Shown here: piece after piece, positions 1 to 64,000 of the stretch
Numbering within the stretch: the first letter of the stretch is position 1
How the letters are laid out: each line of letters begins with the position of its first letter
DNA from: a virus
Direction: 5' to 3' (one strand)
DNA: 64,000 nt
IMG/VR virus record: IMGVR_UViG_3300043411_002463
Span: 1-64,000 of that record
Notes under the pieces: model-generated
What the model saw: the letters and a program-made list of their open reading frames with translations, nothing else
Told to the model about the DNA's origin: nothing
The model's database searches: none
Translations under genes and position numbers: made by a program

Positions 1-19
1 TGTGTATTTAGAAAGAAAA

Positions 20-30
20 TTTAACATAAT
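20..30 (+). promoter_or_regulatory. candidate phage promoter element
   Basis: The 11-mer TTTAACATAAT occurs here 45 bases before the start codon at 75, and the identical 11-mer occurs at 15,281 before the tail tube gene. Related AT-rich words precede other tail genes (12,795, 17,053, 31,124). A second similar word, TTGTTATAATAATG, lies at 64-77 but runs into the start codon. Recurrence upstream of transcription units is what is seen; promoter function is inferred. In DNA this AT-rich such words also occur by chance. Confidence 0.3.
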
Positions 31-74
31 AAAAGATTTAATAACACCTCATTAATCATTATTTTGTTATAATA

Positions 75-1676
75 ATGATGTCTTGTTTTGAAAATTATCC
101 TTACTATATTCCACACACTGAAGTTGGTTTAATAGCAGCTGACTCTCAAAATGATGGATATTCTATTGCTTTGGTTTGGAATAAGGCTTACCAAGCTCCT
201 AATACCTACACTTTAGGTTACAATATTTATTATTCAACAAATAAAGAAGATTTATTTAGTGAGGGACCAAAATATTTACACCTTAATGGTACAGCCGTAA
301 TTTTATTAGATTTCGTACCTGGTGATAGTTATTATTTTGCAGTTAGAGCAACACAATTTTCTTCTAGTTGGATAAATCCAAGTCTTTTACCAGATTCTGG
401 TGACTCTAAAACTTATCCAGAATCAGGATTATCTCAAGATATTGGTACAAACGATGCATCAATATTTTTAACAGATATTAATGAATTTCCTAATTATGGA
501 GTCGTTAAAATTGGTGGAGAATTAATAAAATATAATAATAAAGATTTGTTAACAAGTTCTTTAACTGGATTAACTAGAGGTTTTCTAAGCACTACACCAA
601 GAATTCATACAATTGATGGTTATGATGGATACGATAACTTAGACCCATTTGTTAAATTTTTCAAAGGTTTAGAGGAAAAAAACCAAAAAATAATGTTTGA
701 AACAAATAGTTTCACTTATCCTAATTATGCTTATACAGAAGCTGATGGTTACAAATATGTTGATAAAGATATTTTAAATACAAATTTAACAGCCTCAGAT
801 TCACAATTGGTAAATTCTCCATCTTTTGATTTTATTGGTTGGAGAAGAATTAATCCATCTGATTTATTATCTGGAAAATGTGTCCCATCATATTTTGGAG
901 GAGTTCATTATTGTGCAGATGGCTATGATGGTGTTGGTCGTAGACTTAAGGGAATGTCGGTTAATGATGAATCCTTTAGACGAGAAGAGTTACTACTTGA
1001 ACAAACTGGCAAGCCCGCTGTATTATTAAAGTACAATTACACTGGAGTGCGTTGCTCTTGTTTCAAGTCTCCAAATGAGTATGCGGTCGATCGTTGTCCA
1101 AAATGCTATGGTACAGGTTTTGTGGTTGGCTATCAACAATTCTTTAACTCAAGAAGATCTGATGGTAGGATCTTGGTAAGATTTGATGCTACTGAAGAAG
1201 ACTTGCCAGTACAAGAAGCTGGTATTGAAAATACTTTAAGTCCAAATGCTTGGACCCTATCTTATCCAGCAGTTAAAGATAGGGATATAATAATTTTTTA
1301 TGATTCATATAATACTTCTCAAGAAGATTCTAGATTTGAGGTATTAAATGTTACAAGAAATTTGTTATTATTTGGGGTTCAAGGCGCTCAAAAGATGAGA
1401 TTACAACGTATTCGCAAAACTGATGTGGCTTATAAGATCCCGGTTTTTGCGGATTCTTCAACCATGCCTTCAACATTAACCTCCAGTATTAGTTCAAGTC
1501 CAGGTATTTTACCACATACACATGCTATTCAGATTAGTGAAAATATTTTGAGTATAGGTCAAATAAATCAATTATCTGGAATGGGCGGAGTGAATAATCA
1601 ACAACAGCATAACCATCCAATAATTAATGGCGTTGTGCAACCTGTACTTGGACATACACACACAATAATATTATGA
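75..1676 (+). CDS. virion structural protein with FnIII-like domain, Cys cluster and His-rich C-terminus
   Basis: A 533-residue protein, probably part of the neck, baseplate or a fibre. Residues about 15-95 read like a fibronectin type III fold (conserved W, LGYNIYYS, PGDSYYFAVRA). Residues about 126-180 match the small beta domain common in phage tail proteins (FP..G.VKIGGE.IKY...L..LTRG). A CSC pair (327, 329) and CPKCYGTGF (341-349) form a probable zinc site. The C-terminal 60 residues carry HTH, HNH and HTHT motifs, like the metal-binding HxH motifs of phage fibre tips. Asp-Gly-Tyr occurs five times. Two adjacent ATGs (75, 78) are possible starts and neither has a clear Shine-Dalgarno sequence. 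The stop overlaps the next start (ATGA). Exact role in the particle is not recognisable from sequence. Confidence 0.6.
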   Translation: MMSCFENYPYYIPHTEVGLIAADSQNDGYSIALVWNKAYQAPNTYTLGYNIYYSTNKEDLFSEGPKYLHLNGTAVILLDFVPGDSYYFAVRATQFSSSWINPSLLPDSGDSKTYPESGLSQDIGTNDASIFLTDINEFPNYGVVKIGGELIKYNNKDLLTSSLTGLTRGFLSTTPRIHTIDGYDGYDNLDPFVKFFKGLEEKNQKIMFETNSFTYPNYAYTEADGYKYVDKDILNTNLTASDSQLVNSPSFDFIGWRRINPSDLLSGKCVPSYFGGVHYCADGYDGVGRRLKGMSVNDESFRREELLLEQTGKPAVLLKYNYTGVRCSCFKSPNEYAVDRCPKCYGTGFVVGYQQFFNSRRSDGRILVRFDATEEDLPVQEAGIENTLSPNAWTLSYPAVKDRDIIIFYDSYNTSQEDSRFEVLNVTRNLLLFGVQGAQKMRLQRIRKTDVAYKIPVFADSSTMPSTLTSSISSSPGILPHTHAIQISENILSIGQINQLSGMGGVNNQQQHNHPIINGVVQPVLGHTHTIIL

Positions 1677-2626
1677 TAAAAATATCTATAGAACATTTTG
1701 AAAAGAAAATTGAAGATCTTGAAGAAGAATTAAAACAAAAAATGTTAAAAGAAAAAGATTTAAATAAAGATGAACAATTATTGTTACAGCACAATATTGT
1801 TCCTTTGAGATTTAATGAAGGTTCAAGTTTTCTAGGTCAGGGTGCTTATTCTACTGTTTATGATTGTATGTATGAAGGCAAACATTGTGTTGCTAAAGTT
1901 ACTAAATCTTCTAATGATGTTGATGCCGTTACTAAATTAGTTAAAATAAAATCAAGATTAGGACCTTTAGGAAAACATATTTTAAATGTAGTTAAGATCA
2001 TAAATGATGACCAAATATTTATTATTTTGGTTGAATTTTTAAAACCAACCAACATTCATATTAAAGATCTATTTTGGAATCAGTTTCCAACAAAACCATC
2101 AGATAAACAAATTCATCAAAGAAAACAGATAGTTTTTCAAGATAAGATTATTAAAATTATTGCAAAAAATGTTGTAAATCATGTGTCAAGAAATTCATTC
2201 AGTGAAGATTTTTGTGAGTTCTTAATGAATTTAATTATTAGTTTTATCAAAACTAATAAAGAAAGAATACCTGAATCAAGTTATTATTTAAGCGAAGAAT
2301 TAAAAGAATATTGTCTTAGAAATAATGATTTTTTAAATTATGTTAAAGAAATTCCTTATAGATATCCAAATTATTTAGCTGAAAGAATTGGTGAAATTCT
2401 TTTTAAAGAATTGGCAATTGTATCATATAATAAATTACCAACAGATAATTATGAAGAAAACAATTCAGTAGTTTTATTACCAGAAGTTAGAAGTTTATTT
2501 AAATGTTTAAAATTACTAGCTGATATGGGAATTTTATTCAGAGATCTACATGTAGATAATGTTATGGAAAGAAATGATGGTACCTTAGTTATTTCTGATC
2601 CAGGAAGATTTGGATTTGCAAATTAA
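1673..2626 (+). CDS. protein-kinase-like protein
   Basis: A 317-residue protein with the hallmarks of the eukaryotic-type kinase superfamily. A glycine-rich loop (GQGAYSTVYDC, about residues 58-68) is followed by a VAK strand whose Lys would hold ATP. Near the C-terminus come a catalytic loop, RDLHVDNVM (catalytic Asp about 292, Asn about 296), and a metal-binding DPG in place of DFG (about 309-311). About 140 residues, mostly helical and lysine-rich, separate the N-lobe from the catalytic loop, and the chain ends only a few residues after DPG, so there is no activation segment or full C-lobe. Short phage kinases or phosphotransferases of this layout (DLHxxNVM ... DP) are known, but their substrates are not. 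The start overlaps the previous stop (ATGA), implying coupled translation with a virion protein gene. Active kinase versus pseudokinase cannot be settled here. Confidence 0.7.
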   Translation: MIKISIEHFEKKIEDLEEELKQKMLKEKDLNKDEQLLLQHNIVPLRFNEGSSFLGQGAYSTVYDCMYEGKHCVAKVTKSSNDVDAVTKLVKIKSRLGPLGKHILNVVKIINDDQIFIILVEFLKPTNIHIKDLFWNQFPTKPSDKQIHQRKQIVFQDKIIKIIAKNVVNHVSRNSFSEDFCEFLMNLIISFIKTNKERIPESSYYLSEELKEYCLRNNDFLNYVKEIPYRYPNYLAERIGEILFKELAIVSYNKLPTDNYEENNSVVLLPEVRSLFKCLKLLADMGILFRDLHVDNVMERNDGTLVISDPGRFGFAN

Positions 2627-2712
2627 TTATTATATAAACTTTATTTTAAATATTTAATCTTAGTCTCTTAGATTCTTCTTTCTTTATTCTTTCTCTTTTA
2701 CAAGAAATCTTT

Positions 2713-2768
2713 AAGATCTTTAATTAATTCATTCACTTCGTTCATTCATTAATTAAAGATCTTGATTT
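2713..2768. terminator. long AT-rich hairpin, probable terminator after the kinase gene
   Basis: Two perfectly complementary 16-base arms, AAGATCTTTAATTAAT (2,713-2,728) and its reverse complement (2,748-2,763), enclose a 19-base loop. On the + strand the stem is followed almost at once by a run of five T (2,766-2,770). The stem is long but poor in G+C, so termination is likely rather than certain. It could work on either strand. Confidence 0.55.
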
Positions 2769-2832
2769 TTCTATTGATTTACTTTAGATCTTTTTTAATC
2801 AAGATCAGAAATCTCTTGATATAAATGAAATT

Positions 2833-2863
2833 GGAGGTCGGGGGGATTATTAAGGGGGGTAGG
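2833..2863 (+). promoter_or_regulatory. G-rich tract with two G6 runs
   Basis: Within about 30 bases there are GG, GG, GGGGGG, GGGGGG and GG (2,833-34, 2,836-37, 2,840-45, 2,854-59, 2,862-63) in a genome where G runs are rare. GGAGG (2,833-2,837) is a perfect Shine-Dalgarno core but lies about 80 bases before the next ATG. The tract could form a two-tier G-quadruplex in DNA or RNA, or be a protein-binding site. Function is inferred only. Confidence 0.4.
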
Positions 2864-2889
2864 AACAAGTTTCCAGATAATAAATTGGG

Positions 2890-2914
2890 ATAATATCTAA
2901 TTTTTAGATATTAT
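2890..2914 (+). promoter_or_regulatory. 11-bp hairpin abutting the tailspike start codon
   Basis: ATAATATCTAA (2,890-2,900) pairs perfectly with TTAGATATTAT (2,904-2,914) across a three-T loop, and the ATG at 2,918 begins three bases later. If it folds in mRNA it brings TTGGGA (2,885-2,890) close to the start codon, much as a hairpin does for T4 gene 38, or it may hinder initiation. The left arm also contains the ATAATA word of the candidate promoters, so a DNA-level role is an alternative. Confidence 0.45.
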
Positions 2915-2917
2915 GAT

Positions 2918-5900
2918 ATGACTGATAAATTCATTAGTACCTCTGGTAAAACTCGTCAAGGCGGAGCACCATCCCTTCATAAAAAAGACTTTCTAGCTCA
3001 TACAGATGGTGGAGCGTGGAGACATGCTGCAAATCAAATTGATGTCACTAGCATACCTAGTGTTGGTGGTGATAATGTACAAGATGTTTTAGGTAATATT
3101 GCCAATATTATAAGTAATGCTGGTTCTGGATTCATTTCTATCGGTTCTTCCAATGATGGATATGTTGCTGGTGATTACAACGTAGGTGTTAGTGGTTATT
3201 CAACATTAAAAGAAGCATTTGCAGCAGCTGTTACAGATGATAGATTAACTGCTGGTGGAGTTATTCTATTAATGGCAAATAGATATAAAACATCTGATAC
3301 TATTGAAATTCCGGCAGGAATAACGGTCATAGGAGAAATTACTGGTACAACAATTGTCGGAGAAACAGTAGATGCTCCTATTTTTAGAATTTTAAAACAA
3401 GATACAGTATTGGATATCAATGGAGATTCAGGTACTGGACCTATGTTAACAATGTCAGGTTCTGATTATTATTCTACCAAGTTTTATAATTTAATGATTT
3501 TTGATAATTTGGATGGTTATACAAACATGGGCAATAACTCATTAATAACATCACCAATGATTGAAGTTCAACGTGGAGCAAACTTTGAATGTGAGAGGGT
3601 TTCCTTTTTTGGTAGAGTAGCTTCTGGTGTTGTTTTAAATAGATCTAAAACACCAGCAGCAATAGGAACAACAACTGGAAATACAAATGGAACAACAATT
3701 TCAGTAAGAAATTGTTTTATTGATGGTGTTAAAAACGCAATTAATTTTACTACAGCTTTGGGAGATGTAGATACATTAGATGTTTCAAATTGTAGAATTA
3801 GATTCTTTGGTGCAGAGGGTGCATCGCAAACAAGTTCAGACTGTGCAATTATTTCATCTTTAGCTAAAATAAATATTCATAATAATTTTATTTTAGGAGC
3901 TGGAAGTAAGTGTTGGCACATTATCAATTTGGCAACTTCTGGTGGGACCACATCTAATTGTAAGGTTTCATTAATTGGAAATACTGGTTCTGGTGGTTTT
4001 TCAACAATTGCTCATCTTATAATAAATGCAACAGGATTAACATCAATCAGAACAGTATTAGTGGGTAATTCTTGGGGAGTAAATCAAGCCGATTTACAAC
4101 CAAGTGATTGGTACTTTATAGTTAGCTCTGCAGCAACTACAAGCAAATTGGGTGATATTTTTGGTTCTGGAGCATTAGATACAGTATTGACTTTATTAGC
4201 AACAAGTGCATTAAATAGAAATTATGTTTATATAATGCCTGGTACTTACAATGTAACACTAAGTAGTGGCACTGCAACAAATGCAAACTTAATAGGAATT
4301 CCAGATACATCATCTTTGGCAAATTCTATCACTATTAATTTGAATTTATCGGGAGCAACTACAGATTCTTTAGGAAATAAGTATATATCTTTAGGATATG
4401 AGTGTAAAAATGTAACATTTTCAAGCTCAACAACCAATCAAACAGTTAATTTTACAAATGATTTAGGTGGAAATATAGTTGTAATAGATCAAGTATATTT
4501 TAGTAATGCAACTTGTAAAGTTAATTTAACAAATTCATTATCTTCTAAAGGTTACTTAATAAGTAATTGTAGATTTGTACAATCTGGATTATTTACAGAA
4601 AATGTATCTTTGGCATTGCCAAAAGCTGGAAGAGCAGAAATTAAAAATTGTTATTTTAATTTATCAGGTTATGCAATTTCTTATGGCGATACTCTTTATG
4701 CTGCAGATACATCATTAACTCCATTATTAATTTCAAATTGTTTTTTTGATGGAACTGGTAAAACAATAAATGCAGCAGCTCCAGGATCTGCCAATTCATA
4801 TTATTTAGATATAAATAATGAATCCACAAATTTTGTCATGGAAAATTGTACCTTTAGTGATGGAACATTATCCACACTAACAACACTAAATAGGTATTTA
4901 TATATTAATTGTAGAAATGTTGATATAAATCAATGTTATTTTGACATACCTTCTTATAGTTATTCTTCACCAGGAACATATAGTTTATCTGCATGTTATT
5001 TAAATTTTATTGAAAATATATCTGTAACAAATAATATTTTCAAATCTGGCTCTAATAATTTAAAAATTGTAAGACCAGCGTCATCTATTACTCAGAACTC
5101 TATATTAATTGATAGTAATAAGTTTACAAATTTAGCCAGCGCTGCTACTCAAACATTATTAGATATTGAATGTGATACTTCTGCGTTTTTGTCTAAAAAT
5201 CCAAGTATAGATATCACAAATAATATATTTAATAACGTTTCAACTGCGGCTTGTAATACTGTTCTTCATGCAGAAGTTACAGGATCTGCATATGAAACGG
5301 GTGGAATTATTCAGGTTTATTCTAGAGGTTCAGATGTCAAATTTACTAACAATACATTAATAGGTACTTGTTATGAACCAACTAGCAATCCTTTTACAAA
5401 TTATTCTGGTGTTTATATAAATACTTATAATTCAGATACTGGTACAACAACAAAGAACAACACAACGATATTTGCAAATAATATAATTAATTTATTCGGC
5501 GCAGCTTATACACCAAATGCTATTGGCAAGGCTGTTTCTTGTGCGCATATTAAAAGTAGTTTAGTAAAAGTTGAAAATAATTTATTAAATTATGAAAATG
5601 CAGGGTCTGCTACTTCAGGATTTAGGGGTCCTTTGATGTTAGAATGTACTGCTATTAATTCTTGGGGTGACGCAATTGTCTCAAATAATACTTTTGGCAG
5701 ATGTAATGCAACAGGCACTCTCGTATCATTAAATGCAACTAAAACTGGATTTATTCATATTGATAATACAAATATTCGTGGTTTAATTACAAATAATACA
5801 TTTTTATCTGAAACACCAGATGGAATTACACAGACAATCATGTATTCTACTTTATCTGCTGCAAGTGAATGGATTGTAGAGCTGAATAAAAATCAAACCA

Positions 5901-6373
5901 AAGTAATTCAATTACGTGGTGGATTTAATGGAATTTCAACAATAAATAATAAATCTATACCAGCTGGATTATCTTCTTCGGTTGAAGAAAATCCAACACA
6001 AGGTTCTGGAAATTATTTAAGATTTGTGTATGCTGATACATCTACCACAGTAACATTTGATAAATATGTTTACTTGGGTGATATCATTCCACATGGAGCT
6101 TATATTGTAAGCATTGCTGTTTCATGGAACATAACTGCCACTGCTACAGGTTCTATTACCTTAACTTTGGATGATACAGCTTTTACAACACCAGAAACAA
6201 CAACTGCCAATATTGCATCTGTTACGTCTGGAACTTTAACAGTAACTCCATCTGCAAACATTTTCGTTTCAGGTTCGGTTTCAGAGCCTTGGTTTAACAT
6301 AAATGCTTCTATTAATTCTGGAACAGCAAAGACCTTAAATATCACAAATATAAACATATCTTATAGATATTAA
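2918..6373 (+). CDS. beta-helix tailspike / tail fibre protein
   Basis: A 1,151-residue protein likely to be a receptor-binding or host-polysaccharide-processing spike. Residues 1-100 look like an attachment head. From about 105 (GGVILLMANRYKTSDTIEIP, then VIGE) a right-handed parallel beta-helix begins, with repeating short strands of the N-C-x-F and NNxF type to about 970. The last 150 residues form a separate beta domain ending INISYRY, resembling the end of the protein encoded at 6,848-11,965 (shared NKNQT, a long beta sandwich, terminal aromatic-Arg-Tyr). Catalytic acids cannot be assigned by eye. It is preceded by a hairpin at the start codon and followed 48 bases later by a membrane-protein gene. 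The fold class is well supported; enzyme activity is not. Confidence 0.75.
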   Translation: MTDKFISTSGKTRQGGAPSLHKKDFLAHTDGGAWRHAANQIDVTSIPSVGGDNVQDVLGNIANIISNAGSGFISIGSSNDGYVAGDYNVGVSGYSTLKEAFAAAVTDDRLTAGGVILLMANRYKTSDTIEIPAGITVIGEITGTTIVGETVDAPIFRILKQDTVLDINGDSGTGPMLTMSGSDYYSTKFYNLMIFDNLDGYTNMGNNSLITSPMIEVQRGANFECERVSFFGRVASGVVLNRSKTPAAIGTTTGNTNGTTISVRNCFIDGVKNAINFTTALGDVDTLDVSNCRIRFFGAEGASQTSSDCAIISSLAKINIHNNFILGAGSKCWHIINLATSGGTTSNCKVSLIGNTGSGGFSTIAHLIINATGLTSIRTVLVGNSWGVNQADLQPSDWYFIVSSAATTSKLGDIFGSGALDTVLTLLATSALNRNYVYIMPGTYNVTLSSGTATNANLIGIPDTSSLANSITINLNLSGATTDSLGNKYISLGYECKNVTFSSSTTNQTVNFTNDLGGNIVVIDQVYFSNATCKVNLTNSLSSKGYLISNCRFVQSGLFTENVSLALPKAGRAEIKNCYFNLSGYAISYGDTLYAADTSLTPLLISNCFFDGTGKTINAAAPGSANSYYLDINNESTNFVMENCTFSDGTLSTLTTLNRYLYINCRNVDINQCYFDIPSYSYSSPGTYSLSACYLNFIENISVTNNIFKSGSNNLKIVRPASSITQNSILIDSNKFTNLASAATQTLLDIECDTSAFLSKNPSIDITNNIFNNVSTAACNTVLHAEVTGSAYETGGIIQVYSRGSDVKFTNNTLIGTCYEPTSNPFTNYSGVYINTYNSDTGTTTKNNTTIFANNIINLFGAAYTPNAIGKAVSCAHIKSSLVKVENNLLNYENAGSATSGFRGPLMLECTAINSWGDAIVSNNTFGRCNATGTLVSLNATKTGFIHIDNTNIRGLITNNTFLSETPDGITQTIMYSTLSAASEWIVELNKNQTKVIQLRGGFNGISTINNKSIPAGLSSSVEENPTQGSGNYLRFVYADTSTTVTFDKYVYLGDIIPHGAYIVSIAVSWNITATATGSITLTLDDTAFTTPETTTANIASVTSGTLTVTPSANIFVSGSVSEPWFNINASINSGTAKTLNITNINISYRY

Positions 6374-6421
6374 GTTAATATTTTCGCATCTTTTTAGAAC
6401 TTTAATTCTTTAGGGGATGTT

Positions 6422-6844
6422 ATGGATCAGTTTACAGATGTATTAAATTCAATTTTATCAATTTTTTCACCAGCTATAATTATTTTTATGGTTGTAATAT
6501 TTGCCTGCGTTTCTGCACAAAGAAAAATATTAGAATTGTTTTTCAAAAGATTTTGGCAAAAAGTATTAACTGCTGGGAATTGGTGGAATACATTATATAA
6601 TGAATTGTTTTTGCCAGCTGGTCCTGTTGTTACAGGTTTGGTATTGGCATTAATTTTTCCAAACTATCCATTTCCCGAATTTGTTGGAACATCTTTAGCA
6701 GCAAGGCTATTTTTTGGTATATTTGCAGGCTTAGTTTCGGGCTGGGCATATGCAAGAGTTAAAAAATTATTTTTAACAAAAGTTGAACAACTTGAAGAAC
6801 AGTTGAAAACTGAAGAAGAAAACAAAGATAAGTCACAAGAATAA
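6422..6844 (+). CDS. small membrane protein, holin-like candidate
   Basis: A 140-residue protein with three hydrophobic segments (about 13-31, 66-80 and 93-110) and a highly charged coiled-coil-like tail (about 117-140, rich in E, K and Q). A good ribosome site (AGGGGAT) precedes the ATG. It sits between two spike genes and ends three bases before the next one. Three membrane spans plus a charged C-terminus fits class I holins, but no endolysin gene is next to it, and a role in fibre attachment or superinfection exclusion is equally possible. No family is recognised. Confidence 0.5.
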   Translation: MDQFTDVLNSILSIFSPAIIIFMVVIFACVSAQRKILELFFKRFWQKVLTAGNWWNTLYNELFLPAGPVVTGLVLALIFPNYPFPEFVGTSLAARLFFGIFAGLVSGWAYARVKKLFLTKVEQLEEQLKTEEENKDKSQE

Positions 6845-6847
6845 AAT

Positions 6848-9800
6848 ATGACCATATATCCAGATCAATTAGATGATGATGAGTCTTTACCACGCGTTTC
6901 AGATAATATTACTGAAACAGGTCAAGAAGCAATCAATGCTATACGTGATGCTATCTTTGCTATACAAGAAGCTTTAGGAACGAATCCAAATAAAGCTTTG
7001 TCTAGCATCTCTAATTTTTTGGATGTATCTCATAATTCGGACGGAACTTTAAGAAATTCTGCTCTTACATCAATAGGTTTAGTTACATTGCCAATTACTA
7101 ACTCTCAAGTAGGAAGTAATGCTGGAATTGATGAAACTAAACTAAACTTGGCTCATAGTACTACTGATTTATACACACTAGTATCAGGAAATTCTGCTTT
7201 AATATCTTCTTTAACTTCATTTTTAAACCAAACAAACACAGATTTTTTACTTCATATTTCTGGTGCTGATAAATTATCAGATAGCATTACTGATAATAGA
7301 CATGTCGCAAGTCATATTGATCTAAATGCCGTTCCAATAGATTCAAGAGATGCAACATACTCTTGGTCAGGTTTGTTCGATAAAGACGGAATAATTAGAG
7401 CTGCTTCCACAGTAGCAGAAGCATTATTGGAAATTAACAATGAATTTGTTGATCATCAAAACGCAGTTGCAGATGCTCACGTTGCAACAGCTATTACAGT
7501 AGATACTGATAATTTTATTGAAATTCCTTCAACAAATACTACTGTTCAAAAAGTTTTGGAATATTTAGATCAATCAGAAGTTTTAAATCTTGGACAACAT
7601 AGAGCAACACAACACGCAAATGCTATTGCAAAGATTTCAAGATCTGAAGTTTTAGATTTTGATGGATATGGTGCTGCAATAGTTCCATCAACGGTTGTAC
7701 ATACTTATTTAACTCATGCTCCAAATACATCTCCCGTTGATGATTTATCTATTGGTGATAATGTTGTAAAATTTGTACCAACAAACACATCATTTAATTT
7801 TGATGCCTATTTTAGTCAAGTTAAAGTAGGACAAGTAATTAGAATAAATTATGGAAATGGATTAGAAGCATCTTACCCAATTGAATCCATTAGATATACA
7901 CCATCAGTAGAATGGATTGTTAGAACAAATGGTGTAAATCTTTGTGAAATTACTGATGGTACAGCCACTGCAAGAATTGATAATTCTTTGGATGATAGAG
8001 ACACTCATGGAATTTTTGCCACAGCTCATGCTAGCGGAGTAACATATACTGGATTTATTCCAAGCGTAATTGTTTCTAATCCAAAAGCAGCTTCTGTATT
8101 AGGTTTGGGTTTTGATGCTGGTCAAATAAACTCAGAACATTACAAATTATACTTACAATTTTATCCATCAGGTAATCCTATTGAAAAATCAATATTATTA
8201 CCTGCTATTGATGTTACTGGAGATGCGGGTGCTAATCCAGGCTCTTATTCTTTAGAATCTATTGTCGAAAGTTGCAATAACGAATTTAGAAGAATTGGTT
8301 TTAATTTAAGATTCATGGCTTATCAACATAATGGTGAGTTTGGAATTAAGTTAACTGATTGTATTGATAATGCAAGTTTTTCAATAATAACTGGAGATAA
8401 TTCTTCTGGTACATTATCAACTAGTGTTTATACAGAAAATGTTATTGGTGGCTCTTCTTTAGATTCTTTTGATGCTTTGGGTTTAGGTGCAAATGGAATA
8501 AATTTTGCCAGCCCAGTTTATCAAACAACTTGGGTTGATGAAACTTCTGCCCAACTTCCAACAAAACTTGCAGTGCCATTAAGAAAAAGATATGCAATAG
8601 TTAATGGAATAAAAGTTGATGATTTTGCTAGTATGTATTTAGCAAATTCTGAAGGCTATTGGGATGGTTATATTTCAGCAAAAAATCAAATAAGTTCATC
8701 TACTATAGAAGTAACTTATACAGTATTACATAATTTAGCTCCTTCTGGATTAAAATCTGGCAAAACAATTACAATTCAACCAACAGTAGATTATACTGAT
8801 GCTTTGTATTCTGATGTTGATTATGGTAGATTCATAATAAAATCTGTTAATTTTATTGGAGCTTGTGGTACATCTCCATCATTGACACAGATTACAGTAA
8901 TTTCTGGTGTTCATGCGAGCGAAGATCCAATTCCTGCGACGGCAGCAATTGGCACAGATGTAAAACTTTATTTTTATGATGATTCTGTAAGTTTTAATGC
9001 ACAAAATTTAATTGATGATAGCGTAAGCTCATATCAGTATAAAAGATTTATGGAAATCTTTGTTACAGATGAGGGTAAAACATTATCACATGAACGTGCA
9101 AGAATGCTTGTTCAATCAGAAAGTTCAACCCAATTAAATTCAAACTATTTACAAATATTAGACGTCGCTCCTAAACTAAGAGGCTATTTAGATTCATCAA
9201 CAACTCAATTTAATAAATATATAAGATTATATATTTTAAATTATAATATTGCTGATGGAACTTTTGATGGTTATCTTGGTAAAAGAGATCCATCTTCTAT
9301 TAATATTTTCAAAACTGGAAATGTTACAAAAGGAAGAAAGAATGTTCCTGTAAGATTCTATGATGAAACTAATGTTGATTATATAGAGTTTTTGTTCAAA
9401 GATACAAGTACATATCCTGGTGTCAATCTTTTATCAACAGATAGTCCAAGATATATAGACCTAGAATTATTTAATTCATTGCAACTAAATGATGAATTAT
9501 TTTATGTTTCTTCTTGTCAATTAACTTGGGGTGTTTTGGGTAACCAAAACATGATTCAATATCTAACTGATAGAAGACAATTTGGTTCTGTTGATGAAAC
9601 AGATTTTACCAATTCAGCTAAAAATTATATTTCAAGTGTATCAAAATATTTAGATAGTAATGGTATTTTCTTCGGATTTGAACTAGATGAAATAAGTTCT
9701 ATTGTTGATAGCGGTGAAATATTCTTTAAGGGTGGAACTTGTTTAATTAATGGTAAAGTTTTGGCTTGTAATAATAATTCAATAACAATCCCAAGAATTT

Positions 9801-11965
9801 ATCCTCAAGGAACAAGTTTGCCACAAACATTAAATTGGGCAATTTGCATTGATGAAAATGGCAATCTAATAAGCAAAATACTTACAGATACTTTGCAACA
9901 ATATTTCGTAACAAATGGAACTACAACATATTATGTTGATAGCGTAACATTTAATGAATTGATACATAATAGAAAAGATTTGTGTTTAATTGCAGTTGCC
10001 AATGTTACTATTGCTTCATTAACTGTGAATTCAATTTCTGATGCAAGAATGTTCTTAGTTAATGAGAATTTATCAAGTTCGCTTGTGTTGTCAAGTGATG
10101 ATTTTTCAGGAAATTTTAAAACATTTCCTGCACTTAAACAATATTTAAGCAATTGTTCTGGCAAAAACAATTTAGTTGCATTAAAAGGTGAATTTACTCT
10201 GACAGAATCTGTAGATTTAACTGGATTAGATAGTTTAACTGTATTGGATGGAACTAATTCAGTAGTTAACTTTAATCCAACTGAAGTTGGTGCTAGTATA
10301 TTAATAGATTCCAATTTACACATAAAAAACTGGACTGTTAATTATAATCCACGTGGTGGTGTTTATGATTCAGTAGAAAGTTTTATCAATGGTTTGGGTG
10401 GGGTATTTTATTCAACTAATGGAAATAAATCATCAATAACAATTGAAAATTGTACATTTAATTGCGATGGTTATCAACAAAGACCAGCATTTATAACATT
10501 TGAAAATAATTATGGAAATACGTTATCAAATATTAAAATATTAAACAATAGTTTTAATGATTTGAATACCACGAATCAATTAAGTCAAACACAAAGTGCA
10601 ATATTCTTTTCTTTAACAGGAGGAGATGCAGCTTCAGAATGTGTGTATAAAGATATCTTTATAAAAGATAATTTTGTAAATGAAAGTCAAGGTTTTGTAC
10701 AAAGTTGTGCGGTTGATGATGTGAATATTGCCTTAGATAATTTTGTAATTAGTGATAATTCTTTTGGTTATATTTGTTATAATTTTGGATATCTTGTTGC
10801 TAATTACAATCAAAGTTCATTATTTATAAAAAATAATACTGCAAAAATAATTTCACAAATATCAAACAAAACTATAGGAGCTGCTAAAGTTACAGCACCA
10901 ATTAATAATGGAATGGTATTGGTCGAAGGAAATTATTGTAATTGGATAAAGTCACAAACAATGGATGATGATTCTGTAAATCAACATTCTAGTTTAAATA
11001 TTTCAAATAACACTTTGTTTGGATATGATTCTACTTTCTTAACTGGATTAAATGCTACTTTAAGTAACGCTGCAATTGAAGTTTTGGATTCAACAGATAT
11101 AGGAGGTAATCCATCTTCTTCAACTGTTATTATAAATAACAATAATATTAATTTTAGTAATGATGTAAATAATTATGGATATGATTATGGCATTAAAAGT
11201 AGCTTATCATCAAACATATCAAATAATTTTGTTAGAGGTTTGAATACAAGTTCAGTTGGTATTGATTGTACTGGATTATCTTTAGAAGAAAAGAATTTTA
11301 CTATAACTGGTAATCAAATTTATAGATATGATAATTCTATTGTAAATTATATCAAAATTGGTAGTACTATAGGTAATAATGGATATTTTACTTACATTGT
11401 AGGAAATATGTTTGATGGATATACTGTTGATGGTTCATTAACAACAGTAATAAGTTCAACATATAGTGGAATTGTTAAAGAAAACAAAAATCAAACTTGT
11501 AAATATAGAGTTCCAATGGCAACTGGTAATTATGCAATTGGTACAACAACTGCTTATTTGGCGGGCGGTGGCTATACTTCAGGTAGTTATTTTACAGCTG
11601 GAGTTTTTGGATACACAACGACAGGTACAGAAATAAATGGCAATGTTAGTTTTCCATTATTTTCTTTAATACCAGATGGTGCAGAATTAGTTGATTTAAC
11701 ATTAACTTATACTCCTTCTGCAATACCAACGGTTTCAAGTAGAGTAATTCTATTACTAACAGATACAACTGGTGCTTCTAATGCAGTTGATGAGCCTTGG
11801 CTATCAGGCACAAATACACTAACATTAACTCCAAATGATCGAGTAGTTCATCATCAAATTGCAGAAACTTCAAATACATCTCCAATAGTTCAGATTTATT
11901 TTAAAGCTGAAGGCGCTGCCAGTGTAACTAATATATTTTCTCTAGACGTAACTTTTAGGTATTAA
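6848..11965 (+). CDS. giant tail fibre / spike protein with beta-helix C-terminal region
   Basis: A 1,705-residue virion protein. The first 300 residues are helical and Asn/Ser/Thr-rich with histidine-bearing segments (SHIDLNAVP, DHQNAVADAH, QHRATQHANA) typical of long phage fibre bases. Residues about 300-1,080 are mixed beta domains of no recognised family. From about 1,095 to 1,540 a parallel beta-helix is evident (repeated IxNNxF, IENCTFN). The last 155 residues are a beta domain ending LDVTFRY, related to the end of the 2,918-6,373 protein. Asp-Gly-Tyr occurs five times. The start codon lacks a strong ribosome site, so translation may be coupled to the membrane protein just upstream. Confidence 0.7.
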   Translation: MTIYPDQLDDDESLPRVSDNITETGQEAINAIRDAIFAIQEALGTNPNKALSSISNFLDVSHNSDGTLRNSALTSIGLVTLPITNSQVGSNAGIDETKLNLAHSTTDLYTLVSGNSALISSLTSFLNQTNTDFLLHISGADKLSDSITDNRHVASHIDLNAVPIDSRDATYSWSGLFDKDGIIRAASTVAEALLEINNEFVDHQNAVADAHVATAITVDTDNFIEIPSTNTTVQKVLEYLDQSEVLNLGQHRATQHANAIAKISRSEVLDFDGYGAAIVPSTVVHTYLTHAPNTSPVDDLSIGDNVVKFVPTNTSFNFDAYFSQVKVGQVIRINYGNGLEASYPIESIRYTPSVEWIVRTNGVNLCEITDGTATARIDNSLDDRDTHGIFATAHASGVTYTGFIPSVIVSNPKAASVLGLGFDAGQINSEHYKLYLQFYPSGNPIEKSILLPAIDVTGDAGANPGSYSLESIVESCNNEFRRIGFNLRFMAYQHNGEFGIKLTDCIDNASFSIITGDNSSGTLSTSVYTENVIGGSSLDSFDALGLGANGINFASPVYQTTWVDETSAQLPTKLAVPLRKRYAIVNGIKVDDFASMYLANSEGYWDGYISAKNQISSSTIEVTYTVLHNLAPSGLKSGKTITIQPTVDYTDALYSDVDYGRFIIKSVNFIGACGTSPSLTQITVISGVHASEDPIPATAAIGTDVKLYFYDDSVSFNAQNLIDDSVSSYQYKRFMEIFVTDEGKTLSHERARMLVQSESSTQLNSNYLQILDVAPKLRGYLDSSTTQFNKYIRLYILNYNIADGTFDGYLGKRDPSSINIFKTGNVTKGRKNVPVRFYDETNVDYIEFLFKDTSTYPGVNLLSTDSPRYIDLELFNSLQLNDELFYVSSCQLTWGVLGNQNMIQYLTDRRQFGSVDETDFTNSAKNYISSVSKYLDSNGIFFGFELDEISSIVDSGEIFFKGGTCLINGKVLACNNNSITIPRIYPQGTSLPQTLNWAICIDENGNLISKILTDTLQQYFVTNGTTTYYVDSVTFNELIHNRKDLCLIAVANVTIASLTVNSISDARMFLVNENLSSSLVLSSDDFSGNFKTFPALKQYLSNCSGKNNLVALKGEFTLTESVDLTGLDSLTVLDGTNSVVNFNPTEVGASILIDSNLHIKNWTVNYNPRGGVYDSVESFINGLGGVFYSTNGNKSSITIENCTFNCDGYQQRPAFITFENNYGNTLSNIKILNNSFNDLNTTNQLSQTQSAIFFSLTGGDAASECVYKDIFIKDNFVNESQGFVQSCAVDDVNIALDNFVISDNSFGYICYNFGYLVANYNQSSLFIKNNTAKIISQISNKTIGAAKVTAPINNGMVLVEGNYCNWIKSQTMDDDSVNQHSSLNISNNTLFGYDSTFLTGLNATLSNAAIEVLDSTDIGGNPSSSTVIINNNNINFSNDVNNYGYDYGIKSSLSSNISNNFVRGLNTSSVGIDCTGLSLEEKNFTITGNQIYRYDNSIVNYIKIGSTIGNNGYFTYIVGNMFDGYTVDGSLTTVISSTYSGIVKENKNQTCKYRVPMATGNYAIGTTTAYLAGGGYTSGSYFTAGVFGYTTTGTEINGNVSFPLFSLIPDGAELVDLTLTYTPSAIPTVSSRVILLLTDTTGASNAVDEPWLSGTNTLTLTPNDRVVHHQIAETSNTSPIVQIYFKAEGAASVTNIFSLDVTFRY

Positions 11966-11968
11966 TTA

Positions 11969-12760
11969 ATGGCAACTGGTTTTCTTACAAAAACAGATTT
12001 ATACAACATATATAATTATGTTCAAAATTCTGGTCAAGCTTATTGTAAAGAAATTACAATAGAAGCTCTCCGAGATTTTTTCTCAAGAGATAGTTTTTAT
12101 AGATTTGTTAGAGATCAATGGGGATTTAATTTAACTCCATCTCAAGAAGGATTGCCTTTAGATGCTGGAATTAATGATAATACTACTACAAGATTATTTA
12201 TAGGAGATTATTATAGAGGCGATGCTGTATTTTTTCCAGCCATATTTGTTAAAAGTGGTGGTTACAGATATGTACCAATTTCAATGTCAAGAGATAAATA
12301 TTCTGTAAAGTGGTCAAACATTAAATATGTTGATGGTTATGGAAATGAATCTATTGTAAGAACTCCAACTCATTTTTGTCAAGATGGTGCCTGGGAAGGT
12401 TCTTTAAATATTGAAATTCAAGCAAGAGATTCTCAAACTAGAGACGAATTAGTTGATCTTTGTATGTTATTTTTAACAGATACCATGTGGGAAGATTTTG
12501 CAGTTTCTGGCTTGGTAATCAAACCACCAAATGCTGGGGCGCCCGCCGAATCTGATGATAGAAATGCAAAAATATTTAAACAAACAATTTCTTTTGATTT
12601 CAGATCTGAATGGTTAAGAGAAATTCCTGTATCAAATATTATTGAAATTATAAATATTTGTGTTGAAATTGGAAACACAAATTCGACTCCTGAAACTTAC
12701 GCACCAAATTTACAAATAAATACTTCAGTAGAATTAGCCGAAGCGTTATTAACTATATAA
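11969..12760 (+). CDS. putative tail completion / neck protein
   Basis: A 263-residue protein directly upstream of the sheath gene. It begins four bases after the fibre stop. A central segment (GAWEGSLNIEIQARDSQTRDELVDLC, spanning about residues 144-169) and a later EWLREIP stretch resemble tail terminator or completion proteins of contractile phages, where a small alpha/beta protein caps the tube. This assignment leans on position and weak motif likeness, so a different head-tail or baseplate role is possible. The start is the first ATG of the frame, after TTAATTA and without a clear Shine-Dalgarno sequence. Confidence 0.4.
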   Translation: MATGFLTKTDLYNIYNYVQNSGQAYCKEITIEALRDFFSRDSFYRFVRDQWGFNLTPSQEGLPLDAGINDNTTTRLFIGDYYRGDAVFFPAIFVKSGGYRYVPISMSRDKYSVKWSNIKYVDGYGNESIVRTPTHFCQDGAWEGSLNIEIQARDSQTRDELVDLCMLFLTDTMWEDFAVSGLVIKPPNAGAPAESDDRNAKIFKQTISFDFRSEWLREIPVSNIIEIINICVEIGNTNSTPETYAPNLQINTSVELAEALLTI

Positions 12761-12794
12761 ATGTACGTCGAAAGTTAAAAATATAAACGAATAA

Positions 12795-12813
12795 TTCAAT
12801 ATAACATGAGAAT
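12795..12813 (+). promoter_or_regulatory. candidate promoter for the sheath gene
   Basis: TTCAATATAACATGAGAAT lies about 30 bases before the sheath ATG in an 84-base gap. It resembles the words at 15,281 and 17,053 (a T-rich start, then ATAA or CATAAT). An independent promoter would suit a protein needed in hundreds of copies. Support is similarity and position only. Confidence 0.3.
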
Positions 12814-12844
12814 CTTTTAAAATTACATTTTAAGGATATAGAAC

Positions 12845-15274
12845 ATGCCTGATTTTCCTGGTTCACAAAACGCAAGTCCTGGTCCATACTCAACTTCAAA
12901 TACCTTATCATCTGGTGTTCGCGTGCCTGGTGGTACAAGAACTGCAGTGTTGATGGGTGAAGGCTTAAAGAAAGAAATTATTGTTTCATCTGCAAACGGT
13001 AGCGGAGCTGATGGACTTAATTCTACTTATGCAAGCACAAACGGTAGAGATGGTAGACACTTTTTACTATCAAATTCACCTTTAATTTCAAACAGAACAA
13101 CATTATATAAAAATGGAATTCCGTTAACAGGATTAGAACAAGCATTTACTTCTTCATCTGGTTCTTTTAGTTCTTTATATGATTATAGAATTAATATAAA
13201 TAATGGAAGAATAGAATTGCAAACAGCTTCTCTTGTTGATCAAGGTGGTTCGTTTTATGCAACATCCTCATTAAATCAAGGTAATGGCGTTCTAAACAGT
13301 TTAGAATTGTTAGATGAAAATGCAGTCACTGAAACTTGGACAGTTAGATGTGTTTCTGTTAGAAGAGACACAAATGGTGATCCAATAGATGGTTATGCAC
13401 GTTTCGTAGCTCAAGGTTCAGTTTCAGGTATTTTGGATGATGGTTATGGCAGTCCAGTTATTTGGCAATCAAATAACACTGTTGTAAATAATGGAGTTTT
13501 ATCTTTCTCAGTTGATGAAGGAAGTTCATTATTTAGAGAAGGTGATAAGTTTACTGTAAAAGTTAAAGGTGGAGCATTAACAAAAGGCGAAAGCTTATAT
13601 GCAACCTATATTGCAGAAACTGATATTAATACACCAACATTCTTTACAGACCCAGGACAATTTACTAAAAAGCACGGTCTTCCTTCAAGTGATAACTATT
13701 TAGCTATAGGTGCGCAATTAGCATGGGCAAATAGCACACCAGGAATTTATGCAATTCAAACAGCACCAGCAGTACCAAGAAGAGTTTCTTATGCTTTAGA
13801 AGCTTCTGCTTCAGGCGGTGCAGTAGCTGATGATTTGAAATTCTCTTTGCCATTGGGTGTTGTTCCAAGCGTTGATTATAATATCAATTTCTTTGTAACT
13901 GATCCTGCCACAGATACAGAATCTCAATTAATTCCAAATAAAGTTGATTTTTATGATGCAACTTTTACAGCTACACCAAATTCATTCTATTTTGGTTCAA
14001 ATGTATATTCTTATACTGTTATCTTGGAAGATGCAGTTGTAGCTGACGCAGATGATGGCGAAGTAACTGCTCTTGGTGTATTTTCAAGTTCAACTGTAAC
14101 TTTCAATTCAAGTCATGAAGGTTTAACTCTTAAGATTTTGAATCCAGAAACACAAGATGGTAGTTATACAATTGTTTCTGTTGCAGATGGAAAAGCCACA
14201 TTATCTGGTTCATTTACCGCTGAAACAGGAATAGAGTTTCAAATAGTTGATAGTACACAAGAAACAGCTGCAATTTTATTTACTGATGATCTTGCACTAG
14301 GAGCTGGAGTATCATTACGCTGCACAGTAGTTGACAATAGAGACTCTGATTTCTTTGATGTTGGTTGGACTGCTGCATATGAAGCTTTGGAAACAATTGA
14401 TGTTTCAATGGTAGTTCCACTACCAAGCCAAACAATTTCTGCAATTTTCCAAAACGGCAGAAGTCACGTTGAAACAATGTCAAATGTGCAAAATAAAAAA
14501 GAAAGAGTTCTATTTATTGGAGCAATTTCAGGATTAACAACTGATAATTTGCTTGGCACAACAAGTGCAGCAGTAGAAGATATTGGTATTCTTGAAGGTA
14601 TTCAAGGAGATGATGTTTCTGAGATTTTGGCAGGTAACACAGAAGATTTAACAGATTATTCTGTAACCAATTCTTTCGGTACTACATATAGAGTAGTTTA
14701 CTTCTATCCAGATGAAATTATTGTACAAGTTGGTGGAGATAGATTGGCTTTGAGTGGTTATTTTATGGGTGCAGCTGCGGCAGGTTTCTTGTCAGGCGTC
14801 CCATATATTGCACAACCACTAACTAGAAAATCATTATCTGGCTTTACAATTCTTTCAACTAAGAAACTCCGTCCAATAGTATTGAATAACTTACAAGCAG
14901 CTGGGATCGCGGTTGTTGAACCAATCACTGGTGGTGGTAAGGTTAATTGGGGACGTACAACAACTTCTTCAGGATTCCCAGAAGAAGAAGAGTTGAGTAT
15001 AGTGTTTATTAGAGATAGAGTTTCTCAAGCTCTACGTAATGGTTTAGACCCATTTGTTGGTACAGCAGAAGACGAAGGTTTAACTGGTTCTATATTAACT
15101 AAATCTGATAAAATAGTTAAAGGATTAAAGAGTCAAAAATTAATCACAACTTATAAAAACTTGAGAGTTACACCTTCTGATGTTGATCCAAGACAATATA
15201 ATGTTTCTGTTCAAGTTCGTCCAGCATATGCAATAAACTGGATTTATATCGAAGTTCAAGTAGGAAATATTTAA
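12845..15274 (+). CDS. tail sheath protein
   Basis: An 809-residue contractile sheath subunit that polymerises around the tail tube and contracts on infection. The C-terminal third is diagnostic: GKVNWGRTT, then IVFIRDRVSQALRNGLDPFVG, split here as residues near 720-740, and a final beta strand region KGLKSQKLITTYKNLRV ... YNVSVQVRPAYAINWIYIEVQV used for subunit-subunit handshakes. The N-terminus begins with the Pro/Gly-rich arm (PDFPGSQNASPGPYSTSN). It is longer than the T4 sheath (about 660 residues), with the extra length in the middle surface domains. AAGGAT precedes the ATG at good spacing. The tube gene follows, as in most myoviruses. Confidence 0.93.
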   Translation: MPDFPGSQNASPGPYSTSNTLSSGVRVPGGTRTAVLMGEGLKKEIIVSSANGSGADGLNSTYASTNGRDGRHFLLSNSPLISNRTTLYKNGIPLTGLEQAFTSSSGSFSSLYDYRININNGRIELQTASLVDQGGSFYATSSLNQGNGVLNSLELLDENAVTETWTVRCVSVRRDTNGDPIDGYARFVAQGSVSGILDDGYGSPVIWQSNNTVVNNGVLSFSVDEGSSLFREGDKFTVKVKGGALTKGESLYATYIAETDINTPTFFTDPGQFTKKHGLPSSDNYLAIGAQLAWANSTPGIYAIQTAPAVPRRVSYALEASASGGAVADDLKFSLPLGVVPSVDYNINFFVTDPATDTESQLIPNKVDFYDATFTATPNSFYFGSNVYSYTVILEDAVVADADDGEVTALGVFSSSTVTFNSSHEGLTLKILNPETQDGSYTIVSVADGKATLSGSFTAETGIEFQIVDSTQETAAILFTDDLALGAGVSLRCTVVDNRDSDFFDVGWTAAYEALETIDVSMVVPLPSQTISAIFQNGRSHVETMSNVQNKKERVLFIGAISGLTTDNLLGTTSAAVEDIGILEGIQGDDVSEILAGNTEDLTDYSVTNSFGTTYRVVYFYPDEIIVQVGGDRLALSGYFMGAAAAGFLSGVPYIAQPLTRKSLSGFTILSTKKLRPIVLNNLQAAGIAVVEPITGGGKVNWGRTTTSSGFPEEEELSIVFIRDRVSQALRNGLDPFVGTAEDEGLTGSILTKSDKIVKGLKSQKLITTYKNLRVTPSDVDPRQYNVSVQVRPAYAINWIYIEVQVGNI

Positions 15275-15280
15275 TAATAA

Positions 15281-15298
15281 TTTAACATAATTATTAGA
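15281..15298 (+). promoter_or_regulatory. candidate promoter for the tail tube gene
   Basis: TTTAACATAATTATTAGA, 17 bases before the tube ATG, shares its first 11 bases exactly with 20-30. The tube gene is followed by a strong terminator, so a separate short transcript for the tube would make sense. Confidence 0.35.
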
Positions 15299-15314
15299 TA
15301 ATAAGGTTTAATAA

Positions 15315-15947
15315 ATGGCTACAAGAAATACTGGCTCTCCCATAAAAGATGAACAAGGTAATAATGCAACAAAAACGCATTTATCTACACACATTTTAAT
15401 AAAAGTGAATGGCAACATTGTTGGTGCTGTTCAAAGTATTAAAATAAGTGAAAGACGCGACGTTGCAAAAATTCCAGAAGTAGGCACTGATGGAATTATA
15501 GATTCTGCACCTAAATCTGCAGTAGACGTTTCTGGTTCAATAACAAGAACTAGATACAATCGTCGTCGGGCGTTAGAAGCATTGGGACGTGGATTTATTC
15601 ATCCCCATGCACAAAGAATACCTTTTGATATAGAAATTCAAGATACATTTGCAGATAATGATATTAATAATTCAGTAATAACTGTATTAGAAAATGTCTG
15701 GATAACAAGCTGTGATGTAACTTATAGTGCAACTGATTATGTTATCGTTGATGATGTAAATTGGACATGTGAAAGAATCTATAGCTTAGTTAATGGTGGT
15801 AATGTTGTCAACTCTGCTTCATCAAATGGTCTACAAAATCCAATCGTACTTAATCAGTTTGAACAAGAAGCTGATCGCGGTGCATTTACTGGTGCTCTTG
15901 ATGCAGCTGGTTTATTGAATGCATTTTTAAACGATCCAACAGTATAA
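15315..15947 (+). CDS. tail tube protein
   Basis: A 210-residue protein that forms the inner tube inside the sheath. It is placed directly after the sheath gene and shows the beta-sandwich pattern of gp19-like tubes: IKVNGNIVGAVQSIKISERRD with a following PEVGTDGIIDSAPKS segment, VSGSITRTRYNRRRALEALG, then the FDIEIQD and CDVTYSATDYVIVDDVNWTC strands. It is a typical size for the family. AAGG precedes the ATG. The gene stands between a candidate promoter and an intrinsic terminator, so it can be transcribed alone at a high level. Confidence 0.88.
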   Translation: MATRNTGSPIKDEQGNNATKTHLSTHILIKVNGNIVGAVQSIKISERRDVAKIPEVGTDGIIDSAPKSAVDVSGSITRTRYNRRRALEALGRGFIHPHAQRIPFDIEIQDTFADNDINNSVITVLENVWITSCDVTYSATDYVIVDDVNWTCERIYSLVNGGNVVNSASSNGLQNPIVLNQFEQEADRGAFTGALDAAGLLNAFLNDPTV

Positions 15948-15972
15948 CCTGATATATTAATCAGTGATAATT

Positions 15973-16000
15973 AAACGCCAAAACAAAATTTGGCGTTTTT
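15973..16000 (+). terminator. intrinsic terminator after the tail tube gene
   Basis: AAACGCCAAA (15,973-15,982) pairs with TTTGGCGTTT (15,989-15,998) around a six-base loop, with a run of five T at 15,996-16,000. It has a GC-rich core and a U tract, the textbook rho-independent form, and lies 25 bases after the tube stop. Confidence 0.85.
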
Positions 16001-16018
16001 CATTTCAAAAGGAAAATT

Positions 16019-16714
16019 ATGTCAATAGAATTTAATTCACCACTTGGTCGCCTTGCTTTTGCTGAAGAACATGCATTAAATGGAAATAATCCCAAGATAA
16101 TTGGAATTTCTGATGAGACAAATCCAGTCAAACCAAAAGTTATAGAAAAAATTAAAGAAAGTGAAATGGATGTTTATTCCACTGATAAAGAAGAGTGGGA
16201 TCAAATTGCAAAATTAGTTGATGATCAAGAAGCTTTAAGAGAAAAAGTAGAAAGTTTACGAGCTAAAAACAAAGAAAGCTTATTAAAAATTAATGATAAA
16301 AACAGAGAAAAAGTTGAAGTATTATTAAGTTTAAAACGAAAAACTAAAGATGTAGAAATTGGTGAGATGGTTTTTAGAATTTCGACTTTGAAAAGAAAAC
16401 AATCAAAAGAATTATCTTTAGCATTATTGGACAAAAGAAAAACAAGTCCAAATGATTTAGATTTAACATTTGAATTAATGAATGAAACTTTAGCTAGAGT
16501 TATTGTAGAAGTGTCAGATTTGGATACGACATTAGGAAAGTTTGTTTCATTTAAAGATTTTCTTGGTGTTGAAGATGAAAAAGATATTGTTTTATTTATT
16601 GAAGAATTAGATGAAGATGTTGTTGATTTATTATATAGTGAGTATTTAAATCTTAAAAAAGATGTATCTTTTGAAACATCAGAAAAGACAGTTGAAGAAA
16701 TAAAAAAATTGTAA
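16019..16714 (+). CDS. tail assembly chaperone, short (unshifted) form
   Basis: A 231-residue, highly charged, largely helical protein directly before the tape measure gene, the standard place for a tail assembly chaperone (lambda gpG role). Coiled-coil stretches lie around residues 65-105. It ends in AAAAAAATTGTAA, where the run of A is a -1 slippery site, so a fraction of ribosomes should read on into a 114-residue extension. AAAAGGAAAATT before the ATG supplies the ribosome site. Such proteins guide the tape measure during tube assembly and are normally absent from the finished virion. Confidence 0.8.
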   Translation: MSIEFNSPLGRLAFAEEHALNGNNPKIIGISDETNPVKPKVIEKIKESEMDVYSTDKEEWDQIAKLVDDQEALREKVESLRAKNKESLLKINDKNREKVEVLLSLKRKTKDVEIGEMVFRISTLKRKQSKELSLALLDKRKTSPNDLDLTFELMNETLARVIVEVSDLDTTLGKFVSFKDFLGVEDEKDIVLFIEELDEDVVDLLYSEYLNLKKDVSFETSEKTVEEIKKL

Positions 16715-17052
16715 AGGAGCCTGACCACAAATTTCTATTTTTTCTTTTTGAAAAAAAGGGATGGCTCCCCGATTCTCCAGAGATTGAGGAATTAGATGCA
16801 ATAACATATGCATGGTTATATCTTTCTTGGTTAGATTCAATTAATGACAAGATTGAATATGACAGAAATAATTCAATATTAGTTGGTAGTTTTTCCAATC
16901 CTGCAGCAGCTCAAAAAATGTTGCAAAAACCAACAGCCTCTATGTCTGATGAAGATTTCGAAAAACTTGGTGAAGCTATTGATAAATTACCACCACTTTC
17001 AGAAGAAAAACAGACAAAGAAGAAAAAGAAAAGAAAAATATTGAAACAATAA
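16019..17052 (+). CDS. tail assembly chaperone, -1 frameshift fusion (GT-like)
   Basis: After codon 230 (AAA at 16,706-16,708) a one-base slip back continues in the -1 frame from 16,708 to TAA at 17,050-17,052, adding 114 residues for a 344-residue product. The extension starts IVKEPDHKFLFFLFEKKGWL, contains AITYAWLYLSWLDSIND and ends in a basic tract (KKKKKRKILKQ). The frame has no ATG of its own, so frameshifting is the natural way to express it, as in lambda gpGT. The membrane-like FLFFLF and the aromatic-rich core fit the T-domain that contacts the tube protein. Confidence 0.85.
16702..16708 (+). promoter_or_regulatory. -1 ribosomal frameshift slippery heptamer A AAA AAA
   Basis: In the zero frame the codons are ATA AAA AAA TTG TAA, giving the canonical X XXY YYZ heptamer A AAA AAA two codons before the stop. 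Tandem slippage of both tRNA-Lys by one base enters the 114-codon extension. A AAA AAA/G is the strongest class of bacterial -1 slip site. Confidence 0.85.
16716..16768 (+). promoter_or_regulatory. frameshift-stimulating RNA stem
   Basis: GGAGCC (16,716-16,721) is complementary to GGCTCC (16,763-16,768), a six-base G+C-rich stem starting seven bases after the slippery heptamer, the usual spacer for a -1 stimulator. Inside the 41-base loop a second hairpin is possible (CTTTTT at 16,744-16,749 with AAAAAG at 16,753-16,758). In such AT-rich DNA a 6-bp stem of this composition at this spot is unlikely to be chance. Confidence 0.6.
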
Positions 17053-17070
17053 TTTGTCATAATAATAGAG
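17053..17070 (+). promoter_or_regulatory. candidate promoter for the tape measure gene
   Basis: TTTGTCATAATAATAGAG fills most of the 26-base gap between the frameshift product's stop and the tape measure ATG. It shares CATAAT with the tube element and ATAATAAT with the word at 64-77. GAG at its end may also serve as a weak ribosome site. Confidence 0.3.
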
Positions 17071-17078
17071 CTTAAAAT

Positions 17079-19124
17079 ATGGCAGATCCAATTGATTCAA
17101 AAGCGTTAGAAGAATTAGCAGATGCAACTGATAAGGTAGCTGCGGCTAATGAAAAAAGTGCGGGGGCAGCAGATAAAGCAGCCTCAGCATTTAAAGATCT
17201 GGGTTCTTCTAGCAAAGATTTAAAAGAAAGAGCAAAAGATTTAAATGATTCGATTGAAGAGCTTGGTAAAAAATTATCAGGCAAATCTTTTACAGAATCA
17301 AAAGATATTTTAATTAATGAGACTAAAAAATATTTTTCTTCTCTTGATAAAGGTGCTGCTGATTCTGCACTTAGTTTGGCTTTAACAGGAGCTAAATTAA
17401 CTGCATTGAATGTCGCATTGGCTAGAACTCCATCATCAAATATATTTTCATCTTTAAATAAAGAAGCACAAGATGCTAATACAGAATCTGCCAAAGCAAT
17501 TGATTCAATAATTAAACTATCTGGTTTTAAGCCAGATTCAACCCTTGGTAAATTTTTAACAGATAGTGTAAAAGATGTAGTTAGTAGAAACGATCAATTA
17601 CGCCAAACAGAAATGGGTTTCTATCGTATAATGGCAGCTTCTGGGCAGCTTAATAGATTCACTGGCGAAGTTGGTATTGGTTTTGAAAATATGGAAAAAA
17701 AGCTTTTAGCTTTTAATGATCTTTCATATACAACAGCCCAAGCAACAGGTTTAAGTGCAGATAAAGTTGCAGGTTACGCTCAAGAATTATTAAAAATACC
17801 AAATGGTATGGATAAAAATATTCAAGTTGGAGCAACTAGAGAAATTAATGCACTAGAAGCTAGCTTAAAAGTTGCTACAGGAACTGGACAAGAATATTCT
17901 AAAGTAATAGATATTATTGGTTCAAGATATAATGATTTAAATTCTACTACTCAATCTTCTTTAGAATACATCAGTAGGGTAAATCTTGCTACGCAAAATT
18001 TAAAAATACCATTTGGCATGGCTTCTGGATATGTTGATGATACGGCTAGAAGTTTAAGATTTTTTGGAGATAATACTCAAGCCTCTATAAATATTCTAGA
18101 AAGATTAACTCCAGCTTTTAGAGCAACTGGATTATCTATTAACGCAACTTCAGAGTTAGTTAAAGATATTACTGGTAATTTAACTTCAATGGGTTTGGCA
18201 GAAAGATCTTTCTTATCTCGTTCATCTGGTGGTCCTGGAGGTTTAAAAGGCGCTTATCAAATTGAACAATTAAAAGCAGAAGGTAAATTTGATCAAATTC
18301 AAAAAATGGCAGAGGAGTCATTAAAGAAACAATTTGGTGGTAGAATAGTTTCATTAAAAGAAGCTACCCAAGATGAAGGCGCAGCACGTCAATTAACTAA
18401 ACAAGTTCAATTAGTAACACAAGGTCCAACCAAACTTGTAAAGAATGAAGAAGAGGCATATAAGCTCTTTGAAGCTATGCAAAAGGGTATTTCTTCACCT
18501 GAATTGATAACGGGTCAACAAGCATTGACTCAAGCGGTTGATGCTGGAAGTGCAATTCAAGAAAAGCAAACATCACAACTAACATTAATTCAAAATACAT
18601 TAGAACAAGCAAATCAATATGCAGCTATTACATCTTACTCAACAAGTAGACAATTAGAATCAGAATTAGCATCTACTTTAGGATTACAAGGATATTCAAA
18701 ACAAAAACAAGCAGATTATACTAACTTAAATACTGGAAATAGATTTTTTCAGAACGCATCATTAGGAACCAATACACAATTAAATGCAGACGATGTTCTT
18801 AAAGAAGAATTAAAAAATTCTTTAGACATAGTTTCAAGTAAAACTGGTGTAGATTTAAGATCGGAAATTAGTAAAGGATTACAAAACTTAAATATTAGAA
18901 ATCAAGATATTCCTAATTTAACTGAAGAAATTAGTGGTAAAGATAATTCACTTAATCAAAATAATACAAAATCTCCAACAGTACAAGTTGAAGTTCAAAC
19001 AGTTTGTCAAGTTTGTCAAAAGAAAATAGCTCAAAATGAAGCTACAAAAGTATTTAATAAAGGTATGAAGCAAGAAAAAATGGGCGATATTTCACATATG
19101 CATAACGGAATTTCAGGTGGCTAA
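17079..19124 (+). CDS. tape measure protein
   Basis: A 681-residue protein following the frameshifted chaperone, the fixed position of tape measures. It is Ala/Ser/Lys/Gln-rich and almost wholly helical, with long coiled-coil regions (residues 1-130 and 440-640). At about 0.15 nm per residue it predicts a tail of roughly 100 nm, similar to T4. Oddly the last 40 residues carry CQVC (643, 646) and HMH (673-675), a possible zinc site that could anchor the C-terminus in the hub. No peptidase or transglycosylase motif is visible. The stop overlaps the next start (TAATG). Confidence 0.85.
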   Translation: MADPIDSKALEELADATDKVAAANEKSAGAADKAASAFKDLGSSSKDLKERAKDLNDSIEELGKKLSGKSFTESKDILINETKKYFSSLDKGAADSALSLALTGAKLTALNVALARTPSSNIFSSLNKEAQDANTESAKAIDSIIKLSGFKPDSTLGKFLTDSVKDVVSRNDQLRQTEMGFYRIMAASGQLNRFTGEVGIGFENMEKKLLAFNDLSYTTAQATGLSADKVAGYAQELLKIPNGMDKNIQVGATREINALEASLKVATGTGQEYSKVIDIIGSRYNDLNSTTQSSLEYISRVNLATQNLKIPFGMASGYVDDTARSLRFFGDNTQASINILERLTPAFRATGLSINATSELVKDITGNLTSMGLAERSFLSRSSGGPGGLKGAYQIEQLKAEGKFDQIQKMAEESLKKQFGGRIVSLKEATQDEGAARQLTKQVQLVTQGPTKLVKNEEEAYKLFEAMQKGISSPELITGQQALTQAVDAGSAIQEKQTSQLTLIQNTLEQANQYAAITSYSTSRQLESELASTLGLQGYSKQKQADYTNLNTGNRFFQNASLGTNTQLNADDVLKEELKNSLDIVSSKTGVDLRSEISKGLQNLNIRNQDIPNLTEEISGKDNSLNQNNTKSPTVQVEVQTVCQVCQKKIAQNEATKVFNKGMKQEKMGDISHMHNGISGG

Positions 19125-19957
19125 TGTCTTTACAAGATTTTGAAAAAGCTTTTTCGAGTATAAATGATACCTTTGAAAGTGCAGCACAAGTACTTGAAAA
19201 GACAGCAGAATCATTTAATGGTTCTTCATCACCTTCTACCATAGGTTTTGGAACAAGACAAAGTAAATTACCAGATAATCGAGTAGCTGTTGATACTAGA
19301 AATATTATTCATTGGTTAGTTCCAGAGGGACCAATTATTCAAATGTATATAAATCCAAAATCAATTAGTGCTAATTGGGTTAAAGATGTCCCAGATACAC
19401 GCACTAAAGGTGGTTTCGTAATTCAATATTTTGGTCCTAAACTTTTAGAATTAAATATTAGAGGAACAACAGGTACATCAGGCATTGAAGGTATTAATGT
19501 TTTGTATGACTTATATCGATATGAGCAATTAGCTATGGATCCTTATGCACTCGCTAATGCTGCGGCAAATTATCAAAATACTTTGTCTAATGAAATATTT
19601 GGTGAAAATAATCTATTAGGAAGTGGAGAAGATTTCGCAAATACAATATTATCTGGCTCAATTAATCAAAATTTATTACAAACACAAGTTCCACCAAGCT
19701 TAGCTGATATAGCATTTAAAGTAGAAATGTATTATTCAGGACTTGTATATAGAGGTTATTTTACTTCATTTTCAGTTGAAGAACAGGCTGAAAATTTGGG
19801 ATTCTTTGATTACACTCTTAATTTTAAAGTTACTCAACAAAGAGGCTTTCGTCAAAACTTTTTGGCATGGCATCGCTCACCAAACGAAGGTCCGTCTCAT
19901 ACAGATCCTGTTCATGGTGTTCCATATAGTTTTTCTTCATTACAAGAAAAAGGTTAA
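19124..19957 (+). CDS. baseplate tube-initiator / hub-associated protein
   Basis: A 277-residue protein between tape measure and hub. The central part (MYINPKSISANWVKDVPDTR, then GGFVIQYFGPKLLELNIRGTTG) matches a pattern common to contractile-tail baseplate proteins that join the tube to the hub: an NP..I....... R....GG......G..L..L.I.G.TG stretch, followed by a strand-rich half (VEMYYSGLVYRGYFTSFSVEEQ, FDYTLNFKVTQQRG). AGGTGG gives a good ribosome site inside the end of the tape measure gene. The position and pattern suggest a T4 gp48/gp54 or Mu-like adaptor role; the exact equivalent is uncertain. Confidence 0.55.
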   Translation: MSLQDFEKAFSSINDTFESAAQVLEKTAESFNGSSSPSTIGFGTRQSKLPDNRVAVDTRNIIHWLVPEGPIIQMYINPKSISANWVKDVPDTRTKGGFVIQYFGPKLLELNIRGTTGTSGIEGINVLYDLYRYEQLAMDPYALANAAANYQNTLSNEIFGENNLLGSGEDFANTILSGSINQNLLQTQVPPSLADIAFKVEMYYSGLVYRGYFTSFSVEEQAENLGFFDYTLNFKVTQQRGFRQNFLAWHRSPNEGPSHTDPVHGVPYSFSSLQEKG

Positions 19958-19960
19958 TAA

Positions 19961-22900
19961 ATGGCTTTTGAAGATTTAACCAATGCTATTATGGGTAGCG
20001 TTAATTCTCAATTTGGTGTAGCTGAAAATGTTCCATCAAATCCGGATGATATTTATTCTTATAAACAATTGGGAAAATTTGCATCAAAAATAGATACAAC
20101 AGAAGAAAGAAATTATTTACTTTCTGGTTGGGTGGATAATACTAGAAAAGTTCGTCCACAAAATACAGAAATTTTATTACAACAACCAGAAATAACAGTT
20201 TTAATAAAAAAGAAACATTTTGCTGCATTAAAAGAAAACTATAATTTAAATCTTTTAGATAAAGATGAAAGATTATATTTGCAAGTTTTAAAAAGATTAT
20301 TGTTTAATAAATGCAAAGCAATTGCAGCATATGAAAGATTATCAAAAATTGAAGAGATAGTAAAATTATCTGGTTCAATTAATGATTATGTATTGCCTGG
20401 GATTTTTGCTAGTGTTGATACTTTAAATACTATTGCACCTAATTTAGTTTCTGGAGAAACATTATCTGCCATAGAAACTTTAAAAAAAGTTAAGAATTTT
20501 TCTGATACAAATAGTATTACTACTTGGTTAAATTATCAAGAAGTTCCATATTTAACAGATGTTGCAGATGGCACCGGAGTAATTGAATTAACGTTAGTTT
20601 CATCTTTATCAACTGGAGTTTCTGTTAAGTTTGGTCAAGGATCTGCTTCATTAAATATTGAAAATCCTAATAATTTATTAGCTATTAATACAAGAGATAT
20701 TGAACAAGCTATTTCTGATGTTGTAGGATTTACCAATAATAAATTCTTCTCAGTAGTTGATGGACAATTAAATCAAACAATATCAACATTAAAAGAGCAG
20801 ATAAATTCATTAAGAAATGATCGTGGCGCAGCTCCATTAAAATACATTATTAATTCACAATCAGATTATTTTAAAAAATTAAGGGTGATTATAGATGAAG
20901 AAGGTAGAGAGATAATTTTCAATTATGATGGTGGTTTGTTAGGATTTGGCAGCAATGTTAGTTTTGATACTGCTAATTTCTTAGGAACTAATGGTCTTGC
21001 TGAAAACGAAAGCACATTATTAAGTGAAGTAATTAAAAATACTTATATTTTATTTGGATTAGAGCAAACAAGAAAAAATGAAATATTACAATTTAATGGG
21101 GAAAATTCAAAAGTTAGAAAGAGATTAGAATTAGAATTAAATGGTAAAACAATTATTCAGCAAATGGATAGTATTACTATTTTTAAATCATCAAAAACAT
21201 CTCTTGATGAAAGAGTTTCACAAGGATTTAGTTTAATAAATGGTAAAAACAGTTTATTGAATAATATTCAAAATTCATTTAATAATATAGTTGATACTTT
21301 TGATGGTTTTTTTGGAAGAAAAGAAAGTTTCCTTGAGTCAGAAAAAAGAGCCATAGTTGGGGATGATTTTCCAACTTGGCTTTGGTTAATGTTGCGCAAT
21401 CAATTTACAAGACAAGCAGCTGGAGTTTGTACTTTTTCTGGAATCATTACTGACGTTTCAAGACAATATAATAATGGAAAATATGAAGTTTCTGTTTCGG
21501 CTCAAGATAATTGCCATTATTTAGAACAAAGTCAAATTAATATAAAACCAGCAACAGATACGGTTGATGCATCTTTATATGATCCATTAACACCATTCAA
21601 AAGCGATTATGATTTGTCTAATGGTTTGTTAATGGGCAATATGCCAGAATTGTTAGATGAAAATAAAAGATTATTATTAACAGGTTCTGTTAGAGCAAAA
21701 TCTGGACGTTCATATGGAAGAAAATTAAATGAAGATAATTATTTAATAAAAGATTTACAACCACTTGCAAAAGAATCTGGTCAGGGTAAGTTACGATATC
21801 AATTTTTTGATCCAGAAGGCTTCGTTTATAGATGGAAAGAAGGAATTGGTAGCGTAATATTAACTGGTGAACCTCATAATTTTGGTACAGGTTCAATTAA
21901 AAACGAAGCAAATCCAATTATTACAAACAATCCATTCGTTGGACAAAATGTAATGAATGTTTTGTCTTTGCTAATTACTGGCATACCTTATAATTTTAAT
22001 AACTTTATAAAATCTGGTTTGGCATCTGGCTACATCTTAAAAGATGATTTGTATAATAAAAATTGGCAACATTCGTTTTTAAAAACATTAATTAATGATA
22101 TTAACAAAGCAAATTCTTTGTGGGGTAATTTTATTCCTCTAAAAAGAATAACTTTGAATGATGATGCATTTAACTTTTTAAGAAGTGGTCAGTTTGATTT
22201 AACCAAAAAGAATCAAAGAATTAATTTATTATTAGAACAACGTGCTACATTATTTGATCAATTAACTACAGTATTTAGTCCATTAGCACAAGATCCACAA
22301 TGGTACAAACGTGCAGATAATAAATTATTAGTTTCTGAAAGTAATTTAGTATCTGGATTATCAGCAACAGACATTAGTGGTATTGGTCAAAAATTAATAG
22401 ACTTAGATTATGAAATTGAACAAAACATTCAAGCATTTACAGAATCTTTAAACGATCCAGAAATACAAGGAACGGATTTAGTAATTGTTGGCGATAATAT
22501 TGATTTGAATGATTCAAGCTCATATCAAGATAATTTATTTCAAAAAGAAAGATTAAGAAAGAAAATATTACAAATTACTCAAAGAAGACTTTGGAAAGTA
22601 AAAGCCAATGAAGATAATAACTATTTTATAGTTGATGATACATATGATCAAAACTATGACATTAAAGCTTTCGAAGAATCTTTATCAAATGTAATTTCTA
22701 CCTTTAAATCAACTTATTCCACACCAGCTGAACAAGTACAAATGGCAGCTAATTTGCTTGGTTTAGAAGTTTTTGCAGACAGTCAAGGACACATAAATGC
22801 TCGACCGCCCGCTTACAACAAAATACCAAGCAGTGTTTTATTAGAACTGCTACAATCAAAGCAGTCACAAAATATTTCTATCTTTCCAGAATATTTACAA

Positions 22901-24817
22901 TCATTATTCTTTAATCAAATAAAAGGAGTGACTGATAAAATAGAAATACTTGAAGACCAAATTCGTTTACGAGCAGCTTTATTAGGCGCAACAAATGATG
23001 CTTCAGCTATTGATAAATTAAAAGGTTCAACAGGAAATTCATCAAACTTTACATTTTTAACAGAAGAATTAGATGGCAGAATTAAAGCTTCGGGTATTGG
23101 CTCATTAACTTTACAAGCTAATCCTGATTTTCTTGAAGAATCAAATAGAAAATCTTTAGATGAACTTTCTAATATATTAAACAATTCAGTAAATAATTCT
23201 ATTAATTTTGATATTGTACAAAAAGCTAATATTGTTAATTCATATACTTCATCAGTAAGTTCAGGAGAACGAGTTAATGTTATTGCTGCTAGATTAAAAA
23301 AGAAGGGTTATAATGATTCTTTAATTTCTGACATAGAAAATTTGTTCAGCACTGCTCAGGTTCAGTCAGATAAATTAAAAATATCAAATCAATTAGCTTC
23401 ATTATTAAGCGAAAGATTTTATTTAATTAAATTACTAAACAATTCTGTAAAGAATTTACAACAAGGAATTGATGTAAATTCAGCTAAAGATTCGTTGGTT
23501 CAACCTCTGTATAACAACAAAAATTTTCCAGAAATCCTTTATCATATGATAGAGGATGAGGCAGTTGATGATTTAGGAGAAAATTCAGGCAAGCGCTATA
23601 TTATTAGAGATGTTGATATTTATTCATATAGAATCGTTGAAAAAGCACCACCATTTACCTTAGTTCAAGTCAATGGTAGTTTAAGTAATAATTTAGTTCA
23701 AACACCTTCAGGATTAGATGTTGGTACTAACGGAAACTTTTTAACAAGTGCTTTTGCTGTTGATTATAGCATGTGGCGTCAATATGGATTTAAAGGACAA
23801 AATTCTGTAGATGTTCCATTCTTTACAGATCCAGCAGCCCAATGTGCCCCTTATGCACATTGGTTACTAAACCAATCTAGAAAAAACATTCTTAATATAG
23901 AAATGGAAATGCGTGGTAATGAATTTATCCAAGCTGGAGAAGTTTATTATTTAGAAAGTGAAGATTTATTAGGTTATGCTGAAAGTGTAAGACATTCATA
24001 TTCTTATAATGGAACATTTACTACTAGTTTAACCTTAACATATGTTAGAAAACCTGGTGAATTTATACCTACAATGTTAGATATTATAGGCAAAGGCTTA
24101 TATGCTACACAAAACCAATCAGATTTAATTAAAAATAATAGAAATAACTCTGCAGTAAATGAAAGTTCATTAGGTGCAGTAATTAATTATTCTCCTCAAA
24201 TTTTAACTTCAGAAGATTCAGAAACAAGTGAGCAAAATATTTTTAAGACTTCTTTTGCTGATTCTAATAGAAAAAATCTAGCTAATATTAAAGCAACTGC
24301 TGCTGGATTGTTGCAACCAACCAAGTATGGAGATTCTTTTAAAATAGAAGCAAGGATTTATTATAATTCTGAAGAAGGTTTTTCATCTGCAAGTACTAGC
24401 TTGGTAACTTTTGCAGAAAGTGTTAAACAATTATTATTAAATCCAATGAAAAATATTTCAAACAATCAAGGCAATGTAACTATTTCAGATAACGATCAAG
24501 AAAATTCTTTTAATATTAAAGCAGATGATATAGAAATAGTACAAATAGATTTGGGTAAAACTGAAGAATATCGTTCGCCATCTGTTGAAGCTTGGTCGAC
24601 AGCAAGAAGGTTAGTGGCAGTAGATTCGGCTCAAATATTAGAGCGTGCTAATTTGTTTAATTATATTTTAGATTTTTGGGTCGTATCAAAAGATAATAAT
24701 ATTGCAACATCTTTCGGAACAACTTCAGACAAATCAACCAACTTAAATCAAGCAGAACAATTAGAAAAAGATAAATATCTAAAAGCATTTAATAAAAGTT
24801 TAGGAATTGGTCAATGA
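19961..24817 (+). CDS. large baseplate hub protein
   Basis: A 1,618-residue protein, several times longer than T4 gp27. Two parts look like hub tail-tube-like domains: about 465-540 (FPTWLWLMLRNQFTRQAAG, then TFSGIITDVSRQYNNGKYEVSVSAQDN), and about 1,265-1,370 (MEMRGNEFIQAGEVYYLES, SVRHSYSYNGTFTTSLTLTY followed by VRKPGEFIP), the latter a recognised hub signature in many myoviruses. Between them are long helical stretches (880-1,180). AAGG precedes the ATG. The stop overlaps the spike gene start (ATGA), matching the hub-spike complex the two proteins should form. Confidence 0.7.
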   Translation: MAFEDLTNAIMGSVNSQFGVAENVPSNPDDIYSYKQLGKFASKIDTTEERNYLLSGWVDNTRKVRPQNTEILLQQPEITVLIKKKHFAALKENYNLNLLDKDERLYLQVLKRLLFNKCKAIAAYERLSKIEEIVKLSGSINDYVLPGIFASVDTLNTIAPNLVSGETLSAIETLKKVKNFSDTNSITTWLNYQEVPYLTDVADGTGVIELTLVSSLSTGVSVKFGQGSASLNIENPNNLLAINTRDIEQAISDVVGFTNNKFFSVVDGQLNQTISTLKEQINSLRNDRGAAPLKYIINSQSDYFKKLRVIIDEEGREIIFNYDGGLLGFGSNVSFDTANFLGTNGLAENESTLLSEVIKNTYILFGLEQTRKNEILQFNGENSKVRKRLELELNGKTIIQQMDSITIFKSSKTSLDERVSQGFSLINGKNSLLNNIQNSFNNIVDTFDGFFGRKESFLESEKRAIVGDDFPTWLWLMLRNQFTRQAAGVCTFSGIITDVSRQYNNGKYEVSVSAQDNCHYLEQSQINIKPATDTVDASLYDPLTPFKSDYDLSNGLLMGNMPELLDENKRLLLTGSVRAKSGRSYGRKLNEDNYLIKDLQPLAKESGQGKLRYQFFDPEGFVYRWKEGIGSVILTGEPHNFGTGSIKNEANPIITNNPFVGQNVMNVLSLLITGIPYNFNNFIKSGLASGYILKDDLYNKNWQHSFLKTLINDINKANSLWGNFIPLKRITLNDDAFNFLRSGQFDLTKKNQRINLLLEQRATLFDQLTTVFSPLAQDPQWYKRADNKLLVSESNLVSGLSATDISGIGQKLIDLDYEIEQNIQAFTESLNDPEIQGTDLVIVGDNIDLNDSSSYQDNLFQKERLRKKILQITQRRLWKVKANEDNNYFIVDDTYDQNYDIKAFEESLSNVISTFKSTYSTPAEQVQMAANLLGLEVFADSQGHINARPPAYNKIPSSVLLELLQSKQSQNISIFPEYLQSLFFNQIKGVTDKIEILEDQIRLRAALLGATNDASAIDKLKGSTGNSSNFTFLTEELDGRIKASGIGSLTLQANPDFLEESNRKSLDELSNILNNSVNNSINFDIVQKANIVNSYTSSVSSGERVNVIAARLKKKGYNDSLISDIENLFSTAQVQSDKLKISNQLASLLSERFYLIKLLNNSVKNLQQGIDVNSAKDSLVQPLYNNKNFPEILYHMIEDEAVDDLGENSGKRYIIRDVDIYSYRIVEKAPPFTLVQVNGSLSNNLVQTPSGLDVGTNGNFLTSAFAVDYSMWRQYGFKGQNSVDVPFFTDPAAQCAPYAHWLLNQSRKNILNIEMEMRGNEFIQAGEVYYLESEDLLGYAESVRHSYSYNGTFTTSLTLTYVRKPGEFIPTMLDIIGKGLYATQNQSDLIKNNRNNSAVNESSLGAVINYSPQILTSEDSETSEQNIFKTSFADSNRKNLANIKATAAGLLQPTKYGDSFKIEARIYYNSEEGFSSASTSLVTFAESVKQLLLNPMKNISNNQGNVTISDNDQENSFNIKADDIEIVQIDLGKTEEYRSPSVEAWSTARRLVAVDSAQILERANLFNYILDFWVVSKDNNIATSFGTTSDKSTNLNQAEQLEKDKYLKAFNKSLGIGQ

Positions 24818-26799
24818 GTGAAATGAGAACTGGTGTAAAAGCTGGAGTACCTGTAAATGCCACTATAAGAAAATATAATGGTGATGGAACTGTATCATTA
24901 TCAATAGATACCATTTCTTTAGGATTACCAAATTATGATATAGTTGCACCATTACCAACAGCCTGGCTTGGTAATAATGCATTTTTAGCTGGTTATCCAG
25001 ATGAAGGCACTACAGTTAAAATTATTCAAGGACATGGTGGTTCATGGACAATTATTCAAGCATCTGGCTCCAATCAATTTATTAATGATTCAGATTTCGT
25101 TAAAAATACATTAGTAGGCAAAGTAAAAGATGGAAGTAAGTTTGTTTTATCACCTAAAAGTGGAATATTTTTAGGTAAAGACAAAAACAACATCAAATTA
25201 AATCCAAATCAAGAATTATTAACAATAAATGTAGATTCAGAGTATACATTTACTAATTCACAAAGAAAAATATCTGGAAATATTAAAAGAGATTTAAGAG
25301 ATACATCAAATAGAAATTTATTAACAATAGATTTAGATAATCATAAATATGAATCTAATTTATTTGAAATATGTTTAGATCCGTCTTTAACTGCAAGTCA
25401 TAGTACTGTTTTTGGTAATATAAGAAATTTACCACTTACAGAAACTAGAGAAATAGTATATGAATATTCAAATGATTATGATTTTATATCATTTAATGAT
25501 GAATTAAATAGATACAAAGATACAAATTTTGTAAATGAAACAGAAAATTCTAGAAGAAAAAGTAGAACTGATGTTTTATCATTAAACTTAGAATATCCAA
25601 ATTATTTAATTGAAAGTATTAAAGGTACAGTTGTAGATTTATTTGGAAATATATTGGATATTAATAAGAATATTCTTCCAATTGGTAAAGTGCCAGATTT
25701 ATCATTGAAAGATTCTAAAAACGTAGAAAAAAACTATATTAATATTCAAAAAGAATTTAGAAAGAGTATAGCTTTTCATTGGGAAATGAATGCTAGAAAA
25801 GAATTAGGTGAAGAGCTTTTGCCTCCTAATCCAGATTTAAATTCAGATTATTCTAGAAATAGAAGTAAGTTTGCCTTTACTATTGATAAAGAAGGTCAAA
25901 TTAAATGGAATATACCAGCTTCTTCTGAAACAGGAAACATAGGTCTTTTAGTACGTGATGAAAATTATTCAACATTATTAAGTAAACAAAATTCTAATTT
26001 CAATCCAAATGATTTTGTTAAACCAGATGATTTTGTTGATATTTATTTGGATAGTTTTGCTTCAAAATCTAGTATATTATTAAAATCAAATGATAATTTA
26101 GATGGTTATCAATCACCAACAGATAGAATTACTGGAAATGTAATTAAATTAGGAACAGCTTTTCATGATATTACTAAAGTAGTTTCTTCTTTTCAAAAAA
26201 CTGCCCCATATTTGCAATCAAATATGAAATTAATTGATTTTGATCAAAATAATAGACTAAATAAAACTTGGGTGCCTTTAGATAAGATAATTTCTGATAC
26301 GATAATAGTTTCTGGAGAAGGAGCAAATGGTGGTGGAAGATCTGGAACAATTTCTGCTGATGGTCACTTTTCAGTTTCTGTTGGAGCTAATACTATTGAT
26401 CGACAATCTTTATTTATTGATTGTGCAGGTGGTGTTGTAGCTTCATACGGAAGAGATAAACAAGGTATCTCTATGGCTGCAAGCTATGATGGAGATGTTT
26501 ATATGGAAATTGGCGGTACTGGTATTGGAAATTCTTATGATTCTAGATTTGCAAATCTAAATGATGCTTATAGAAATGGTTCTTTAGATATTAGAGTTCA
26601 TATGAATGGTCAATTAGCTATATTAAAAATTGGACCAAATGGTATTGATATAGTATCACCAGGTACTATGACATTTTCAAGTCAACAAGATATGATTTTT
26701 AGAAGTAATTCAAACTTATTGTTTGAAGGTGAAAATATTGTAATGCATGCTGAAACAACTAAGAGAATTGTTAATAAATACCCAAACAATACTATTTAA
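24814..26799 (+). CDS. baseplate central spike (gp5/gpV-like, OB-fold)
   Basis: A 661-residue protein translated from inside the hub stop codon. Residues about 12-90 form the OB-fold expected of membrane-puncturing spikes (GVPVNATIRKYNGDGTVSLS ... PLPTAWLGNNAFLAGYPDEG ... WTIIQA). The C-terminal 150 residues are Gly/Asp-rich beta repeats (GNGIDIVSPGTMTFSSQQD-type strands with IFRSNSNLLFEGENIVMHA) compatible with a trimeric beta-prism needle. The middle (100-480) is of unknown fold. No lysozyme catalytic motif is apparent, unlike T4 gp5. Confidence 0.65.
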   Translation: MSEMRTGVKAGVPVNATIRKYNGDGTVSLSIDTISLGLPNYDIVAPLPTAWLGNNAFLAGYPDEGTTVKIIQGHGGSWTIIQASGSNQFINDSDFVKNTLVGKVKDGSKFVLSPKSGIFLGKDKNNIKLNPNQELLTINVDSEYTFTNSQRKISGNIKRDLRDTSNRNLLTIDLDNHKYESNLFEICLDPSLTASHSTVFGNIRNLPLTETREIVYEYSNDYDFISFNDELNRYKDTNFVNETENSRRKSRTDVLSLNLEYPNYLIESIKGTVVDLFGNILDINKNILPIGKVPDLSLKDSKNVEKNYINIQKEFRKSIAFHWEMNARKELGEELLPPNPDLNSDYSRNRSKFAFTIDKEGQIKWNIPASSETGNIGLLVRDENYSTLLSKQNSNFNPNDFVKPDDFVDIYLDSFASKSSILLKSNDNLDGYQSPTDRITGNVIKLGTAFHDITKVVSSFQKTAPYLQSNMKLIDFDQNNRLNKTWVPLDKIISDTIIVSGEGANGGGRSGTISADGHFSVSVGANTIDRQSLFIDCAGGVVASYGRDKQGISMAASYDGDVYMEIGGTGIGNSYDSRFANLNDAYRNGSLDIRVHMNGQLAILKIGPNGIDIVSPGTMTFSSQQDMIFRSNSNLLFEGENIVMHAETTKRIVNKYPNNTI

Positions 26800-26813
26800 T
26801 AGATATACAATAA

Positions 26814-28916
26814 ATGCCTTGTACTCCTAATGATAATCAAATTAATGTCACTCCAGGACCACCACCAACGGTTCCTGGTTTTGGCACAGTATCATCACCA
26901 GTACAAATACCAAATCCTGGGTTTGATTTACCATCTGAATTATTAGAAGATTTTAATTCATTAATTTCTAGATTAAGTGCTATTTTTCCTAGCGGAATAT
27001 TTAAACCTAATCCTGATTTTTCCATGAAGACAGTTTATGATTTTTTATCTGGAGTATTAACACAAATTGCTCCATTTTTAAGTTTGTATAATTTCTTTTT
27101 GGCTCTATTAAGAATTATTAAATGTATTATTGATATTTTATGTGCTATTCCAAATGTTTTTGCAGTCTCGCAAAAATTAGTAGTTTTATTTAAAGAATGT
27201 TTACCACCATTTTTGAATTTATATCCAGCTTTTGCTTTAGCAATAATGATCATTTCTTTATTATTATTAATTCTTGCCTTAATTGAATATTTAATATCAA
27301 CGATTTTTGCTATCATAGATTCTATTCTTAAAAATTTAGAAATATTTGAAAAAGCATCAACTCTAAATGATGCTCAAGGAACGTTAGCCGCCATTAACAA
27401 AATAGCTTCTTTGTTATGTTTTATTCAAAATTTAATGGCAATATTTGTTGCCTTTAGTGCCATAACATCTATTATTGAATCAATTGCTAAGTTTGCTGGT
27501 GTGGTATTTTGTGATGATTCAGATGAAGATGGTTGTTGTCCACCAACCTTATGCCCACCATTTATTAAAAACACTCCAAACGGAATTACAGTTACCAATG
27601 GTAGGTTAGTTTATCTAAAAGAGATTTCTGCTGATTTAGCTTCTGAATTATCTCCTGCCTTAGCTGCTGTTATTAAAATACCACCAGTTAGACAAGAACG
27701 CTGGCAAGTTTATGCAAGAGATTTATTGCCTGAATATACAATTGATAAAATAATTACCCCAACCATTCCAGTATTTGGTACAAACTTTTGGGCAGATGCA
27801 GCAGTAATTACTAACAAAACTCCACCAAAACGTGCTCCATATACCGTCGATGTTACACTTACAGCAAATCCAAAATTGTTAGGATTTTTAACTGATACAA
27901 AAGGTTCAAGAAAATTTATTATTAAAGATTGCATTGTAATAGAAGAACCATTGAATGGTTATTTTGATTTCCAAAATGAAGAAACTAGTAATGTTAATGG
28001 AAGTTTAAGTATTGCTGGTGGTTTGGTATATGAAGAAGATGGAACTTCTTATTTAATAAGTGGAAAGCAAGCTACATTAGAAACCTTTATTCACCAAGAA
28101 AAATCCACAGCAAATTCTGTTCCAGCATCAAGTGATAATGATGAAATCTTTTATGATATTTCGTTTGTTTGGAAGCCAAATAACCCAGCATTAGCAGGTT
28201 TTAATATTACTACTGCTGGTTGTACACCCGAAGTTTCTGTGGAGCGTGCTGTAATTAATTCTATTTTAACTACAGAAGGTATACAACCTTGGGAATTAAG
28301 ATTACCTAATGTACCTGCTGGTGTAAAAGTTCCTTCTATTAACTTTTTGCCAAACATAAGCGGTACACAGGCTTGTATAGAAAATGCACTTGGTATCTTT
28401 AGAAAAAATGTTTCAGCACAAGGTGCTGCAGAATTCCAAGCTTCAGTCACTGTTTGTTTAAATGATCTTAAAAATCAGACATCAGCTTCATTGTGTGCAA
28501 CCTTATTGGCAGCCATTAGTCAATTTAAATCTACGTTTGATTTAGATACAGATTTACAATTTACTAATAAAAACATAGAGGTGTCTTTAACTTTGAAAGA
28601 TGCATCTGGTACAGAGTTAACAAATAATATACCAGAGACATGTGCAAAACAAATTGAAGAAAAATTAACTACAGAAATAACTTTTGGAAAAATTTCTGCC
28701 TTTAAATATGATGGTAGCAAATTATTTAAAGCAAATATAAGTTCAGATTCTGCAGGCTCCGGTAATATAAGGGTTTTGTATGACAATAAAGTCTTATCAG
28801 CATTATCAACAAATTCTGATAATCAAACCGTAATAGAAGAATATTCTTTGGATTATACATTCGTTGATTCAACAATTTCTTCACCAGTACGTCGTGATGA
28901 GACTGATTTAGGATAA
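26814..28916 (+). CDS. baseplate-module protein with large hydrophobic domain
   Basis: A 700-residue protein of no recognised family. After a Pro-rich N-terminus (about 1-40) come three strongly hydrophobic blocks, about 78-115, 130-172 (ALAIMIISLLLLILALIEYL) and 196-232, which look like membrane helices. A Cys-rich hinge follows (CDDSDEDGCCPPTLCPPF, 233-250), then about 450 residues of beta-rich, ordinary virion-like sequence. A membrane-type segment within a baseplate cluster suggests a protein released from the tail into the host envelope, or one that assembles at the membrane. The ribosome site is poor. That reading is inference; the hydrophobicity is seen directly. Confidence 0.5.
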   Translation: MPCTPNDNQINVTPGPPPTVPGFGTVSSPVQIPNPGFDLPSELLEDFNSLISRLSAIFPSGIFKPNPDFSMKTVYDFLSGVLTQIAPFLSLYNFFLALLRIIKCIIDILCAIPNVFAVSQKLVVLFKECLPPFLNLYPAFALAIMIISLLLLILALIEYLISTIFAIIDSILKNLEIFEKASTLNDAQGTLAAINKIASLLCFIQNLMAIFVAFSAITSIIESIAKFAGVVFCDDSDEDGCCPPTLCPPFIKNTPNGITVTNGRLVYLKEISADLASELSPALAAVIKIPPVRQERWQVYARDLLPEYTIDKIITPTIPVFGTNFWADAAVITNKTPPKRAPYTVDVTLTANPKLLGFLTDTKGSRKFIIKDCIVIEEPLNGYFDFQNEETSNVNGSLSIAGGLVYEEDGTSYLISGKQATLETFIHQEKSTANSVPASSDNDEIFYDISFVWKPNNPALAGFNITTAGCTPEVSVERAVINSILTTEGIQPWELRLPNVPAGVKVPSINFLPNISGTQACIENALGIFRKNVSAQGAAEFQASVTVCLNDLKNQTSASLCATLLAAISQFKSTFDLDTDLQFTNKNIEVSLTLKDASGTELTNNIPETCAKQIEEKLTTEITFGKISAFKYDGSKLFKANISSDSAGSGNIRVLYDNKVLSALSTNSDNQTVIEEYSLDYTFVDSTISSPVRRDETDLG

Positions 28917-28917
28917 T

Positions 28918-30666
28918 ATGGTAGCCGATCTTGCAGCCGATAATAATTTTGAAGATTTGCAAACAGTTGATTCTGACATTGAGTCATTGTTTAAAAAATA
29001 TATAGAGCCTATTGATCAACTAAGATCATATGCTAGACCAATTTTATCCGCAGATATAAGTAATACTAAAACTTTTGAAGATGTGTTATTGGAAGATTCT
29101 AAAAATTTAGAATCAAGCACTACAATTCCAATGGAAAGTAGAAGACATTGTTTTTATAGAATGTTGGGTTTGCCAGTATTGGATTCGCAAGGAAGGTTTT
29201 ATAATCCTGGTTTTCCATTAAACTTAAATGTTAAAAGTCATAATGAAATAAACTCAGATATTTTTAAGAATTTAAAAGAATTACAATCATTTGTTTATTT
29301 GAATGAAAGAGAAATATTTGAAAATAAAAATGTTTATATAAACAAATCTAATTATTTAGAAAATATTATAAGTAATGTTTTATATTCTTATGTAGGAAAA
29401 TTTACTACATTTAAATTGTCAGAATCAGTTTATGATATTGATCAACAATCAAGTTTGATAAAAGAAAGAGAAGAAAAGGGTAATTTTTACGCCAAGTTAA
29501 ATGGTGAATTAGAATTTGATAAAGAAATGTTAGATTTAGTTCAAAAATATAAAACACAAAAACACGTGATTGTTCCTTTAATGGTAGATCCTAGATTAGT
29601 TAATACTGTTACACCAGATAATAATTTAGTTTGCATACCATTCTTAAAAGATAAATCGCAAACAAAAATTAATAACTCAACTGAGCTATTAAGACCAGGA
29701 TTGGAATTAATTATCAGACAAAGACTTGAAGATTATAAATTAGATAGTAATTATTTGAAAACATTATCAAATATTTTGGTTGGAACGCCCCAGTCTTCTT
29801 ATATTTCAGATGATGATTATCTTACTTTAAAAGCTACAGTAAGTGCATTTTATGATTTTTCAGCCAATGCTCAAGTATCAAAAATGTTACAAAAAATGTC
29901 GGCTACGGGAAATACTGGCGATGAAGAACTTCAAAATATTACAAACTTTCAATTTAAAACAGTAAATAAATTAATTAAAACATTAAAAGCATGTGTAAAA
30001 GATTTACAACAATCAATTTTATATATTGAAAAATTAAAAAGCAATATTAATTGGGCACCACAAACCGGAGTAGACGGACCAAGTTCAAAAATAGATAATA
30101 AATTAAATTCTTTTATTAATATTTCTAGTAATAAATTAAATAATTCTTTAAAAGAATTGAAAATTAAAAAAGTTAGTGCAGAATTTAGGCAAAAGAATTT
30201 TGAAGATTTGGGTAGTTTTGCTTCTCCTTTTCATGATAATGATTTCTCAGAAAATATTAATTTTTATGATGATCAAATAAAAGATGTTAATAAAAAAATA
30301 GAACATTATTCTTCTTTGGGTTTTTCTGCATTGCGTAATATAGAATTAATTACAGGTCAAGTTTCTGGATTTGGTCTTGTTGATGTATTGGCAATATACA
30401 CTGCATTATGGTCAATTGATTTAAATGTATTAATTTCTTTATTGGATGATAGTGCTTTTGAAAGATTGTATAATTACAATACAAACTATCAAGGAAACCA
30501 AGCAGTTTCATTTAGAAAAAACAATGGGTCAAAATACACTGGTGATAAAGCGATATCTTTATTGACGGAGAAATTATTTCAAACATTATCGTTTGTTGAT
30601 TTTTATATGGATCATTTTGTTAAAAATTCTCCAGCTAATATAAATTCAAATAATTTTGAAGGATAA
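28918..30666 (+). CDS. baseplate-module protein of unknown function
   Basis: A 582-residue protein lying between the hydrophobic protein and the gp25-like wedge. It is mostly helical, Lys/Asn/Ser-rich, with coiled-coil stretches around 330-460, and a segment near 490-520 (GQVSGFGLVDVLAIYTALWS) that is moderately hydrophobic. No family motif is recognised. AGGA sits at good spacing before the ATG. Position implies a structural or assembly role in the baseplate. Confidence 0.45.
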   Translation: MVADLAADNNFEDLQTVDSDIESLFKKYIEPIDQLRSYARPILSADISNTKTFEDVLLEDSKNLESSTTIPMESRRHCFYRMLGLPVLDSQGRFYNPGFPLNLNVKSHNEINSDIFKNLKELQSFVYLNEREIFENKNVYINKSNYLENIISNVLYSYVGKFTTFKLSESVYDIDQQSSLIKEREEKGNFYAKLNGELEFDKEMLDLVQKYKTQKHVIVPLMVDPRLVNTVTPDNNLVCIPFLKDKSQTKINNSTELLRPGLELIIRQRLEDYKLDSNYLKTLSNILVGTPQSSYISDDDYLTLKATVSAFYDFSANAQVSKMLQKMSATGNTGDEELQNITNFQFKTVNKLIKTLKACVKDLQQSILYIEKLKSNINWAPQTGVDGPSSKIDNKLNSFINISSNKLNNSLKELKIKKVSAEFRQKNFEDLGSFASPFHDNDFSENINFYDDQIKDVNKKIEHYSSLGFSALRNIELITGQVSGFGLVDVLAIYTALWSIDLNVLISLLDDSAFERLYNYNTNYQGNQAVSFRKNNGSKYTGDKAISLLTEKLFQTLSFVDFYMDHFVKNSPANINSNNFEG

Positions 30667-30667
30667 T

Positions 30668-31108
30668 ATGTCATATGATTTTAAAATAGAAAATGGTGAT
30701 TGGCAAATTTCTTCAAGTGGAGATATTGAAAAAGTTGAAGATGAAAATAAGCTTATTCAAGATATTTTAAAGATTTGCATTTCAAAAAGAGGATCTAATA
30801 AGAATGCACCTTATTATGGAACTGTTTTAGGAGATATAGTTGGTTCTATACCAGATAGACAATTTACTGAAACTTATGCTACTAATCAATTACAAGACGC
30901 ATTGAAAATATTACAAAAATTGCAGCAATTACAAGAAACAACTCAGTTTGTTTCATTAAAAGAATCTTTAGCAGCTGTTAAAGAAGCTAGGGTTGTACAA
31001 TCATTAACCGATCCAAGATTTTATGGTGTAAGAATAAAAGTATTAAATAAAAGCTTTTCTGAAGTTCAAACTGGGTTTGATATTAACCAGTCAGCTATTA
31101 ATAAATAA
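30668..31108 (+). CDS. gp25-like baseplate wedge protein
   Basis: A 146-residue protein of the gp25/GPW family, the conserved small wedge subunit that binds the sheath and starts its assembly. The diagnostic stretch is ENKLIQDILKICISKRGSN, then PYYGTVLGDIVGS, as in other family members, followed by helical arms. The frame is open from a TTG at 30,656, but ATG 30,668 has AAGGAT at proper spacing and starts right after the previous stop, so I choose it. The J-like wedge gene follows, the usual pairing. Confidence 0.85.
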   Translation: MSYDFKIENGDWQISSSGDIEKVEDENKLIQDILKICISKRGSNKNAPYYGTVLGDIVGSIPDRQFTETYATNQLQDALKILQKLQQLQETTQFVSLKESLAAVKEARVVQSLTDPRFYGVRIKVLNKSFSEVQTGFDINQSAINK

Positions 31109-31123
31109 TTTATATTGAGCATA

Positions 31124-31140
31124 TTTTGCTATATTATTAG
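31124..31140 (+). promoter_or_regulatory. candidate promoter before the J-like wedge gene
   Basis: TTTTGCTATATTATTAG, 23 bases before the ATG at 31,163, resembles TTTGTCATAATAATAG at 17,053 and lies in a 54-base gap. Similarity and position are the only support. Confidence 0.3.
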
Positions 31141-31162
31141 CTTTTAAAATAGGGTAAAATTA

Positions 31163-34100
31163 ATGGCAAAAATTCGTTCAACCAGTGAAATAATAAGAGA
31201 TTTTTTAGATTTTTATAGAGTTGCACAACCTGCACTAGATGTTAAACCAGGTAGTTCAGCTCGTGATGTATTGGTTGATGGACCATCTACTCAATTAGGA
31301 GTTTGCTATGACGAACTATCTAAGCTAAAAACAAACCTATCTCCAGTAACCTCTTATGGTCAAAATTTTGAAAACTGGGCAAAAAACTTTGGAATAACAA
31401 AACCAACTGGTAAAAAAGCAACAGGCTTTGCTTTATTATTATTTAACAATATTGAAACAGACATTGCATTAAGAGCGGGGGATTTAGTTTATGCTAAAAA
31501 CGGTTCATCATTTATTATTAAAAATTCTTTAGTATTAACTTCAACCAAAGAATCATATTATAAGTCAATAGTTAATAAATATAAATCAGATCTTGATACT
31601 CTCGGTTTTACAGAAATTTATGGAATTGAAGTTTTGGTTGAAGCTACTGCCACTGGAACTCAAGGTAATATTTCAAGATTTTCATTAAAAAGCACTAATA
31701 TTACTGGAATTAATAGCATTACCAACGTATCACCTTTTTCTAATGGTAGTTCTGCTGCTTCTGATGCTAGTTTTAAAAACTATTTTATGGCATCATTTAA
31801 TGGAAGCGTTTCTGGTACATCAGTTGGATATACAAATAAAGTTAAAGAAAATTCAGCAGTTATTGACGTTGTTTCAGTTGAAAGTGGCGATGATTTGATG
31901 ACAAGAGATGGTACTATAGTTTCTGTTGCAGAAAACGGCACAAGAACTATTGTTTCAGATGGAACTGGTGGCAAAACTGATATTATTGTTTTAGGAGCAA
32001 CCCTTCAACAAGGTACAGATTCTTATATTTACAAAGACAAATCAAACCAAGACGATCCAACTAATTCAAAAAATGATTATGTATTGGGACAAATATCAGG
32101 TGATGAAAACAAAACTTTCAATAAAAAAAGAAAAGATAATGTTAAGAAAGGAATTGTACCAAACCAGCCTGTATATAATTTGGTTTCTTTATCTGGCTCT
32201 TTATCTGGAAGTAATTTTAAAGAAAAAACAACAGATAATTTGGGAAGAGTATCTGGAAATTATGAATTAGTTAAAGACACTGGTAGTTTTGCAGATTCAG
32301 TCTGGGGTTTTGATAAAATACATTTCATATCTAATAAAATATCAGATTTACCAGAAGATAAAACTAAAGAGACATTTAATGGACAAGATCCATTAGGTTA
32401 TACTGATTTGCTTGAAGTTAAAAAAATAACACAAAATATAGTTATTACAAATGAAAATTCTCAAGTTCAATCAACTGATAAATCATACATTCAACTAAAT
32501 CATTTTCCAGTATCTTCCGTAACTAGAGTTTTTAACGTTACAACTGGAGAAAGATACGTAGTAACTAGTCAAAATCCAGATGGCTCGGGTGAATTAAACG
32601 AAACTGGTAGAATAAAAATATCAGGTAAATCATTACCTGCCGTTAGTGATATTTTGCAAGTAGATTATGTTTGGAATTATTCATTTGACCCATATTGGGA
32701 TTGTGATAATATTGTATTTTCAGATAATTATAGAGATGTAACTGATTCTATTGATTGGGGTTATTCTAATTTAGTTAGAAGAGAATTATCTGTGCTTTCG
32801 ACTTCAGGAAGTTATTTAAACGCCTCTGTTACACACAATATTTCTTCTGTAATTAAAGTTAATGTATTTTCTTCTGAAGAAACAACTGTAACATTAGTTT
32901 CTAATAGAAAAGCAATTGTATTGTCAAATACAATTTCAAACATAGAATCAGTTCAAAAAATTTCTAATAAATCAGAATTATGGAATACTATAAAAGATGA
33001 TGGTACATTATCTGGGTTAACGGCTTATTTGCCTTCTGATACTATTGCTGAAGTTGGAGATGCTGTATCTGTTATTTATAATGCAACTGATGTATATGGA
33101 ACTACAGGAACAGTATCAAACAATACAATAAACATTGTACCATCCGATTATGCTACAGCAGGAACTTTAGTAGAATGTACCTATCTTGCTAATATAAATA
33201 CTTTGTTACCAGCTACATCTTTAAGTAATTTACCAGTTATAAGAAATAATAATCAATTTACATTAAATAATTTGGCAGTTTTGGGAAACCAACCAACAAG
33301 TCACTTATATGAAGATTCAATTGTTGTTAAAAACTTAAGATTAGCACCATCTCATTTATTGTTGAATTTATTGGGTGCCGTATCAACTGGAGTTTTGACT
33401 GTAACTGGTACTTCTATTAAAAAAATAGAAAATGTCGTATTTACAGCTAGTAAAAATGGTTTAACTCAAGATTTATCTGCTGCCATTAAAAAATCTTTAG
33501 GTTTAACTAGTATAGAATCAATTTCTTCTAATATAAAAGTTTGTAGATTAGTTAAATTAGAAAAAATTAAAGCCAGTTCTGTCAGCGAATATATTTCTAC
33601 AATTAATTCTTTTGATATTAAAGGTTATTATTTATTAGACAATACATTTACTAAAAACGAAGCTGTTTATGATGTTAATTTAAGTAAAACACAAATAACA
33701 CTACCATCAACGGAAAATAATATTGATAATACAATTTCAATTGGTGATAAGTTATTGGTAACTTGTTATATTTCTGAAGATTCAAGCTCAGAAAACATAT
33801 ATTTTAGCAAATCAGGAAGTATTTATACAAACAAAAAATATTTAACAATTGATAGTATCACTATTTCAAGCGGATTCAATTCTTCAAATGCATTAAATTC
33901 AGTGTTAACCATTAGTAACTTTAATCAACCATTAACTAAAAGCAGATATAAAGTTTATTACGATTATTTAGCACCAAAAACAAATGAAAGAATAACAATA
34001 AATTATAACTATAATAAATTAATTGGTGATTCACAATTAAACTTAGAAAAAACAATTCATTTAAATGATGATATATTAATTAAACAATGTGAAAATATTT

Positions 34101-34393
34101 TAGTAGATGTAACCATGAAGATTGTTATAGATGCAGATAGTTTAAACTTCTCTGATACAATCATTCAAAACGTTAAAGATGCCGTTACAAGCAAGCTTAA
34201 TATCAACGTATTAAATGGTATAATTGATAGTTCTGATTTGGAGCTAGTGGCTGGTTCAATTTCAGGAGTTGATCGTGTTAGAGTAACATACTTTAATAAA
34301 ACTGGCGTTGCGGGTTCTGTGTTAAGTATTGTTGCTAATAAAAAACAAAGTATATTTGCAAATAATGTTTCTATAATACAAGAATCAAGATAA
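31163..34393 (+). CDS. baseplate J-like wedge protein (T4 gp6 role)
   Basis: A 1,076-residue wedge protein. The N-terminal part is typical of the baseplate J family: PGSSARDVLVDGP, then a helical stretch with NFGI, IALRAGDLVYAKNGSSF, VLVEATATGTQGNIS and ITGINSITNVSPFSNGS with SD..F following. The C-terminal 90 residues (CENILVDVTMKIVIDADSLN, then ITSKLNINVLNGIIDSSDL-type and AGSISGVDRVRVTYF) match the conserved J end. Between them is about 650 residues of inserted beta domains, so the protein is far longer than P2 gpJ (about 300). It follows the gp25-like gene as expected and would form the wedge ring with it. Confidence 0.8.
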   Translation: MAKIRSTSEIIRDFLDFYRVAQPALDVKPGSSARDVLVDGPSTQLGVCYDELSKLKTNLSPVTSYGQNFENWAKNFGITKPTGKKATGFALLLFNNIETDIALRAGDLVYAKNGSSFIIKNSLVLTSTKESYYKSIVNKYKSDLDTLGFTEIYGIEVLVEATATGTQGNISRFSLKSTNITGINSITNVSPFSNGSSAASDASFKNYFMASFNGSVSGTSVGYTNKVKENSAVIDVVSVESGDDLMTRDGTIVSVAENGTRTIVSDGTGGKTDIIVLGATLQQGTDSYIYKDKSNQDDPTNSKNDYVLGQISGDENKTFNKKRKDNVKKGIVPNQPVYNLVSLSGSLSGSNFKEKTTDNLGRVSGNYELVKDTGSFADSVWGFDKIHFISNKISDLPEDKTKETFNGQDPLGYTDLLEVKKITQNIVITNENSQVQSTDKSYIQLNHFPVSSVTRVFNVTTGERYVVTSQNPDGSGELNETGRIKISGKSLPAVSDILQVDYVWNYSFDPYWDCDNIVFSDNYRDVTDSIDWGYSNLVRRELSVLSTSGSYLNASVTHNISSVIKVNVFSSEETTVTLVSNRKAIVLSNTISNIESVQKISNKSELWNTIKDDGTLSGLTAYLPSDTIAEVGDAVSVIYNATDVYGTTGTVSNNTINIVPSDYATAGTLVECTYLANINTLLPATSLSNLPVIRNNNQFTLNNLAVLGNQPTSHLYEDSIVVKNLRLAPSHLLLNLLGAVSTGVLTVTGTSIKKIENVVFTASKNGLTQDLSAAIKKSLGLTSIESISSNIKVCRLVKLEKIKASSVSEYISTINSFDIKGYYLLDNTFTKNEAVYDVNLSKTQITLPSTENNIDNTISIGDKLLVTCYISEDSSSENIYFSKSGSIYTNKKYLTIDSITISSGFNSSNALNSVLTISNFNQPLTKSRYKVYYDYLAPKTNERITINYNYNKLIGDSQLNLEKTIHLNDDILIKQCENILVDVTMKIVIDADSLNFSDTIIQNVKDAVTSKLNINVLNGIIDSSDLELVAGSISGVDRVRVTYFNKTGVAGSVLSIVANKKQSIFANNVSIIQESR

Positions 34394-34394
34394 A

Positions 34395-37300
34395 ATGGCA
34401 ATTTTAAGCATAAAAAAATATTCTTTAGTTTCACCAACTAAGATTAGAATAGAGTTTTCTGATAGTGTTAATGCATTAATTAACACATCCAATTTTAATA
34501 TTGTTTCAAATAATTCTTCTTTTTCTAACCCAATATTATATAATGTTAAAGTAAATAAAAATATTGTTGACTTAACAGTTTCGCCATTATATTCATATAA
34601 TATTTATTCACTTTATTGTCTAGATGGAAACATAAAGTTTTCAAATATTAACAGTACATTATTTTTACCAAATAATAATTCAACTAATGTTATTAAGTTC
34701 ATTGGTCCAGTTGATTCAGAAAATCAATTTAGAACAAATTTGATTAGAGATTTATCAAATAATGTTTATTCTTTGGAAGATGGTAATTTAATTACTGATA
34801 CAATTAATATAATTGCAGATCAAATTAATAAATTATATAATGATATTAAACAAACTGGTAATGAAATATTTCTTGAAAAAATTATAGAAAATGAGAAGAA
34901 AGTTAGAGGGATTGGTCCAACTGACGCTCTCAATGAAAAAGGTGCTTATAAAATAATTAAAGTTTCTAAAGAAATAGAAGGAACTGTTAAAGTTAAAGAG
35001 CAAGAAATTTCAGAAATGCCTGCAAGTCCAATAACATTGCAAGCAGTCACAATTTCTCAAGAAAAATTAATTTCTGGAACATCAAACTCTACATTTAATG
35101 GTCTACTACTAACATTAGCCAAAAATAATGTTACCAAAGTAAAAACCATAACAATAAAGTATTTTAATGGAAGTACTTATTCTTATTCAATAGAATCATT
35201 AGGTTATACTATTAAAGACAATAGATATGATCAAGAATATGCATCAAGTTATCAATTATTAGAATCAAACCAGGTTCAGCTTTCTACATTATTGTTAGAA
35301 GATGAAAACTTTACAGTTTTAACATCACTAGATTATATTTTAATAACTTACGAATATAAGAATGTTGGACAAACAATTGTTGAAGATTCAGTTGATGTTT
35401 ATTATATAGAATATCAATCAAGTGAAGTTATCAGTCCAATAGTAACCACTTTTGCCTTAAAATATTATCCTGTAGTTGATTCTTTGGGAAATATTATTAA
35501 AAAAGATGGTGTTTCATTTTTAGATCCAGAAGCAAATCCTCCTTTTTCATCAACACATCCTGCGTTTACAACTGAACTAGAGTTTAATTTAGAAAGCTTA
35601 CCAAAAACATTTGGTGAATATACTATAAATTATGAAACTGGTGAAGTAATTGTTTATGGAGCAATTAAAAATGATGGCACTGGAGATTTCCCACCATTAG
35701 CAACATATTATTATAAGTTTTCTTATGATAACGAATTAGATTACATTTATGATAATCAAAATTATGAAGTTGTACGTTCGCCTATTAGAGATTTAGAAGG
35801 TGAAAGTGTAACAATTGCTTGTCAATATTACCAAAATCTAATTGAAAATGAAGATTTTATTGCTAACATTCACAAAGAAGTTATTAATGAAAGAATAGAA
35901 AATAGATTATTATCAAATACAAGCTTGCGCGTACAAAACCCTGGTGTAACAAATGTTTTTAGAATTTATAATGAAACGTCCGGGGAAATATATAAATTAG
36001 ATAGATTTAATAATGATAAAGTTTATTTTAATGTTAATAATTCTCCAAGAGTAGAAAAAATATCTCAAGAAAGATGTTCTTTTACAACAGTTGATAATGA
36101 AATTGTTTTAGTACAAGAAGAATATCTAAATGCCAATAACATTAAAATATTTGAAATACATTTAAATAACTCCTTAATAATATCTGCAACCGAAGATAGT
36201 ATAGGATCTAGTTTTAATAGTAGTGTTTCTTTCAGTAACTCAAACATCTTTGGAAAAGAAATATATTTTAGCTCTGCAATATCATTAGATAATAACATTG
36301 ATAGACTTGATTTAAATCAATACCAAATAGATTATAATAATGGTATTATTTATTTGGCAACAGATAGTGTTGATTATCAATTGGGAACTGTTAATTATAA
36401 AAAATCATTTATCAAAACAGGTCAAGATAATATTATCTCTGTAGATAAAATATATTCATCAATAGATAACATTAATATTGATAAGGTTTACAATTTTAGT
36501 TCTTATTCAGCATTTGAAATTACATTTACTAATTTAGAAGAGTCAGATGAAAGATTTGATAGTTATGGAAATTTGTATATTTATGATTCTAATACTGTTT
36601 TAGTAAAAGATGATATTAAATCTATCAGAGGTTTGTACGATCATAGTGATTTATTAACAAATGATAGCCCAATCAATTTTGCAGAAAATTGTACCTTTGA
36701 CGCTAACTTAATTCAAGTAAATGAAATTTTTAAACAAGAACAATATACTGTTGAGTCAGGATTAGTAATAAATATTAACCAAGCCAGTGTTGGAATTGAT
36801 TTAAATAGCGTAATTTCTGTAAAAAGAATAAGTGATGATACAGAGTTATACACTGGAAGTTCTTCTTTTGTAAATTATCAAATAACATTAGATGCTCTTA
36901 GTGGTGCTGTTGCAGGCGACGAAATTGTTGTAATTTATGGATTATTACCAAATGGAAGTTTTGGTGTTGTAGTAGATTATGATCGTGGTGAGTTGTTTGT
37001 AGATTATACTTATCTTTTTGATGAAATTTTAGTTACATATGAGTATGGTAGTGATTCTTTGGACTTTGCACAATCAACTACATTAAATACTGGTGATGAA
37101 TATTATGTAACTTACAAGGTTGGTAGTTTAAGAGATACTCTTTTTGCTAATTTTGGTTCTTTAATCGATGTTAATATCATTAAAAACTTTAATACCGAAG
37201 TAGATAGAGAGATTTATCGTTCTGTATTGCAGGGTATATTGCAAATGTTTCCAACGGGTCCTACTAAGGAAGCACTAGGCAATATGGTTAAAAGTGTTAC

Positions 37301-40300
37301 ACACATATTCCCAGAAATAATTGAGGCTGCTTTTGAAATATGGTCTCTTGGATATAATTATTTGTTTAGAAACAAAATTAAAACAACTGGTGATTTGCAA
37401 CTAGTACCAGGTAAATTTGACAATGGAGTTTTGGTATCAAATTCTGATGATAGCATTTCTTTACCATTAAATTCTAACTTAAAATTAGAACAAGGGTCTT
37501 TAAAGTTTTGGGCAATTCCACAATGGGATGGAATTGATAACGATGCAGAATTAACATTGTCTTTATATAAAAATGATGTTGCTTTAGATGCTAGCAAAAT
37601 ATTTATAGGTTCAAATTCATATAATCCAACTTTAAAAAACAATTCATTTTCAATTAGTAAAAGTGAAAATACTACGGGCTTGCCTGCCAAAATTTTTACA
37701 GAAACTGGTGTGTTTATTTATTATGATATTGATAATTCATGTTGGAAATTATATTCAAAAGATTTAACATCATCTAGTTCAATTTATACTGGAACTATTG
37801 AAACAAACGGAGAGTTTTATAATTCAAAGTGGATTCCAGGGTTGAAAGAATTGAATGATATTTTAAGAACATTTAATAATAAGATTGAGTTTAAGTTTAA
37901 TATTGATTCTTCTGATGCAAGTTCGCCTGATGGATATGTAGATGGTTATTCATTAATTGACGGATATTCTCCAGCCGAAGGATATCAAGTTGGATATTCT
38001 TATGATGGTATTCAATTTATGTCAGATAAATATCATTATTTCTTTGATTTTGGTCAAGAAAAGAATAAAAATAGATTTTCTTTATTTAAAGATGGCTCTG
38101 GCTATTTAACTTTTAAAGTTATTGATAAAAACTCTACAGCTTCAACAGTAAGTTATGATGTTTCTGGTTGGAAAAATGGTGAAAAACATTTTATTGGTTT
38201 AAGTTGGCGCCTAAATTCATCTGATAATCGTGATGAAATGCATATGTTTGTTGATGGTTTTGAAGTGCCAAATATACTTTCTTATGGAAGCAGACCAGTA
38301 TCAACATTAACAGATAGGTTTAGAACAGTTAAGCCAGAATATTTGTTAGCATCATTAGAAAAAGATATATTGTTAAAAAATGATTTAACAACAACCGCGG
38401 GAAGTAATATTGTCACTGCTGTTACAAACTTTTCAGCATTTAATATTTCACCCGGTGATAAAATTGAAATATTAGATCAAAATTTAGGTGAATTTATTAT
38501 AGGTTCAATTTCTGGTCAACAATTGGCTCTTACAACCAATGTACCATCAACCATTACAAATGCAAAATATACAATTAATCCATATTCTGTTCAAGTCAGT
38601 TCCCAAATATCTTTATATAAAAACATTATAGTTTCTTTGTTAAGAAACGGTGAAGAGATTGAATTAGCAGGATTAAATGCAAACACTCCAGGTTATGAAA
38701 TAAGTCAAAATTTATTCAACCAAGATACTTTGAAAGTATTGGGAGATGCATTAACTGGCGATCAATTAATTATCAGAACTTTAGGTAAAAACTTTAGAAG
38801 AATTAGAGAGAATACATATTTATGGAATTCTACTAATTTAATTAAAACACAATTACCACCACCTATAAATCTAGATGAAGTTAATATTTATAAAATAATA
38901 TTAAACAAAACAAGCATAGGACCAACAAATTCAACCTTAAGTCTAGGAGTATTTACTTCTAATATGTTGACTTGTCAACAAACAACAAATTCAACTGAAG
39001 GTCGAACTTTAGAAGTTACTATTGTTGGTGGAAATACTGATTTTACAACTCCTGTAACTGTAACTATTAATGGTACTACAAATGGAGTCCCAGTCTTTGA
39101 AACATTAACTTTTAGCGAAGCAGGAACACAAAAAACTGCTCTAAAATTCAAAACAATTACTGGAACACAAGTAATTTGTAAACCATATAATACATCAAAA
39201 AACTCTGTAGTAGTTTCAATAAAAGAAGCTTATTCTGTGATTTATCCAGATGCAAATACAAGCTATCCCGTGTTAAGATTTGTTTATAAAACACAACATG
39301 GAACTTCATTGCAAGGAGATGGTTCTACAACTGTAGTTGATAGTAGTGGATATTTTATTGATTCTAATATAGATCAAGCTTTAGTAATAACATCTCCAGG
39401 TTCGGTTGCTGGAACATACAATATAGAATCCAGAAGTGATACAAATACAATTGTTTTAGATAATCCAACTGGAACAGCTTTTACCAGTGGAATTTATGAT
39501 ATTTATAACATTTCATTATCGAGATCTGGTTTCCAAAATGGTTACTTTTACTTCCAGACAGCTGGTGGAGTTAATGAAAATTATAATTTACCATCTGGAG
39601 ATTATTTGTTTGATTATTCAACATATTTATCTTTGAAGTTCGATCCAATTAGACAGGAACAAATTTATATAGGTTCAGATTTCAATAAAGAAAAACAAGC
39701 CAATGCAGTTATTGATGAATTGCATATACTAGATGTAATGCTTTCAGATGTTCGTGTTGGAGAAAGTGCCAAACAATCTTTTACAACAGATTTTACTAAA
39801 CTAAGACCAGTCAAAAAAGACAAAAACACATTACTGTTATTGAATTTTGATGAAAAACCATTTGTTAATAAGGCAGATTTTTGGGTAAATTCAAGCAAGC
39901 AATATTTACAATCTGATTTTTCAGTCAATGAAAAATTTGACAAATGTTTAGTTATAAATGATAAACCTTTAGTGATTGAAAATAAAGGATATTTAACAAC
40001 AAAATCTGAAGGAACTATTGAGTTTTGGGTTTCACCAAAATATGATACAGGTAATGATCCAGTAAGAAGATATTATTTTGATGCCAGCTCTTCTTTAAGT
40101 ACAGAAATTCAAAGTACAAGCAAAGCAACAATTATTCTACCAACAAAAATAAAAGAAATATTATCTGTTAAGGTTAAAAATGGAGAGGTAGAGTATTCTG
40201 ATGGCGCAACCATTGCGGCTGATGGTAAAACAATTAATTTAAAGAAACAATTACCATATCAAAAGACAAATGTTGTAGTTTCTTATATTCAACATGGAAC

Positions 40301-41006
40301 GAATGGTGATAGATTATCAATCTTTAAAGATTCAGATGGATTTATAACCTTTTATGTTAGTGCTTCTGGTTATGAATATGAAGTTCGTCAACCTATTTTC
40401 TGGGAAAGAGATAGCTGGCATAGAATAAAAGCAACTTTCAAATTCAACAGAAAAGATAATAAAGATGAAATTAGACTTTTTGTTGATGGGGAAGAACGTG
40501 GTACTATAAGGTTCGGTCAAGGCTTCTTGTTTAGCGAAAGCATTATATTCGGTCAAGGCTTTGTAGGAGTTAACAATTCTATATTAATTGATGATATTAA
40601 CTTTAAAGATTCAATTAATGAATTTTATATTGGTTCTGATTTTGCAAAAGCAAGTAAGTCTCATTGTAGAATTGATAATTTCAAAATTAGTAATAAAGCT
40701 AAAAATGGCTTTTTGATTGCTGGTCAATATAAGGATGTAAATTATAGTTCTAATTTAGACATCATTTATCCATCTATTGAAGACTTGTACACAACTTATT
40801 TATTAGATTTTAACAAAATATTTGAAAAAAATACTGATTTTACCTTACTTCATGACCCATATTATGGAATTTTTAATTTCAAAATTAACATAATTGATTC
40901 TTTTAAAGTTCTAGCTAATGACATCATTGCTAAAAACATGTTGGAAGCAGCTTTAAAGGCATTTAAGCCAAGTAAATCTAAAATGACGCTCAATTATCTA
41001 ACATAA
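34395..41006 (+). CDS. giant baseplate/adhesin protein with LamG-type lectin domains
   Basis: At 2,203 residues this is the largest protein here. The N-terminus (1-170) includes a helical wedge-like segment (TNLIRDLSNNVYSLEDGNLI). From about 995 a concanavalin A/LamG-like domain begins (LKLEQGSLKFWAIPQWDG ... HFIGLSWRLN ... DEMHMFVDGFEVPN), apparently interrupted by about 470 residues before its closing IYIGSDFNKEKQANAVIDEL (about 1,755-1,775). A second LamG unit spans about 1,815-2,105 (TKSEGTIEFWVSPKYDTG ... DEIRLFVDGEERG ... FYIGSDFAKA). LamG folds usually bind carbohydrate or protein. Three Asp-Gly-Tyr lie in a short Gly/Tyr-rich loop near 1,179-1,191. Position after J suggests a baseplate periphery or tail fibre connector. 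Confidence 0.6.
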   Translation: MAILSIKKYSLVSPTKIRIEFSDSVNALINTSNFNIVSNNSSFSNPILYNVKVNKNIVDLTVSPLYSYNIYSLYCLDGNIKFSNINSTLFLPNNNSTNVIKFIGPVDSENQFRTNLIRDLSNNVYSLEDGNLITDTINIIADQINKLYNDIKQTGNEIFLEKIIENEKKVRGIGPTDALNEKGAYKIIKVSKEIEGTVKVKEQEISEMPASPITLQAVTISQEKLISGTSNSTFNGLLLTLAKNNVTKVKTITIKYFNGSTYSYSIESLGYTIKDNRYDQEYASSYQLLESNQVQLSTLLLEDENFTVLTSLDYILITYEYKNVGQTIVEDSVDVYYIEYQSSEVISPIVTTFALKYYPVVDSLGNIIKKDGVSFLDPEANPPFSSTHPAFTTELEFNLESLPKTFGEYTINYETGEVIVYGAIKNDGTGDFPPLATYYYKFSYDNELDYIYDNQNYEVVRSPIRDLEGESVTIACQYYQNLIENEDFIANIHKEVINERIENRLLSNTSLRVQNPGVTNVFRIYNETSGEIYKLDRFNNDKVYFNVNNSPRVEKISQERCSFTTVDNEIVLVQEEYLNANNIKIFEIHLNNSLIISATEDSIGSSFNSSVSFSNSNIFGKEIYFSSAISLDNNIDRLDLNQYQIDYNNGIIYLATDSVDYQLGTVNYKKSFIKTGQDNIISVDKIYSSIDNINIDKVYNFSSYSAFEITFTNLEESDERFDSYGNLYIYDSNTVLVKDDIKSIRGLYDHSDLLTNDSPINFAENCTFDANLIQVNEIFKQEQYTVESGLVININQASVGIDLNSVISVKRISDDTELYTGSSSFVNYQITLDALSGAVAGDEIVVIYGLLPNGSFGVVVDYDRGELFVDYTYLFDEILVTYEYGSDSLDFAQSTTLNTGDEYYVTYKVGSLRDTLFANFGSLIDVNIIKNFNTEVDREIYRSVLQGILQMFPTGPTKEALGNMVKSVTHIFPEIIEAAFEIWSLGYNYLFRNKIKTTGDLQLVPGKFDNGVLVSNSDDSISLPLNSNLKLEQGSLKFWAIPQWDGIDNDAELTLSLYKNDVALDASKIFIGSNSYNPTLKNNSFSISKSENTTGLPAKIFTETGVFIYYDIDNSCWKLYSKDLTSSSSIYTGTIETNGEFYNSKWIPGLKELNDILRTFNNKIEFKFNIDSSDASSPDGYVDGYSLIDGYSPAEGYQVGYSYDGIQFMSDKYHYFFDFGQEKNKNRFSLFKDGSGYLTFKVIDKNSTASTVSYDVSGWKNGEKHFIGLSWRLNSSDNRDEMHMFVDGFEVPNILSYGSRPVSTLTDRFRTVKPEYLLASLEKDILLKNDLTTTAGSNIVTAVTNFSAFNISPGDKIEILDQNLGEFIIGSISGQQLALTTNVPSTITNAKYTINPYSVQVSSQISLYKNIIVSLLRNGEEIELAGLNANTPGYEISQNLFNQDTLKVLGDALTGDQLIIRTLGKNFRRIRENTYLWNSTNLIKTQLPPPINLDEVNIYKIILNKTSIGPTNSTLSLGVFTSNMLTCQQTTNSTEGRTLEVTIVGGNTDFTTPVTVTINGTTNGVPVFETLTFSEAGTQKTALKFKTITGTQVICKPYNTSKNSVVVSIKEAYSVIYPDANTSYPVLRFVYKTQHGTSLQGDGSTTVVDSSGYFIDSNIDQALVITSPGSVAGTYNIESRSDTNTIVLDNPTGTAFTSGIYDIYNISLSRSGFQNGYFYFQTAGGVNENYNLPSGDYLFDYSTYLSLKFDPIRQEQIYIGSDFNKEKQANAVIDELHILDVMLSDVRVGESAKQSFTTDFTKLRPVKKDKNTLLLLNFDEKPFVNKADFWVNSSKQYLQSDFSVNEKFDKCLVINDKPLVIENKGYLTTKSEGTIEFWVSPKYDTGNDPVRRYYFDASSSLSTEIQSTSKATIILPTKIKEILSVKVKNGEVEYSDGATIAADGKTINLKKQLPYQKTNVVVSYIQHGTNGDRLSIFKDSDGFITFYVSASGYEYEVRQPIFWERDSWHRIKATFKFNRKDNKDEIRLFVDGEERGTIRFGQGFLFSESIIFGQGFVGVNNSILIDDINFKDSINEFYIGSDFAKASKSHCRIDNFKISNKAKNGFLIAGQYKDVNYSSNLDIIYPSIEDLYTTYLLDFNKIFEKNTDFTLLHDPYYGIFNFKINIIDSFKVLANDIIAKNMLEAALKAFKPSKSKMTLNYLT

Positions 41007-41010
41007 TAAT

Positions 41011-43947
41011 ATGACTATAAGACCAGACGTTTCTTTGATTAAAAATAATTTTCGAGACTCTTTGCAAATCTCTCAAACTGAATTGCAAGTAGAGCAAGAT
41101 TACTATGATGGAAAAATCAAATCAGTAATTGATAATCATATAGGCTCTGGTGTATTATTAGAATCTCTTACAGATAATATAATTTTTAACTCAGATGAAT
41201 TAACAGAAGTTCAAACTGGTTATATTTCTTCTAATACCTTCGACGGACGTGGTATTAGCCCACTAGTCCAACCCACAGATGTTAATTTAGGAAATCAACT
41301 TGAAATAACATTGTCTGAGTCAAGTGCTGTTGGTAGACATAGTGTAAAAATTTCAATTGTTGGTCTTGATTTTAATGGAGAATTAATTCAAGAAAAGTTT
41401 TATTTTTATACTAATGAAACTCAAGTAACTTCAAAACATTTTGCTAAAGTTTTATCTCTATTTTTTAATGATTTCAAAGGAAATGATAATTGTTCTAGAA
41501 ATTTGGGCGGAACTATAGTTATTAAAGAATCTAAATCTTTCCAAATATCTAGAGACCCAATTATGATAGCTCAAGATGTTGAGCCGGATTTTTTTTGGCG
41601 CGATTTTAAGAAATATACTATATCTTTAACTTTGGAACAAGTTATTCAAGAAGGCATTGGTTCTGAATATTCAGTTGATGGTTTGAATATCAATACTACT
41701 GGTATTAGCAATCAAGAACTTTTAGCTAATGATGTATCTTCTCAAATTGGTGAGAAATTTTATGCAAATACAGATAATATTCAAAAAATAACTATGTTAT
41801 TGTCTGTATCATCAGATGATAGTGCTGCAGAAGCAAACAAATATGATTGGTCAGGAGATCTTGTAATTTCAGTATATAAATTACAAACCAGTGTACTGTG
41901 TGATGCTGATATTATTCCAGATTTAGCAATTGATTTTGATCCAAATCCAGTTTCATTAGCACAAGTTTCTTTTAATCAAGCATCACTTAAAGAAAATGGT
42001 TATGTTTTAACAGATGTATTGCAACCAGTTGATTTTGTATTCAGTGATAGTAAAATTGGTAAGGCTAGTGGAGTTGAGGTAGGAAAATATTATGCCGTTT
42101 CTATTCAAAGAAATGGCTCTGCTGCTACTGGAAATATTTACATAGGAACTGGCAATAACAATTCAGTTTATAATAGATTAACTGTATTTTCTGGAACAGA
42201 ATGGGTTGATGTCGAAGATTCTTCTATTTGGTATCAAGTTTGGACTGATGCAATTAAAATAACTTCCGGAAAAGGTTATGATTCTGGTACAGGAATTCAA
42301 ATTGATAAAACAAAACAAATAGTTGATAGTTCATCAGCTAGCATTGCAATTGTTGATAATGAAGAAAAAAATTATTCATTCAGTGATACTGGTTTTAACA
42401 CTGTTAATATTGCATTAGTTCAAGCCGTATTAGAATTAACATCTGAAGAACAAGATCAATTAACTGGAAATTATGTTGAATCAAAAAATAAATATAATCC
42501 AGCATTAAGTTTAATTTCTCAATCAGAATTAACAACATTACAAACAACAAGCAATCCATTTATAGTTGGTTGTGTAAAAGATGTTAATCCAAAATTAAAT
42601 TCAACCTTAGAAAAAACTTATTCAATTCCAGGATTGGCACGGGGAGATAATTTTTGTATATTAAATCCAGATGCTGATCTAATCTCTTTAAATTTAGTAG
42701 GAAGTGTATTAACTCCAAACAAAGATACTAACTTTAAATACAAAATTGTCAAAGCTACATATTGTACAGATGGTTATGGTGATGTTAATGGCGATGGCGA
42801 AATTGATGATCTGGACATTACATTAGCAACATCATTAATAGGAGAAAGTTTATATTTTTCAAGTACAGTTAATAAAATTAATGATGGTACTATTGATGTT
42901 TTACAATTATTAAGAGCTGACGTTGATAATGATGGTTATGTAACTTCAAATGATGTTGATGCAATTACAAGCTATGTAAACAAGTTAGTTAATTCATTTA
43001 CAGCGGGTACTTCATTCTCTCATATGTGTTTAGAAGTACAGCCATTAACTGGTAGATTTGATGGCTATTATGATTGTACAGATGGATATGTTAGATTAGA
43101 TGGCTATGGACAAGTGGGTTCTATTTCGACTGGAGAATTATCAACCGAAGAAATTTTGTATCAAGGAAGTAATGTCGTTCCTATTTTACAACTAGACTCA
43201 ACTTTAACAGTGGTTCCATTTGTTTCAAAAACATTTCAAATAACGCCAAAACCATATTGGCAGCCTTGGCAATTGCTATTGTCTAGCTCTGCTCGATATG
43301 TACAAGCTAGTTTTACCTATGCAGATTCTCTTACTGAACGTTCTTGTAGCACAACAGCAGCCTCATTATGTTCTGCTCAATTTACCGATGTACCAACTGT
43401 AGAACCTGGTAGAAATGATACTTTAATTCCAGGCAATATCATTATTGATAAAGGTGCTCTATTAAATCTTGATGGAACTTTATATAAACAAGATTTAGAG
43501 ATTAAGACAATTGAGTTGCGTTTACCAATCACAGAATTATCAGAATCTAAAATAAACATTTTTGAGAAGTTATTGGTTGATAAGGGTGACGGCAAAACGT
43601 TTGCTGAGTATCCTGCTGCTAAATACTATGATTGTTCAACTGTTCAACCAGAAGATTTGGCGCTAAATAAAGTGAAATTTGAAGTTGCTATTCAATCCAT
43701 TTATAAAGTTGTTGATGGCTATGATTCAAGTTACGAATATGTCGTAATTAATAATCCAAACATTGGTGTAAAGATGGATAATTCTACTGGAATTTTAACA
43801 CTAAATGTTTCCGATGTTGACTTGGACAATATTAAAGAAACTTTAATTACAAAAATTTCAGTTAATATTTATTTAAAGAAAGCTGGATTTAACAACACAC
43901 ATCTTATAATTCCGCCTGAATCTATAGCTGGATTAATTTCTAGCTGA
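41011..43947 (+). CDS. baseplate/fibre protein with a complete dockerin domain
   Basis: A 978-residue protein ending the virion cluster. Residues about 591-602 (DVNGDGEIDDLD) and 637-648 (DVDNDGYVTSND) are two perfect 12-residue calcium loops, 46 residues apart, each followed by a short helix: the layout of a type I dockerin. The rest is beta-rich and looks like other tail proteins, with an N-terminal helical attachment region. Asp-Gly-Tyr occurs six times, the highest count here. Dockerins bind cohesins in cellulosomes; in a virion it could bind a host surface cohesin, a phage protein, or serve as a Ca-dependent stabiliser. The start codon lacks a clear ribosome site. Confidence 0.6.
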   Translation: MTIRPDVSLIKNNFRDSLQISQTELQVEQDYYDGKIKSVIDNHIGSGVLLESLTDNIIFNSDELTEVQTGYISSNTFDGRGISPLVQPTDVNLGNQLEITLSESSAVGRHSVKISIVGLDFNGELIQEKFYFYTNETQVTSKHFAKVLSLFFNDFKGNDNCSRNLGGTIVIKESKSFQISRDPIMIAQDVEPDFFWRDFKKYTISLTLEQVIQEGIGSEYSVDGLNINTTGISNQELLANDVSSQIGEKFYANTDNIQKITMLLSVSSDDSAAEANKYDWSGDLVISVYKLQTSVLCDADIIPDLAIDFDPNPVSLAQVSFNQASLKENGYVLTDVLQPVDFVFSDSKIGKASGVEVGKYYAVSIQRNGSAATGNIYIGTGNNNSVYNRLTVFSGTEWVDVEDSSIWYQVWTDAIKITSGKGYDSGTGIQIDKTKQIVDSSSASIAIVDNEEKNYSFSDTGFNTVNIALVQAVLELTSEEQDQLTGNYVESKNKYNPALSLISQSELTTLQTTSNPFIVGCVKDVNPKLNSTLEKTYSIPGLARGDNFCILNPDADLISLNLVGSVLTPNKDTNFKYKIVKATYCTDGYGDVNGDGEIDDLDITLATSLIGESLYFSSTVNKINDGTIDVLQLLRADVDNDGYVTSNDVDAITSYVNKLVNSFTAGTSFSHMCLEVQPLTGRFDGYYDCTDGYVRLDGYGQVGSISTGELSTEEILYQGSNVVPILQLDSTLTVVPFVSKTFQITPKPYWQPWQLLLSSSARYVQASFTYADSLTERSCSTTAASLCSAQFTDVPTVEPGRNDTLIPGNIIIDKGALLNLDGTLYKQDLEIKTIELRLPITELSESKINIFEKLLVDKGDGKTFAEYPAAKYYDCSTVQPEDLALNKVKFEVAIQSIYKVVDGYDSSYEYVVINNPNIGVKMDNSTGILTLNVSDVDLDNIKETLITKISVNIYLKKAGFNNTHLIIPPESIAGLISS

Positions 43948-43961
43948 TATAGATTTGGTTA

Positions 43962-45047
43962 ATGAAAATCAAAATACAACAATTTTTGTTTGGCAAATGC
44001 CATAGTTGGAGTATTGTTGCTCAAAACATTGCCAAACAATTGATTAAAAATCATTCTGTAGATTTGGTTTCTACAGATGGCATTAAAGAAGCTTTTATTT
44101 CAAAAGAATTAAAAAAACATATCAAAATAACTCCTGATAAGTTATATGATATGCAATTATCATATACAATACCACATAATATGCCAAAATTTTTAAATTA
44201 TGGCGCTAAAAATAGATTTGGAATTTGGTGTTATGAATTTCCTATAATACCAGCTGAACAAATTAAATATATAAATAGTGCTTGTGATTTATTATTGCCT
44301 CCGTCAAATTTTGCACGAGATTCTTTTATTGAATGCAAAGCAAATGAGGATAAAATAAAAGTATTACCTCACGGCATTAATTTAGAAGATTTTGAGAATA
44401 AAAATAAATATAAAATATCAACCAATAAAAAAATAAAGTTTTTAATTCCATTAGGTCAACCTCATTTACGAAAGAATATTGTAAATACAGTAGAATATTT
44501 CTTTAAAACATTTGATAAAAATGATGATGTAGTTTTGATTTTAAAGGCTCCCAATAAAAAACCTGGTGGACATGATATTTCTGTTAATGAAACAGTAGCA
44601 TCTTTAAAAAAGAAATATAAAAATCATCCAGAAATTAAATTAATTACAGATTTTGTACCTAACATGGTTGAGTTATATAATGCGTGTGATGTTGTTTATT
44701 CTTTAACTAGAGCTGAGGCATTTTTTATGCCAGCTTTGGAAGGCTTTGCAGCTAATAAAGTTGTCATGGTACCCAGATATGGTGGTCAATTAGATTTTTG
44801 TCATGATGATAATTCTATTTTGTTTGATGGAAAAACAACACAAGCAGATAGAGAGGCATTGTATTGGCAGGGTGATATTAAAAATGTTTGGTTTGAATCT
44901 GATTTTGACGATGTAAGCTTTAAACTAAAACAAGTTGCAAATAATTATGATGCTATATTACAAAGTAAACAAGAAAAAATGAAACATAAAATAAATGAAT
45001 ATACTTGGGAAAATGTAACTAAACAATTAATAGGATATTGCAAATGA
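43962..45047 (+). CDS. glycosyltransferase, GT4-like (GT-B fold)
   Basis: A 361-residue retaining-type glycosyltransferase. The C-terminal half has the nucleotide-sugar site: LIPLGQPHLRKN, then ALTRAEAFFMPALEGFA-type sequence with Glu252 and Glu260 in EX7E spacing, and VPRYGGQLDF. It opens the sugar cassette 14 bases after the dockerin-protein gene, with no terminator between, so it is probably co-transcribed with the baseplate genes. Its stop overlaps the next start. Donor and acceptor cannot be told from sequence. Confidence 0.85.
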   Translation: MKIKIQQFLFGKCHSWSIVAQNIAKQLIKNHSVDLVSTDGIKEAFISKELKKHIKITPDKLYDMQLSYTIPHNMPKFLNYGAKNRFGIWCYEFPIIPAEQIKYINSACDLLLPPSNFARDSFIECKANEDKIKVLPHGINLEDFENKNKYKISTNKKIKFLIPLGQPHLRKNIVNTVEYFFKTFDKNDDVVLILKAPNKKPGGHDISVNETVASLKKKYKNHPEIKLITDFVPNMVELYNACDVVYSLTRAEAFFMPALEGFAANKVVMVPRYGGQLDFCHDDNSILFDGKTTQADREALYWQGDIKNVWFESDFDDVSFKLKQVANNYDAILQSKQEKMKHKINEYTWENVTKQLIGYCK

Positions 45048-45799
45048 GTTCAAATGATTTTTTTGATATTATGATTGAAAAAGGAACTATTGAAAAAGTA
45101 AAATTATCAATAGTTATTCCTGTATTTAATAATTTTGGATTTACTAAATCTTGCATTAATGATTTATTAAAACTAAAAGAACCCCATGAAATAATAATTG
45201 TTGATAATGGTTCTACGGATGCGACTAGTGAATATTTACAAAATTTTAAGTTAGATGAAACAAATAATCATCATAGACTTATTTATTTAAAACTCAAAAA
45301 AAATACAGGTTTTGCATGTGCTTGTAATTCCGGCTATGACTGTTCAAACGCAGAGTATGTATTGTTTTTAAATAATGATATTAAAGTAAAATCTAATCAT
45401 GAAAATTGGACAGATAATTTACTTGAAAGTGTTGGTGATGGATTAATTAGTCCTAATGGTGGGATTGTAGATAAAAATGGAAACTTCATAACAGAAACTG
45501 ATGAAGTTGTTAATGGTAATTTCTATTTATCGGGTTGGTGTTTGCTTGGTAAGAAATCAATATTTGATAAGTTAAAAATTAACAATTATGTAGGACCATT
45601 TTCCGAAGAATTTGGTATTGCTTATTTTGAAGATACTGACATGGGTTTGCGCGCAGCCCAATTACAAATTCCAATGATGGTTCAAGCAGTACCAGTACAT
45701 CATTTTGGGAAGCAAACAAGTGCCAAAGTAGGATTATCTCAGTTATATATGCATGCAAAGCCAATATTTACGGCAAAGTGGAAAGGCAAATTAATATGA
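45044..45799 (+). CDS. glycosyltransferase, GT2 family
   Basis: A 251-residue GT-A enzyme. LSIVIPVFNNFGFTKSCIND and IIIVDNGSTDATSEYLQ are the nucleotide-binding start of GT2; FLNNDIKV carries the metal-binding acidic motif and FGIAYFEDTDMGLRA the catalytic ED pair, as in rhamnosyltransferase-like members. The frame is open from TTG 45,038, but ATG 45,044 overlaps the previous stop as ATGA with AGGAT upstream and is the better start. Confidence 0.85.
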   Translation: MSSNDFFDIMIEKGTIEKVKLSIVIPVFNNFGFTKSCINDLLKLKEPHEIIIVDNGSTDATSEYLQNFKLDETNNHHRLIYLKLKKNTGFACACNSGYDCSNAEYVLFLNNDIKVKSNHENWTDNLLESVGDGLISPNGGIVDKNGNFITETDEVVNGNFYLSGWCLLGKKSIFDKLKINNYVGPFSEEFGIAYFEDTDMGLRAAQLQIPMMVQAVPVHHFGKQTSAKVGLSQLYMHAKPIFTAKWKGKLI

Positions 45800-46662
45800 T
45801 TCATGTTTTGACTTTAAATTGGAACGGTAAAGATAAGTTAGAAAGATTAGCTCCTGGCTTACTTGCAAACTTAGAACAAACTGGTGAAGAATATTGTTGG
45901 TTTATTAGAGATAATGGTTCTAAAGATGGTTCGGTGGAATTTATTAAAGAACTTATGGAAAGTGGCAAGAAAGTTAAAGCTTTATTTGTCGATCATAATA
46001 GAAATAATTTTGCCCAGGGTGTAAATTCATTGGCAAAAATGGCACTAAGTGACAGATGTAAAGTAAATATTACTACTGAAAGTTTCATTTCTTTTAAAGA
46101 TTTAGTTCCTAAGTTTGATACATTATTATTTATGAATAACGACATTGAATTTCCAGAAGAAAATTCTTTAACTGAAATGGTTAATCTTTATAAGACATCT
46201 AATTCAGCGATGGTAGGATGTAGGTTACTTTATAATGGAACTGATAAATTACAACATGCAGGAGTTATTTTTAGTCCCAAGTATGGCAACATGCCATATC
46301 ATTATAGACATCAGGAAACCACATCAGAAGAAACTGAATCTAATAAGTTTTTCCAAGCCGTAACGGCAGCTGTTTGTCTTGTAAATTTTTCTGCTTTTTT
46401 GGAAGTGGACGGTATGGATGAAAGATTTCATTGGGCTTTTGAAGATATTGATTTGTGTTTAAAAATAAAAGATATGGGACATAAAATATCTTATTGTGGA
46501 AAAACAAAAATATTCCATGAAGAAAGCGCTTCATTGAAAAAAAATCCAGTGAATAAAATGTTTATGGGACCTAACGTAGATCTTTTCAAGAAGAAGTGGT
46601 TCGGAAAATATAAGTTAGATCATGATGATTATCTTAAAAATCCAAAACACTTAAATGTATGA
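45796..46662 (+). CDS. glycosyltransferase, GT2 family
   Basis: A 288-residue GT-A enzyme beginning MIHVLTLNWNGKDKLERL. FIRDNGSKDGSVEFI is the usual donor-binding segment, FMNNDIEFPE the acidic metal site, and FHWAFEDIDLCLKIKDMG the catalytic ED motif near the end. GTG 45,778 is an upstream option, but ATG 45,796 overlaps the preceding stop (ATGA) and has AAAGG in front, so it is chosen. It is related to its upstream neighbour, and the two probably add consecutive sugars. Confidence 0.83.
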   Translation: MIHVLTLNWNGKDKLERLAPGLLANLEQTGEEYCWFIRDNGSKDGSVEFIKELMESGKKVKALFVDHNRNNFAQGVNSLAKMALSDRCKVNITTESFISFKDLVPKFDTLLFMNNDIEFPEENSLTEMVNLYKTSNSAMVGCRLLYNGTDKLQHAGVIFSPKYGNMPYHYRHQETTSEETESNKFFQAVTAAVCLVNFSAFLEVDGMDERFHWAFEDIDLCLKIKDMGHKISYCGKTKIFHEESASLKKNPVNKMFMGPNVDLFKKKWFGKYKLDHDDYLKNPKHLNV

Positions 46663-47585
46663 AAATAATTTATCCTTTTTCACCTATTATTTGGGAAAAA
46701 GATAAATATCTTAAGCCTCATATTATTCCAAAAGAATCTTATGAGGCTTTTGGTAATAATATTTATTTAATTAATTTTGGGACTTTGTCTCAAGTTTATT
46801 TCTCTTTATTCTTGTTTGAATTTTATAAGAAAAATTATCCTGACAAGAAGTTATTTTTTATTGGTAATCCAGAATATTATGAATTGGTTAGATGGCAAGG
46901 ATTGGCTAAAGTTGTAGAAGAACATAATTTTACGCCTGATGTTCTTAAAAGATATCCTTGCCCAATATTTCATGATTTAGATGGAAATATATTTTATAAT
47001 CCATTATATCAAATAAAATGTTTTACTGATGAACTCGGAATTCCAGTTAAAATGAACAAATCTAATTTAGAAATAACTATATTAAATAGTTTATGTATAG
47101 ATAATTACAATTCATATAAAACATCTTTTAGACTTTTCCCAGAACCAAAAGATTATGATGTTAGTTTTGATAATTGGTTAAATCTAAATAAGTATATCTT
47201 ACAGAAGGATCCTGTAATTTTGTTTTTACCAGAAAAACCAAATATCAATTACAATTATAAGTATATTTTAACATCATTAAGTACTTATAAGCATGTGGTG
47301 GTTCTTAAAACAGATTATAGTGACTTAAATTCAAAGTTTAGCATTAAATATAATCTTTTTAGATTAATATATTTGATGATTAATTATAAAAAAATAATAA
47401 CCAATAATTTTAGTTTATACTGGGTGTTTTTTTGTTTACAGAAACAGCCTCATACTTATTTGAAAGAAAATATCTTTCCAAAGAAAAGTGCTACGCAATT
47501 TTGCGAAAAATTTGATATAGATAAATCGCAATGTAATTTCGTAAATTACTTTCAATATCAAGATTGTATTAATTTTTATAGGTAA
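46659..47585 (+). CDS. unknown sugar-cassette protein, possible GT-B glycosyltransferase
   Basis: A 308-residue protein within the glycosyltransferase series, start overlapping the previous stop. A Rossmann-like pattern is suggested by INFGTLSQVYFSLFLFEFYK with LFFIGNPEYYELVRWQGLAK (residues about 37-84) and later by KDPVILFLPEKPN, KHVVVLKTD and KKIITNNFSLYWVFFCLQKQ. This is reminiscent of heptosyltransferase-like (GT9) enzymes but no decisive motif is seen. It is very Tyr-, Phe- and Asn-rich. Function is suggested by context only. Confidence 0.4.
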   Translation: MKIIYPFSPIIWEKDKYLKPHIIPKESYEAFGNNIYLINFGTLSQVYFSLFLFEFYKKNYPDKKLFFIGNPEYYELVRWQGLAKVVEEHNFTPDVLKRYPCPIFHDLDGNIFYNPLYQIKCFTDELGIPVKMNKSNLEITILNSLCIDNYNSYKTSFRLFPEPKDYDVSFDNWLNLNKYILQKDPVILFLPEKPNINYNYKYILTSLSTYKHVVVLKTDYSDLNSKFSIKYNLFRLIYLMINYKKIITNNFSLYWVFFCLQKQPHTYLKENIFPKKSATQFCEKFDIDKSQCNFVNYFQYQDCINFYR

Positions 47586-47590
47586 ATTTC

Positions 47591-48418
47591 ATGGATACTT
47601 TTTTTACAAGTCACCAATTGTCTGAAAACCCAGCAGAAGTGACTATAATGATGGTAACATTCAATAGATTAGATTTAACTAAAAAAACCATAGAATCTTT
47701 AAAAGAAAATACTAAAAACATTATTAACTTAGTAATTGTAGATAATAAATCTACTGATGAAACAGTTTTATATTTAGATTCTTTAGAAAAAGACAAAGAA
47801 TTACAAAAAATAGTTTTCAATTTAATTTTAATTAAAAATAAAGAAAATTTAGGAATTGCAACTGCCAGGAATCAAGCTTTATTTTATGCAATCAATAAGC
47901 TAGATACCAAATACTTATCCACAATTGATAATGATATTAATATTCCTGATGATTGGTTAAACAAATGCATGATAGCATTAGAAAACAATAAAATATATGG
48001 AATGATTGGTGTAAATTTTGAACCAGTTACTTATCCAATATTGTCTATAAATAAATGCAATATTCAATATAAAAGAGAAGGAAATTTGGGCACGGCTTGT
48101 ACTGTTTTTAGTAGAAGTTTGGCAAAAATGTTGGGTTATTTTAATAACAAAGATTATAGTCCTTTTTATGGTTTAGAAGATTCTGATTGGGGTTTTAGAG
48201 TTCGTGTTCTTGGAATGAAGCTTGGATATATTGTAGAGAATGGTGTTCATTTGGGTGAAGGGCAAGCAGATGTTGGTGAGTATCGAGAATTTAAAACAAA
48301 AGAACATGATACTCATAAAGAAAAATTCTTTAAAATCTGCAGGGAGTATTTATCAAAAACAAAACCATTATACATGTCGTTTTCTACAAACCTTATAAAA
48401 GATATAAATGCTATTTGA
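47591..48418 (+). CDS. glycosyltransferase, GT2 family
   Basis: A 275-residue GT-A enzyme. VTIMMVTFNRLDLTKKTIES and LVIVDNKSTDETVLYL form the donor site; STIDNDINIPDDW holds the metal-binding D-x-D; YGLEDSDWGFRVRVLGMKLG is the catalytic ED region. AGGT precedes the ATG. The next gene starts 11 bases before this stop. Confidence 0.85.
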   Translation: MDTFFTSHQLSENPAEVTIMMVTFNRLDLTKKTIESLKENTKNIINLVIVDNKSTDETVLYLDSLEKDKELQKIVFNLILIKNKENLGIATARNQALFYAINKLDTKYLSTIDNDINIPDDWLNKCMIALENNKIYGMIGVNFEPVTYPILSINKCNIQYKREGNLGTACTVFSRSLAKMLGYFNNKDYSPFYGLEDSDWGFRVRVLGMKLGYIVENGVHLGEGQADVGEYREFKTKEHDTHKEKFFKICREYLSKTKPLYMSFSTNLIKDINAI

Positions 48419-50513
48419 AGTAACCGATAATGATTTGAAATCTCTTGTTAAAGTAGTGGCAGCTACTAAATATTCTAATGGATTTGTGCTTGAAGCAAAA
48501 CAAGGGAAAATTGTTATTAATTCGTTCATTAATGGAAAGATAAATCTTTTCTTTAGAAGAATTTCAGGTAATGGTAAAGTTGTGATTAATGATTCTTGTT
48601 CTGCTAATCCAAAAGAGAAATCAATTATTTCAAAAATATCAGAATTATATTGTATTGATTGTAATGAAAATTCTACTTTGGAAATTCATAGAACACCTGA
48701 TAGTATTGGTGAGGTTTCTCTTTTTGGTTTATCTTTTGAAATGGATGATGAAGTGGCAAAAAATTGGAAAAATATAATAAAAAGATGTAAATCTTTTGGT
48801 GGTATTAAAATACTTAATAATAAATTAATTGCACTAGAAGGTGGCTATCTTGAACCAGCCAGCTCCATAGAACTAATTAAAACAACACCAAGCGATACAA
48901 CTAGCATAAGAGATAATAAATTATTTTTCAAATATAAATGTGAAATTAATGAGTTAGTTATAAATACGGAAAATGTACAAGAGCCTCTGTTTATAAACAG
49001 AGAACCTCCAACACCAATCATTTCTCCAAGCAAACCAATTGATGTTCCTGTTACTTATAATACAATCAATTCAATAAAGAATAATATAGAAGATATAAAA
49101 TCTTATAAAGATAAGGTTATTTATGATTCTCATTCTATTAATGGCATTAGTAGAAAAAATTTCGCAATGCTTAAAGATAAAACCGTTAAGTTTATTGAGT
49201 CAGGCAATCAATCTTATATAGGAATTAAGCCGGGCGGAAATTTTTGTTTAAATATTTCTGATTTAGAACCAAATCATTATTATTTAGTTGTGATTAACGG
49301 TAAAAAATTAAGTGGCAATGGTAAGATTAAAGTAGGATTTTCTTCAGCAGGAATTGTGCAAGACAATAAGTTATTAAACTTTGATTCAACACAAGCAGAC
49401 AGAAGTGCCGATTTAAAAATAGGTAATAAGTCTTATCCAGAAGAACAATTTAAGTTACATCTAATATCGCCATCAGATGCAACTGGCGAAGTCATAATTT
49501 CCAGAATTATGATAATAAGTTCTTTGTTGAATAAATTACCGCAGAATCAAAAGACAGCTGTAATTTCTAATAATTCATTATTTGGGTTTAAGTTTGATAT
49601 TCCTATTACAGAAAGTTCAAACTTTGATGATTCAATTAAAAATTCAAATAGAAAAGCCTCTTTGTTTTTTAAAGAAAATCTAGAAAAAATAGAATCATTG
49701 CCTTTTAATTTTTACCCTCAAACATTTAATTCTTCTCAATATGTTGCAAGTATTTTAAATCAAACTCATGATTCTAGAGTTATTGATTTTTATAATCAGT
49801 TTGAAGAATTTGATAAAGCCAGCCAATCAGATTTAGCATTTACTAAGCTTGGTGAGATTAAATCAAGTGATAGAATATTTTTAGAAGAATGGGCATCTAA
49901 TATTAATTTATCAGCTCATGATATTGACAAGCTATCCAATTGTAGAACTATAATTACACCAAGCATTAGAAATGCGTTTATTTTAAAACATTCACTTAAA
50001 GGTAAAAATATTGGAATTAGAGTTGGTGAGAAATTAAGATTTATTCCAAGAAATATTCAATTTAATCCTAAAAAGTATTGGGTTTACATTGAAAAACATC
50101 CAGCATTTACTTCCAAAATAGTTAAAATGTGGGATGAAAGTTTACCACCACTGTATATTGTTGGAAGTAATATAAATGTCCCAAGATTCATTAATAAGTT
50201 TTCAGAACATGAATCATATTTTAATTTAGTATCTTTGTTAGCTAATAGTAGTGGCTATTTAGATTTTAATTCTTGTTTACAATATAAGTCTTCTTGGATT
50301 GATTTGGCTTTGAATTTAGGATGTAGTGTTGTTACTAATAATTGCAATTATGTTGATAAGGCTAAGATTTTAAATATAACCACAAATGATGAGATAAACA
50401 AATCATTAATTGTATCAGATTTAATAAATCCAATTAAAAAAGATGTCAATTGGAATTATAATTTAAAAGTTATAGAAAATATTAAAAAAATAATTGGAGA
50501 TTTGAATGATTAA
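48408..50513 (+). CDS. large sugar-cassette protein, beta-rich N-terminus and GT-like C-terminus
   Basis: A 701-residue protein with no clear family. Residues about 1-130 and again about 235-370 look like beta-sandwich modules (FVLEAKQGKIVINSFINGKI; VKFIESGNQSYIGIKPGGNF), possibly carbohydrate-binding repeats of one another. The last 180 residues (KYWVYIEKHPAFTSKIVKMW, SLLANSSGYLDFNSCLQYKS, then LALNLGCSVVTNN) resemble the C-lobe of GT-B glycosyltransferases, where a sugar-nucleotide site ends in A...G..V. It overlaps its upstream neighbour by 11 bases and its downstream one by 8. A two-module transferase is my best reading, held loosely. Confidence 0.4.
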   Translation: MLFEVTDNDLKSLVKVVAATKYSNGFVLEAKQGKIVINSFINGKINLFFRRISGNGKVVINDSCSANPKEKSIISKISELYCIDCNENSTLEIHRTPDSIGEVSLFGLSFEMDDEVAKNWKNIIKRCKSFGGIKILNNKLIALEGGYLEPASSIELIKTTPSDTTSIRDNKLFFKYKCEINELVINTENVQEPLFINREPPTPIISPSKPIDVPVTYNTINSIKNNIEDIKSYKDKVIYDSHSINGISRKNFAMLKDKTVKFIESGNQSYIGIKPGGNFCLNISDLEPNHYYLVVINGKKLSGNGKIKVGFSSAGIVQDNKLLNFDSTQADRSADLKIGNKSYPEEQFKLHLISPSDATGEVIISRIMIISSLLNKLPQNQKTAVISNNSLFGFKFDIPITESSNFDDSIKNSNRKASLFFKENLEKIESLPFNFYPQTFNSSQYVASILNQTHDSRVIDFYNQFEEFDKASQSDLAFTKLGEIKSSDRIFLEEWASNINLSAHDIDKLSNCRTIITPSIRNAFILKHSLKGKNIGIRVGEKLRFIPRNIQFNPKKYWVYIEKHPAFTSKIVKMWDESLPPLYIVGSNINVPRFINKFSEHESYFNLVSLLANSSGYLDFNSCLQYKSSWIDLALNLGCSVVTNNCNYVDKAKILNITTNDEINKSLIVSDLINPIKKDVNWNYNLKVIENIKKIIGDLND

Positions 50514-51483
50514 AGTTTTATATTTGCCTTTAAATGCAGGAAATCCACAAACAGGAATGTATGATGCTTTTAATTCAATTCCAAATATTAACTTAAGTAT
50601 TTTTGATTATTATGGATTATTTGAATCAAAAAGAAATAAGAATTTTGTTAATGAATCTTTTATTAAAGCAGTTAAAGAATTTCAACCAGATTTAGTTCAC
50701 ATGCAGTTACAGATGACAGATATTATTGAACCATCTGCTATTATGGAAGCTCGCAAACAAGTTAATAAGAATGTTATTTTTACCAACTGGTCTGGAGATG
50801 TAAGAAACACAGCTTCAGCTGAAATATTAAAGATTGCTCCGGCGGTAGATTTTACTTTCATTTCATCTGTTGGACAAATTCCATTATACCAGCAAGCAGG
50901 CTGTCAAAATGTTAGATATTGGCAAATAGGATATGATCCAAAAATATTCTTTCCCAAAAATCAAAGCAATTTCACTTATGATCTTGTGTTTGCAGGAAAT
51001 GCATATCCTCCAGGGTTATTTGTTGATACTCAAAAACGTTATGATTTAATAGTAAAATTAAAATCTTATTTTGGTGATAGATTTGGAGTGTTTGGGTCTG
51101 GATATAGACCAGACCTCAAAGCCAAGCCAATTTCAGGCTCAGAAGTTAATAATGTCTACAATTCATCTTTATCTATTTTTAGTATGAGTAATTACAATGA
51201 TATTTCTCATTATTTTTCAGATAGATTATTGACTTGTTTGGCTTCGGGTCGACCAACAATTTCTTATAACTTTCCAGATTATCAAAGTTATTTTTCAAAC
51301 AATTGTGATATAATAATGGCATCTACTTTTGAAGAAATTGTTTCAATGGTAGAGTGGTGCAAATCAAACATGGACCAAGCAAATAGAATTGGACAGGCTG
51401 GAGCTAAAAAAGTTCAAAGCCAACATACATACAAGTCTAGAGTAATAGAGTTATTAAGACTATTAGGATTTTCACATGATTAA
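50506..51483 (+). CDS. glycosyltransferase, CgeB-like (GT-B)
   Basis: A 325-residue protein with N-lobe IKVLYLPLNAGNPQTGMYDA and FQPDLVHMQL, and a C-lobe typical of CgeB-like transferases: FTYDLVFAGNAYPP, RFGVFGSGYRP, SLSIFSMSNYNDISHYFSDR and LLTCLASGRPTISYNFPD. GGAG precedes the ATG inside the previous gene. CgeB relatives act in spore-coat or surface glycan assembly; the sugar is unknown. Confidence 0.75.
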   Translation: MIKVLYLPLNAGNPQTGMYDAFNSIPNINLSIFDYYGLFESKRNKNFVNESFIKAVKEFQPDLVHMQLQMTDIIEPSAIMEARKQVNKNVIFTNWSGDVRNTASAEILKIAPAVDFTFISSVGQIPLYQQAGCQNVRYWQIGYDPKIFFPKNQSNFTYDLVFAGNAYPPGLFVDTQKRYDLIVKLKSYFGDRFGVFGSGYRPDLKAKPISGSEVNNVYNSSLSIFSMSNYNDISHYFSDRLLTCLASGRPTISYNFPDYQSYFSNNCDIIMASTFEEIVSMVEWCKSNMDQANRIGQAGAKKVQSQHTYKSRVIELLRLLGFSHD

Positions 51484-52054
51484 TTTAATTACTTCATATT
51501 ATAAAGATTCAAACCAAGACAGAAGAAAAGAAATAGATTATTGTTTTTATAAAAACTCAATATTATCTAATGTTAACTTTATTGTTTTAGAATCTCAAAC
51601 AAGAGTTAAGTTTTGTGAATATTTTGACTATCTGAATAAAATAACAAATCCAGATGATGTTAATATTGTTTGCAATTCTGATGTTTATTTTGAATCCGAA
51701 ATTTTACTATCTGAAAAAATTAAAGATGATCAAGCCTTTGCATTATCAAGATGGGATTTGCAAAATGATGGTACTTTGAAGTTTTTTGATCGACCAGATA
51801 GTCAAGATGCTTGGGTCTTTAGGGGTAAGATTAGAAATGTTTATTCTGATTTTTATATGGGCTATAGGGGTTGTGATAATCGTTTGGCTTATGAGCTAGC
51901 CCAAGGTGGCTATAGTGTATTTAATCCTTCAAAAACATTAAAATCAATTCATGTACACACTTCTAATGTTAGAAACTATACATATAATGATAAATTAGTT
52001 GTACCAGGACCATACAAATCAATTGATACAAGATATCTTGAAGAAGTACCATGA
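51476..52054 (+). CDS. small GT-A-type glycosyltransferase
   Basis: A 192-residue protein. VNIVCNSDVYFE is a D-x-D-like site and FALSRWDL, SQDAWVFRG, FYMGYRGCDNRLAYELAQGG and KSIHVHTSNVRNY are conserved stretches that I recognise from small transferase-like proteins in phage and marine bacterial glycan clusters. It is short for a full enzyme and may pair with a neighbour. Start and stop are both ATGA overlaps. Confidence 0.55.
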   Translation: MINLITSYYKDSNQDRRKEIDYCFYKNSILSNVNFIVLESQTRVKFCEYFDYLNKITNPDDVNIVCNSDVYFESEILLSEKIKDDQAFALSRWDLQNDGTLKFFDRPDSQDAWVFRGKIRNVYSDFYMGYRGCDNRLAYELAQGGYSVFNPSKTLKSIHVHTSNVRNYTYNDKLVVPGPYKSIDTRYLEEVP

Positions 52055-52962
52055 ATATTATATTTTATAATCATTTCCATAATGGAGATATTCATTTATC
52101 TAGAACTTTTATTGAGAAAATTTCTTATTATCTATTGAATAATAGGTTACACTCAAATTTTTTCTATTCTCATAGAAATTCTCAGAAATTATTAAGAGAT
52201 TTAACACCGCTTGTATCTTCTGATAATATTTTTTTTAAAATAGCTCATCAATATAAATTATTTGAAGATAAAGATAATGCGTATTTTATTAATACTTGGT
52301 ATGCTTCAAATTACAATAAGTATATGAATAATTATGGAATTACATTTGATACTTTATATGATTTATTTGATGATTTAACGAAAACATTGTGGAAATTTTC
52401 ATTGGCTGATGTTGATTCTAACCCTGTTAATTTTTTCCCTAAGATTAATTATGATAGATTTGAAATTAATAGTGCTAAGCAATTTTTAAGTAATATTAAA
52501 CAAAAAAAAGTTTTTATTCAAAACGGATTGGCATTATCAGGACAAAGTAATAACTTTAATTTCACCAATATAATTGCAAATTTATCTAAAAAATTCCCAG
52601 ATCTATATTTTGTAATCTCTGACAATGATAGTAATTTACCATTTTTATATAATGCCGAATTTAGTTCTAAAATAATTAATATAAAAGATAATGATTTAAA
52701 TGAAAATGCATATATTTCATCTATGTGTGATGTGATAATTGGTAGGGCTAGTGGAAGCTTTACATTTGCATTTAATCAAGATAATTTGTTTAATAGAGAA
52801 ACTCAATATATTTGTTTTAGTAATCTAATTCCTAAAAAACAATTTTGGTTAGGTGATAAATTCCATGATATAATTGATTATAAGGCTAAAATATTAAATA
52901 GCAATACGGCATCAGAAATAGAAGCTGAGCAAATTATTACTAAAGTTTTGGAGAAATTATGA
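52051..52962 (+). CDS. unknown sugar-cassette protein, probable GT-B glycosyltransferase
   Basis: A 303-residue protein beginning MNIIFYNHFHNGDIHLSRTF, a start seen in glycosyltransferase-like proteins that act in a GT-B fold. Later KKVFIQNGLALSGQSNNFNF and the paired YFVISDND and ISSMCDVIIGRASGSFTFAF suggest a C-lobe donor site similar to heptosyl- or fucosyltransferase-type enzymes. No catalytic residue is certain. It is chained by ATGA overlap on both sides, next to the N-acyltransferase. Confidence 0.45.
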   Translation: MNIIFYNHFHNGDIHLSRTFIEKISYYLLNNRLHSNFFYSHRNSQKLLRDLTPLVSSDNIFFKIAHQYKLFEDKDNAYFINTWYASNYNKYMNNYGITFDTLYDLFDDLTKTLWKFSLADVDSNPVNFFPKINYDRFEINSAKQFLSNIKQKKVFIQNGLALSGQSNNFNFTNIIANLSKKFPDLYFVISDNDSNLPFLYNAEFSSKIINIKDNDLNENAYISSMCDVIIGRASGSFTFAFNQDNLFNRETQYICFSNLIPKKQFWLGDKFHDIIDYKAKILNSNTASEIEAEQIITKVLEKL

Positions 52963-53579
52963 AGTTATGTATTTTTGGAGCTGGTGGATTTGCTAAAGAA
53001 GTTGCTTGGTTAGCTAATGAGTGTGGTTTTGATGTAGCTGCCTTTATAGATGTTAAAGAAAAAGAAGATGTATTAGGAATACCAGTCTATACCATTAATT
53101 ATTTTGATCCACAAATGCATTCAGCAGTGATAGCCGTTGGGTCACCAGATTTGAGAAAAAAAATAGTTAAAAATTTAAGTAATACTAATACTAAATTTAC
53201 TACATTAATTCATCCATCTGTTCATGTAGGATTATATTCTATTATTGGAAGAGGTTCAGTTATTTGTGCAAATAGTATTATTACCTGTAATGTTAATTTG
53301 GGTAATTTTTCTCAAATTAATTTAGCAACTACTATTGGACATGATGTAACTACTGGAGATTTTTTTACAACAGCACCACAAGTTGCAATCTCAGGTGGTT
53401 GTAATATAGGTTCGGAGGTATACTTTGGAACACATGCTTGTGCCTTAGAAAATTTAAATATATGTAGTAGAGTTATTGTAGGTGCATCTGCCACTATTAC
53501 TAAAGATTTAGTTTCTGCAGGTACTTACGTTGGTACTCCTGCTAAATTAATGTTGCCATCTCCTGCTTTAGAAACATGA
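52959..53579 (+). CDS. sugar N/O-acyltransferase, NeuD/PglD type
   Basis: A 206-residue acetyltransferase. The N-terminus is the nucleotide-sugar binding Rossmann piece (KLCIFGAGGFAKEVAWLANE, then VAAFID and AVIAVGSPDLRKKI). The C-terminal 110 residues are a left-handed hexapeptide helix (IIGRGSVICANSIITCNVNL, then IGHDVTTGDFFTTAP, ISGGCNIGSEVYFG) ending in GTPAKL, typical of PglD, NeuD and PerB enzymes. Such proteins transfer an acetyl group from acetyl-CoA to the amino sugar made by a DegT-type aminotransferase, like the one 1.4 kb downstream. His near residue 127 (TIGHDVT) is the likely base. Confidence 0.85.
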   Translation: MKLCIFGAGGFAKEVAWLANECGFDVAAFIDVKEKEDVLGIPVYTINYFDPQMHSAVIAVGSPDLRKKIVKNLSNTNTKFTTLIHPSVHVGLYSIIGRGSVICANSIITCNVNLGNFSQINLATTIGHDVTTGDFFTTAPQVAISGGCNIGSEVYFGTHACALENLNICSRVIVGASATITKDLVSAGTYVGTPAKLMLPSPALET

Positions 53580-54433
53580 ACTTTAGCTTTAATCAAGATA
53601 GAAGAGATAAAGTTTTAGGGTATGGTCAATATAAGATTGACAAGGAGACGGTTTGTTTTTTACCATTTAGGGGCGAGTTTGGGTGGTATCTAATGAACTT
53701 TGTGAAAAGAGTTCATGGATTTAATCATTCTAATAAGTGGGTCTTTTGTAAACCTGGACATGAAGTATTGTTTCCTAGTGCAACTAAATTCTTTTATGAT
53801 TGGTCAGATGTTCCAGATGATAAAAAGGCAGGCGTAGTAGTTACTAAAGATGAAGATTGGTTAAAATTTAAAATATTAACTGACTTTAATCTTTCTACAG
53901 ACCAAATTCATTTTTGTTCTCCTTTAGAAACTTCATGGGAAGAAAAACTTTCTCTTGCTGAGTTTGCTCCAGAGTTAAATAATAGATTTGATAATAATTT
54001 AAAGGTTGATATTGTCTTAACTCCAAGACATAGAAAAGTAGATCCATTAAGGAATTGGAAACCAGAAATTTGGCAAGCTCTTATTTATAGATTAAAAGAT
54101 TTAGGTTATTCAGTTGGAATATGTGGAGCTAAAGATTCTACCTTTCCACTTTTAGGAGCTGATTATTATTCATATGATTATGTTAATGTTGATTCTGATG
54201 TAGAATTAATGAAAAAATCTAAGTTGGTTATAACTTGTGAATCTGGTCTTTTATATTTATCATTTTTATGCAAATCTCCAACAATTTGTTTAGGTTTATG
54301 GCATGGAGATTTGGGCTCTATATTGCATAGACCTAAAAATGTATTTTTTAAAGAATGTCGTGAAGGTTGGGAAAATCCTGAAATTTTGGTTCAAGAAATT
54401 ATAGGGTACATGACACACTCCTATGATATATAA
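53576..54433 (+). CDS. probable glycosyltransferase, GT9/heptosyltransferase-like
   Basis: A 285-residue protein. VDIVLTPRHRKVDPLRNWKP, with WQALIYRLKDLGYSVGICGA and MKKSKLVITCESGLLYLSFL, follows the GT9 pattern (phosphate-holding loop, then W..L...L...G..V...G, then SG..H.A/L). The N-half contains LPFRGEFGWYLMNFVKRVHG, which resembles the GE.GW start of related surface-glycan proteins. Donor and acceptor are unknown. This closes the run of transferase genes before two small ORFs. Confidence 0.6.
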   Translation: MNFSFNQDRRDKVLGYGQYKIDKETVCFLPFRGEFGWYLMNFVKRVHGFNHSNKWVFCKPGHEVLFPSATKFFYDWSDVPDDKKAGVVVTKDEDWLKFKILTDFNLSTDQIHFCSPLETSWEEKLSLAEFAPELNNRFDNNLKVDIVLTPRHRKVDPLRNWKPEIWQALIYRLKDLGYSVGICGAKDSTFPLLGADYYSYDYVNVDSDVELMKKSKLVITCESGLLYLSFLCKSPTICLGLWHGDLGSILHRPKNVFFKECREGWENPEILVQEIIGYMTHSYDI

Positions 54434-54439
54434 TGAGGC

Positions 54440-54733
54440 ATGAGTACTTTAGCAGAATTAATAGATAAATTAATAACAACAGATACAAAACTATATGATG
54501 TCCAATCTAATCTTTATGAGATTAGAAAAATGACTTTTGAAGAATTCAAAGAAGCATATTCATCAGATGAACAGATGATGAAGCTTTATACAACCTTTAA
54601 AAAGGCGTGTGACTTGAATGTTACCCGAAATCAATATATGTTTGCAATTGATAAACAATTAGAATCAATTATCGATGAGCGTATTGCTGGTAAAAAAGAA
54701 GGTCATTCTTTCGACCCTCATAAAATTTATTAA
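54440..54733 (+). CDS. small helical protein, unknown
   Basis: A 97-residue, charged, mostly helical protein (TLAELIDKLITTDTKLYDVQ; a Tyr/Met-rich middle; RIAGKKEGHSFDPHKIY end). GAGG lies close to the ATG. No family is recognised. It overlaps the next start by one base (TAATG). Its place between sugar-transfer genes does not reveal a role. Confidence 0.55.
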   Translation: MSTLAELIDKLITTDTKLYDVQSNLYEIRKMTFEEFKEAYSSDEQMMKLYTTFKKACDLNVTRNQYMFAIDKQLESIIDERIAGKKEGHSFDPHKIY

Positions 54734-54963
54734 TGAACCACTTGTACAATAAGTTTAATTTCAATTCCTTTTTTAATGGAATTTCTGGTTTTTTATTTAT
54801 AGATGAAAAGCCAGTTCTGATTTATTGGGAAAAAGAATTGGAAATTTATGTCATTGAAGGCAAAAATATAATACATGTTAGCTCGATAGCTGATTATGAA
54901 ATGTCTAGGATTGAAGAGCAGGTTATAAGTGAATTTAGAAACAAATATTATAAGCTACAATGA
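54733..54963 (+). CDS. small beta-rich protein, unknown
   Basis: A 76-residue protein with aromatic, strand-forming sequence (GFLFIDEKPVLIYWEKELEI, IIHVSSIADYEMS). No motif is recognised. It begins on the last base of the previous stop and overlaps the aminotransferase start, so it is translated as part of the chain. Probably real because both junctions are tight, but unassigned. Confidence 0.5.
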   Translation: MNHLYNKFNFNSFFNGISGFLFIDEKPVLIYWEKELEIYVIEGKNIIHVSSIADYEMSRIEEQVISEFRNKYYKLQ

Positions 54964-56135
54964 TACCAGTATATAAACCATCTTTAAATAAAGAAGAAAT
55001 AAAAGAATATTTAAGTCAAGTTATTGACAGTACTTGGTTAACCTATGCTGGTGATTTTTTCAAGATTACATCTGAGAAATTAAAAAAAGTATTAGATGTT
55101 AAGCACGTATTATTATGTAATAATGGAAGTAGTGCCACTCATTTAGTAGCATTAGCTTTAAAGTTTAAGCATCCGGAAATTACAGACATTATTATTCCCA
55201 ATAATGTTTACATTGCAGCAATTAATGCATTTATTCAAGATGGAAATTATATTTGTCATTCTGTTGATGCTGATATTAATACCTGGAATTATTCTTTACA
55301 AGAGTTAGATTATCAATACAATAAAATTTCCAATAATGGACTTAAAAAAGTTGCTATTTTAATAGTTCATAATATTGGAAACATAATTAATGTTCCTAAG
55401 CTTCAAAGAAAATATCCCAATGCAGTCTTTGTTGTAGATAACTGTGAGGGATTTACTGGATCTCATGAAGGAATTAATAGTGCATCTATTGGATTGGCTA
55501 GTAGTATTTCTGGATTTGGAAATAAAACCATAACTAGTGGTGAGTTTGGAGTTTTTTGTACCAATGATACAGAAGTATATCATTATATAAAGTGTATTTG
55601 GGGGCAGGGGATGGCGTTATCTAGTTTGCCACTAGATGATAATGGACAAGAAATACAGAGTCTATCATTCTTATTAGGCAAGAGGTATCAACATCCAGTT
55701 TTGGGTTTTAATTATAGAGCAACTAATTTACAAGCTGCAGTAATAGCTTCGCAATTAAATAGCCTAGATGAGATTTTATCTAAGAAAAAAAGATTATTTG
55801 GTTTATATAGAAGATATTGTAGAAATTTAGAAAATATTTTGCCTCAAAAAATAGAAGAAGATACTGTTCATTCTCATTGGATGTTTGGTGTTAGAATTTT
55901 GGGGAAAAAATATAAAGAAATAGAAAAAATATTTTTAAATAATGGAGTAGAGTGTCGGCAAATGTTTTTCCCACTATCTAGTTCTTTTACTAAAGATAGA
56001 AAAGATGTATTGCTTTGGAAAGAAACCGTTGCTCAAACTTTAAATGAAGAATGTGTTATTCTCCCAAGTTTTCCTGATATAGCAGATGAAGAGATTTTTC
56101 AAGTAATAAAATGTTTAATTGAAGTAAATGGATAA
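54960..56135 (+). CDS. DegT/DnrJ/EryC1/StrS aminotransferase, GDP-perosamine synthase-like
   Basis: A 391-residue PLP enzyme that would convert a nucleotide 4-keto-6-deoxy sugar to its 4-amino form using glutamate. Signature residues: GSSATHLVALAL (cofactor phosphate), VVDNCEGFTGSHEG (D and substrate contact), SGFGNKTITSGEFG with Lys189 as the PLP lysine, and HPVLGFNYRATNLQAAVIAS. The GNKTITSGE and GFNYR(M/A)TN pairs are those of perosamine synthases (PerA/RfbE). GDP-mannose 4,6-dehydratase, which makes the needed substrate, is encoded at 58,013, and a matching N-acyltransferase at 52,959. Use of a dTDP-keto sugar from the RmlB homologue is the alternative. Confidence 0.85.
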   Translation: MIPVYKPSLNKEEIKEYLSQVIDSTWLTYAGDFFKITSEKLKKVLDVKHVLLCNNGSSATHLVALALKFKHPEITDIIIPNNVYIAAINAFIQDGNYICHSVDADINTWNYSLQELDYQYNKISNNGLKKVAILIVHNIGNIINVPKLQRKYPNAVFVVDNCEGFTGSHEGINSASIGLASSISGFGNKTITSGEFGVFCTNDTEVYHYIKCIWGQGMALSSLPLDDNGQEIQSLSFLLGKRYQHPVLGFNYRATNLQAAVIASQLNSLDEILSKKKRLFGLYRRYCRNLENILPQKIEEDTVHSHWMFGVRILGKKYKEIEKIFLNNGVECRQMFFPLSSSFTKDRKDVLLWKETVAQTLNEECVILPSFPDIADEEIFQVIKCLIEVNG

Positions 56136-57750
56136 AAATATGGATAAAAAATCAGAATTAAAAAAAGAATTAAGCCCAATTGATGCAATTAATATTTACA
56201 ATAAATTAGTTGAATTTTTAGCAAAATTAGATTTTGAACAAACAGTTATTCCTATTAAAATAAAAGAAGAACTTGAATTGTTTTCATCAAAAGACGAAAG
56301 CCAAAAAGATAAGTTATTCTCTTTATTTAAAGAGAAGCATTCTTTAGAATTAAGATTATTTATTTTAAATAAGTTTAAAAATACTTTATTGAAAGAGTTT
56401 GATTCCATTAAAATGACATCAGAAGAAATGTTGTCAAAATATGAAATATTTACTGAAAGAGAATTTGATATTAATAAACAATTTGCTTTGCAACTTGAAC
56501 ACTTAGTACCTACTCTCATGAAACAGAGTTATTTACTTGATGCTGGATTTACACCTGAAGAAATCACTTCAATTTTAACAAAAGAAGAAGAAGCAAAAAT
56601 AGAAATTGAAAAATTATTTGCTCAAAAAAAACACAGAACATTTGATGGCTTGTTCAAGAGAGTAGAAAAAGAATCAAATACAGAAAATGCAGGGACTGAA
56701 TCAGCAGATTCATTACAAAAAACAGGTAGTATTTATGCAAATAGTGTAAAAGAAGCTATCTATAAAATAAAAGAATTGTTTTCAAAAGTGAAAGAACCTC
56801 AACCCAGCGATCAAGAATCTAGTGAAGGTGAAGATTTAGGAGAAATAACAGAAGATGATTCTTTACAAGAATCAGATCTATCTACTGATATTTGTTCAAA
56901 CATAGAATCTATGTCCATTCCAGGAACATATTTTAGCGTAGATACTAAAGATATGTTAAAAGATCTTGATTTTTTAGAAGCAATGGGTAAAAATACCAAG
57001 ACTGATCTACCTGCTCAACAACAAAAGTCACTAAACCAAATGATGACTAATCAAGGTGGATTTAAAAAAATAAACAAAGAAATAGAAGATGATTTCTCTA
57101 GCGTTTTATTTGGGGAAAATGAAATTAAAAATATTAAAAATATGAATGCTAATGATTTATTTTATTTATACTTAAATGAATTAAAAAAAATCTTACATCA
57201 AGGTAATCTTGATAAAATCTATAAATCAAGAGAATTAATGGAAATATCATATAATTTAATATTGTGTTTCATTAAAAAACACAATGATTTAGAGGCAATT
57301 AAATCTATACCTGATAATGCTAATAAATTTTGGATTTTTATTAAAAGTGAGTTAGGATTATATCTTAATGTATTAAAGTTTCCATCAGTTGATAATATAA
57401 ATACAATGTATAATATTATTATTAATAATAAAGAATCAATTGTTGAAAAATTAGAAAAATGTATCAATTTTAATCATAATGTTACTGAAAAAACAACAGA
57501 AGTTCAACCAACTAATAAAGACATTAGTTCTTCATTACAAAATCTGTTTAATAATCAATCATCACCTTCACAAAACGAAGTTGTATCACAACCAGGCGAA
57601 GTTACCACAGCAGGTCAACCACCACTAAGCATTAAAGAAGCTAAAGAAATAATTGCTAAATATTCAGAGATAATAAATCAATCTAAGCCTAATCCAGAAA
57701 CAAATAAATCTTTGATAGATCTTATTGAAGTACTAAACAAATCACTCTAA
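56128..57750 (+). CDS. large acidic helical protein, unknown
   Basis: A 540-residue protein (or 536 from ATG 56,140). It is Lys/Glu/Ser/Asn-rich and almost entirely helical with predicted coiled coils (1-170 and 330-400). An acidic, disordered-looking middle (SDQESSEGEDLGEITEDDSL) and a Gln/Pro/Ser-rich linker near 470-500 separate helical ends. No enzyme motif is seen. It interrupts an otherwise sugar-dedicated run between aminotransferase and dehydratase, overlapping the former by eight bases. It could be a scaffold, a virion internal protein or an adaptor for the glycan machinery; I cannot decide. Confidence 0.45.
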   Translation: MDKNMDKKSELKKELSPIDAINIYNKLVEFLAKLDFEQTVIPIKIKEELELFSSKDESQKDKLFSLFKEKHSLELRLFILNKFKNTLLKEFDSIKMTSEEMLSKYEIFTEREFDINKQFALQLEHLVPTLMKQSYLLDAGFTPEEITSILTKEEEAKIEIEKLFAQKKHRTFDGLFKRVEKESNTENAGTESADSLQKTGSIYANSVKEAIYKIKELFSKVKEPQPSDQESSEGEDLGEITEDDSLQESDLSTDICSNIESMSIPGTYFSVDTKDMLKDLDFLEAMGKNTKTDLPAQQQKSLNQMMTNQGGFKKINKEIEDDFSSVLFGENEIKNIKNMNANDLFYLYLNELKKILHQGNLDKIYKSRELMEISYNLILCFIKKHNDLEAIKSIPDNANKFWIFIKSELGLYLNVLKFPSVDNINTMYNIIINNKESIVEKLEKCINFNHNVTEKTTEVQPTNKDISSSLQNLFNNQSSPSQNEVVSQPGEVTTAGQPPLSIKEAKEIIAKYSEIINQSKPNPETNKSLIDLIEVLNKSL

Positions 57751-57761
57751 ATAGTAGAATC

Positions 57762-58016
57762 ATGAGTAAAGAAGATGATCATAGAGGTTGTATACCAATA
57801 ATAGAAAGTTTGCCTGATGACCATTGGATACTTAATTTAGACAAAACACTTTCTGAAATTCAAAACAAATCCGATGAAGAAATGGCGATATATCTTCATT
57901 TGTCATTAGAAGAGTATTATGATTTGCTCAGTCGAGCCGTTGAAAATGTTGAAAGAGAAACGGAACGAATAAACAGATCAATTATTGATAATAAATTAAA
58001 GAAAGATAATAGATGA
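57762..58016 (+). CDS. small acidic protein, unknown
   Basis: An 84-residue protein rich in Asp, Glu, Ile and Leu (CIPIIESLPDDHWILNLDKT, then YLHLSLEEYYDLLSRAVENV). The C-terminal half is likely one long helix. No family is recognised. There is no clear ribosome site, but the stop overlaps the dehydratase start (ATGA), which supports it as a real gene. Confidence 0.5.
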   Translation: MSKEDDHRGCIPIIESLPDDHWILNLDKTLSEIQNKSDEEMAIYLHLSLEEYYDLLSRAVENVERETERINRSIIDNKLKKDNR

Positions 58017-58984
58017 AAAAAGTATTAATAACAGGAATTACGGGACAGACAGGTAGTTTTTTAGCTGATTTGTATTTAGAACGTGGCTGGGAAGTTTATG
58101 GAATGGTTAGAAGAGCTTCTAACTTTAATACACAAAGAATAGACCACATCTTTTCTAAAATTAAACTATCCTTTGGTGATTTGGCAGATCAATCATCTAT
58201 GGATGAGCTTGTTAAATCTGTACAACCTGATGTACTTATTCATTGTGGTGCCCAATCTCACGTCAGAGTATCTTTTGATATACCTGTATATACAGCAGAT
58301 GTAACTGGTGTAGCAACTGTTCGATTATTGGAATCAGTCAGAAAATATAGTCCGGAAACTCATTTTATTAATCTTGCTTCTTCAGAAATGTTTGGTTCTT
58401 CACCGCCGCCACAATCTGAAGCTACATTGTTTCAGCCATGTTCCATTTATGCATGTGCTAAAGTCATGGGATATTATTCAACTATTAATTATAGAGAATC
58501 TTATGGTTTGAAAGCATCTAATGCAATTGTTTTCAATAAAGAGTCAGAACGACGAGGTGAAACATTTGTTACTAGAAAAATAACAAGAGCTGCTACCAGA
58601 ATTAAGTTAGGATTACAAGACAAGTTATATCTTGGAAATTTACAAGCAAAAAGAACCTGGATGCATTGTTGGGATGCTTGCGAAGCTTTGGAGTTGATGG
58701 GTAATGCAGAAACTTCAGATGATTATTGTATTTCTGGCAAAGACATGCATTCGGTTGAAGAATTTGCTAATTTAGTTTTTGATAAGTTGGGATTATCTTT
58801 TAAAGATTATGTAGATTTTGATCCTAAACTATTAAGACCAAGAGAAGTAGATGCTCTTCAAGGAGATTATACAAAGATAAATAAAGCTTTGGGTTGGGAG
58901 CCAAAAATCTCATTTGAAGGATTGGTAGATAGAATGTTGAATTACGATCTTGAATTGGCACAACAAGAAAAGAAATTAAAATGA
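58013..58984 (+). CDS. gmd: GDP-mannose 4,6-dehydratase-like
   Basis: A 323-residue extended SDR enzyme that makes GDP-4-keto-6-deoxy-mannose, precursor of rhamnose, fucose, perosamine and colitose. NADP loop GITGQTGSFLAD (about 7-18); LASSEMFG active-site Ser/Glu; catalytic YACAK with Tyr146 and Lys150; FNKESERRGETFVTRKI, the GMD substrate loop, though usual members read NHESPRRGE; LGNLQAKRTW; and RPREVDALQGD near the end. The two substitutions (H to K, P to E) are unusual. The length is about 30-50 residues shorter than typical GMD. The dTDP-glucose dehydratase follows, joined by ATGA. Confidence 0.85.
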   Translation: MKKVLITGITGQTGSFLADLYLERGWEVYGMVRRASNFNTQRIDHIFSKIKLSFGDLADQSSMDELVKSVQPDVLIHCGAQSHVRVSFDIPVYTADVTGVATVRLLESVRKYSPETHFINLASSEMFGSSPPPQSEATLFQPCSIYACAKVMGYYSTINYRESYGLKASNAIVFNKESERRGETFVTRKITRAATRIKLGLQDKLYLGNLQAKRTWMHCWDACEALELMGNAETSDDYCISGKDMHSVEEFANLVFDKLGLSFKDYVDFDPKLLRPREVDALQGDYTKINKALGWEPKISFEGLVDRMLNYDLELAQQEKKLK

Positions 58985-59931
58985 AGAAGATATTAATTAC
59001 AGGTTCTTGTGGTTTTATAGGTTCTAATTTTGTTAGATATGCAACTTATAACAAACTACCATACCAAATATCAAGTGTAGATAAATTAGTATATCAACAC
59101 TCAAAAAATAATCTTTATATAAATAAAGATCATAATTTTTATATGGGTGATATTTCTGATTTTCATTTTATGAAAAATGTTTTTGAGTTAGAAAAACCAC
59201 ATATAGTTATTAATTTTGCAGCTGAAACACATGTGGATCAATCCATTGAAAATCCATTAAATATAATAGATGTAAACGTAAAAGGCACTCAAGTATTATT
59301 AGATTTAGCTGTTAAAAATAAAATAGAAAAATTTGTTCAAGTATCAACAGATGAAGTATATGGTCATTTAAATGATGGCGATAAACCTTGGACTGAAGAA
59401 GATAAAACTAACCCAAGAAATCCATATTCTGCTAGTAAGTTAGGAGCGGAACATTTAGTTAGAGCTTGCCATAATACTTTTGGGTTAAATTATATAATTA
59501 CAAGAAGTTGTAATAATTTTGGAATAAGACAATCTACTAGAAATTTGATACCTAAAATAATTAAAAATGTTTCGGCTAGCGAAGTTATGCCGATTTATGG
59601 CACAGGCATGAATGTTAGGGAATGGATATCAGCAGAAGATCATGTAGCGGCAATCTTAAAGATATTGGATAGTGATAAAACAAACGAAACATTTAATATA
59701 TCGACGGGGTGGGAAATCTCAAATTTGGAGATGTTTCATTTAGTTACTGGATTTCTTAATAAAGGTCATGATTTAATACGTTTCGTGCAAGATCGTCCCG
59801 GACATGATTTTCGTTACGCTATAGACAATGCTAAGCTCGTTGCATTGGGTTGGAAGCCAAGTGCATCATTTAAAAAACAATTAGAGCGTGCAGTTAATTG
59901 GTACGGAAATAATCAATGGTTCCTTAGATGA
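58981..59931 (+). CDS. rmlB: dTDP-glucose 4,6-dehydratase-like
   Basis: A 316-residue extended SDR enzyme producing dTDP-4-keto-6-deoxy-glucose. GSCGFIGSNFVRY (NAD loop), INFAAETHVDQSIENP, VSTDEVYGHL (catalytic TDE), NPYSASKLGAEHLVRA (Tyr/Lys pair), RSCNNFGIRQ, and DRPGHDFRYAIDNAKL are all in family order. RmlA, RmlC and RmlD are not seen here, so the keto sugar must go into another path (for instance the DegT aminotransferase) or use host enzymes. Its start overlaps the preceding stop, and so does the next gene's. Confidence 0.88.
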   Translation: MKKILITGSCGFIGSNFVRYATYNKLPYQISSVDKLVYQHSKNNLYINKDHNFYMGDISDFHFMKNVFELEKPHIVINFAAETHVDQSIENPLNIIDVNVKGTQVLLDLAVKNKIEKFVQVSTDEVYGHLNDGDKPWTEEDKTNPRNPYSASKLGAEHLVRACHNTFGLNYIITRSCNNFGIRQSTRNLIPKIIKNVSASEVMPIYGTGMNVREWISAEDHVAAILKILDSDKTNETFNISTGWEISNLEMFHLVTGFLNKGHDLIRFVQDRPGHDFRYAIDNAKLVALGWKPSASFKKQLERAVNWYGNNQWFLR

Positions 59932-60527
59932 TAAAATATAAATTTGAACAAGAAGACTTAGATAAATGTAAGAAATTTTCTGAAGAGGTAGATACTTCTT
60001 TTTATGCTACTAGAAACCAATTTAACTCTGAAAAACGAGTAAAAGATTCGTATATTGGTAAGCTTGGTGAAATTGCTGTATATCAAATATTAAAAAATCA
60101 AATAAAAGATATAACAGAGCCTGATTTTAAGATATATAAAGCAAAAGAAAAATCATGGGATTTTGATTTGAAGGGTGAAGGAATGAATCTTCATATCAAA
60201 ACTCAAGATCTTAAAGTTGGCGAAAAATATGGAGTTTCTTGGATTTTTCAATTTGGCGATGGTAAATCTAGGTCATATGATAAAGAAATATTTGATAGAA
60301 TATCACCAAGCCAATATGTTGCATTTGTTTCTTTAGATTTGGTTGAATCAGAAGCAACAGTAAGAGCAATGGTAAGTTTAGATTTCTTACATGAAAAGAA
60401 AATTTGGGCAGCGCCAAAACTAGATAAATTAAAAATAGCAAATAAAGTAGCTGTTTACTTAAAAGATCTGGAAAAATATCCAGAAGAGTTAGACGCACTT
60501 AAAATACAACAAAATGAGCAGGAGTAA
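59928..60527 (+). CDS. PD-(D/E)XK-like nuclease candidate
   Basis: A 199-residue protein. GKLGEIAVYQIL gives a helical Glu (about 48), SWDFDLKGE a metal-binding Asp (78 or 80), and NLHIKTQDL a strand with Lys91 at the place of the E-x-K, here H-I-K. This order fits small restriction-like endonucleases or Holliday-type resolvases. It starts inside the RmlB stop and lies five bases before the FtsZ-like gene, at the border between sugar and replication/organisation genes. The missing second acid of the motif lowers certainty. Confidence 0.5.
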   Translation: MIKYKFEQEDLDKCKKFSEEVDTSFYATRNQFNSEKRVKDSYIGKLGEIAVYQILKNQIKDITEPDFKIYKAKEKSWDFDLKGEGMNLHIKTQDLKVGEKYGVSWIFQFGDGKSRSYDKEIFDRISPSQYVAFVSLDLVESEATVRAMVSLDFLHEKKIWAAPKLDKLKIANKVAVYLKDLEKYPEELDALKIQQNEQE

Positions 60528-60532
60528 AATCA

Positions 60533-61819
60533 ATGACTGAAATCGTTAATGATTTAGACAATTTACCACCAGATGAGCTGGAATTACTGAAACAGAAACT
60601 AGGAAAAAAGATGCCTGTAACAATCGTAGAAACCCGCAAAAGAAGCATGAATTTTGGAATCGTTGGCACTGGTCAAGCAGGCTCAAGAGTCGCTGAAAAG
60701 TTCCATGAATTAGGTTATGAGACGGTTGTATTTAACACAGCTCAACAAGACCTTGCTCATATCAAACTACCAGAAGAAAGAAAATTATTACTTCAATATG
60801 GTTTGGGTGGAGCTGCTAAAGAATTAGACATCGGTAGAGAAGCTGCAGAATCACACAGAAATGAAATAAATGATTTGATTACCAAACATCTAGAAGACTC
60901 TCATGTTAATATCTTATGTTTATCATTGGGTGGTGGTTCTGGCGCCGGCTCTGTAGATACTATGATAGAGGTCTTACAGGCGCAAGGCAAGCCCATTGTA
61001 GTTATTGCCGTCCTACCAATGGATTCAGATGACGGTCAAACTAAGTCGAACTCATTAGAAACGCTAGCAAAGATTGCAAAACATATCCAAGATAGAAGAG
61101 TACAATCTATTATTGTAGTGGATAATGCAAAAATCGAATCAATTTATTCAGAAGTTAGTCAATTAAAGTTTTTTGAATTAGCAAACGAAGTTATCGTTGA
61201 ACCAATCGATAAATTCAATACCTTGAGCGCAGAAGATTCACCTGTTAAGGCTTTAGATAGCACTGAGTGGGCAAAGCTATTGATTGATGGCGAAGGCTTA
61301 ACTATTTTCGGCAGTCTTGTAGTTACTAACTATGAAGATGAAACTTCTATTGCCGAAGCTGTATTAAACAATCTTTCTAACAATTTATTGGCTGAAGGTT
61401 TTGATTTAACCCAAGCTAAATATGCTGGTTGGATTGTAGCAGCTAATGAAAAAGTTTTAGAAAAAATACCACAACGTGCTTTAACTTTTGCTAATTCGTT
61501 AGTTCAAGAAAAAGTTCCAGGAACAAAAACAGTTTTCCGTGGAGTTTATGTAACAAACGATGTAGATGATGATGTTAAGGTATATTCTTGCTTTAGCGGG
61601 CTTGGATTACCAACAAGCAGATTAGATGCTCTTAAGAAAGAAGTAGCATCTTCTTTTGCACAAGCCAAGTCAAAAGATGAAACTAGAAACTTATCTTTAC
61701 ATTTGGATACTGGCAAAAATTCTACAGTATCAGAAGCACAAAAAGTTAAAGATAAAATCGTTGCAAAAAACTCTTCTTTTGGTAAGTTTATGGGAAGGGT
61801 TACCGATAAAAGAAAATGA
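60533..61819 (+). CDS. FtsZ/tubulin-like GTPase
   Basis: A 428-residue cytomotive GTPase candidate. After a 38-residue extension, the FtsZ fold runs in order: T1-like GIVGTGQAGSRVAEKF (43-58), T3 GLGGAAKELDIGREAAE (90-106), the tubulin signature T4 GGGSGAGS (133-140), T5 AVLPMDSDDGQ, T6 VVDNAKI, and an acidic T7-like LDSTEWAKLL, where Asp and Glu would correspond to FtsZ Asp209 and Asp212. A basic end (KFMGRVTDKRK) could bind DNA or an adaptor. T3 and T4 are closer to FtsZ than to the PhuZ of nucleus-forming phages. A role in positioning the phage genome or replication zone is inferred. AGGAG precedes the ATG. Confidence 0.88.
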   Translation: MTEIVNDLDNLPPDELELLKQKLGKKMPVTIVETRKRSMNFGIVGTGQAGSRVAEKFHELGYETVVFNTAQQDLAHIKLPEERKLLLQYGLGGAAKELDIGREAAESHRNEINDLITKHLEDSHVNILCLSLGGGSGAGSVDTMIEVLQAQGKPIVVIAVLPMDSDDGQTKSNSLETLAKIAKHIQDRRVQSIIVVDNAKIESIYSEVSQLKFFELANEVIVEPIDKFNTLSAEDSPVKALDSTEWAKLLIDGEGLTIFGSLVVTNYEDETSIAEAVLNNLSNNLLAEGFDLTQAKYAGWIVAANEKVLEKIPQRALTFANSLVQEKVPGTKTVFRGVYVTNDVDDDVKVYSCFSGLGLPTSRLDALKKEVASSFAQAKSKDETRNLSLHLDTGKNSTVSEAQKVKDKIVAKNSSFGKFMGRVTDKRK

Positions 61820-63270
61820 ATAAAATTACAATCTTAGATCATAAGGTTGCAAAAGTTGAGTTAGATGATCCTATAATGTTCGATCGTCTAACTCATTTTC
61901 TGTCTTTTAGATTTACTGGAGTTGAATATAGTTCAGCTTTCAAATCTGGTAATTGGGATGGAATAACCTACATGATAAATGCAAAAAAACAATTTCCTAT
62001 AGGTTTATTATCTAAAGTCAAGGATTGGCTTGCTCAAAACAACATCCAATATCATTTAATAGATGATTCTAAAGAAATTGAATTATACAAACCATTGGAT
62101 ATTTCTAAAGGTTTGGCTGCAGTTGGTTGGACTCCTAGAGACTATCAATTAAAAGTAGTAGAATTATGTAATCAAAACAATTTGGGAATTATTAGAGCTG
62201 CTACAGGTTCTGGTAAAACTTTAATTGGAGCGTTAATGACAGCTAACTTTAACAAGCCAACAATGGTTTATGTTATTGGTTTAGATTTGTTAAATCAATT
62301 TCATGAAACATTTTCTGCTTTGTTTGAAGAGAAAATAGGATACATAGGTAATGGTGTTTGTGACATTCAGAGAATAAACATTGCTTCTATTTGGACTATT
62401 GGTCGTGCCCTGGACATTAAGCTAAGTGATTTGGTTGTGGATGATGAAATTGACGAAGAGGCTTTTAAAGAGTCTGACAAATATAAGGTTATTACTGCAT
62501 TAAAAGAAGCAAAGCTTCATATCTTAGATGAATGTCATATTGCAACTACTTCTACTCTAAGAAGTATACACAAGGCTATTAATCCAGAACATATGTTTGG
62601 TCTTAGTGGAACACCTTTTAGAGAGGATAATACAGATCTTCTTATAGAGGGTTTGCTTGGTCCTAAAATGATAGATATTGCAGCGTCAGAACTTATAAAA
62701 AAGAAAGTTTTAGTGCAGCCTTATATTAAATTCATTGAATCACCACATATGAAATGCACTGGAAAGTATCCAACAATATATAAAGATTTTATAGTAGAAC
62801 ATAAAGCTAGAAATGAATTAATTGCACAAGAAACTAAAAAACTTATTGATAAAAACTATAAGCCACTTGTCTTATTTAAAACAATAAGGCATGGTGATTT
62901 AATTGCTAAAGAATTACAAGCTTTAAATATTAGATTCGCCTTGTTATCAGGAAAGGATTCTTTAGATAAAAGAATAGAAGTTAAGAATAAACTAAATAAT
63001 AATGAAATAGATTGTATTTTAGCTTCTACTATATTAGATATTGGTTTTGATTTGCCTAAAATGTCAGGACTAATTTTGAGTGGTTCAGGAAAATCTTACG
63101 TTCGGGCTTTACAAAGAATCGGAAGAGTATTACGGACTTACCCAGACAAGAAAGCCGCAGCTATTGTTGATTTCTATGACAATGTTAAATTCTTGAAAAA
63201 ACATTCAAAAGCAAGATTTGATATTTATTCATCTGAACCTGGCTTCATTATATTAAACAATCCTTTTTAA
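61816..63270 (+). CDS. SF2 DNA helicase, UvsW-like
   Basis: A 484-residue helicase. Residues 1-105 look like the UvsW N-terminal domain. Walker A is ATGSGKT (129-135), the DEAH-like box is DECH (238-241), then GLSGTPFRED (motif III), LVLFKTIRHGDLIAKEL (motif IV) and ALQRIGRVLRTYPDKKAA (motif VI with its arginines). T4 UvsW unwinds R-loops and branched DNA to shift replication from origin- to recombination-dependent mode. The start overlaps the FtsZ-like stop (ATGA), so the two proteins are made together. Confidence 0.85.
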   Translation: MNKITILDHKVAKVELDDPIMFDRLTHFLSFRFTGVEYSSAFKSGNWDGITYMINAKKQFPIGLLSKVKDWLAQNNIQYHLIDDSKEIELYKPLDISKGLAAVGWTPRDYQLKVVELCNQNNLGIIRAATGSGKTLIGALMTANFNKPTMVYVIGLDLLNQFHETFSALFEEKIGYIGNGVCDIQRINIASIWTIGRALDIKLSDLVVDDEIDEEAFKESDKYKVITALKEAKLHILDECHIATTSTLRSIHKAINPEHMFGLSGTPFREDNTDLLIEGLLGPKMIDIAASELIKKKVLVQPYIKFIESPHMKCTGKYPTIYKDFIVEHKARNELIAQETKKLIDKNYKPLVLFKTIRHGDLIAKELQALNIRFALLSGKDSLDKRIEVKNKLNNNEIDCILASTILDIGFDLPKMSGLILSGSGKSYVRALQRIGRVLRTYPDKKAAAIVDFYDNVKFLKKHSKARFDIYSSEPGFIILNNPF

Positions 63271-63279
63271 AGAGGCAAC

Positions 63280-63855
63280 ATGGAAAGAAAAGCACCGAAT
63301 AAAAGATGGGAAACTTTCTTTACAAAACTGGAATTACATTCTTCCAAAGAAGTAGAATCATGGAATGATTATCAATTATTAGGGTATTTTTGTGATGTGT
63401 TTTATCAATATACAGGGCATTTATTTCCATTTACATTCACTACTGCTCCAGGTAAATGTAAAGAGTTATTTTTTATTAAAAGTCTAAAGGCAATGTTAAA
63501 TACAGAGTCTCCATTTCCAGTCAAGGAATATATAGATTGGATTTTTAAAGAGAAAATAATTCCACAAAAAACGCAAATAAGATCATTTGCATTGTTAAAT
63601 CATAACTCTAATATTAATGAGTTTTTGTCAAAGAAAAAAGCAAGCAAAGCTGTCACAAAAAACACCAACATACCAAATGAATATATTTCAGTAATTGAAT
63701 CATATAATTTATCAGCTTCTACTTATGGCGACTTGGCATTTATACTTAGAGCTATTGAGCAAGATCCAGAAGATCCAACTAGACAAGAATATGCTAAGAT
63801 GTTTAAAGTATTAGAAGTGATGGGTTTAAGTAAAGAAAAAATTAAAGAATTGTAA
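63280..63855 (+). CDS. unknown protein
   Basis: A 191-residue helical protein with a good ribosome site (AGAGG). Conserved-looking pieces are WNDYQLLGYFCDVFYQYTGH and KELFFIKSLKAML, then a Lys/Ser-rich linker (about 115-130) and a helical end with ILRAIEQDPEDPTRQEYAKM. No family is recognised. It follows the UvsW-like helicase, so a replication or repair partner is plausible, nothing more. Confidence 0.5.
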   Translation: MERKAPNKRWETFFTKLELHSSKEVESWNDYQLLGYFCDVFYQYTGHLFPFTFTTAPGKCKELFFIKSLKAMLNTESPFPVKEYIDWIFKEKIIPQKTQIRSFALLNHNSNINEFLSKKKASKAVTKNTNIPNEYISVIESYNLSASTYGDLAFILRAIEQDPEDPTRQEYAKMFKVLEVMGLSKEKIKEL

Positions 63856-63856
63856 T

Positions 63857-64000
63857 ATGGAAAAGGTCAAATTCTTTTTAGTTAATGGGTTTAATGTTGA
63901 AGGATATGTAGAACATTATTCTGATGAAGAAGTTGTTATTTCTAATGGAAAAAATAGTGGAAATATTGTAATTCTAAATCCTGCCAAAAATATTGTTTTT
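63857..64000 (+). CDS. partial protein, beta-rich, cut by window edge
   Basis: An open frame from ATG 63,857 that runs off the window; 48 residues are visible (MEKVKFFLVNGFNVEGYVEH, then DEEVVISNGKNSGNIVIL). The alternating pattern is compatible with a small five-strand barrel of the Sm/Hfq type, but the visible part is too short to claim it. It follows the preceding gene by one base. Confidence 0.5.
   Translation, partial: MEKVKFFLVNGFNVEGYVEHYSDEEVVISNGKNSGNIVILNPAKNIVF

What the first reader, a model, noticed from the sequence alone, without database searches (positions are those of the whole stretch)
60533..61819. Phage FtsZ-like GTPase closer to FtsZ than to known phage PhuZ
T1, T3, T4 and a T7-like acidic loop are all present, in order, in a phage gene. 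Known phage tubulins (PhuZ, TubZ types) usually lack the FtsZ-style T3 loop GLGxxxxxxxGRxAAE, which is clear here. A 38-residue N-terminal extension and a basic C-terminus are extra. Coupled translation with a UvsW-like helicase suggests a link between filament and replication zone. It could centre phage DNA, build a compartment, or interfere with host division.
Basis: partly seen in the sequence, partly recalled or inferred. Interest (0 to 1): 0.85.

Follow-up and report, generated by a model that had tools for sequence, protein, structure and literature searches.

The report
TubZ-type tubulin of uncultured large phages
This phage gene encodes a real tubulin-like, probably filament-forming GTPase, closer to the plasmid-moving protein TubZ than to the cell-division protein FtsZ; it belongs to a large, uncharacterised family carried beside DNA-replication genes in big phages that show no sign of the known 'phage nucleus'.

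Summary
The ORF at 60533-61819 is a tubulin-superfamily GTPase. Pfam Tubulin matches at 7e-16, the AlphaFold model has pLDDT 83 and pTM 0.78, and the 15 best PDB folds are all TubZ.

The interpretation needs correcting. The protein is closer to FtsZ than to PhuZ, but closest to TubZ: profile-profile E is 3e-46 for TubZ, 7e-27 for FtsZ and 1e-11 for PhuZ. It has the TubZ-like C-terminal domain above cutoff, a TubZ/PhuZ-type C-terminal helix, and TubZ-like T3, T6 and T7 loops.

At least 113 viral contigs encode relatives; they form one clade (95/93) with two halves. In 50,697 phage records the only relative is phage G gp138, at 26%. In all 41 group-A loci with enough flank, a UvsW-type helicase lies downstream, usually followed by helicase-loader and DnaB-like genes. 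Group A has a conserved N-terminal helix and a conserved basic C-terminal peptide (SxFGK...DRRK).

No chimallin, phiKZ-type RNA polymerase, integrase, ParA, TubR or centromere repeats were detected, though all records are fragments.

Best explanation: a GTP-driven filament that positions shell-less replicating phage DNA through its tail (about 0.5; inferred). Rivals are capsid transport, prophage partition and host-division interference. A new variant of a known kind.

The parts
60533..61819 (+). TubZ-type phage tubulin GTPase, 428 aa
60533..60652 (+). N-terminal extension (residues 1-40) with a conserved helix motif LxxLKxK (residues 16-22)
   Evidence: conserved in group A (L16 in 35 of 38, L19 in 37 of 38 rows); helix 13-24 in model
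60665..60685 (+). T1 loop GTGQAGS (residues 45-51)
60800..60850 (+). T3 loop GLGGAAKELDIGREAAE (residues 90-106), comparable to TubZ T3 and FtsZ T3
60929..60952 (+). T4 tubulin signature GGGSGAGS (residues 133-140)
61121..61126 (+). T6 Asp-Asn (D197 N198), shared with most of the TubZ references; FtsZ mostly has Pro-Asn
   Evidence: invariant in 57 sequences; comparison
61244..61270 (+). T7 catalytic loop VKALDSTEW (residues 238-246); D242 invariant, E245 acidic; FtsZ Asn of NxDxxD absent
61613..61696 (+). C-terminal helix (residues 361-388), in the place of H11 of TubZ/PhuZ; FtsZ lacks it
   Evidence: model; H11 as a shared TubZ/PhuZ feature: PMC3678025
61766..61816 (+). Conserved basic C-terminal peptide KNSSFGKFMGRVTDKRK (residues 412-428), consensus KxSxFGK...DRRK
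   Evidence: S414, F416, D425 in 37 of 38 and R427 in 38 of 38 group-A rows; absent from the sister group B
61816..63270 (+). UvsW-type DNA helicase (UvsW_N, ResIII, Helicase_C), overlapping the tubulin stop by 4 bases
   Evidence: downstream in 41 of 41 group-A loci
63280..63855 (+). 191-aa protein of unknown function, conserved after the helicase in most group-A loci
59928..60527 (+). 199-aa protein of unknown function directly upstream, shared only with the closest relatives (L006, L007, L008)

Best explanation
The gene encodes a TubZ-type cytomotive GTPase of a lineage of large tailed phages in which no nucleus-shell gene was found. Shown by computation: the tubulin fold, an intact set of nucleotide-binding loops and a T7 catalytic loop, strong purifying selection among close relatives, fixed residence in the replication gene block, and a conserved N-terminal helix and basic C-terminal peptide. 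Inferred: subunits stack head to tail, the T7 loop of one completing the GTPase site of the next; the filaments treadmill or grow and shrink; and the conserved C-terminal peptide docks, directly or through an unidentified phage adaptor, on replicating phage DNA or the UvsW/DnaB replication machinery, so that filament dynamics position or separate the phage replication zone during lytic growth. This would be a TubZ-like DNA-moving job without TubR and a PhuZ-like centring job without a protein shell.
For: TubZ-like C-terminal domain above cutoff; TubZ best in PDB sequence and fold searches and in profile-profile comparison; TubZ-like T6/T7 loops and C-terminal helix. UvsW-type helicase downstream in 41 of 41 group-A loci, with DnaC-like loader and DnaB-like helicase further on. 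In one sister subgroup (B2) the tubulin lies between a UvsX-like recombinase and a DnaB-like helicase. Conserved basic C-terminal peptide; the TubZ tail tip is known to bind TubR-DNA and TubY (PMC5322520). PhuZ filaments centre phage DNA (PMC4244570, abstract). Very low dN/dS among relatives.
Against: Shared operon does not prove shared function. No adaptor has been identified. In another sister subgroup (B1) the gene sits next to terminase and head genes, which fits capsid or packaging work equally well. Group-B relatives lack the tail peptide. Polymerisation is untested.
Confidence: 0.5

Rival explanations
1. Capsid or packaging transport: the filament carries proheads to the replicated DNA, as PhuZ does in nucleus-forming phages.
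For: In subgroup B1 the gene lies beside the large terminase and close to a weak scaffold-like match; PhuZ filaments carry capsids (PMC13282480).
Against: Group A, to which the window belongs, keeps it in the replication block, not the head block; no chimallin shell was found for capsids to dock on.
Confidence: 0.2
2. Type III (TubZRC-like) partition of a phage genome carried as a plasmid or in pseudolysogeny.
For: Closest cellular relatives are plasmid TubZ proteins; phage-borne TubZ partition is known (PMC7950403).
Against: No TubR-like protein in the group-A loci and no centromere-like iterons next to the gene; no integrase or ParA in 12 records searched. These records are fragments and TubR is very divergent, so this is suggestive only.
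Confidence: 0.12
3. Interference with host division: the protein co-polymerises with or poisons host FtsZ.
For: Sequence similarity to FtsZ (TIGR00065 9.9e-21).
Against: Closest to TubZ rather than FtsZ; catalytic loop and C-terminal helix intact and conserved, unlike a simple poison; fixed location among replication genes.
Confidence: 0.08
4. A GTPase scaffold or membrane-linked organiser (for example a ring or vesicle-like compartment) rather than a mover of DNA, with the N-terminal helix as anchor.
For: Conserved N-terminal helix and tail.
Against: Membrane anchoring was not tested; TubZ-type proteins known so far are movers (established knowledge).
Confidence: 0.1

Closest known systems
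TubZ of Bacillus plasmids (e.g. PDB 4ei7, 2xka)
   Same: Best sequence, profile and fold match; TubZ-like C-terminal domain; similar T5 loop, DN T6 motif and FDxSE-like T7 loop; long C-terminal helix
   Different: About 20% identity; no TubR gene and no centromere repeats found; in a phage replication block; own N-terminal helix and C-terminal peptide
Bacillus phage G gp138 (putative FtsZ-like)
   Same: Only relative among 50,697 phage records, 26% identity
   Different: Groups with plasmid TubZ proteins (99/98) and is preceded by gp137, which matches the gene in the TubR position of a B. velezensis plasmid; no shared neighbours with the window
PhuZ of nucleus-forming phages (phiKZ, 201phi2-1)
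   Same: Phage tubulin in large genomes; C-terminal helix
   Different: Separate clade (100/100); PhuZ profile aligns only over the GTPase half; different T3/T6; no chimallin or phiKZ-type RNA polymerase in the group-A records tested
FtsZ (archaeal FtsZ nearest)
   Same: Tubulin GTPase signature, T1/T3/T4, two-domain fold
   Different: Scores 74 bits against the FtsZ cutoff of 295; no FtsZ_C hit; T7 Asn missing; extra C-terminal helix
A0A6J5RW92, 'FtsZ Cell division GTPase', uncultured Caudovirales phage (UniProt/BFVD)
   Same: Same family, 54% identity
   Different: Named FtsZ in UniProt; no study of it was found

Membership tests
Tubulin/FtsZ superfamily | Tubulin GTPase domain with GGGTGSG-type T4 signature | tested here: met
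   PF00091 59.5 bits against cutoff 33; GGGSGAGS conserved
Tubulin/FtsZ superfamily | Two-domain tubulin fold | tested here: met
   Model pLDDT 83.4, pTM 0.78; Foldseek E 1e-25, TM 0.80 to target
FtsZ | FtsZ equivalog score and FtsZ_C domain | tested here: not met
   TIGR00065 74.4 bits against 295.2; no FtsZ_C among Pfam hits up to E 10
FtsZ | T7 loop NxDxxD | tested here: not met
   ALDSTE: Asn replaced by Ala, second Asp by Glu
TubZ | TubZ-like C-terminal domain | tested here: met
   PF22453 30.4 bits against cutoff 26
TubZ | C-terminal helix H11 and charged tail | tested here: met
   Helix 361-388 in model; tail 9 basic and 3 acidic of 28; H11 in TubZ/PhuZ:
TubZ | Phylogenetic position inside TubZ | tested here: inconclusive
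   Family is its own clade (95/93); grouping with TubZ in best tree only 71/79 and alternatives not rejected
TubZRC partition system | TubR gene beside tubZ | tested here: not met
   No TubR-like ORF found by phmmer in the group-A loci; TubR is divergent, so sensitivity is limited
TubZRC partition system | tubC centromere iterons | tested here: not met
   No repeat arrays of that kind in 52000-64000 or 70000-86750, and no tandem arrays of that kind in the window or in 63000-82000
TubZ / PhuZ / FtsZ | GTP-dependent polymerisation | not testable with these tools
   Needs purified protein
PhuZ | Sequence membership in the PhuZ clade | tested here: not met
   PhuZ is a separate clade 100/100; hhalign covers only 194 columns, the GTPase half
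PhuZ | Chimallin shell and phiKZ-type RNA polymerase in the same genome | tested here: not met
   No match in nine large group-A records for chimallin; none in seven large group-A records plus the window's own record for the RNA polymerase; records may be incomplete
CetZ | CetZ as nearest family | tested here: not met
   CetZ ranks below TubZ and archaeal FtsZ by sequence and fold

The most novel reading that the evidence does not exclude
A third mode of phage tubulin: large phages without a nucleus shell use a TubZ-type filament whose own conserved tail (no TubR) grips the phage replication machinery, building or positioning a naked replication zone.
Probability: 0.3. Interest if true: 0.82.

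Novelty: new variant of a known kind. Interest (0 to 1): 0.6.

Why it matters
Phage tubulins are known from two settings: PhuZ, with the shell-bound phage nucleus, and TubZ, with plasmid-like partition. Here is a third, widespread group (113 or more contigs, some up to 395 kb) tied to the replication genes of phages in which no shell gene was found. If it forms filaments, cytoskeletal organisation of infection is not restricted to nucleus-forming phages, and one can ask what a tubulin does when there is no nucleus to move. The conserved tail peptide gives a direct handle for finding its cargo.

Tried and rejected
Filing as FtsZ: rejected (below cutoff, no FtsZ_C, T7 differs). Filing as PhuZ: rejected. 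Filing as a full TubZRC system: rejected for lack of TubR and tubC, while keeping TubZ as the nearest protein. The tree could not settle the deepest order. The scan of 84,980 cellular genomes found only one relative, on a 14.5-kb contig of a metagenome bin, probably a phage contig. The strict 4-base coupling with UvsW is not conserved. The C-st phage and the pXO1 plasmid, which carry known TubZ proteins, were not fetched because they belong to toxin-bearing germs; other Bacillales plasmids were used. A possible earlier survey (Sun et al. 2025, BMC Genomics, on chimallin and phuZ phages) is not held, so prior mention of this family there cannot be excluded.

Full report
What is there. The window is part of an IMG/VR virus record of 86,750 bases with linear ends, probably a fragment. 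The ORF at 60533-61819 encodes 428 residues. Pfam gives the tubulin GTPase domain at 7.1e-16 and, in the second half, the TubZ-like C-terminal domain at 4.4e-7, both above their curated cutoffs. The FtsZ model matches at 9.9e-21 but with 74 bits against a cutoff of 295. An AlphaFold model built on 57 family members has pLDDT 83.4 and pTM 0.78; the core is confident, while the first 30 and last 13 residues are not.

What it is closest to. In the PDB the 15 best fold matches are all TubZ (best E 1.1e-25), then archaeal FtsZ, then CetZ. The family profile finds a Bacillus TubZ at 1.7e-37 over its whole length, archaeal FtsZ at 1.7e-26 and CetZ2 at 3.6e-24. Profile-profile comparison gives 3e-46 for plasmid TubZ, 7e-27 for FtsZ and 1e-11 for PhuZ, the last over the GTPase half only. 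The loops agree: T6 carries Asp-Asn, as in most of the TubZ references, where FtsZ mostly has Pro-Asn; T7 reads LDSTE, like TubZ FDxSE, without the FtsZ Asn; and T3 is comparable to TubZ T3 as well as FtsZ T3. The model ends in a long helix (361-388) in the place of H11, a feature shared by TubZ and PhuZ (PMC3678025). A tree of 56 proteins makes the family one clade (95/93), PhuZ one clade (100/100) and FtsZ one clade (99/96); the order among them is not resolved, and V+FtsZ and V+PhuZ are not rejected. So 'TubZ-type' rests on profiles, fold and motifs, not on the tree.

The family. A scan of IMG/VR found 113 stretches encoding relatives, of which the best 80 were kept. They fall into group A (about 32-65% identity to the window; eleven contigs above 200 kb, the largest 395 kb) and group B (about 27-33%). 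Among 50,697 phage records only Bacillus phage G gp138 matches, at 26%, and it groups with plasmid TubZ proteins. One family member is in UniProt, named 'FtsZ Cell division GTPase' of an uncultured phage. No paper describing the family was found in the held library; the jumbo-phage papers read mention PhuZ- and TubZ-type phage tubulins only.

Neighbourhood. In all 41 group-A loci with enough flank a UvsW-type helicase lies downstream on the same strand (gap 6 bases to 7.2 kb; under 60 bases in 7), usually followed by a 191-aa protein, a 152-aa protein, a DnaC-like loader, a DnaB-like helicase, a sigma factor and ribonucleotide reductase. In the window the tubulin and helicase genes overlap by 4 bases. 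In group B one subgroup (B2) has the gene between a UvsX-like recombinase and a DnaB-like helicase, the other (B1) beside the large terminase and a weak scaffold-like match. The neighbours differ between groups, but the gene keeps company with DNA handling in each.

Conserved ends. Group A conserves an N-terminal helix (LxxLKxK) and a C-terminal peptide KxSxFGK...DRRK; R427 is invariant and S414, F416 and D425 are each present in 37 of 38 distinct sequences, after a less conserved linker. Group B lacks the peptide, and its model keeps only a short final helix, yet it too is nearest to TubZ in fold. A conserved terminal peptide behind a linker is what FtsZ and TubZ use to bind partners (established knowledge for FtsZ); the TubZ tail tip binds TubR-DNA and TubY (PMC5322520). 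The closest relatives show dN about 0.06 against dS of 1.5 or more, so the protein is under strong purifying selection.

What is missing. No chimallin (nine large group-A records) and no phiKZ-type RNA polymerase (the window's record and seven large group-A records); no integrase or ParA (12 records); no TubR-like gene in the group-A loci and no centromere-like repeats near the gene. All records are fragments, and chimallin and TubR diverge fast, so these absences are moderate evidence. The positive controls worked: chimallin was found in phiKZ and 201phi2-1, and phage G gp137 matched the B. velezensis protein in the TubR position.

Mechanism. Shown: fold, intact GTPase loops, selection, conserved ends, gene block. 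Inferred: head-to-tail filaments with GTP hydrolysis by the T7 loop of the next subunit; tail-mediated docking on replication proteins or DNA; positioning of a shell-less replication zone. I give this 0.5, capsid transport 0.2, partition 0.12, division interference 0.08, a static organiser 0.1.

Novelty. The protein kind is known (TubZ-type cytomotive tubulin). The lineage, its genomic setting, the absence of a detectable TubR and shell gene, and the tail peptide make it a new variant. Interest 0.6: a specialist would want this family tested, but nothing in the sequence alone shows a new function.

Noticed in passing
L003:11686-13113 (Bacillus phage G, NC_023719.1 78389-79816): Phage G gp137 matches the gene in the TubR position of B. 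velezensis plasmid plaBV1 (phmmer about 1e-10), and gp138 groups with plasmid TubZ: phage G probably carries a TubR-TubZ pair annotated only as 'gp137' and 'putative FtsZ-like'.
   Followed up: partly
L042:8804-11278, L043:5382-7787, L044:8828-11233, L047:8807-11302: In four group-A loci the tubulin ORF is continuous in frame with an upstream glycosyltransferase domain (PF00534, found in the three scanned: L042, L044, L047), giving 801-831 aa: a possible glycosyltransferase-tubulin fusion.
   Followed up: partly
L053:4878-11026 and related loci (most of L050-L060, L063-L067, L069-L073, L078, L079, L083): Sister subgroup B1 has the tubulin directly after a 660-aa protein of unknown function and the large terminase; its neighbours are not those of group A.
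   Followed up: partly
window 63857 onward (L004:858-1316): 152-aa gene after the helicase block with a weak LSm/Hfq-like match (PF17209, 0.0064), conserved in many group-A loci.
   Followed up: no
window 54960-59931: Aminotransferase and two nucleotide-sugar epimerase genes lie directly upstream of the replication block; epimerase-type genes are upstream in nearly all group-A loci.
   Followed up: partly
L002:17166-20873: The ribonucleotide reductase large-subunit ORF (1235 aa) appears to hold a long insert resembling an intein (judged by eye, not searched).
   Followed up: no
L093:7788-9005: The only relative among 84,980 cellular genomes lies on a 14.5-kb contig of a metagenome bin that also has its own FtsZ on another contig; probably a phage contig in the bin.
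   Followed up: partly
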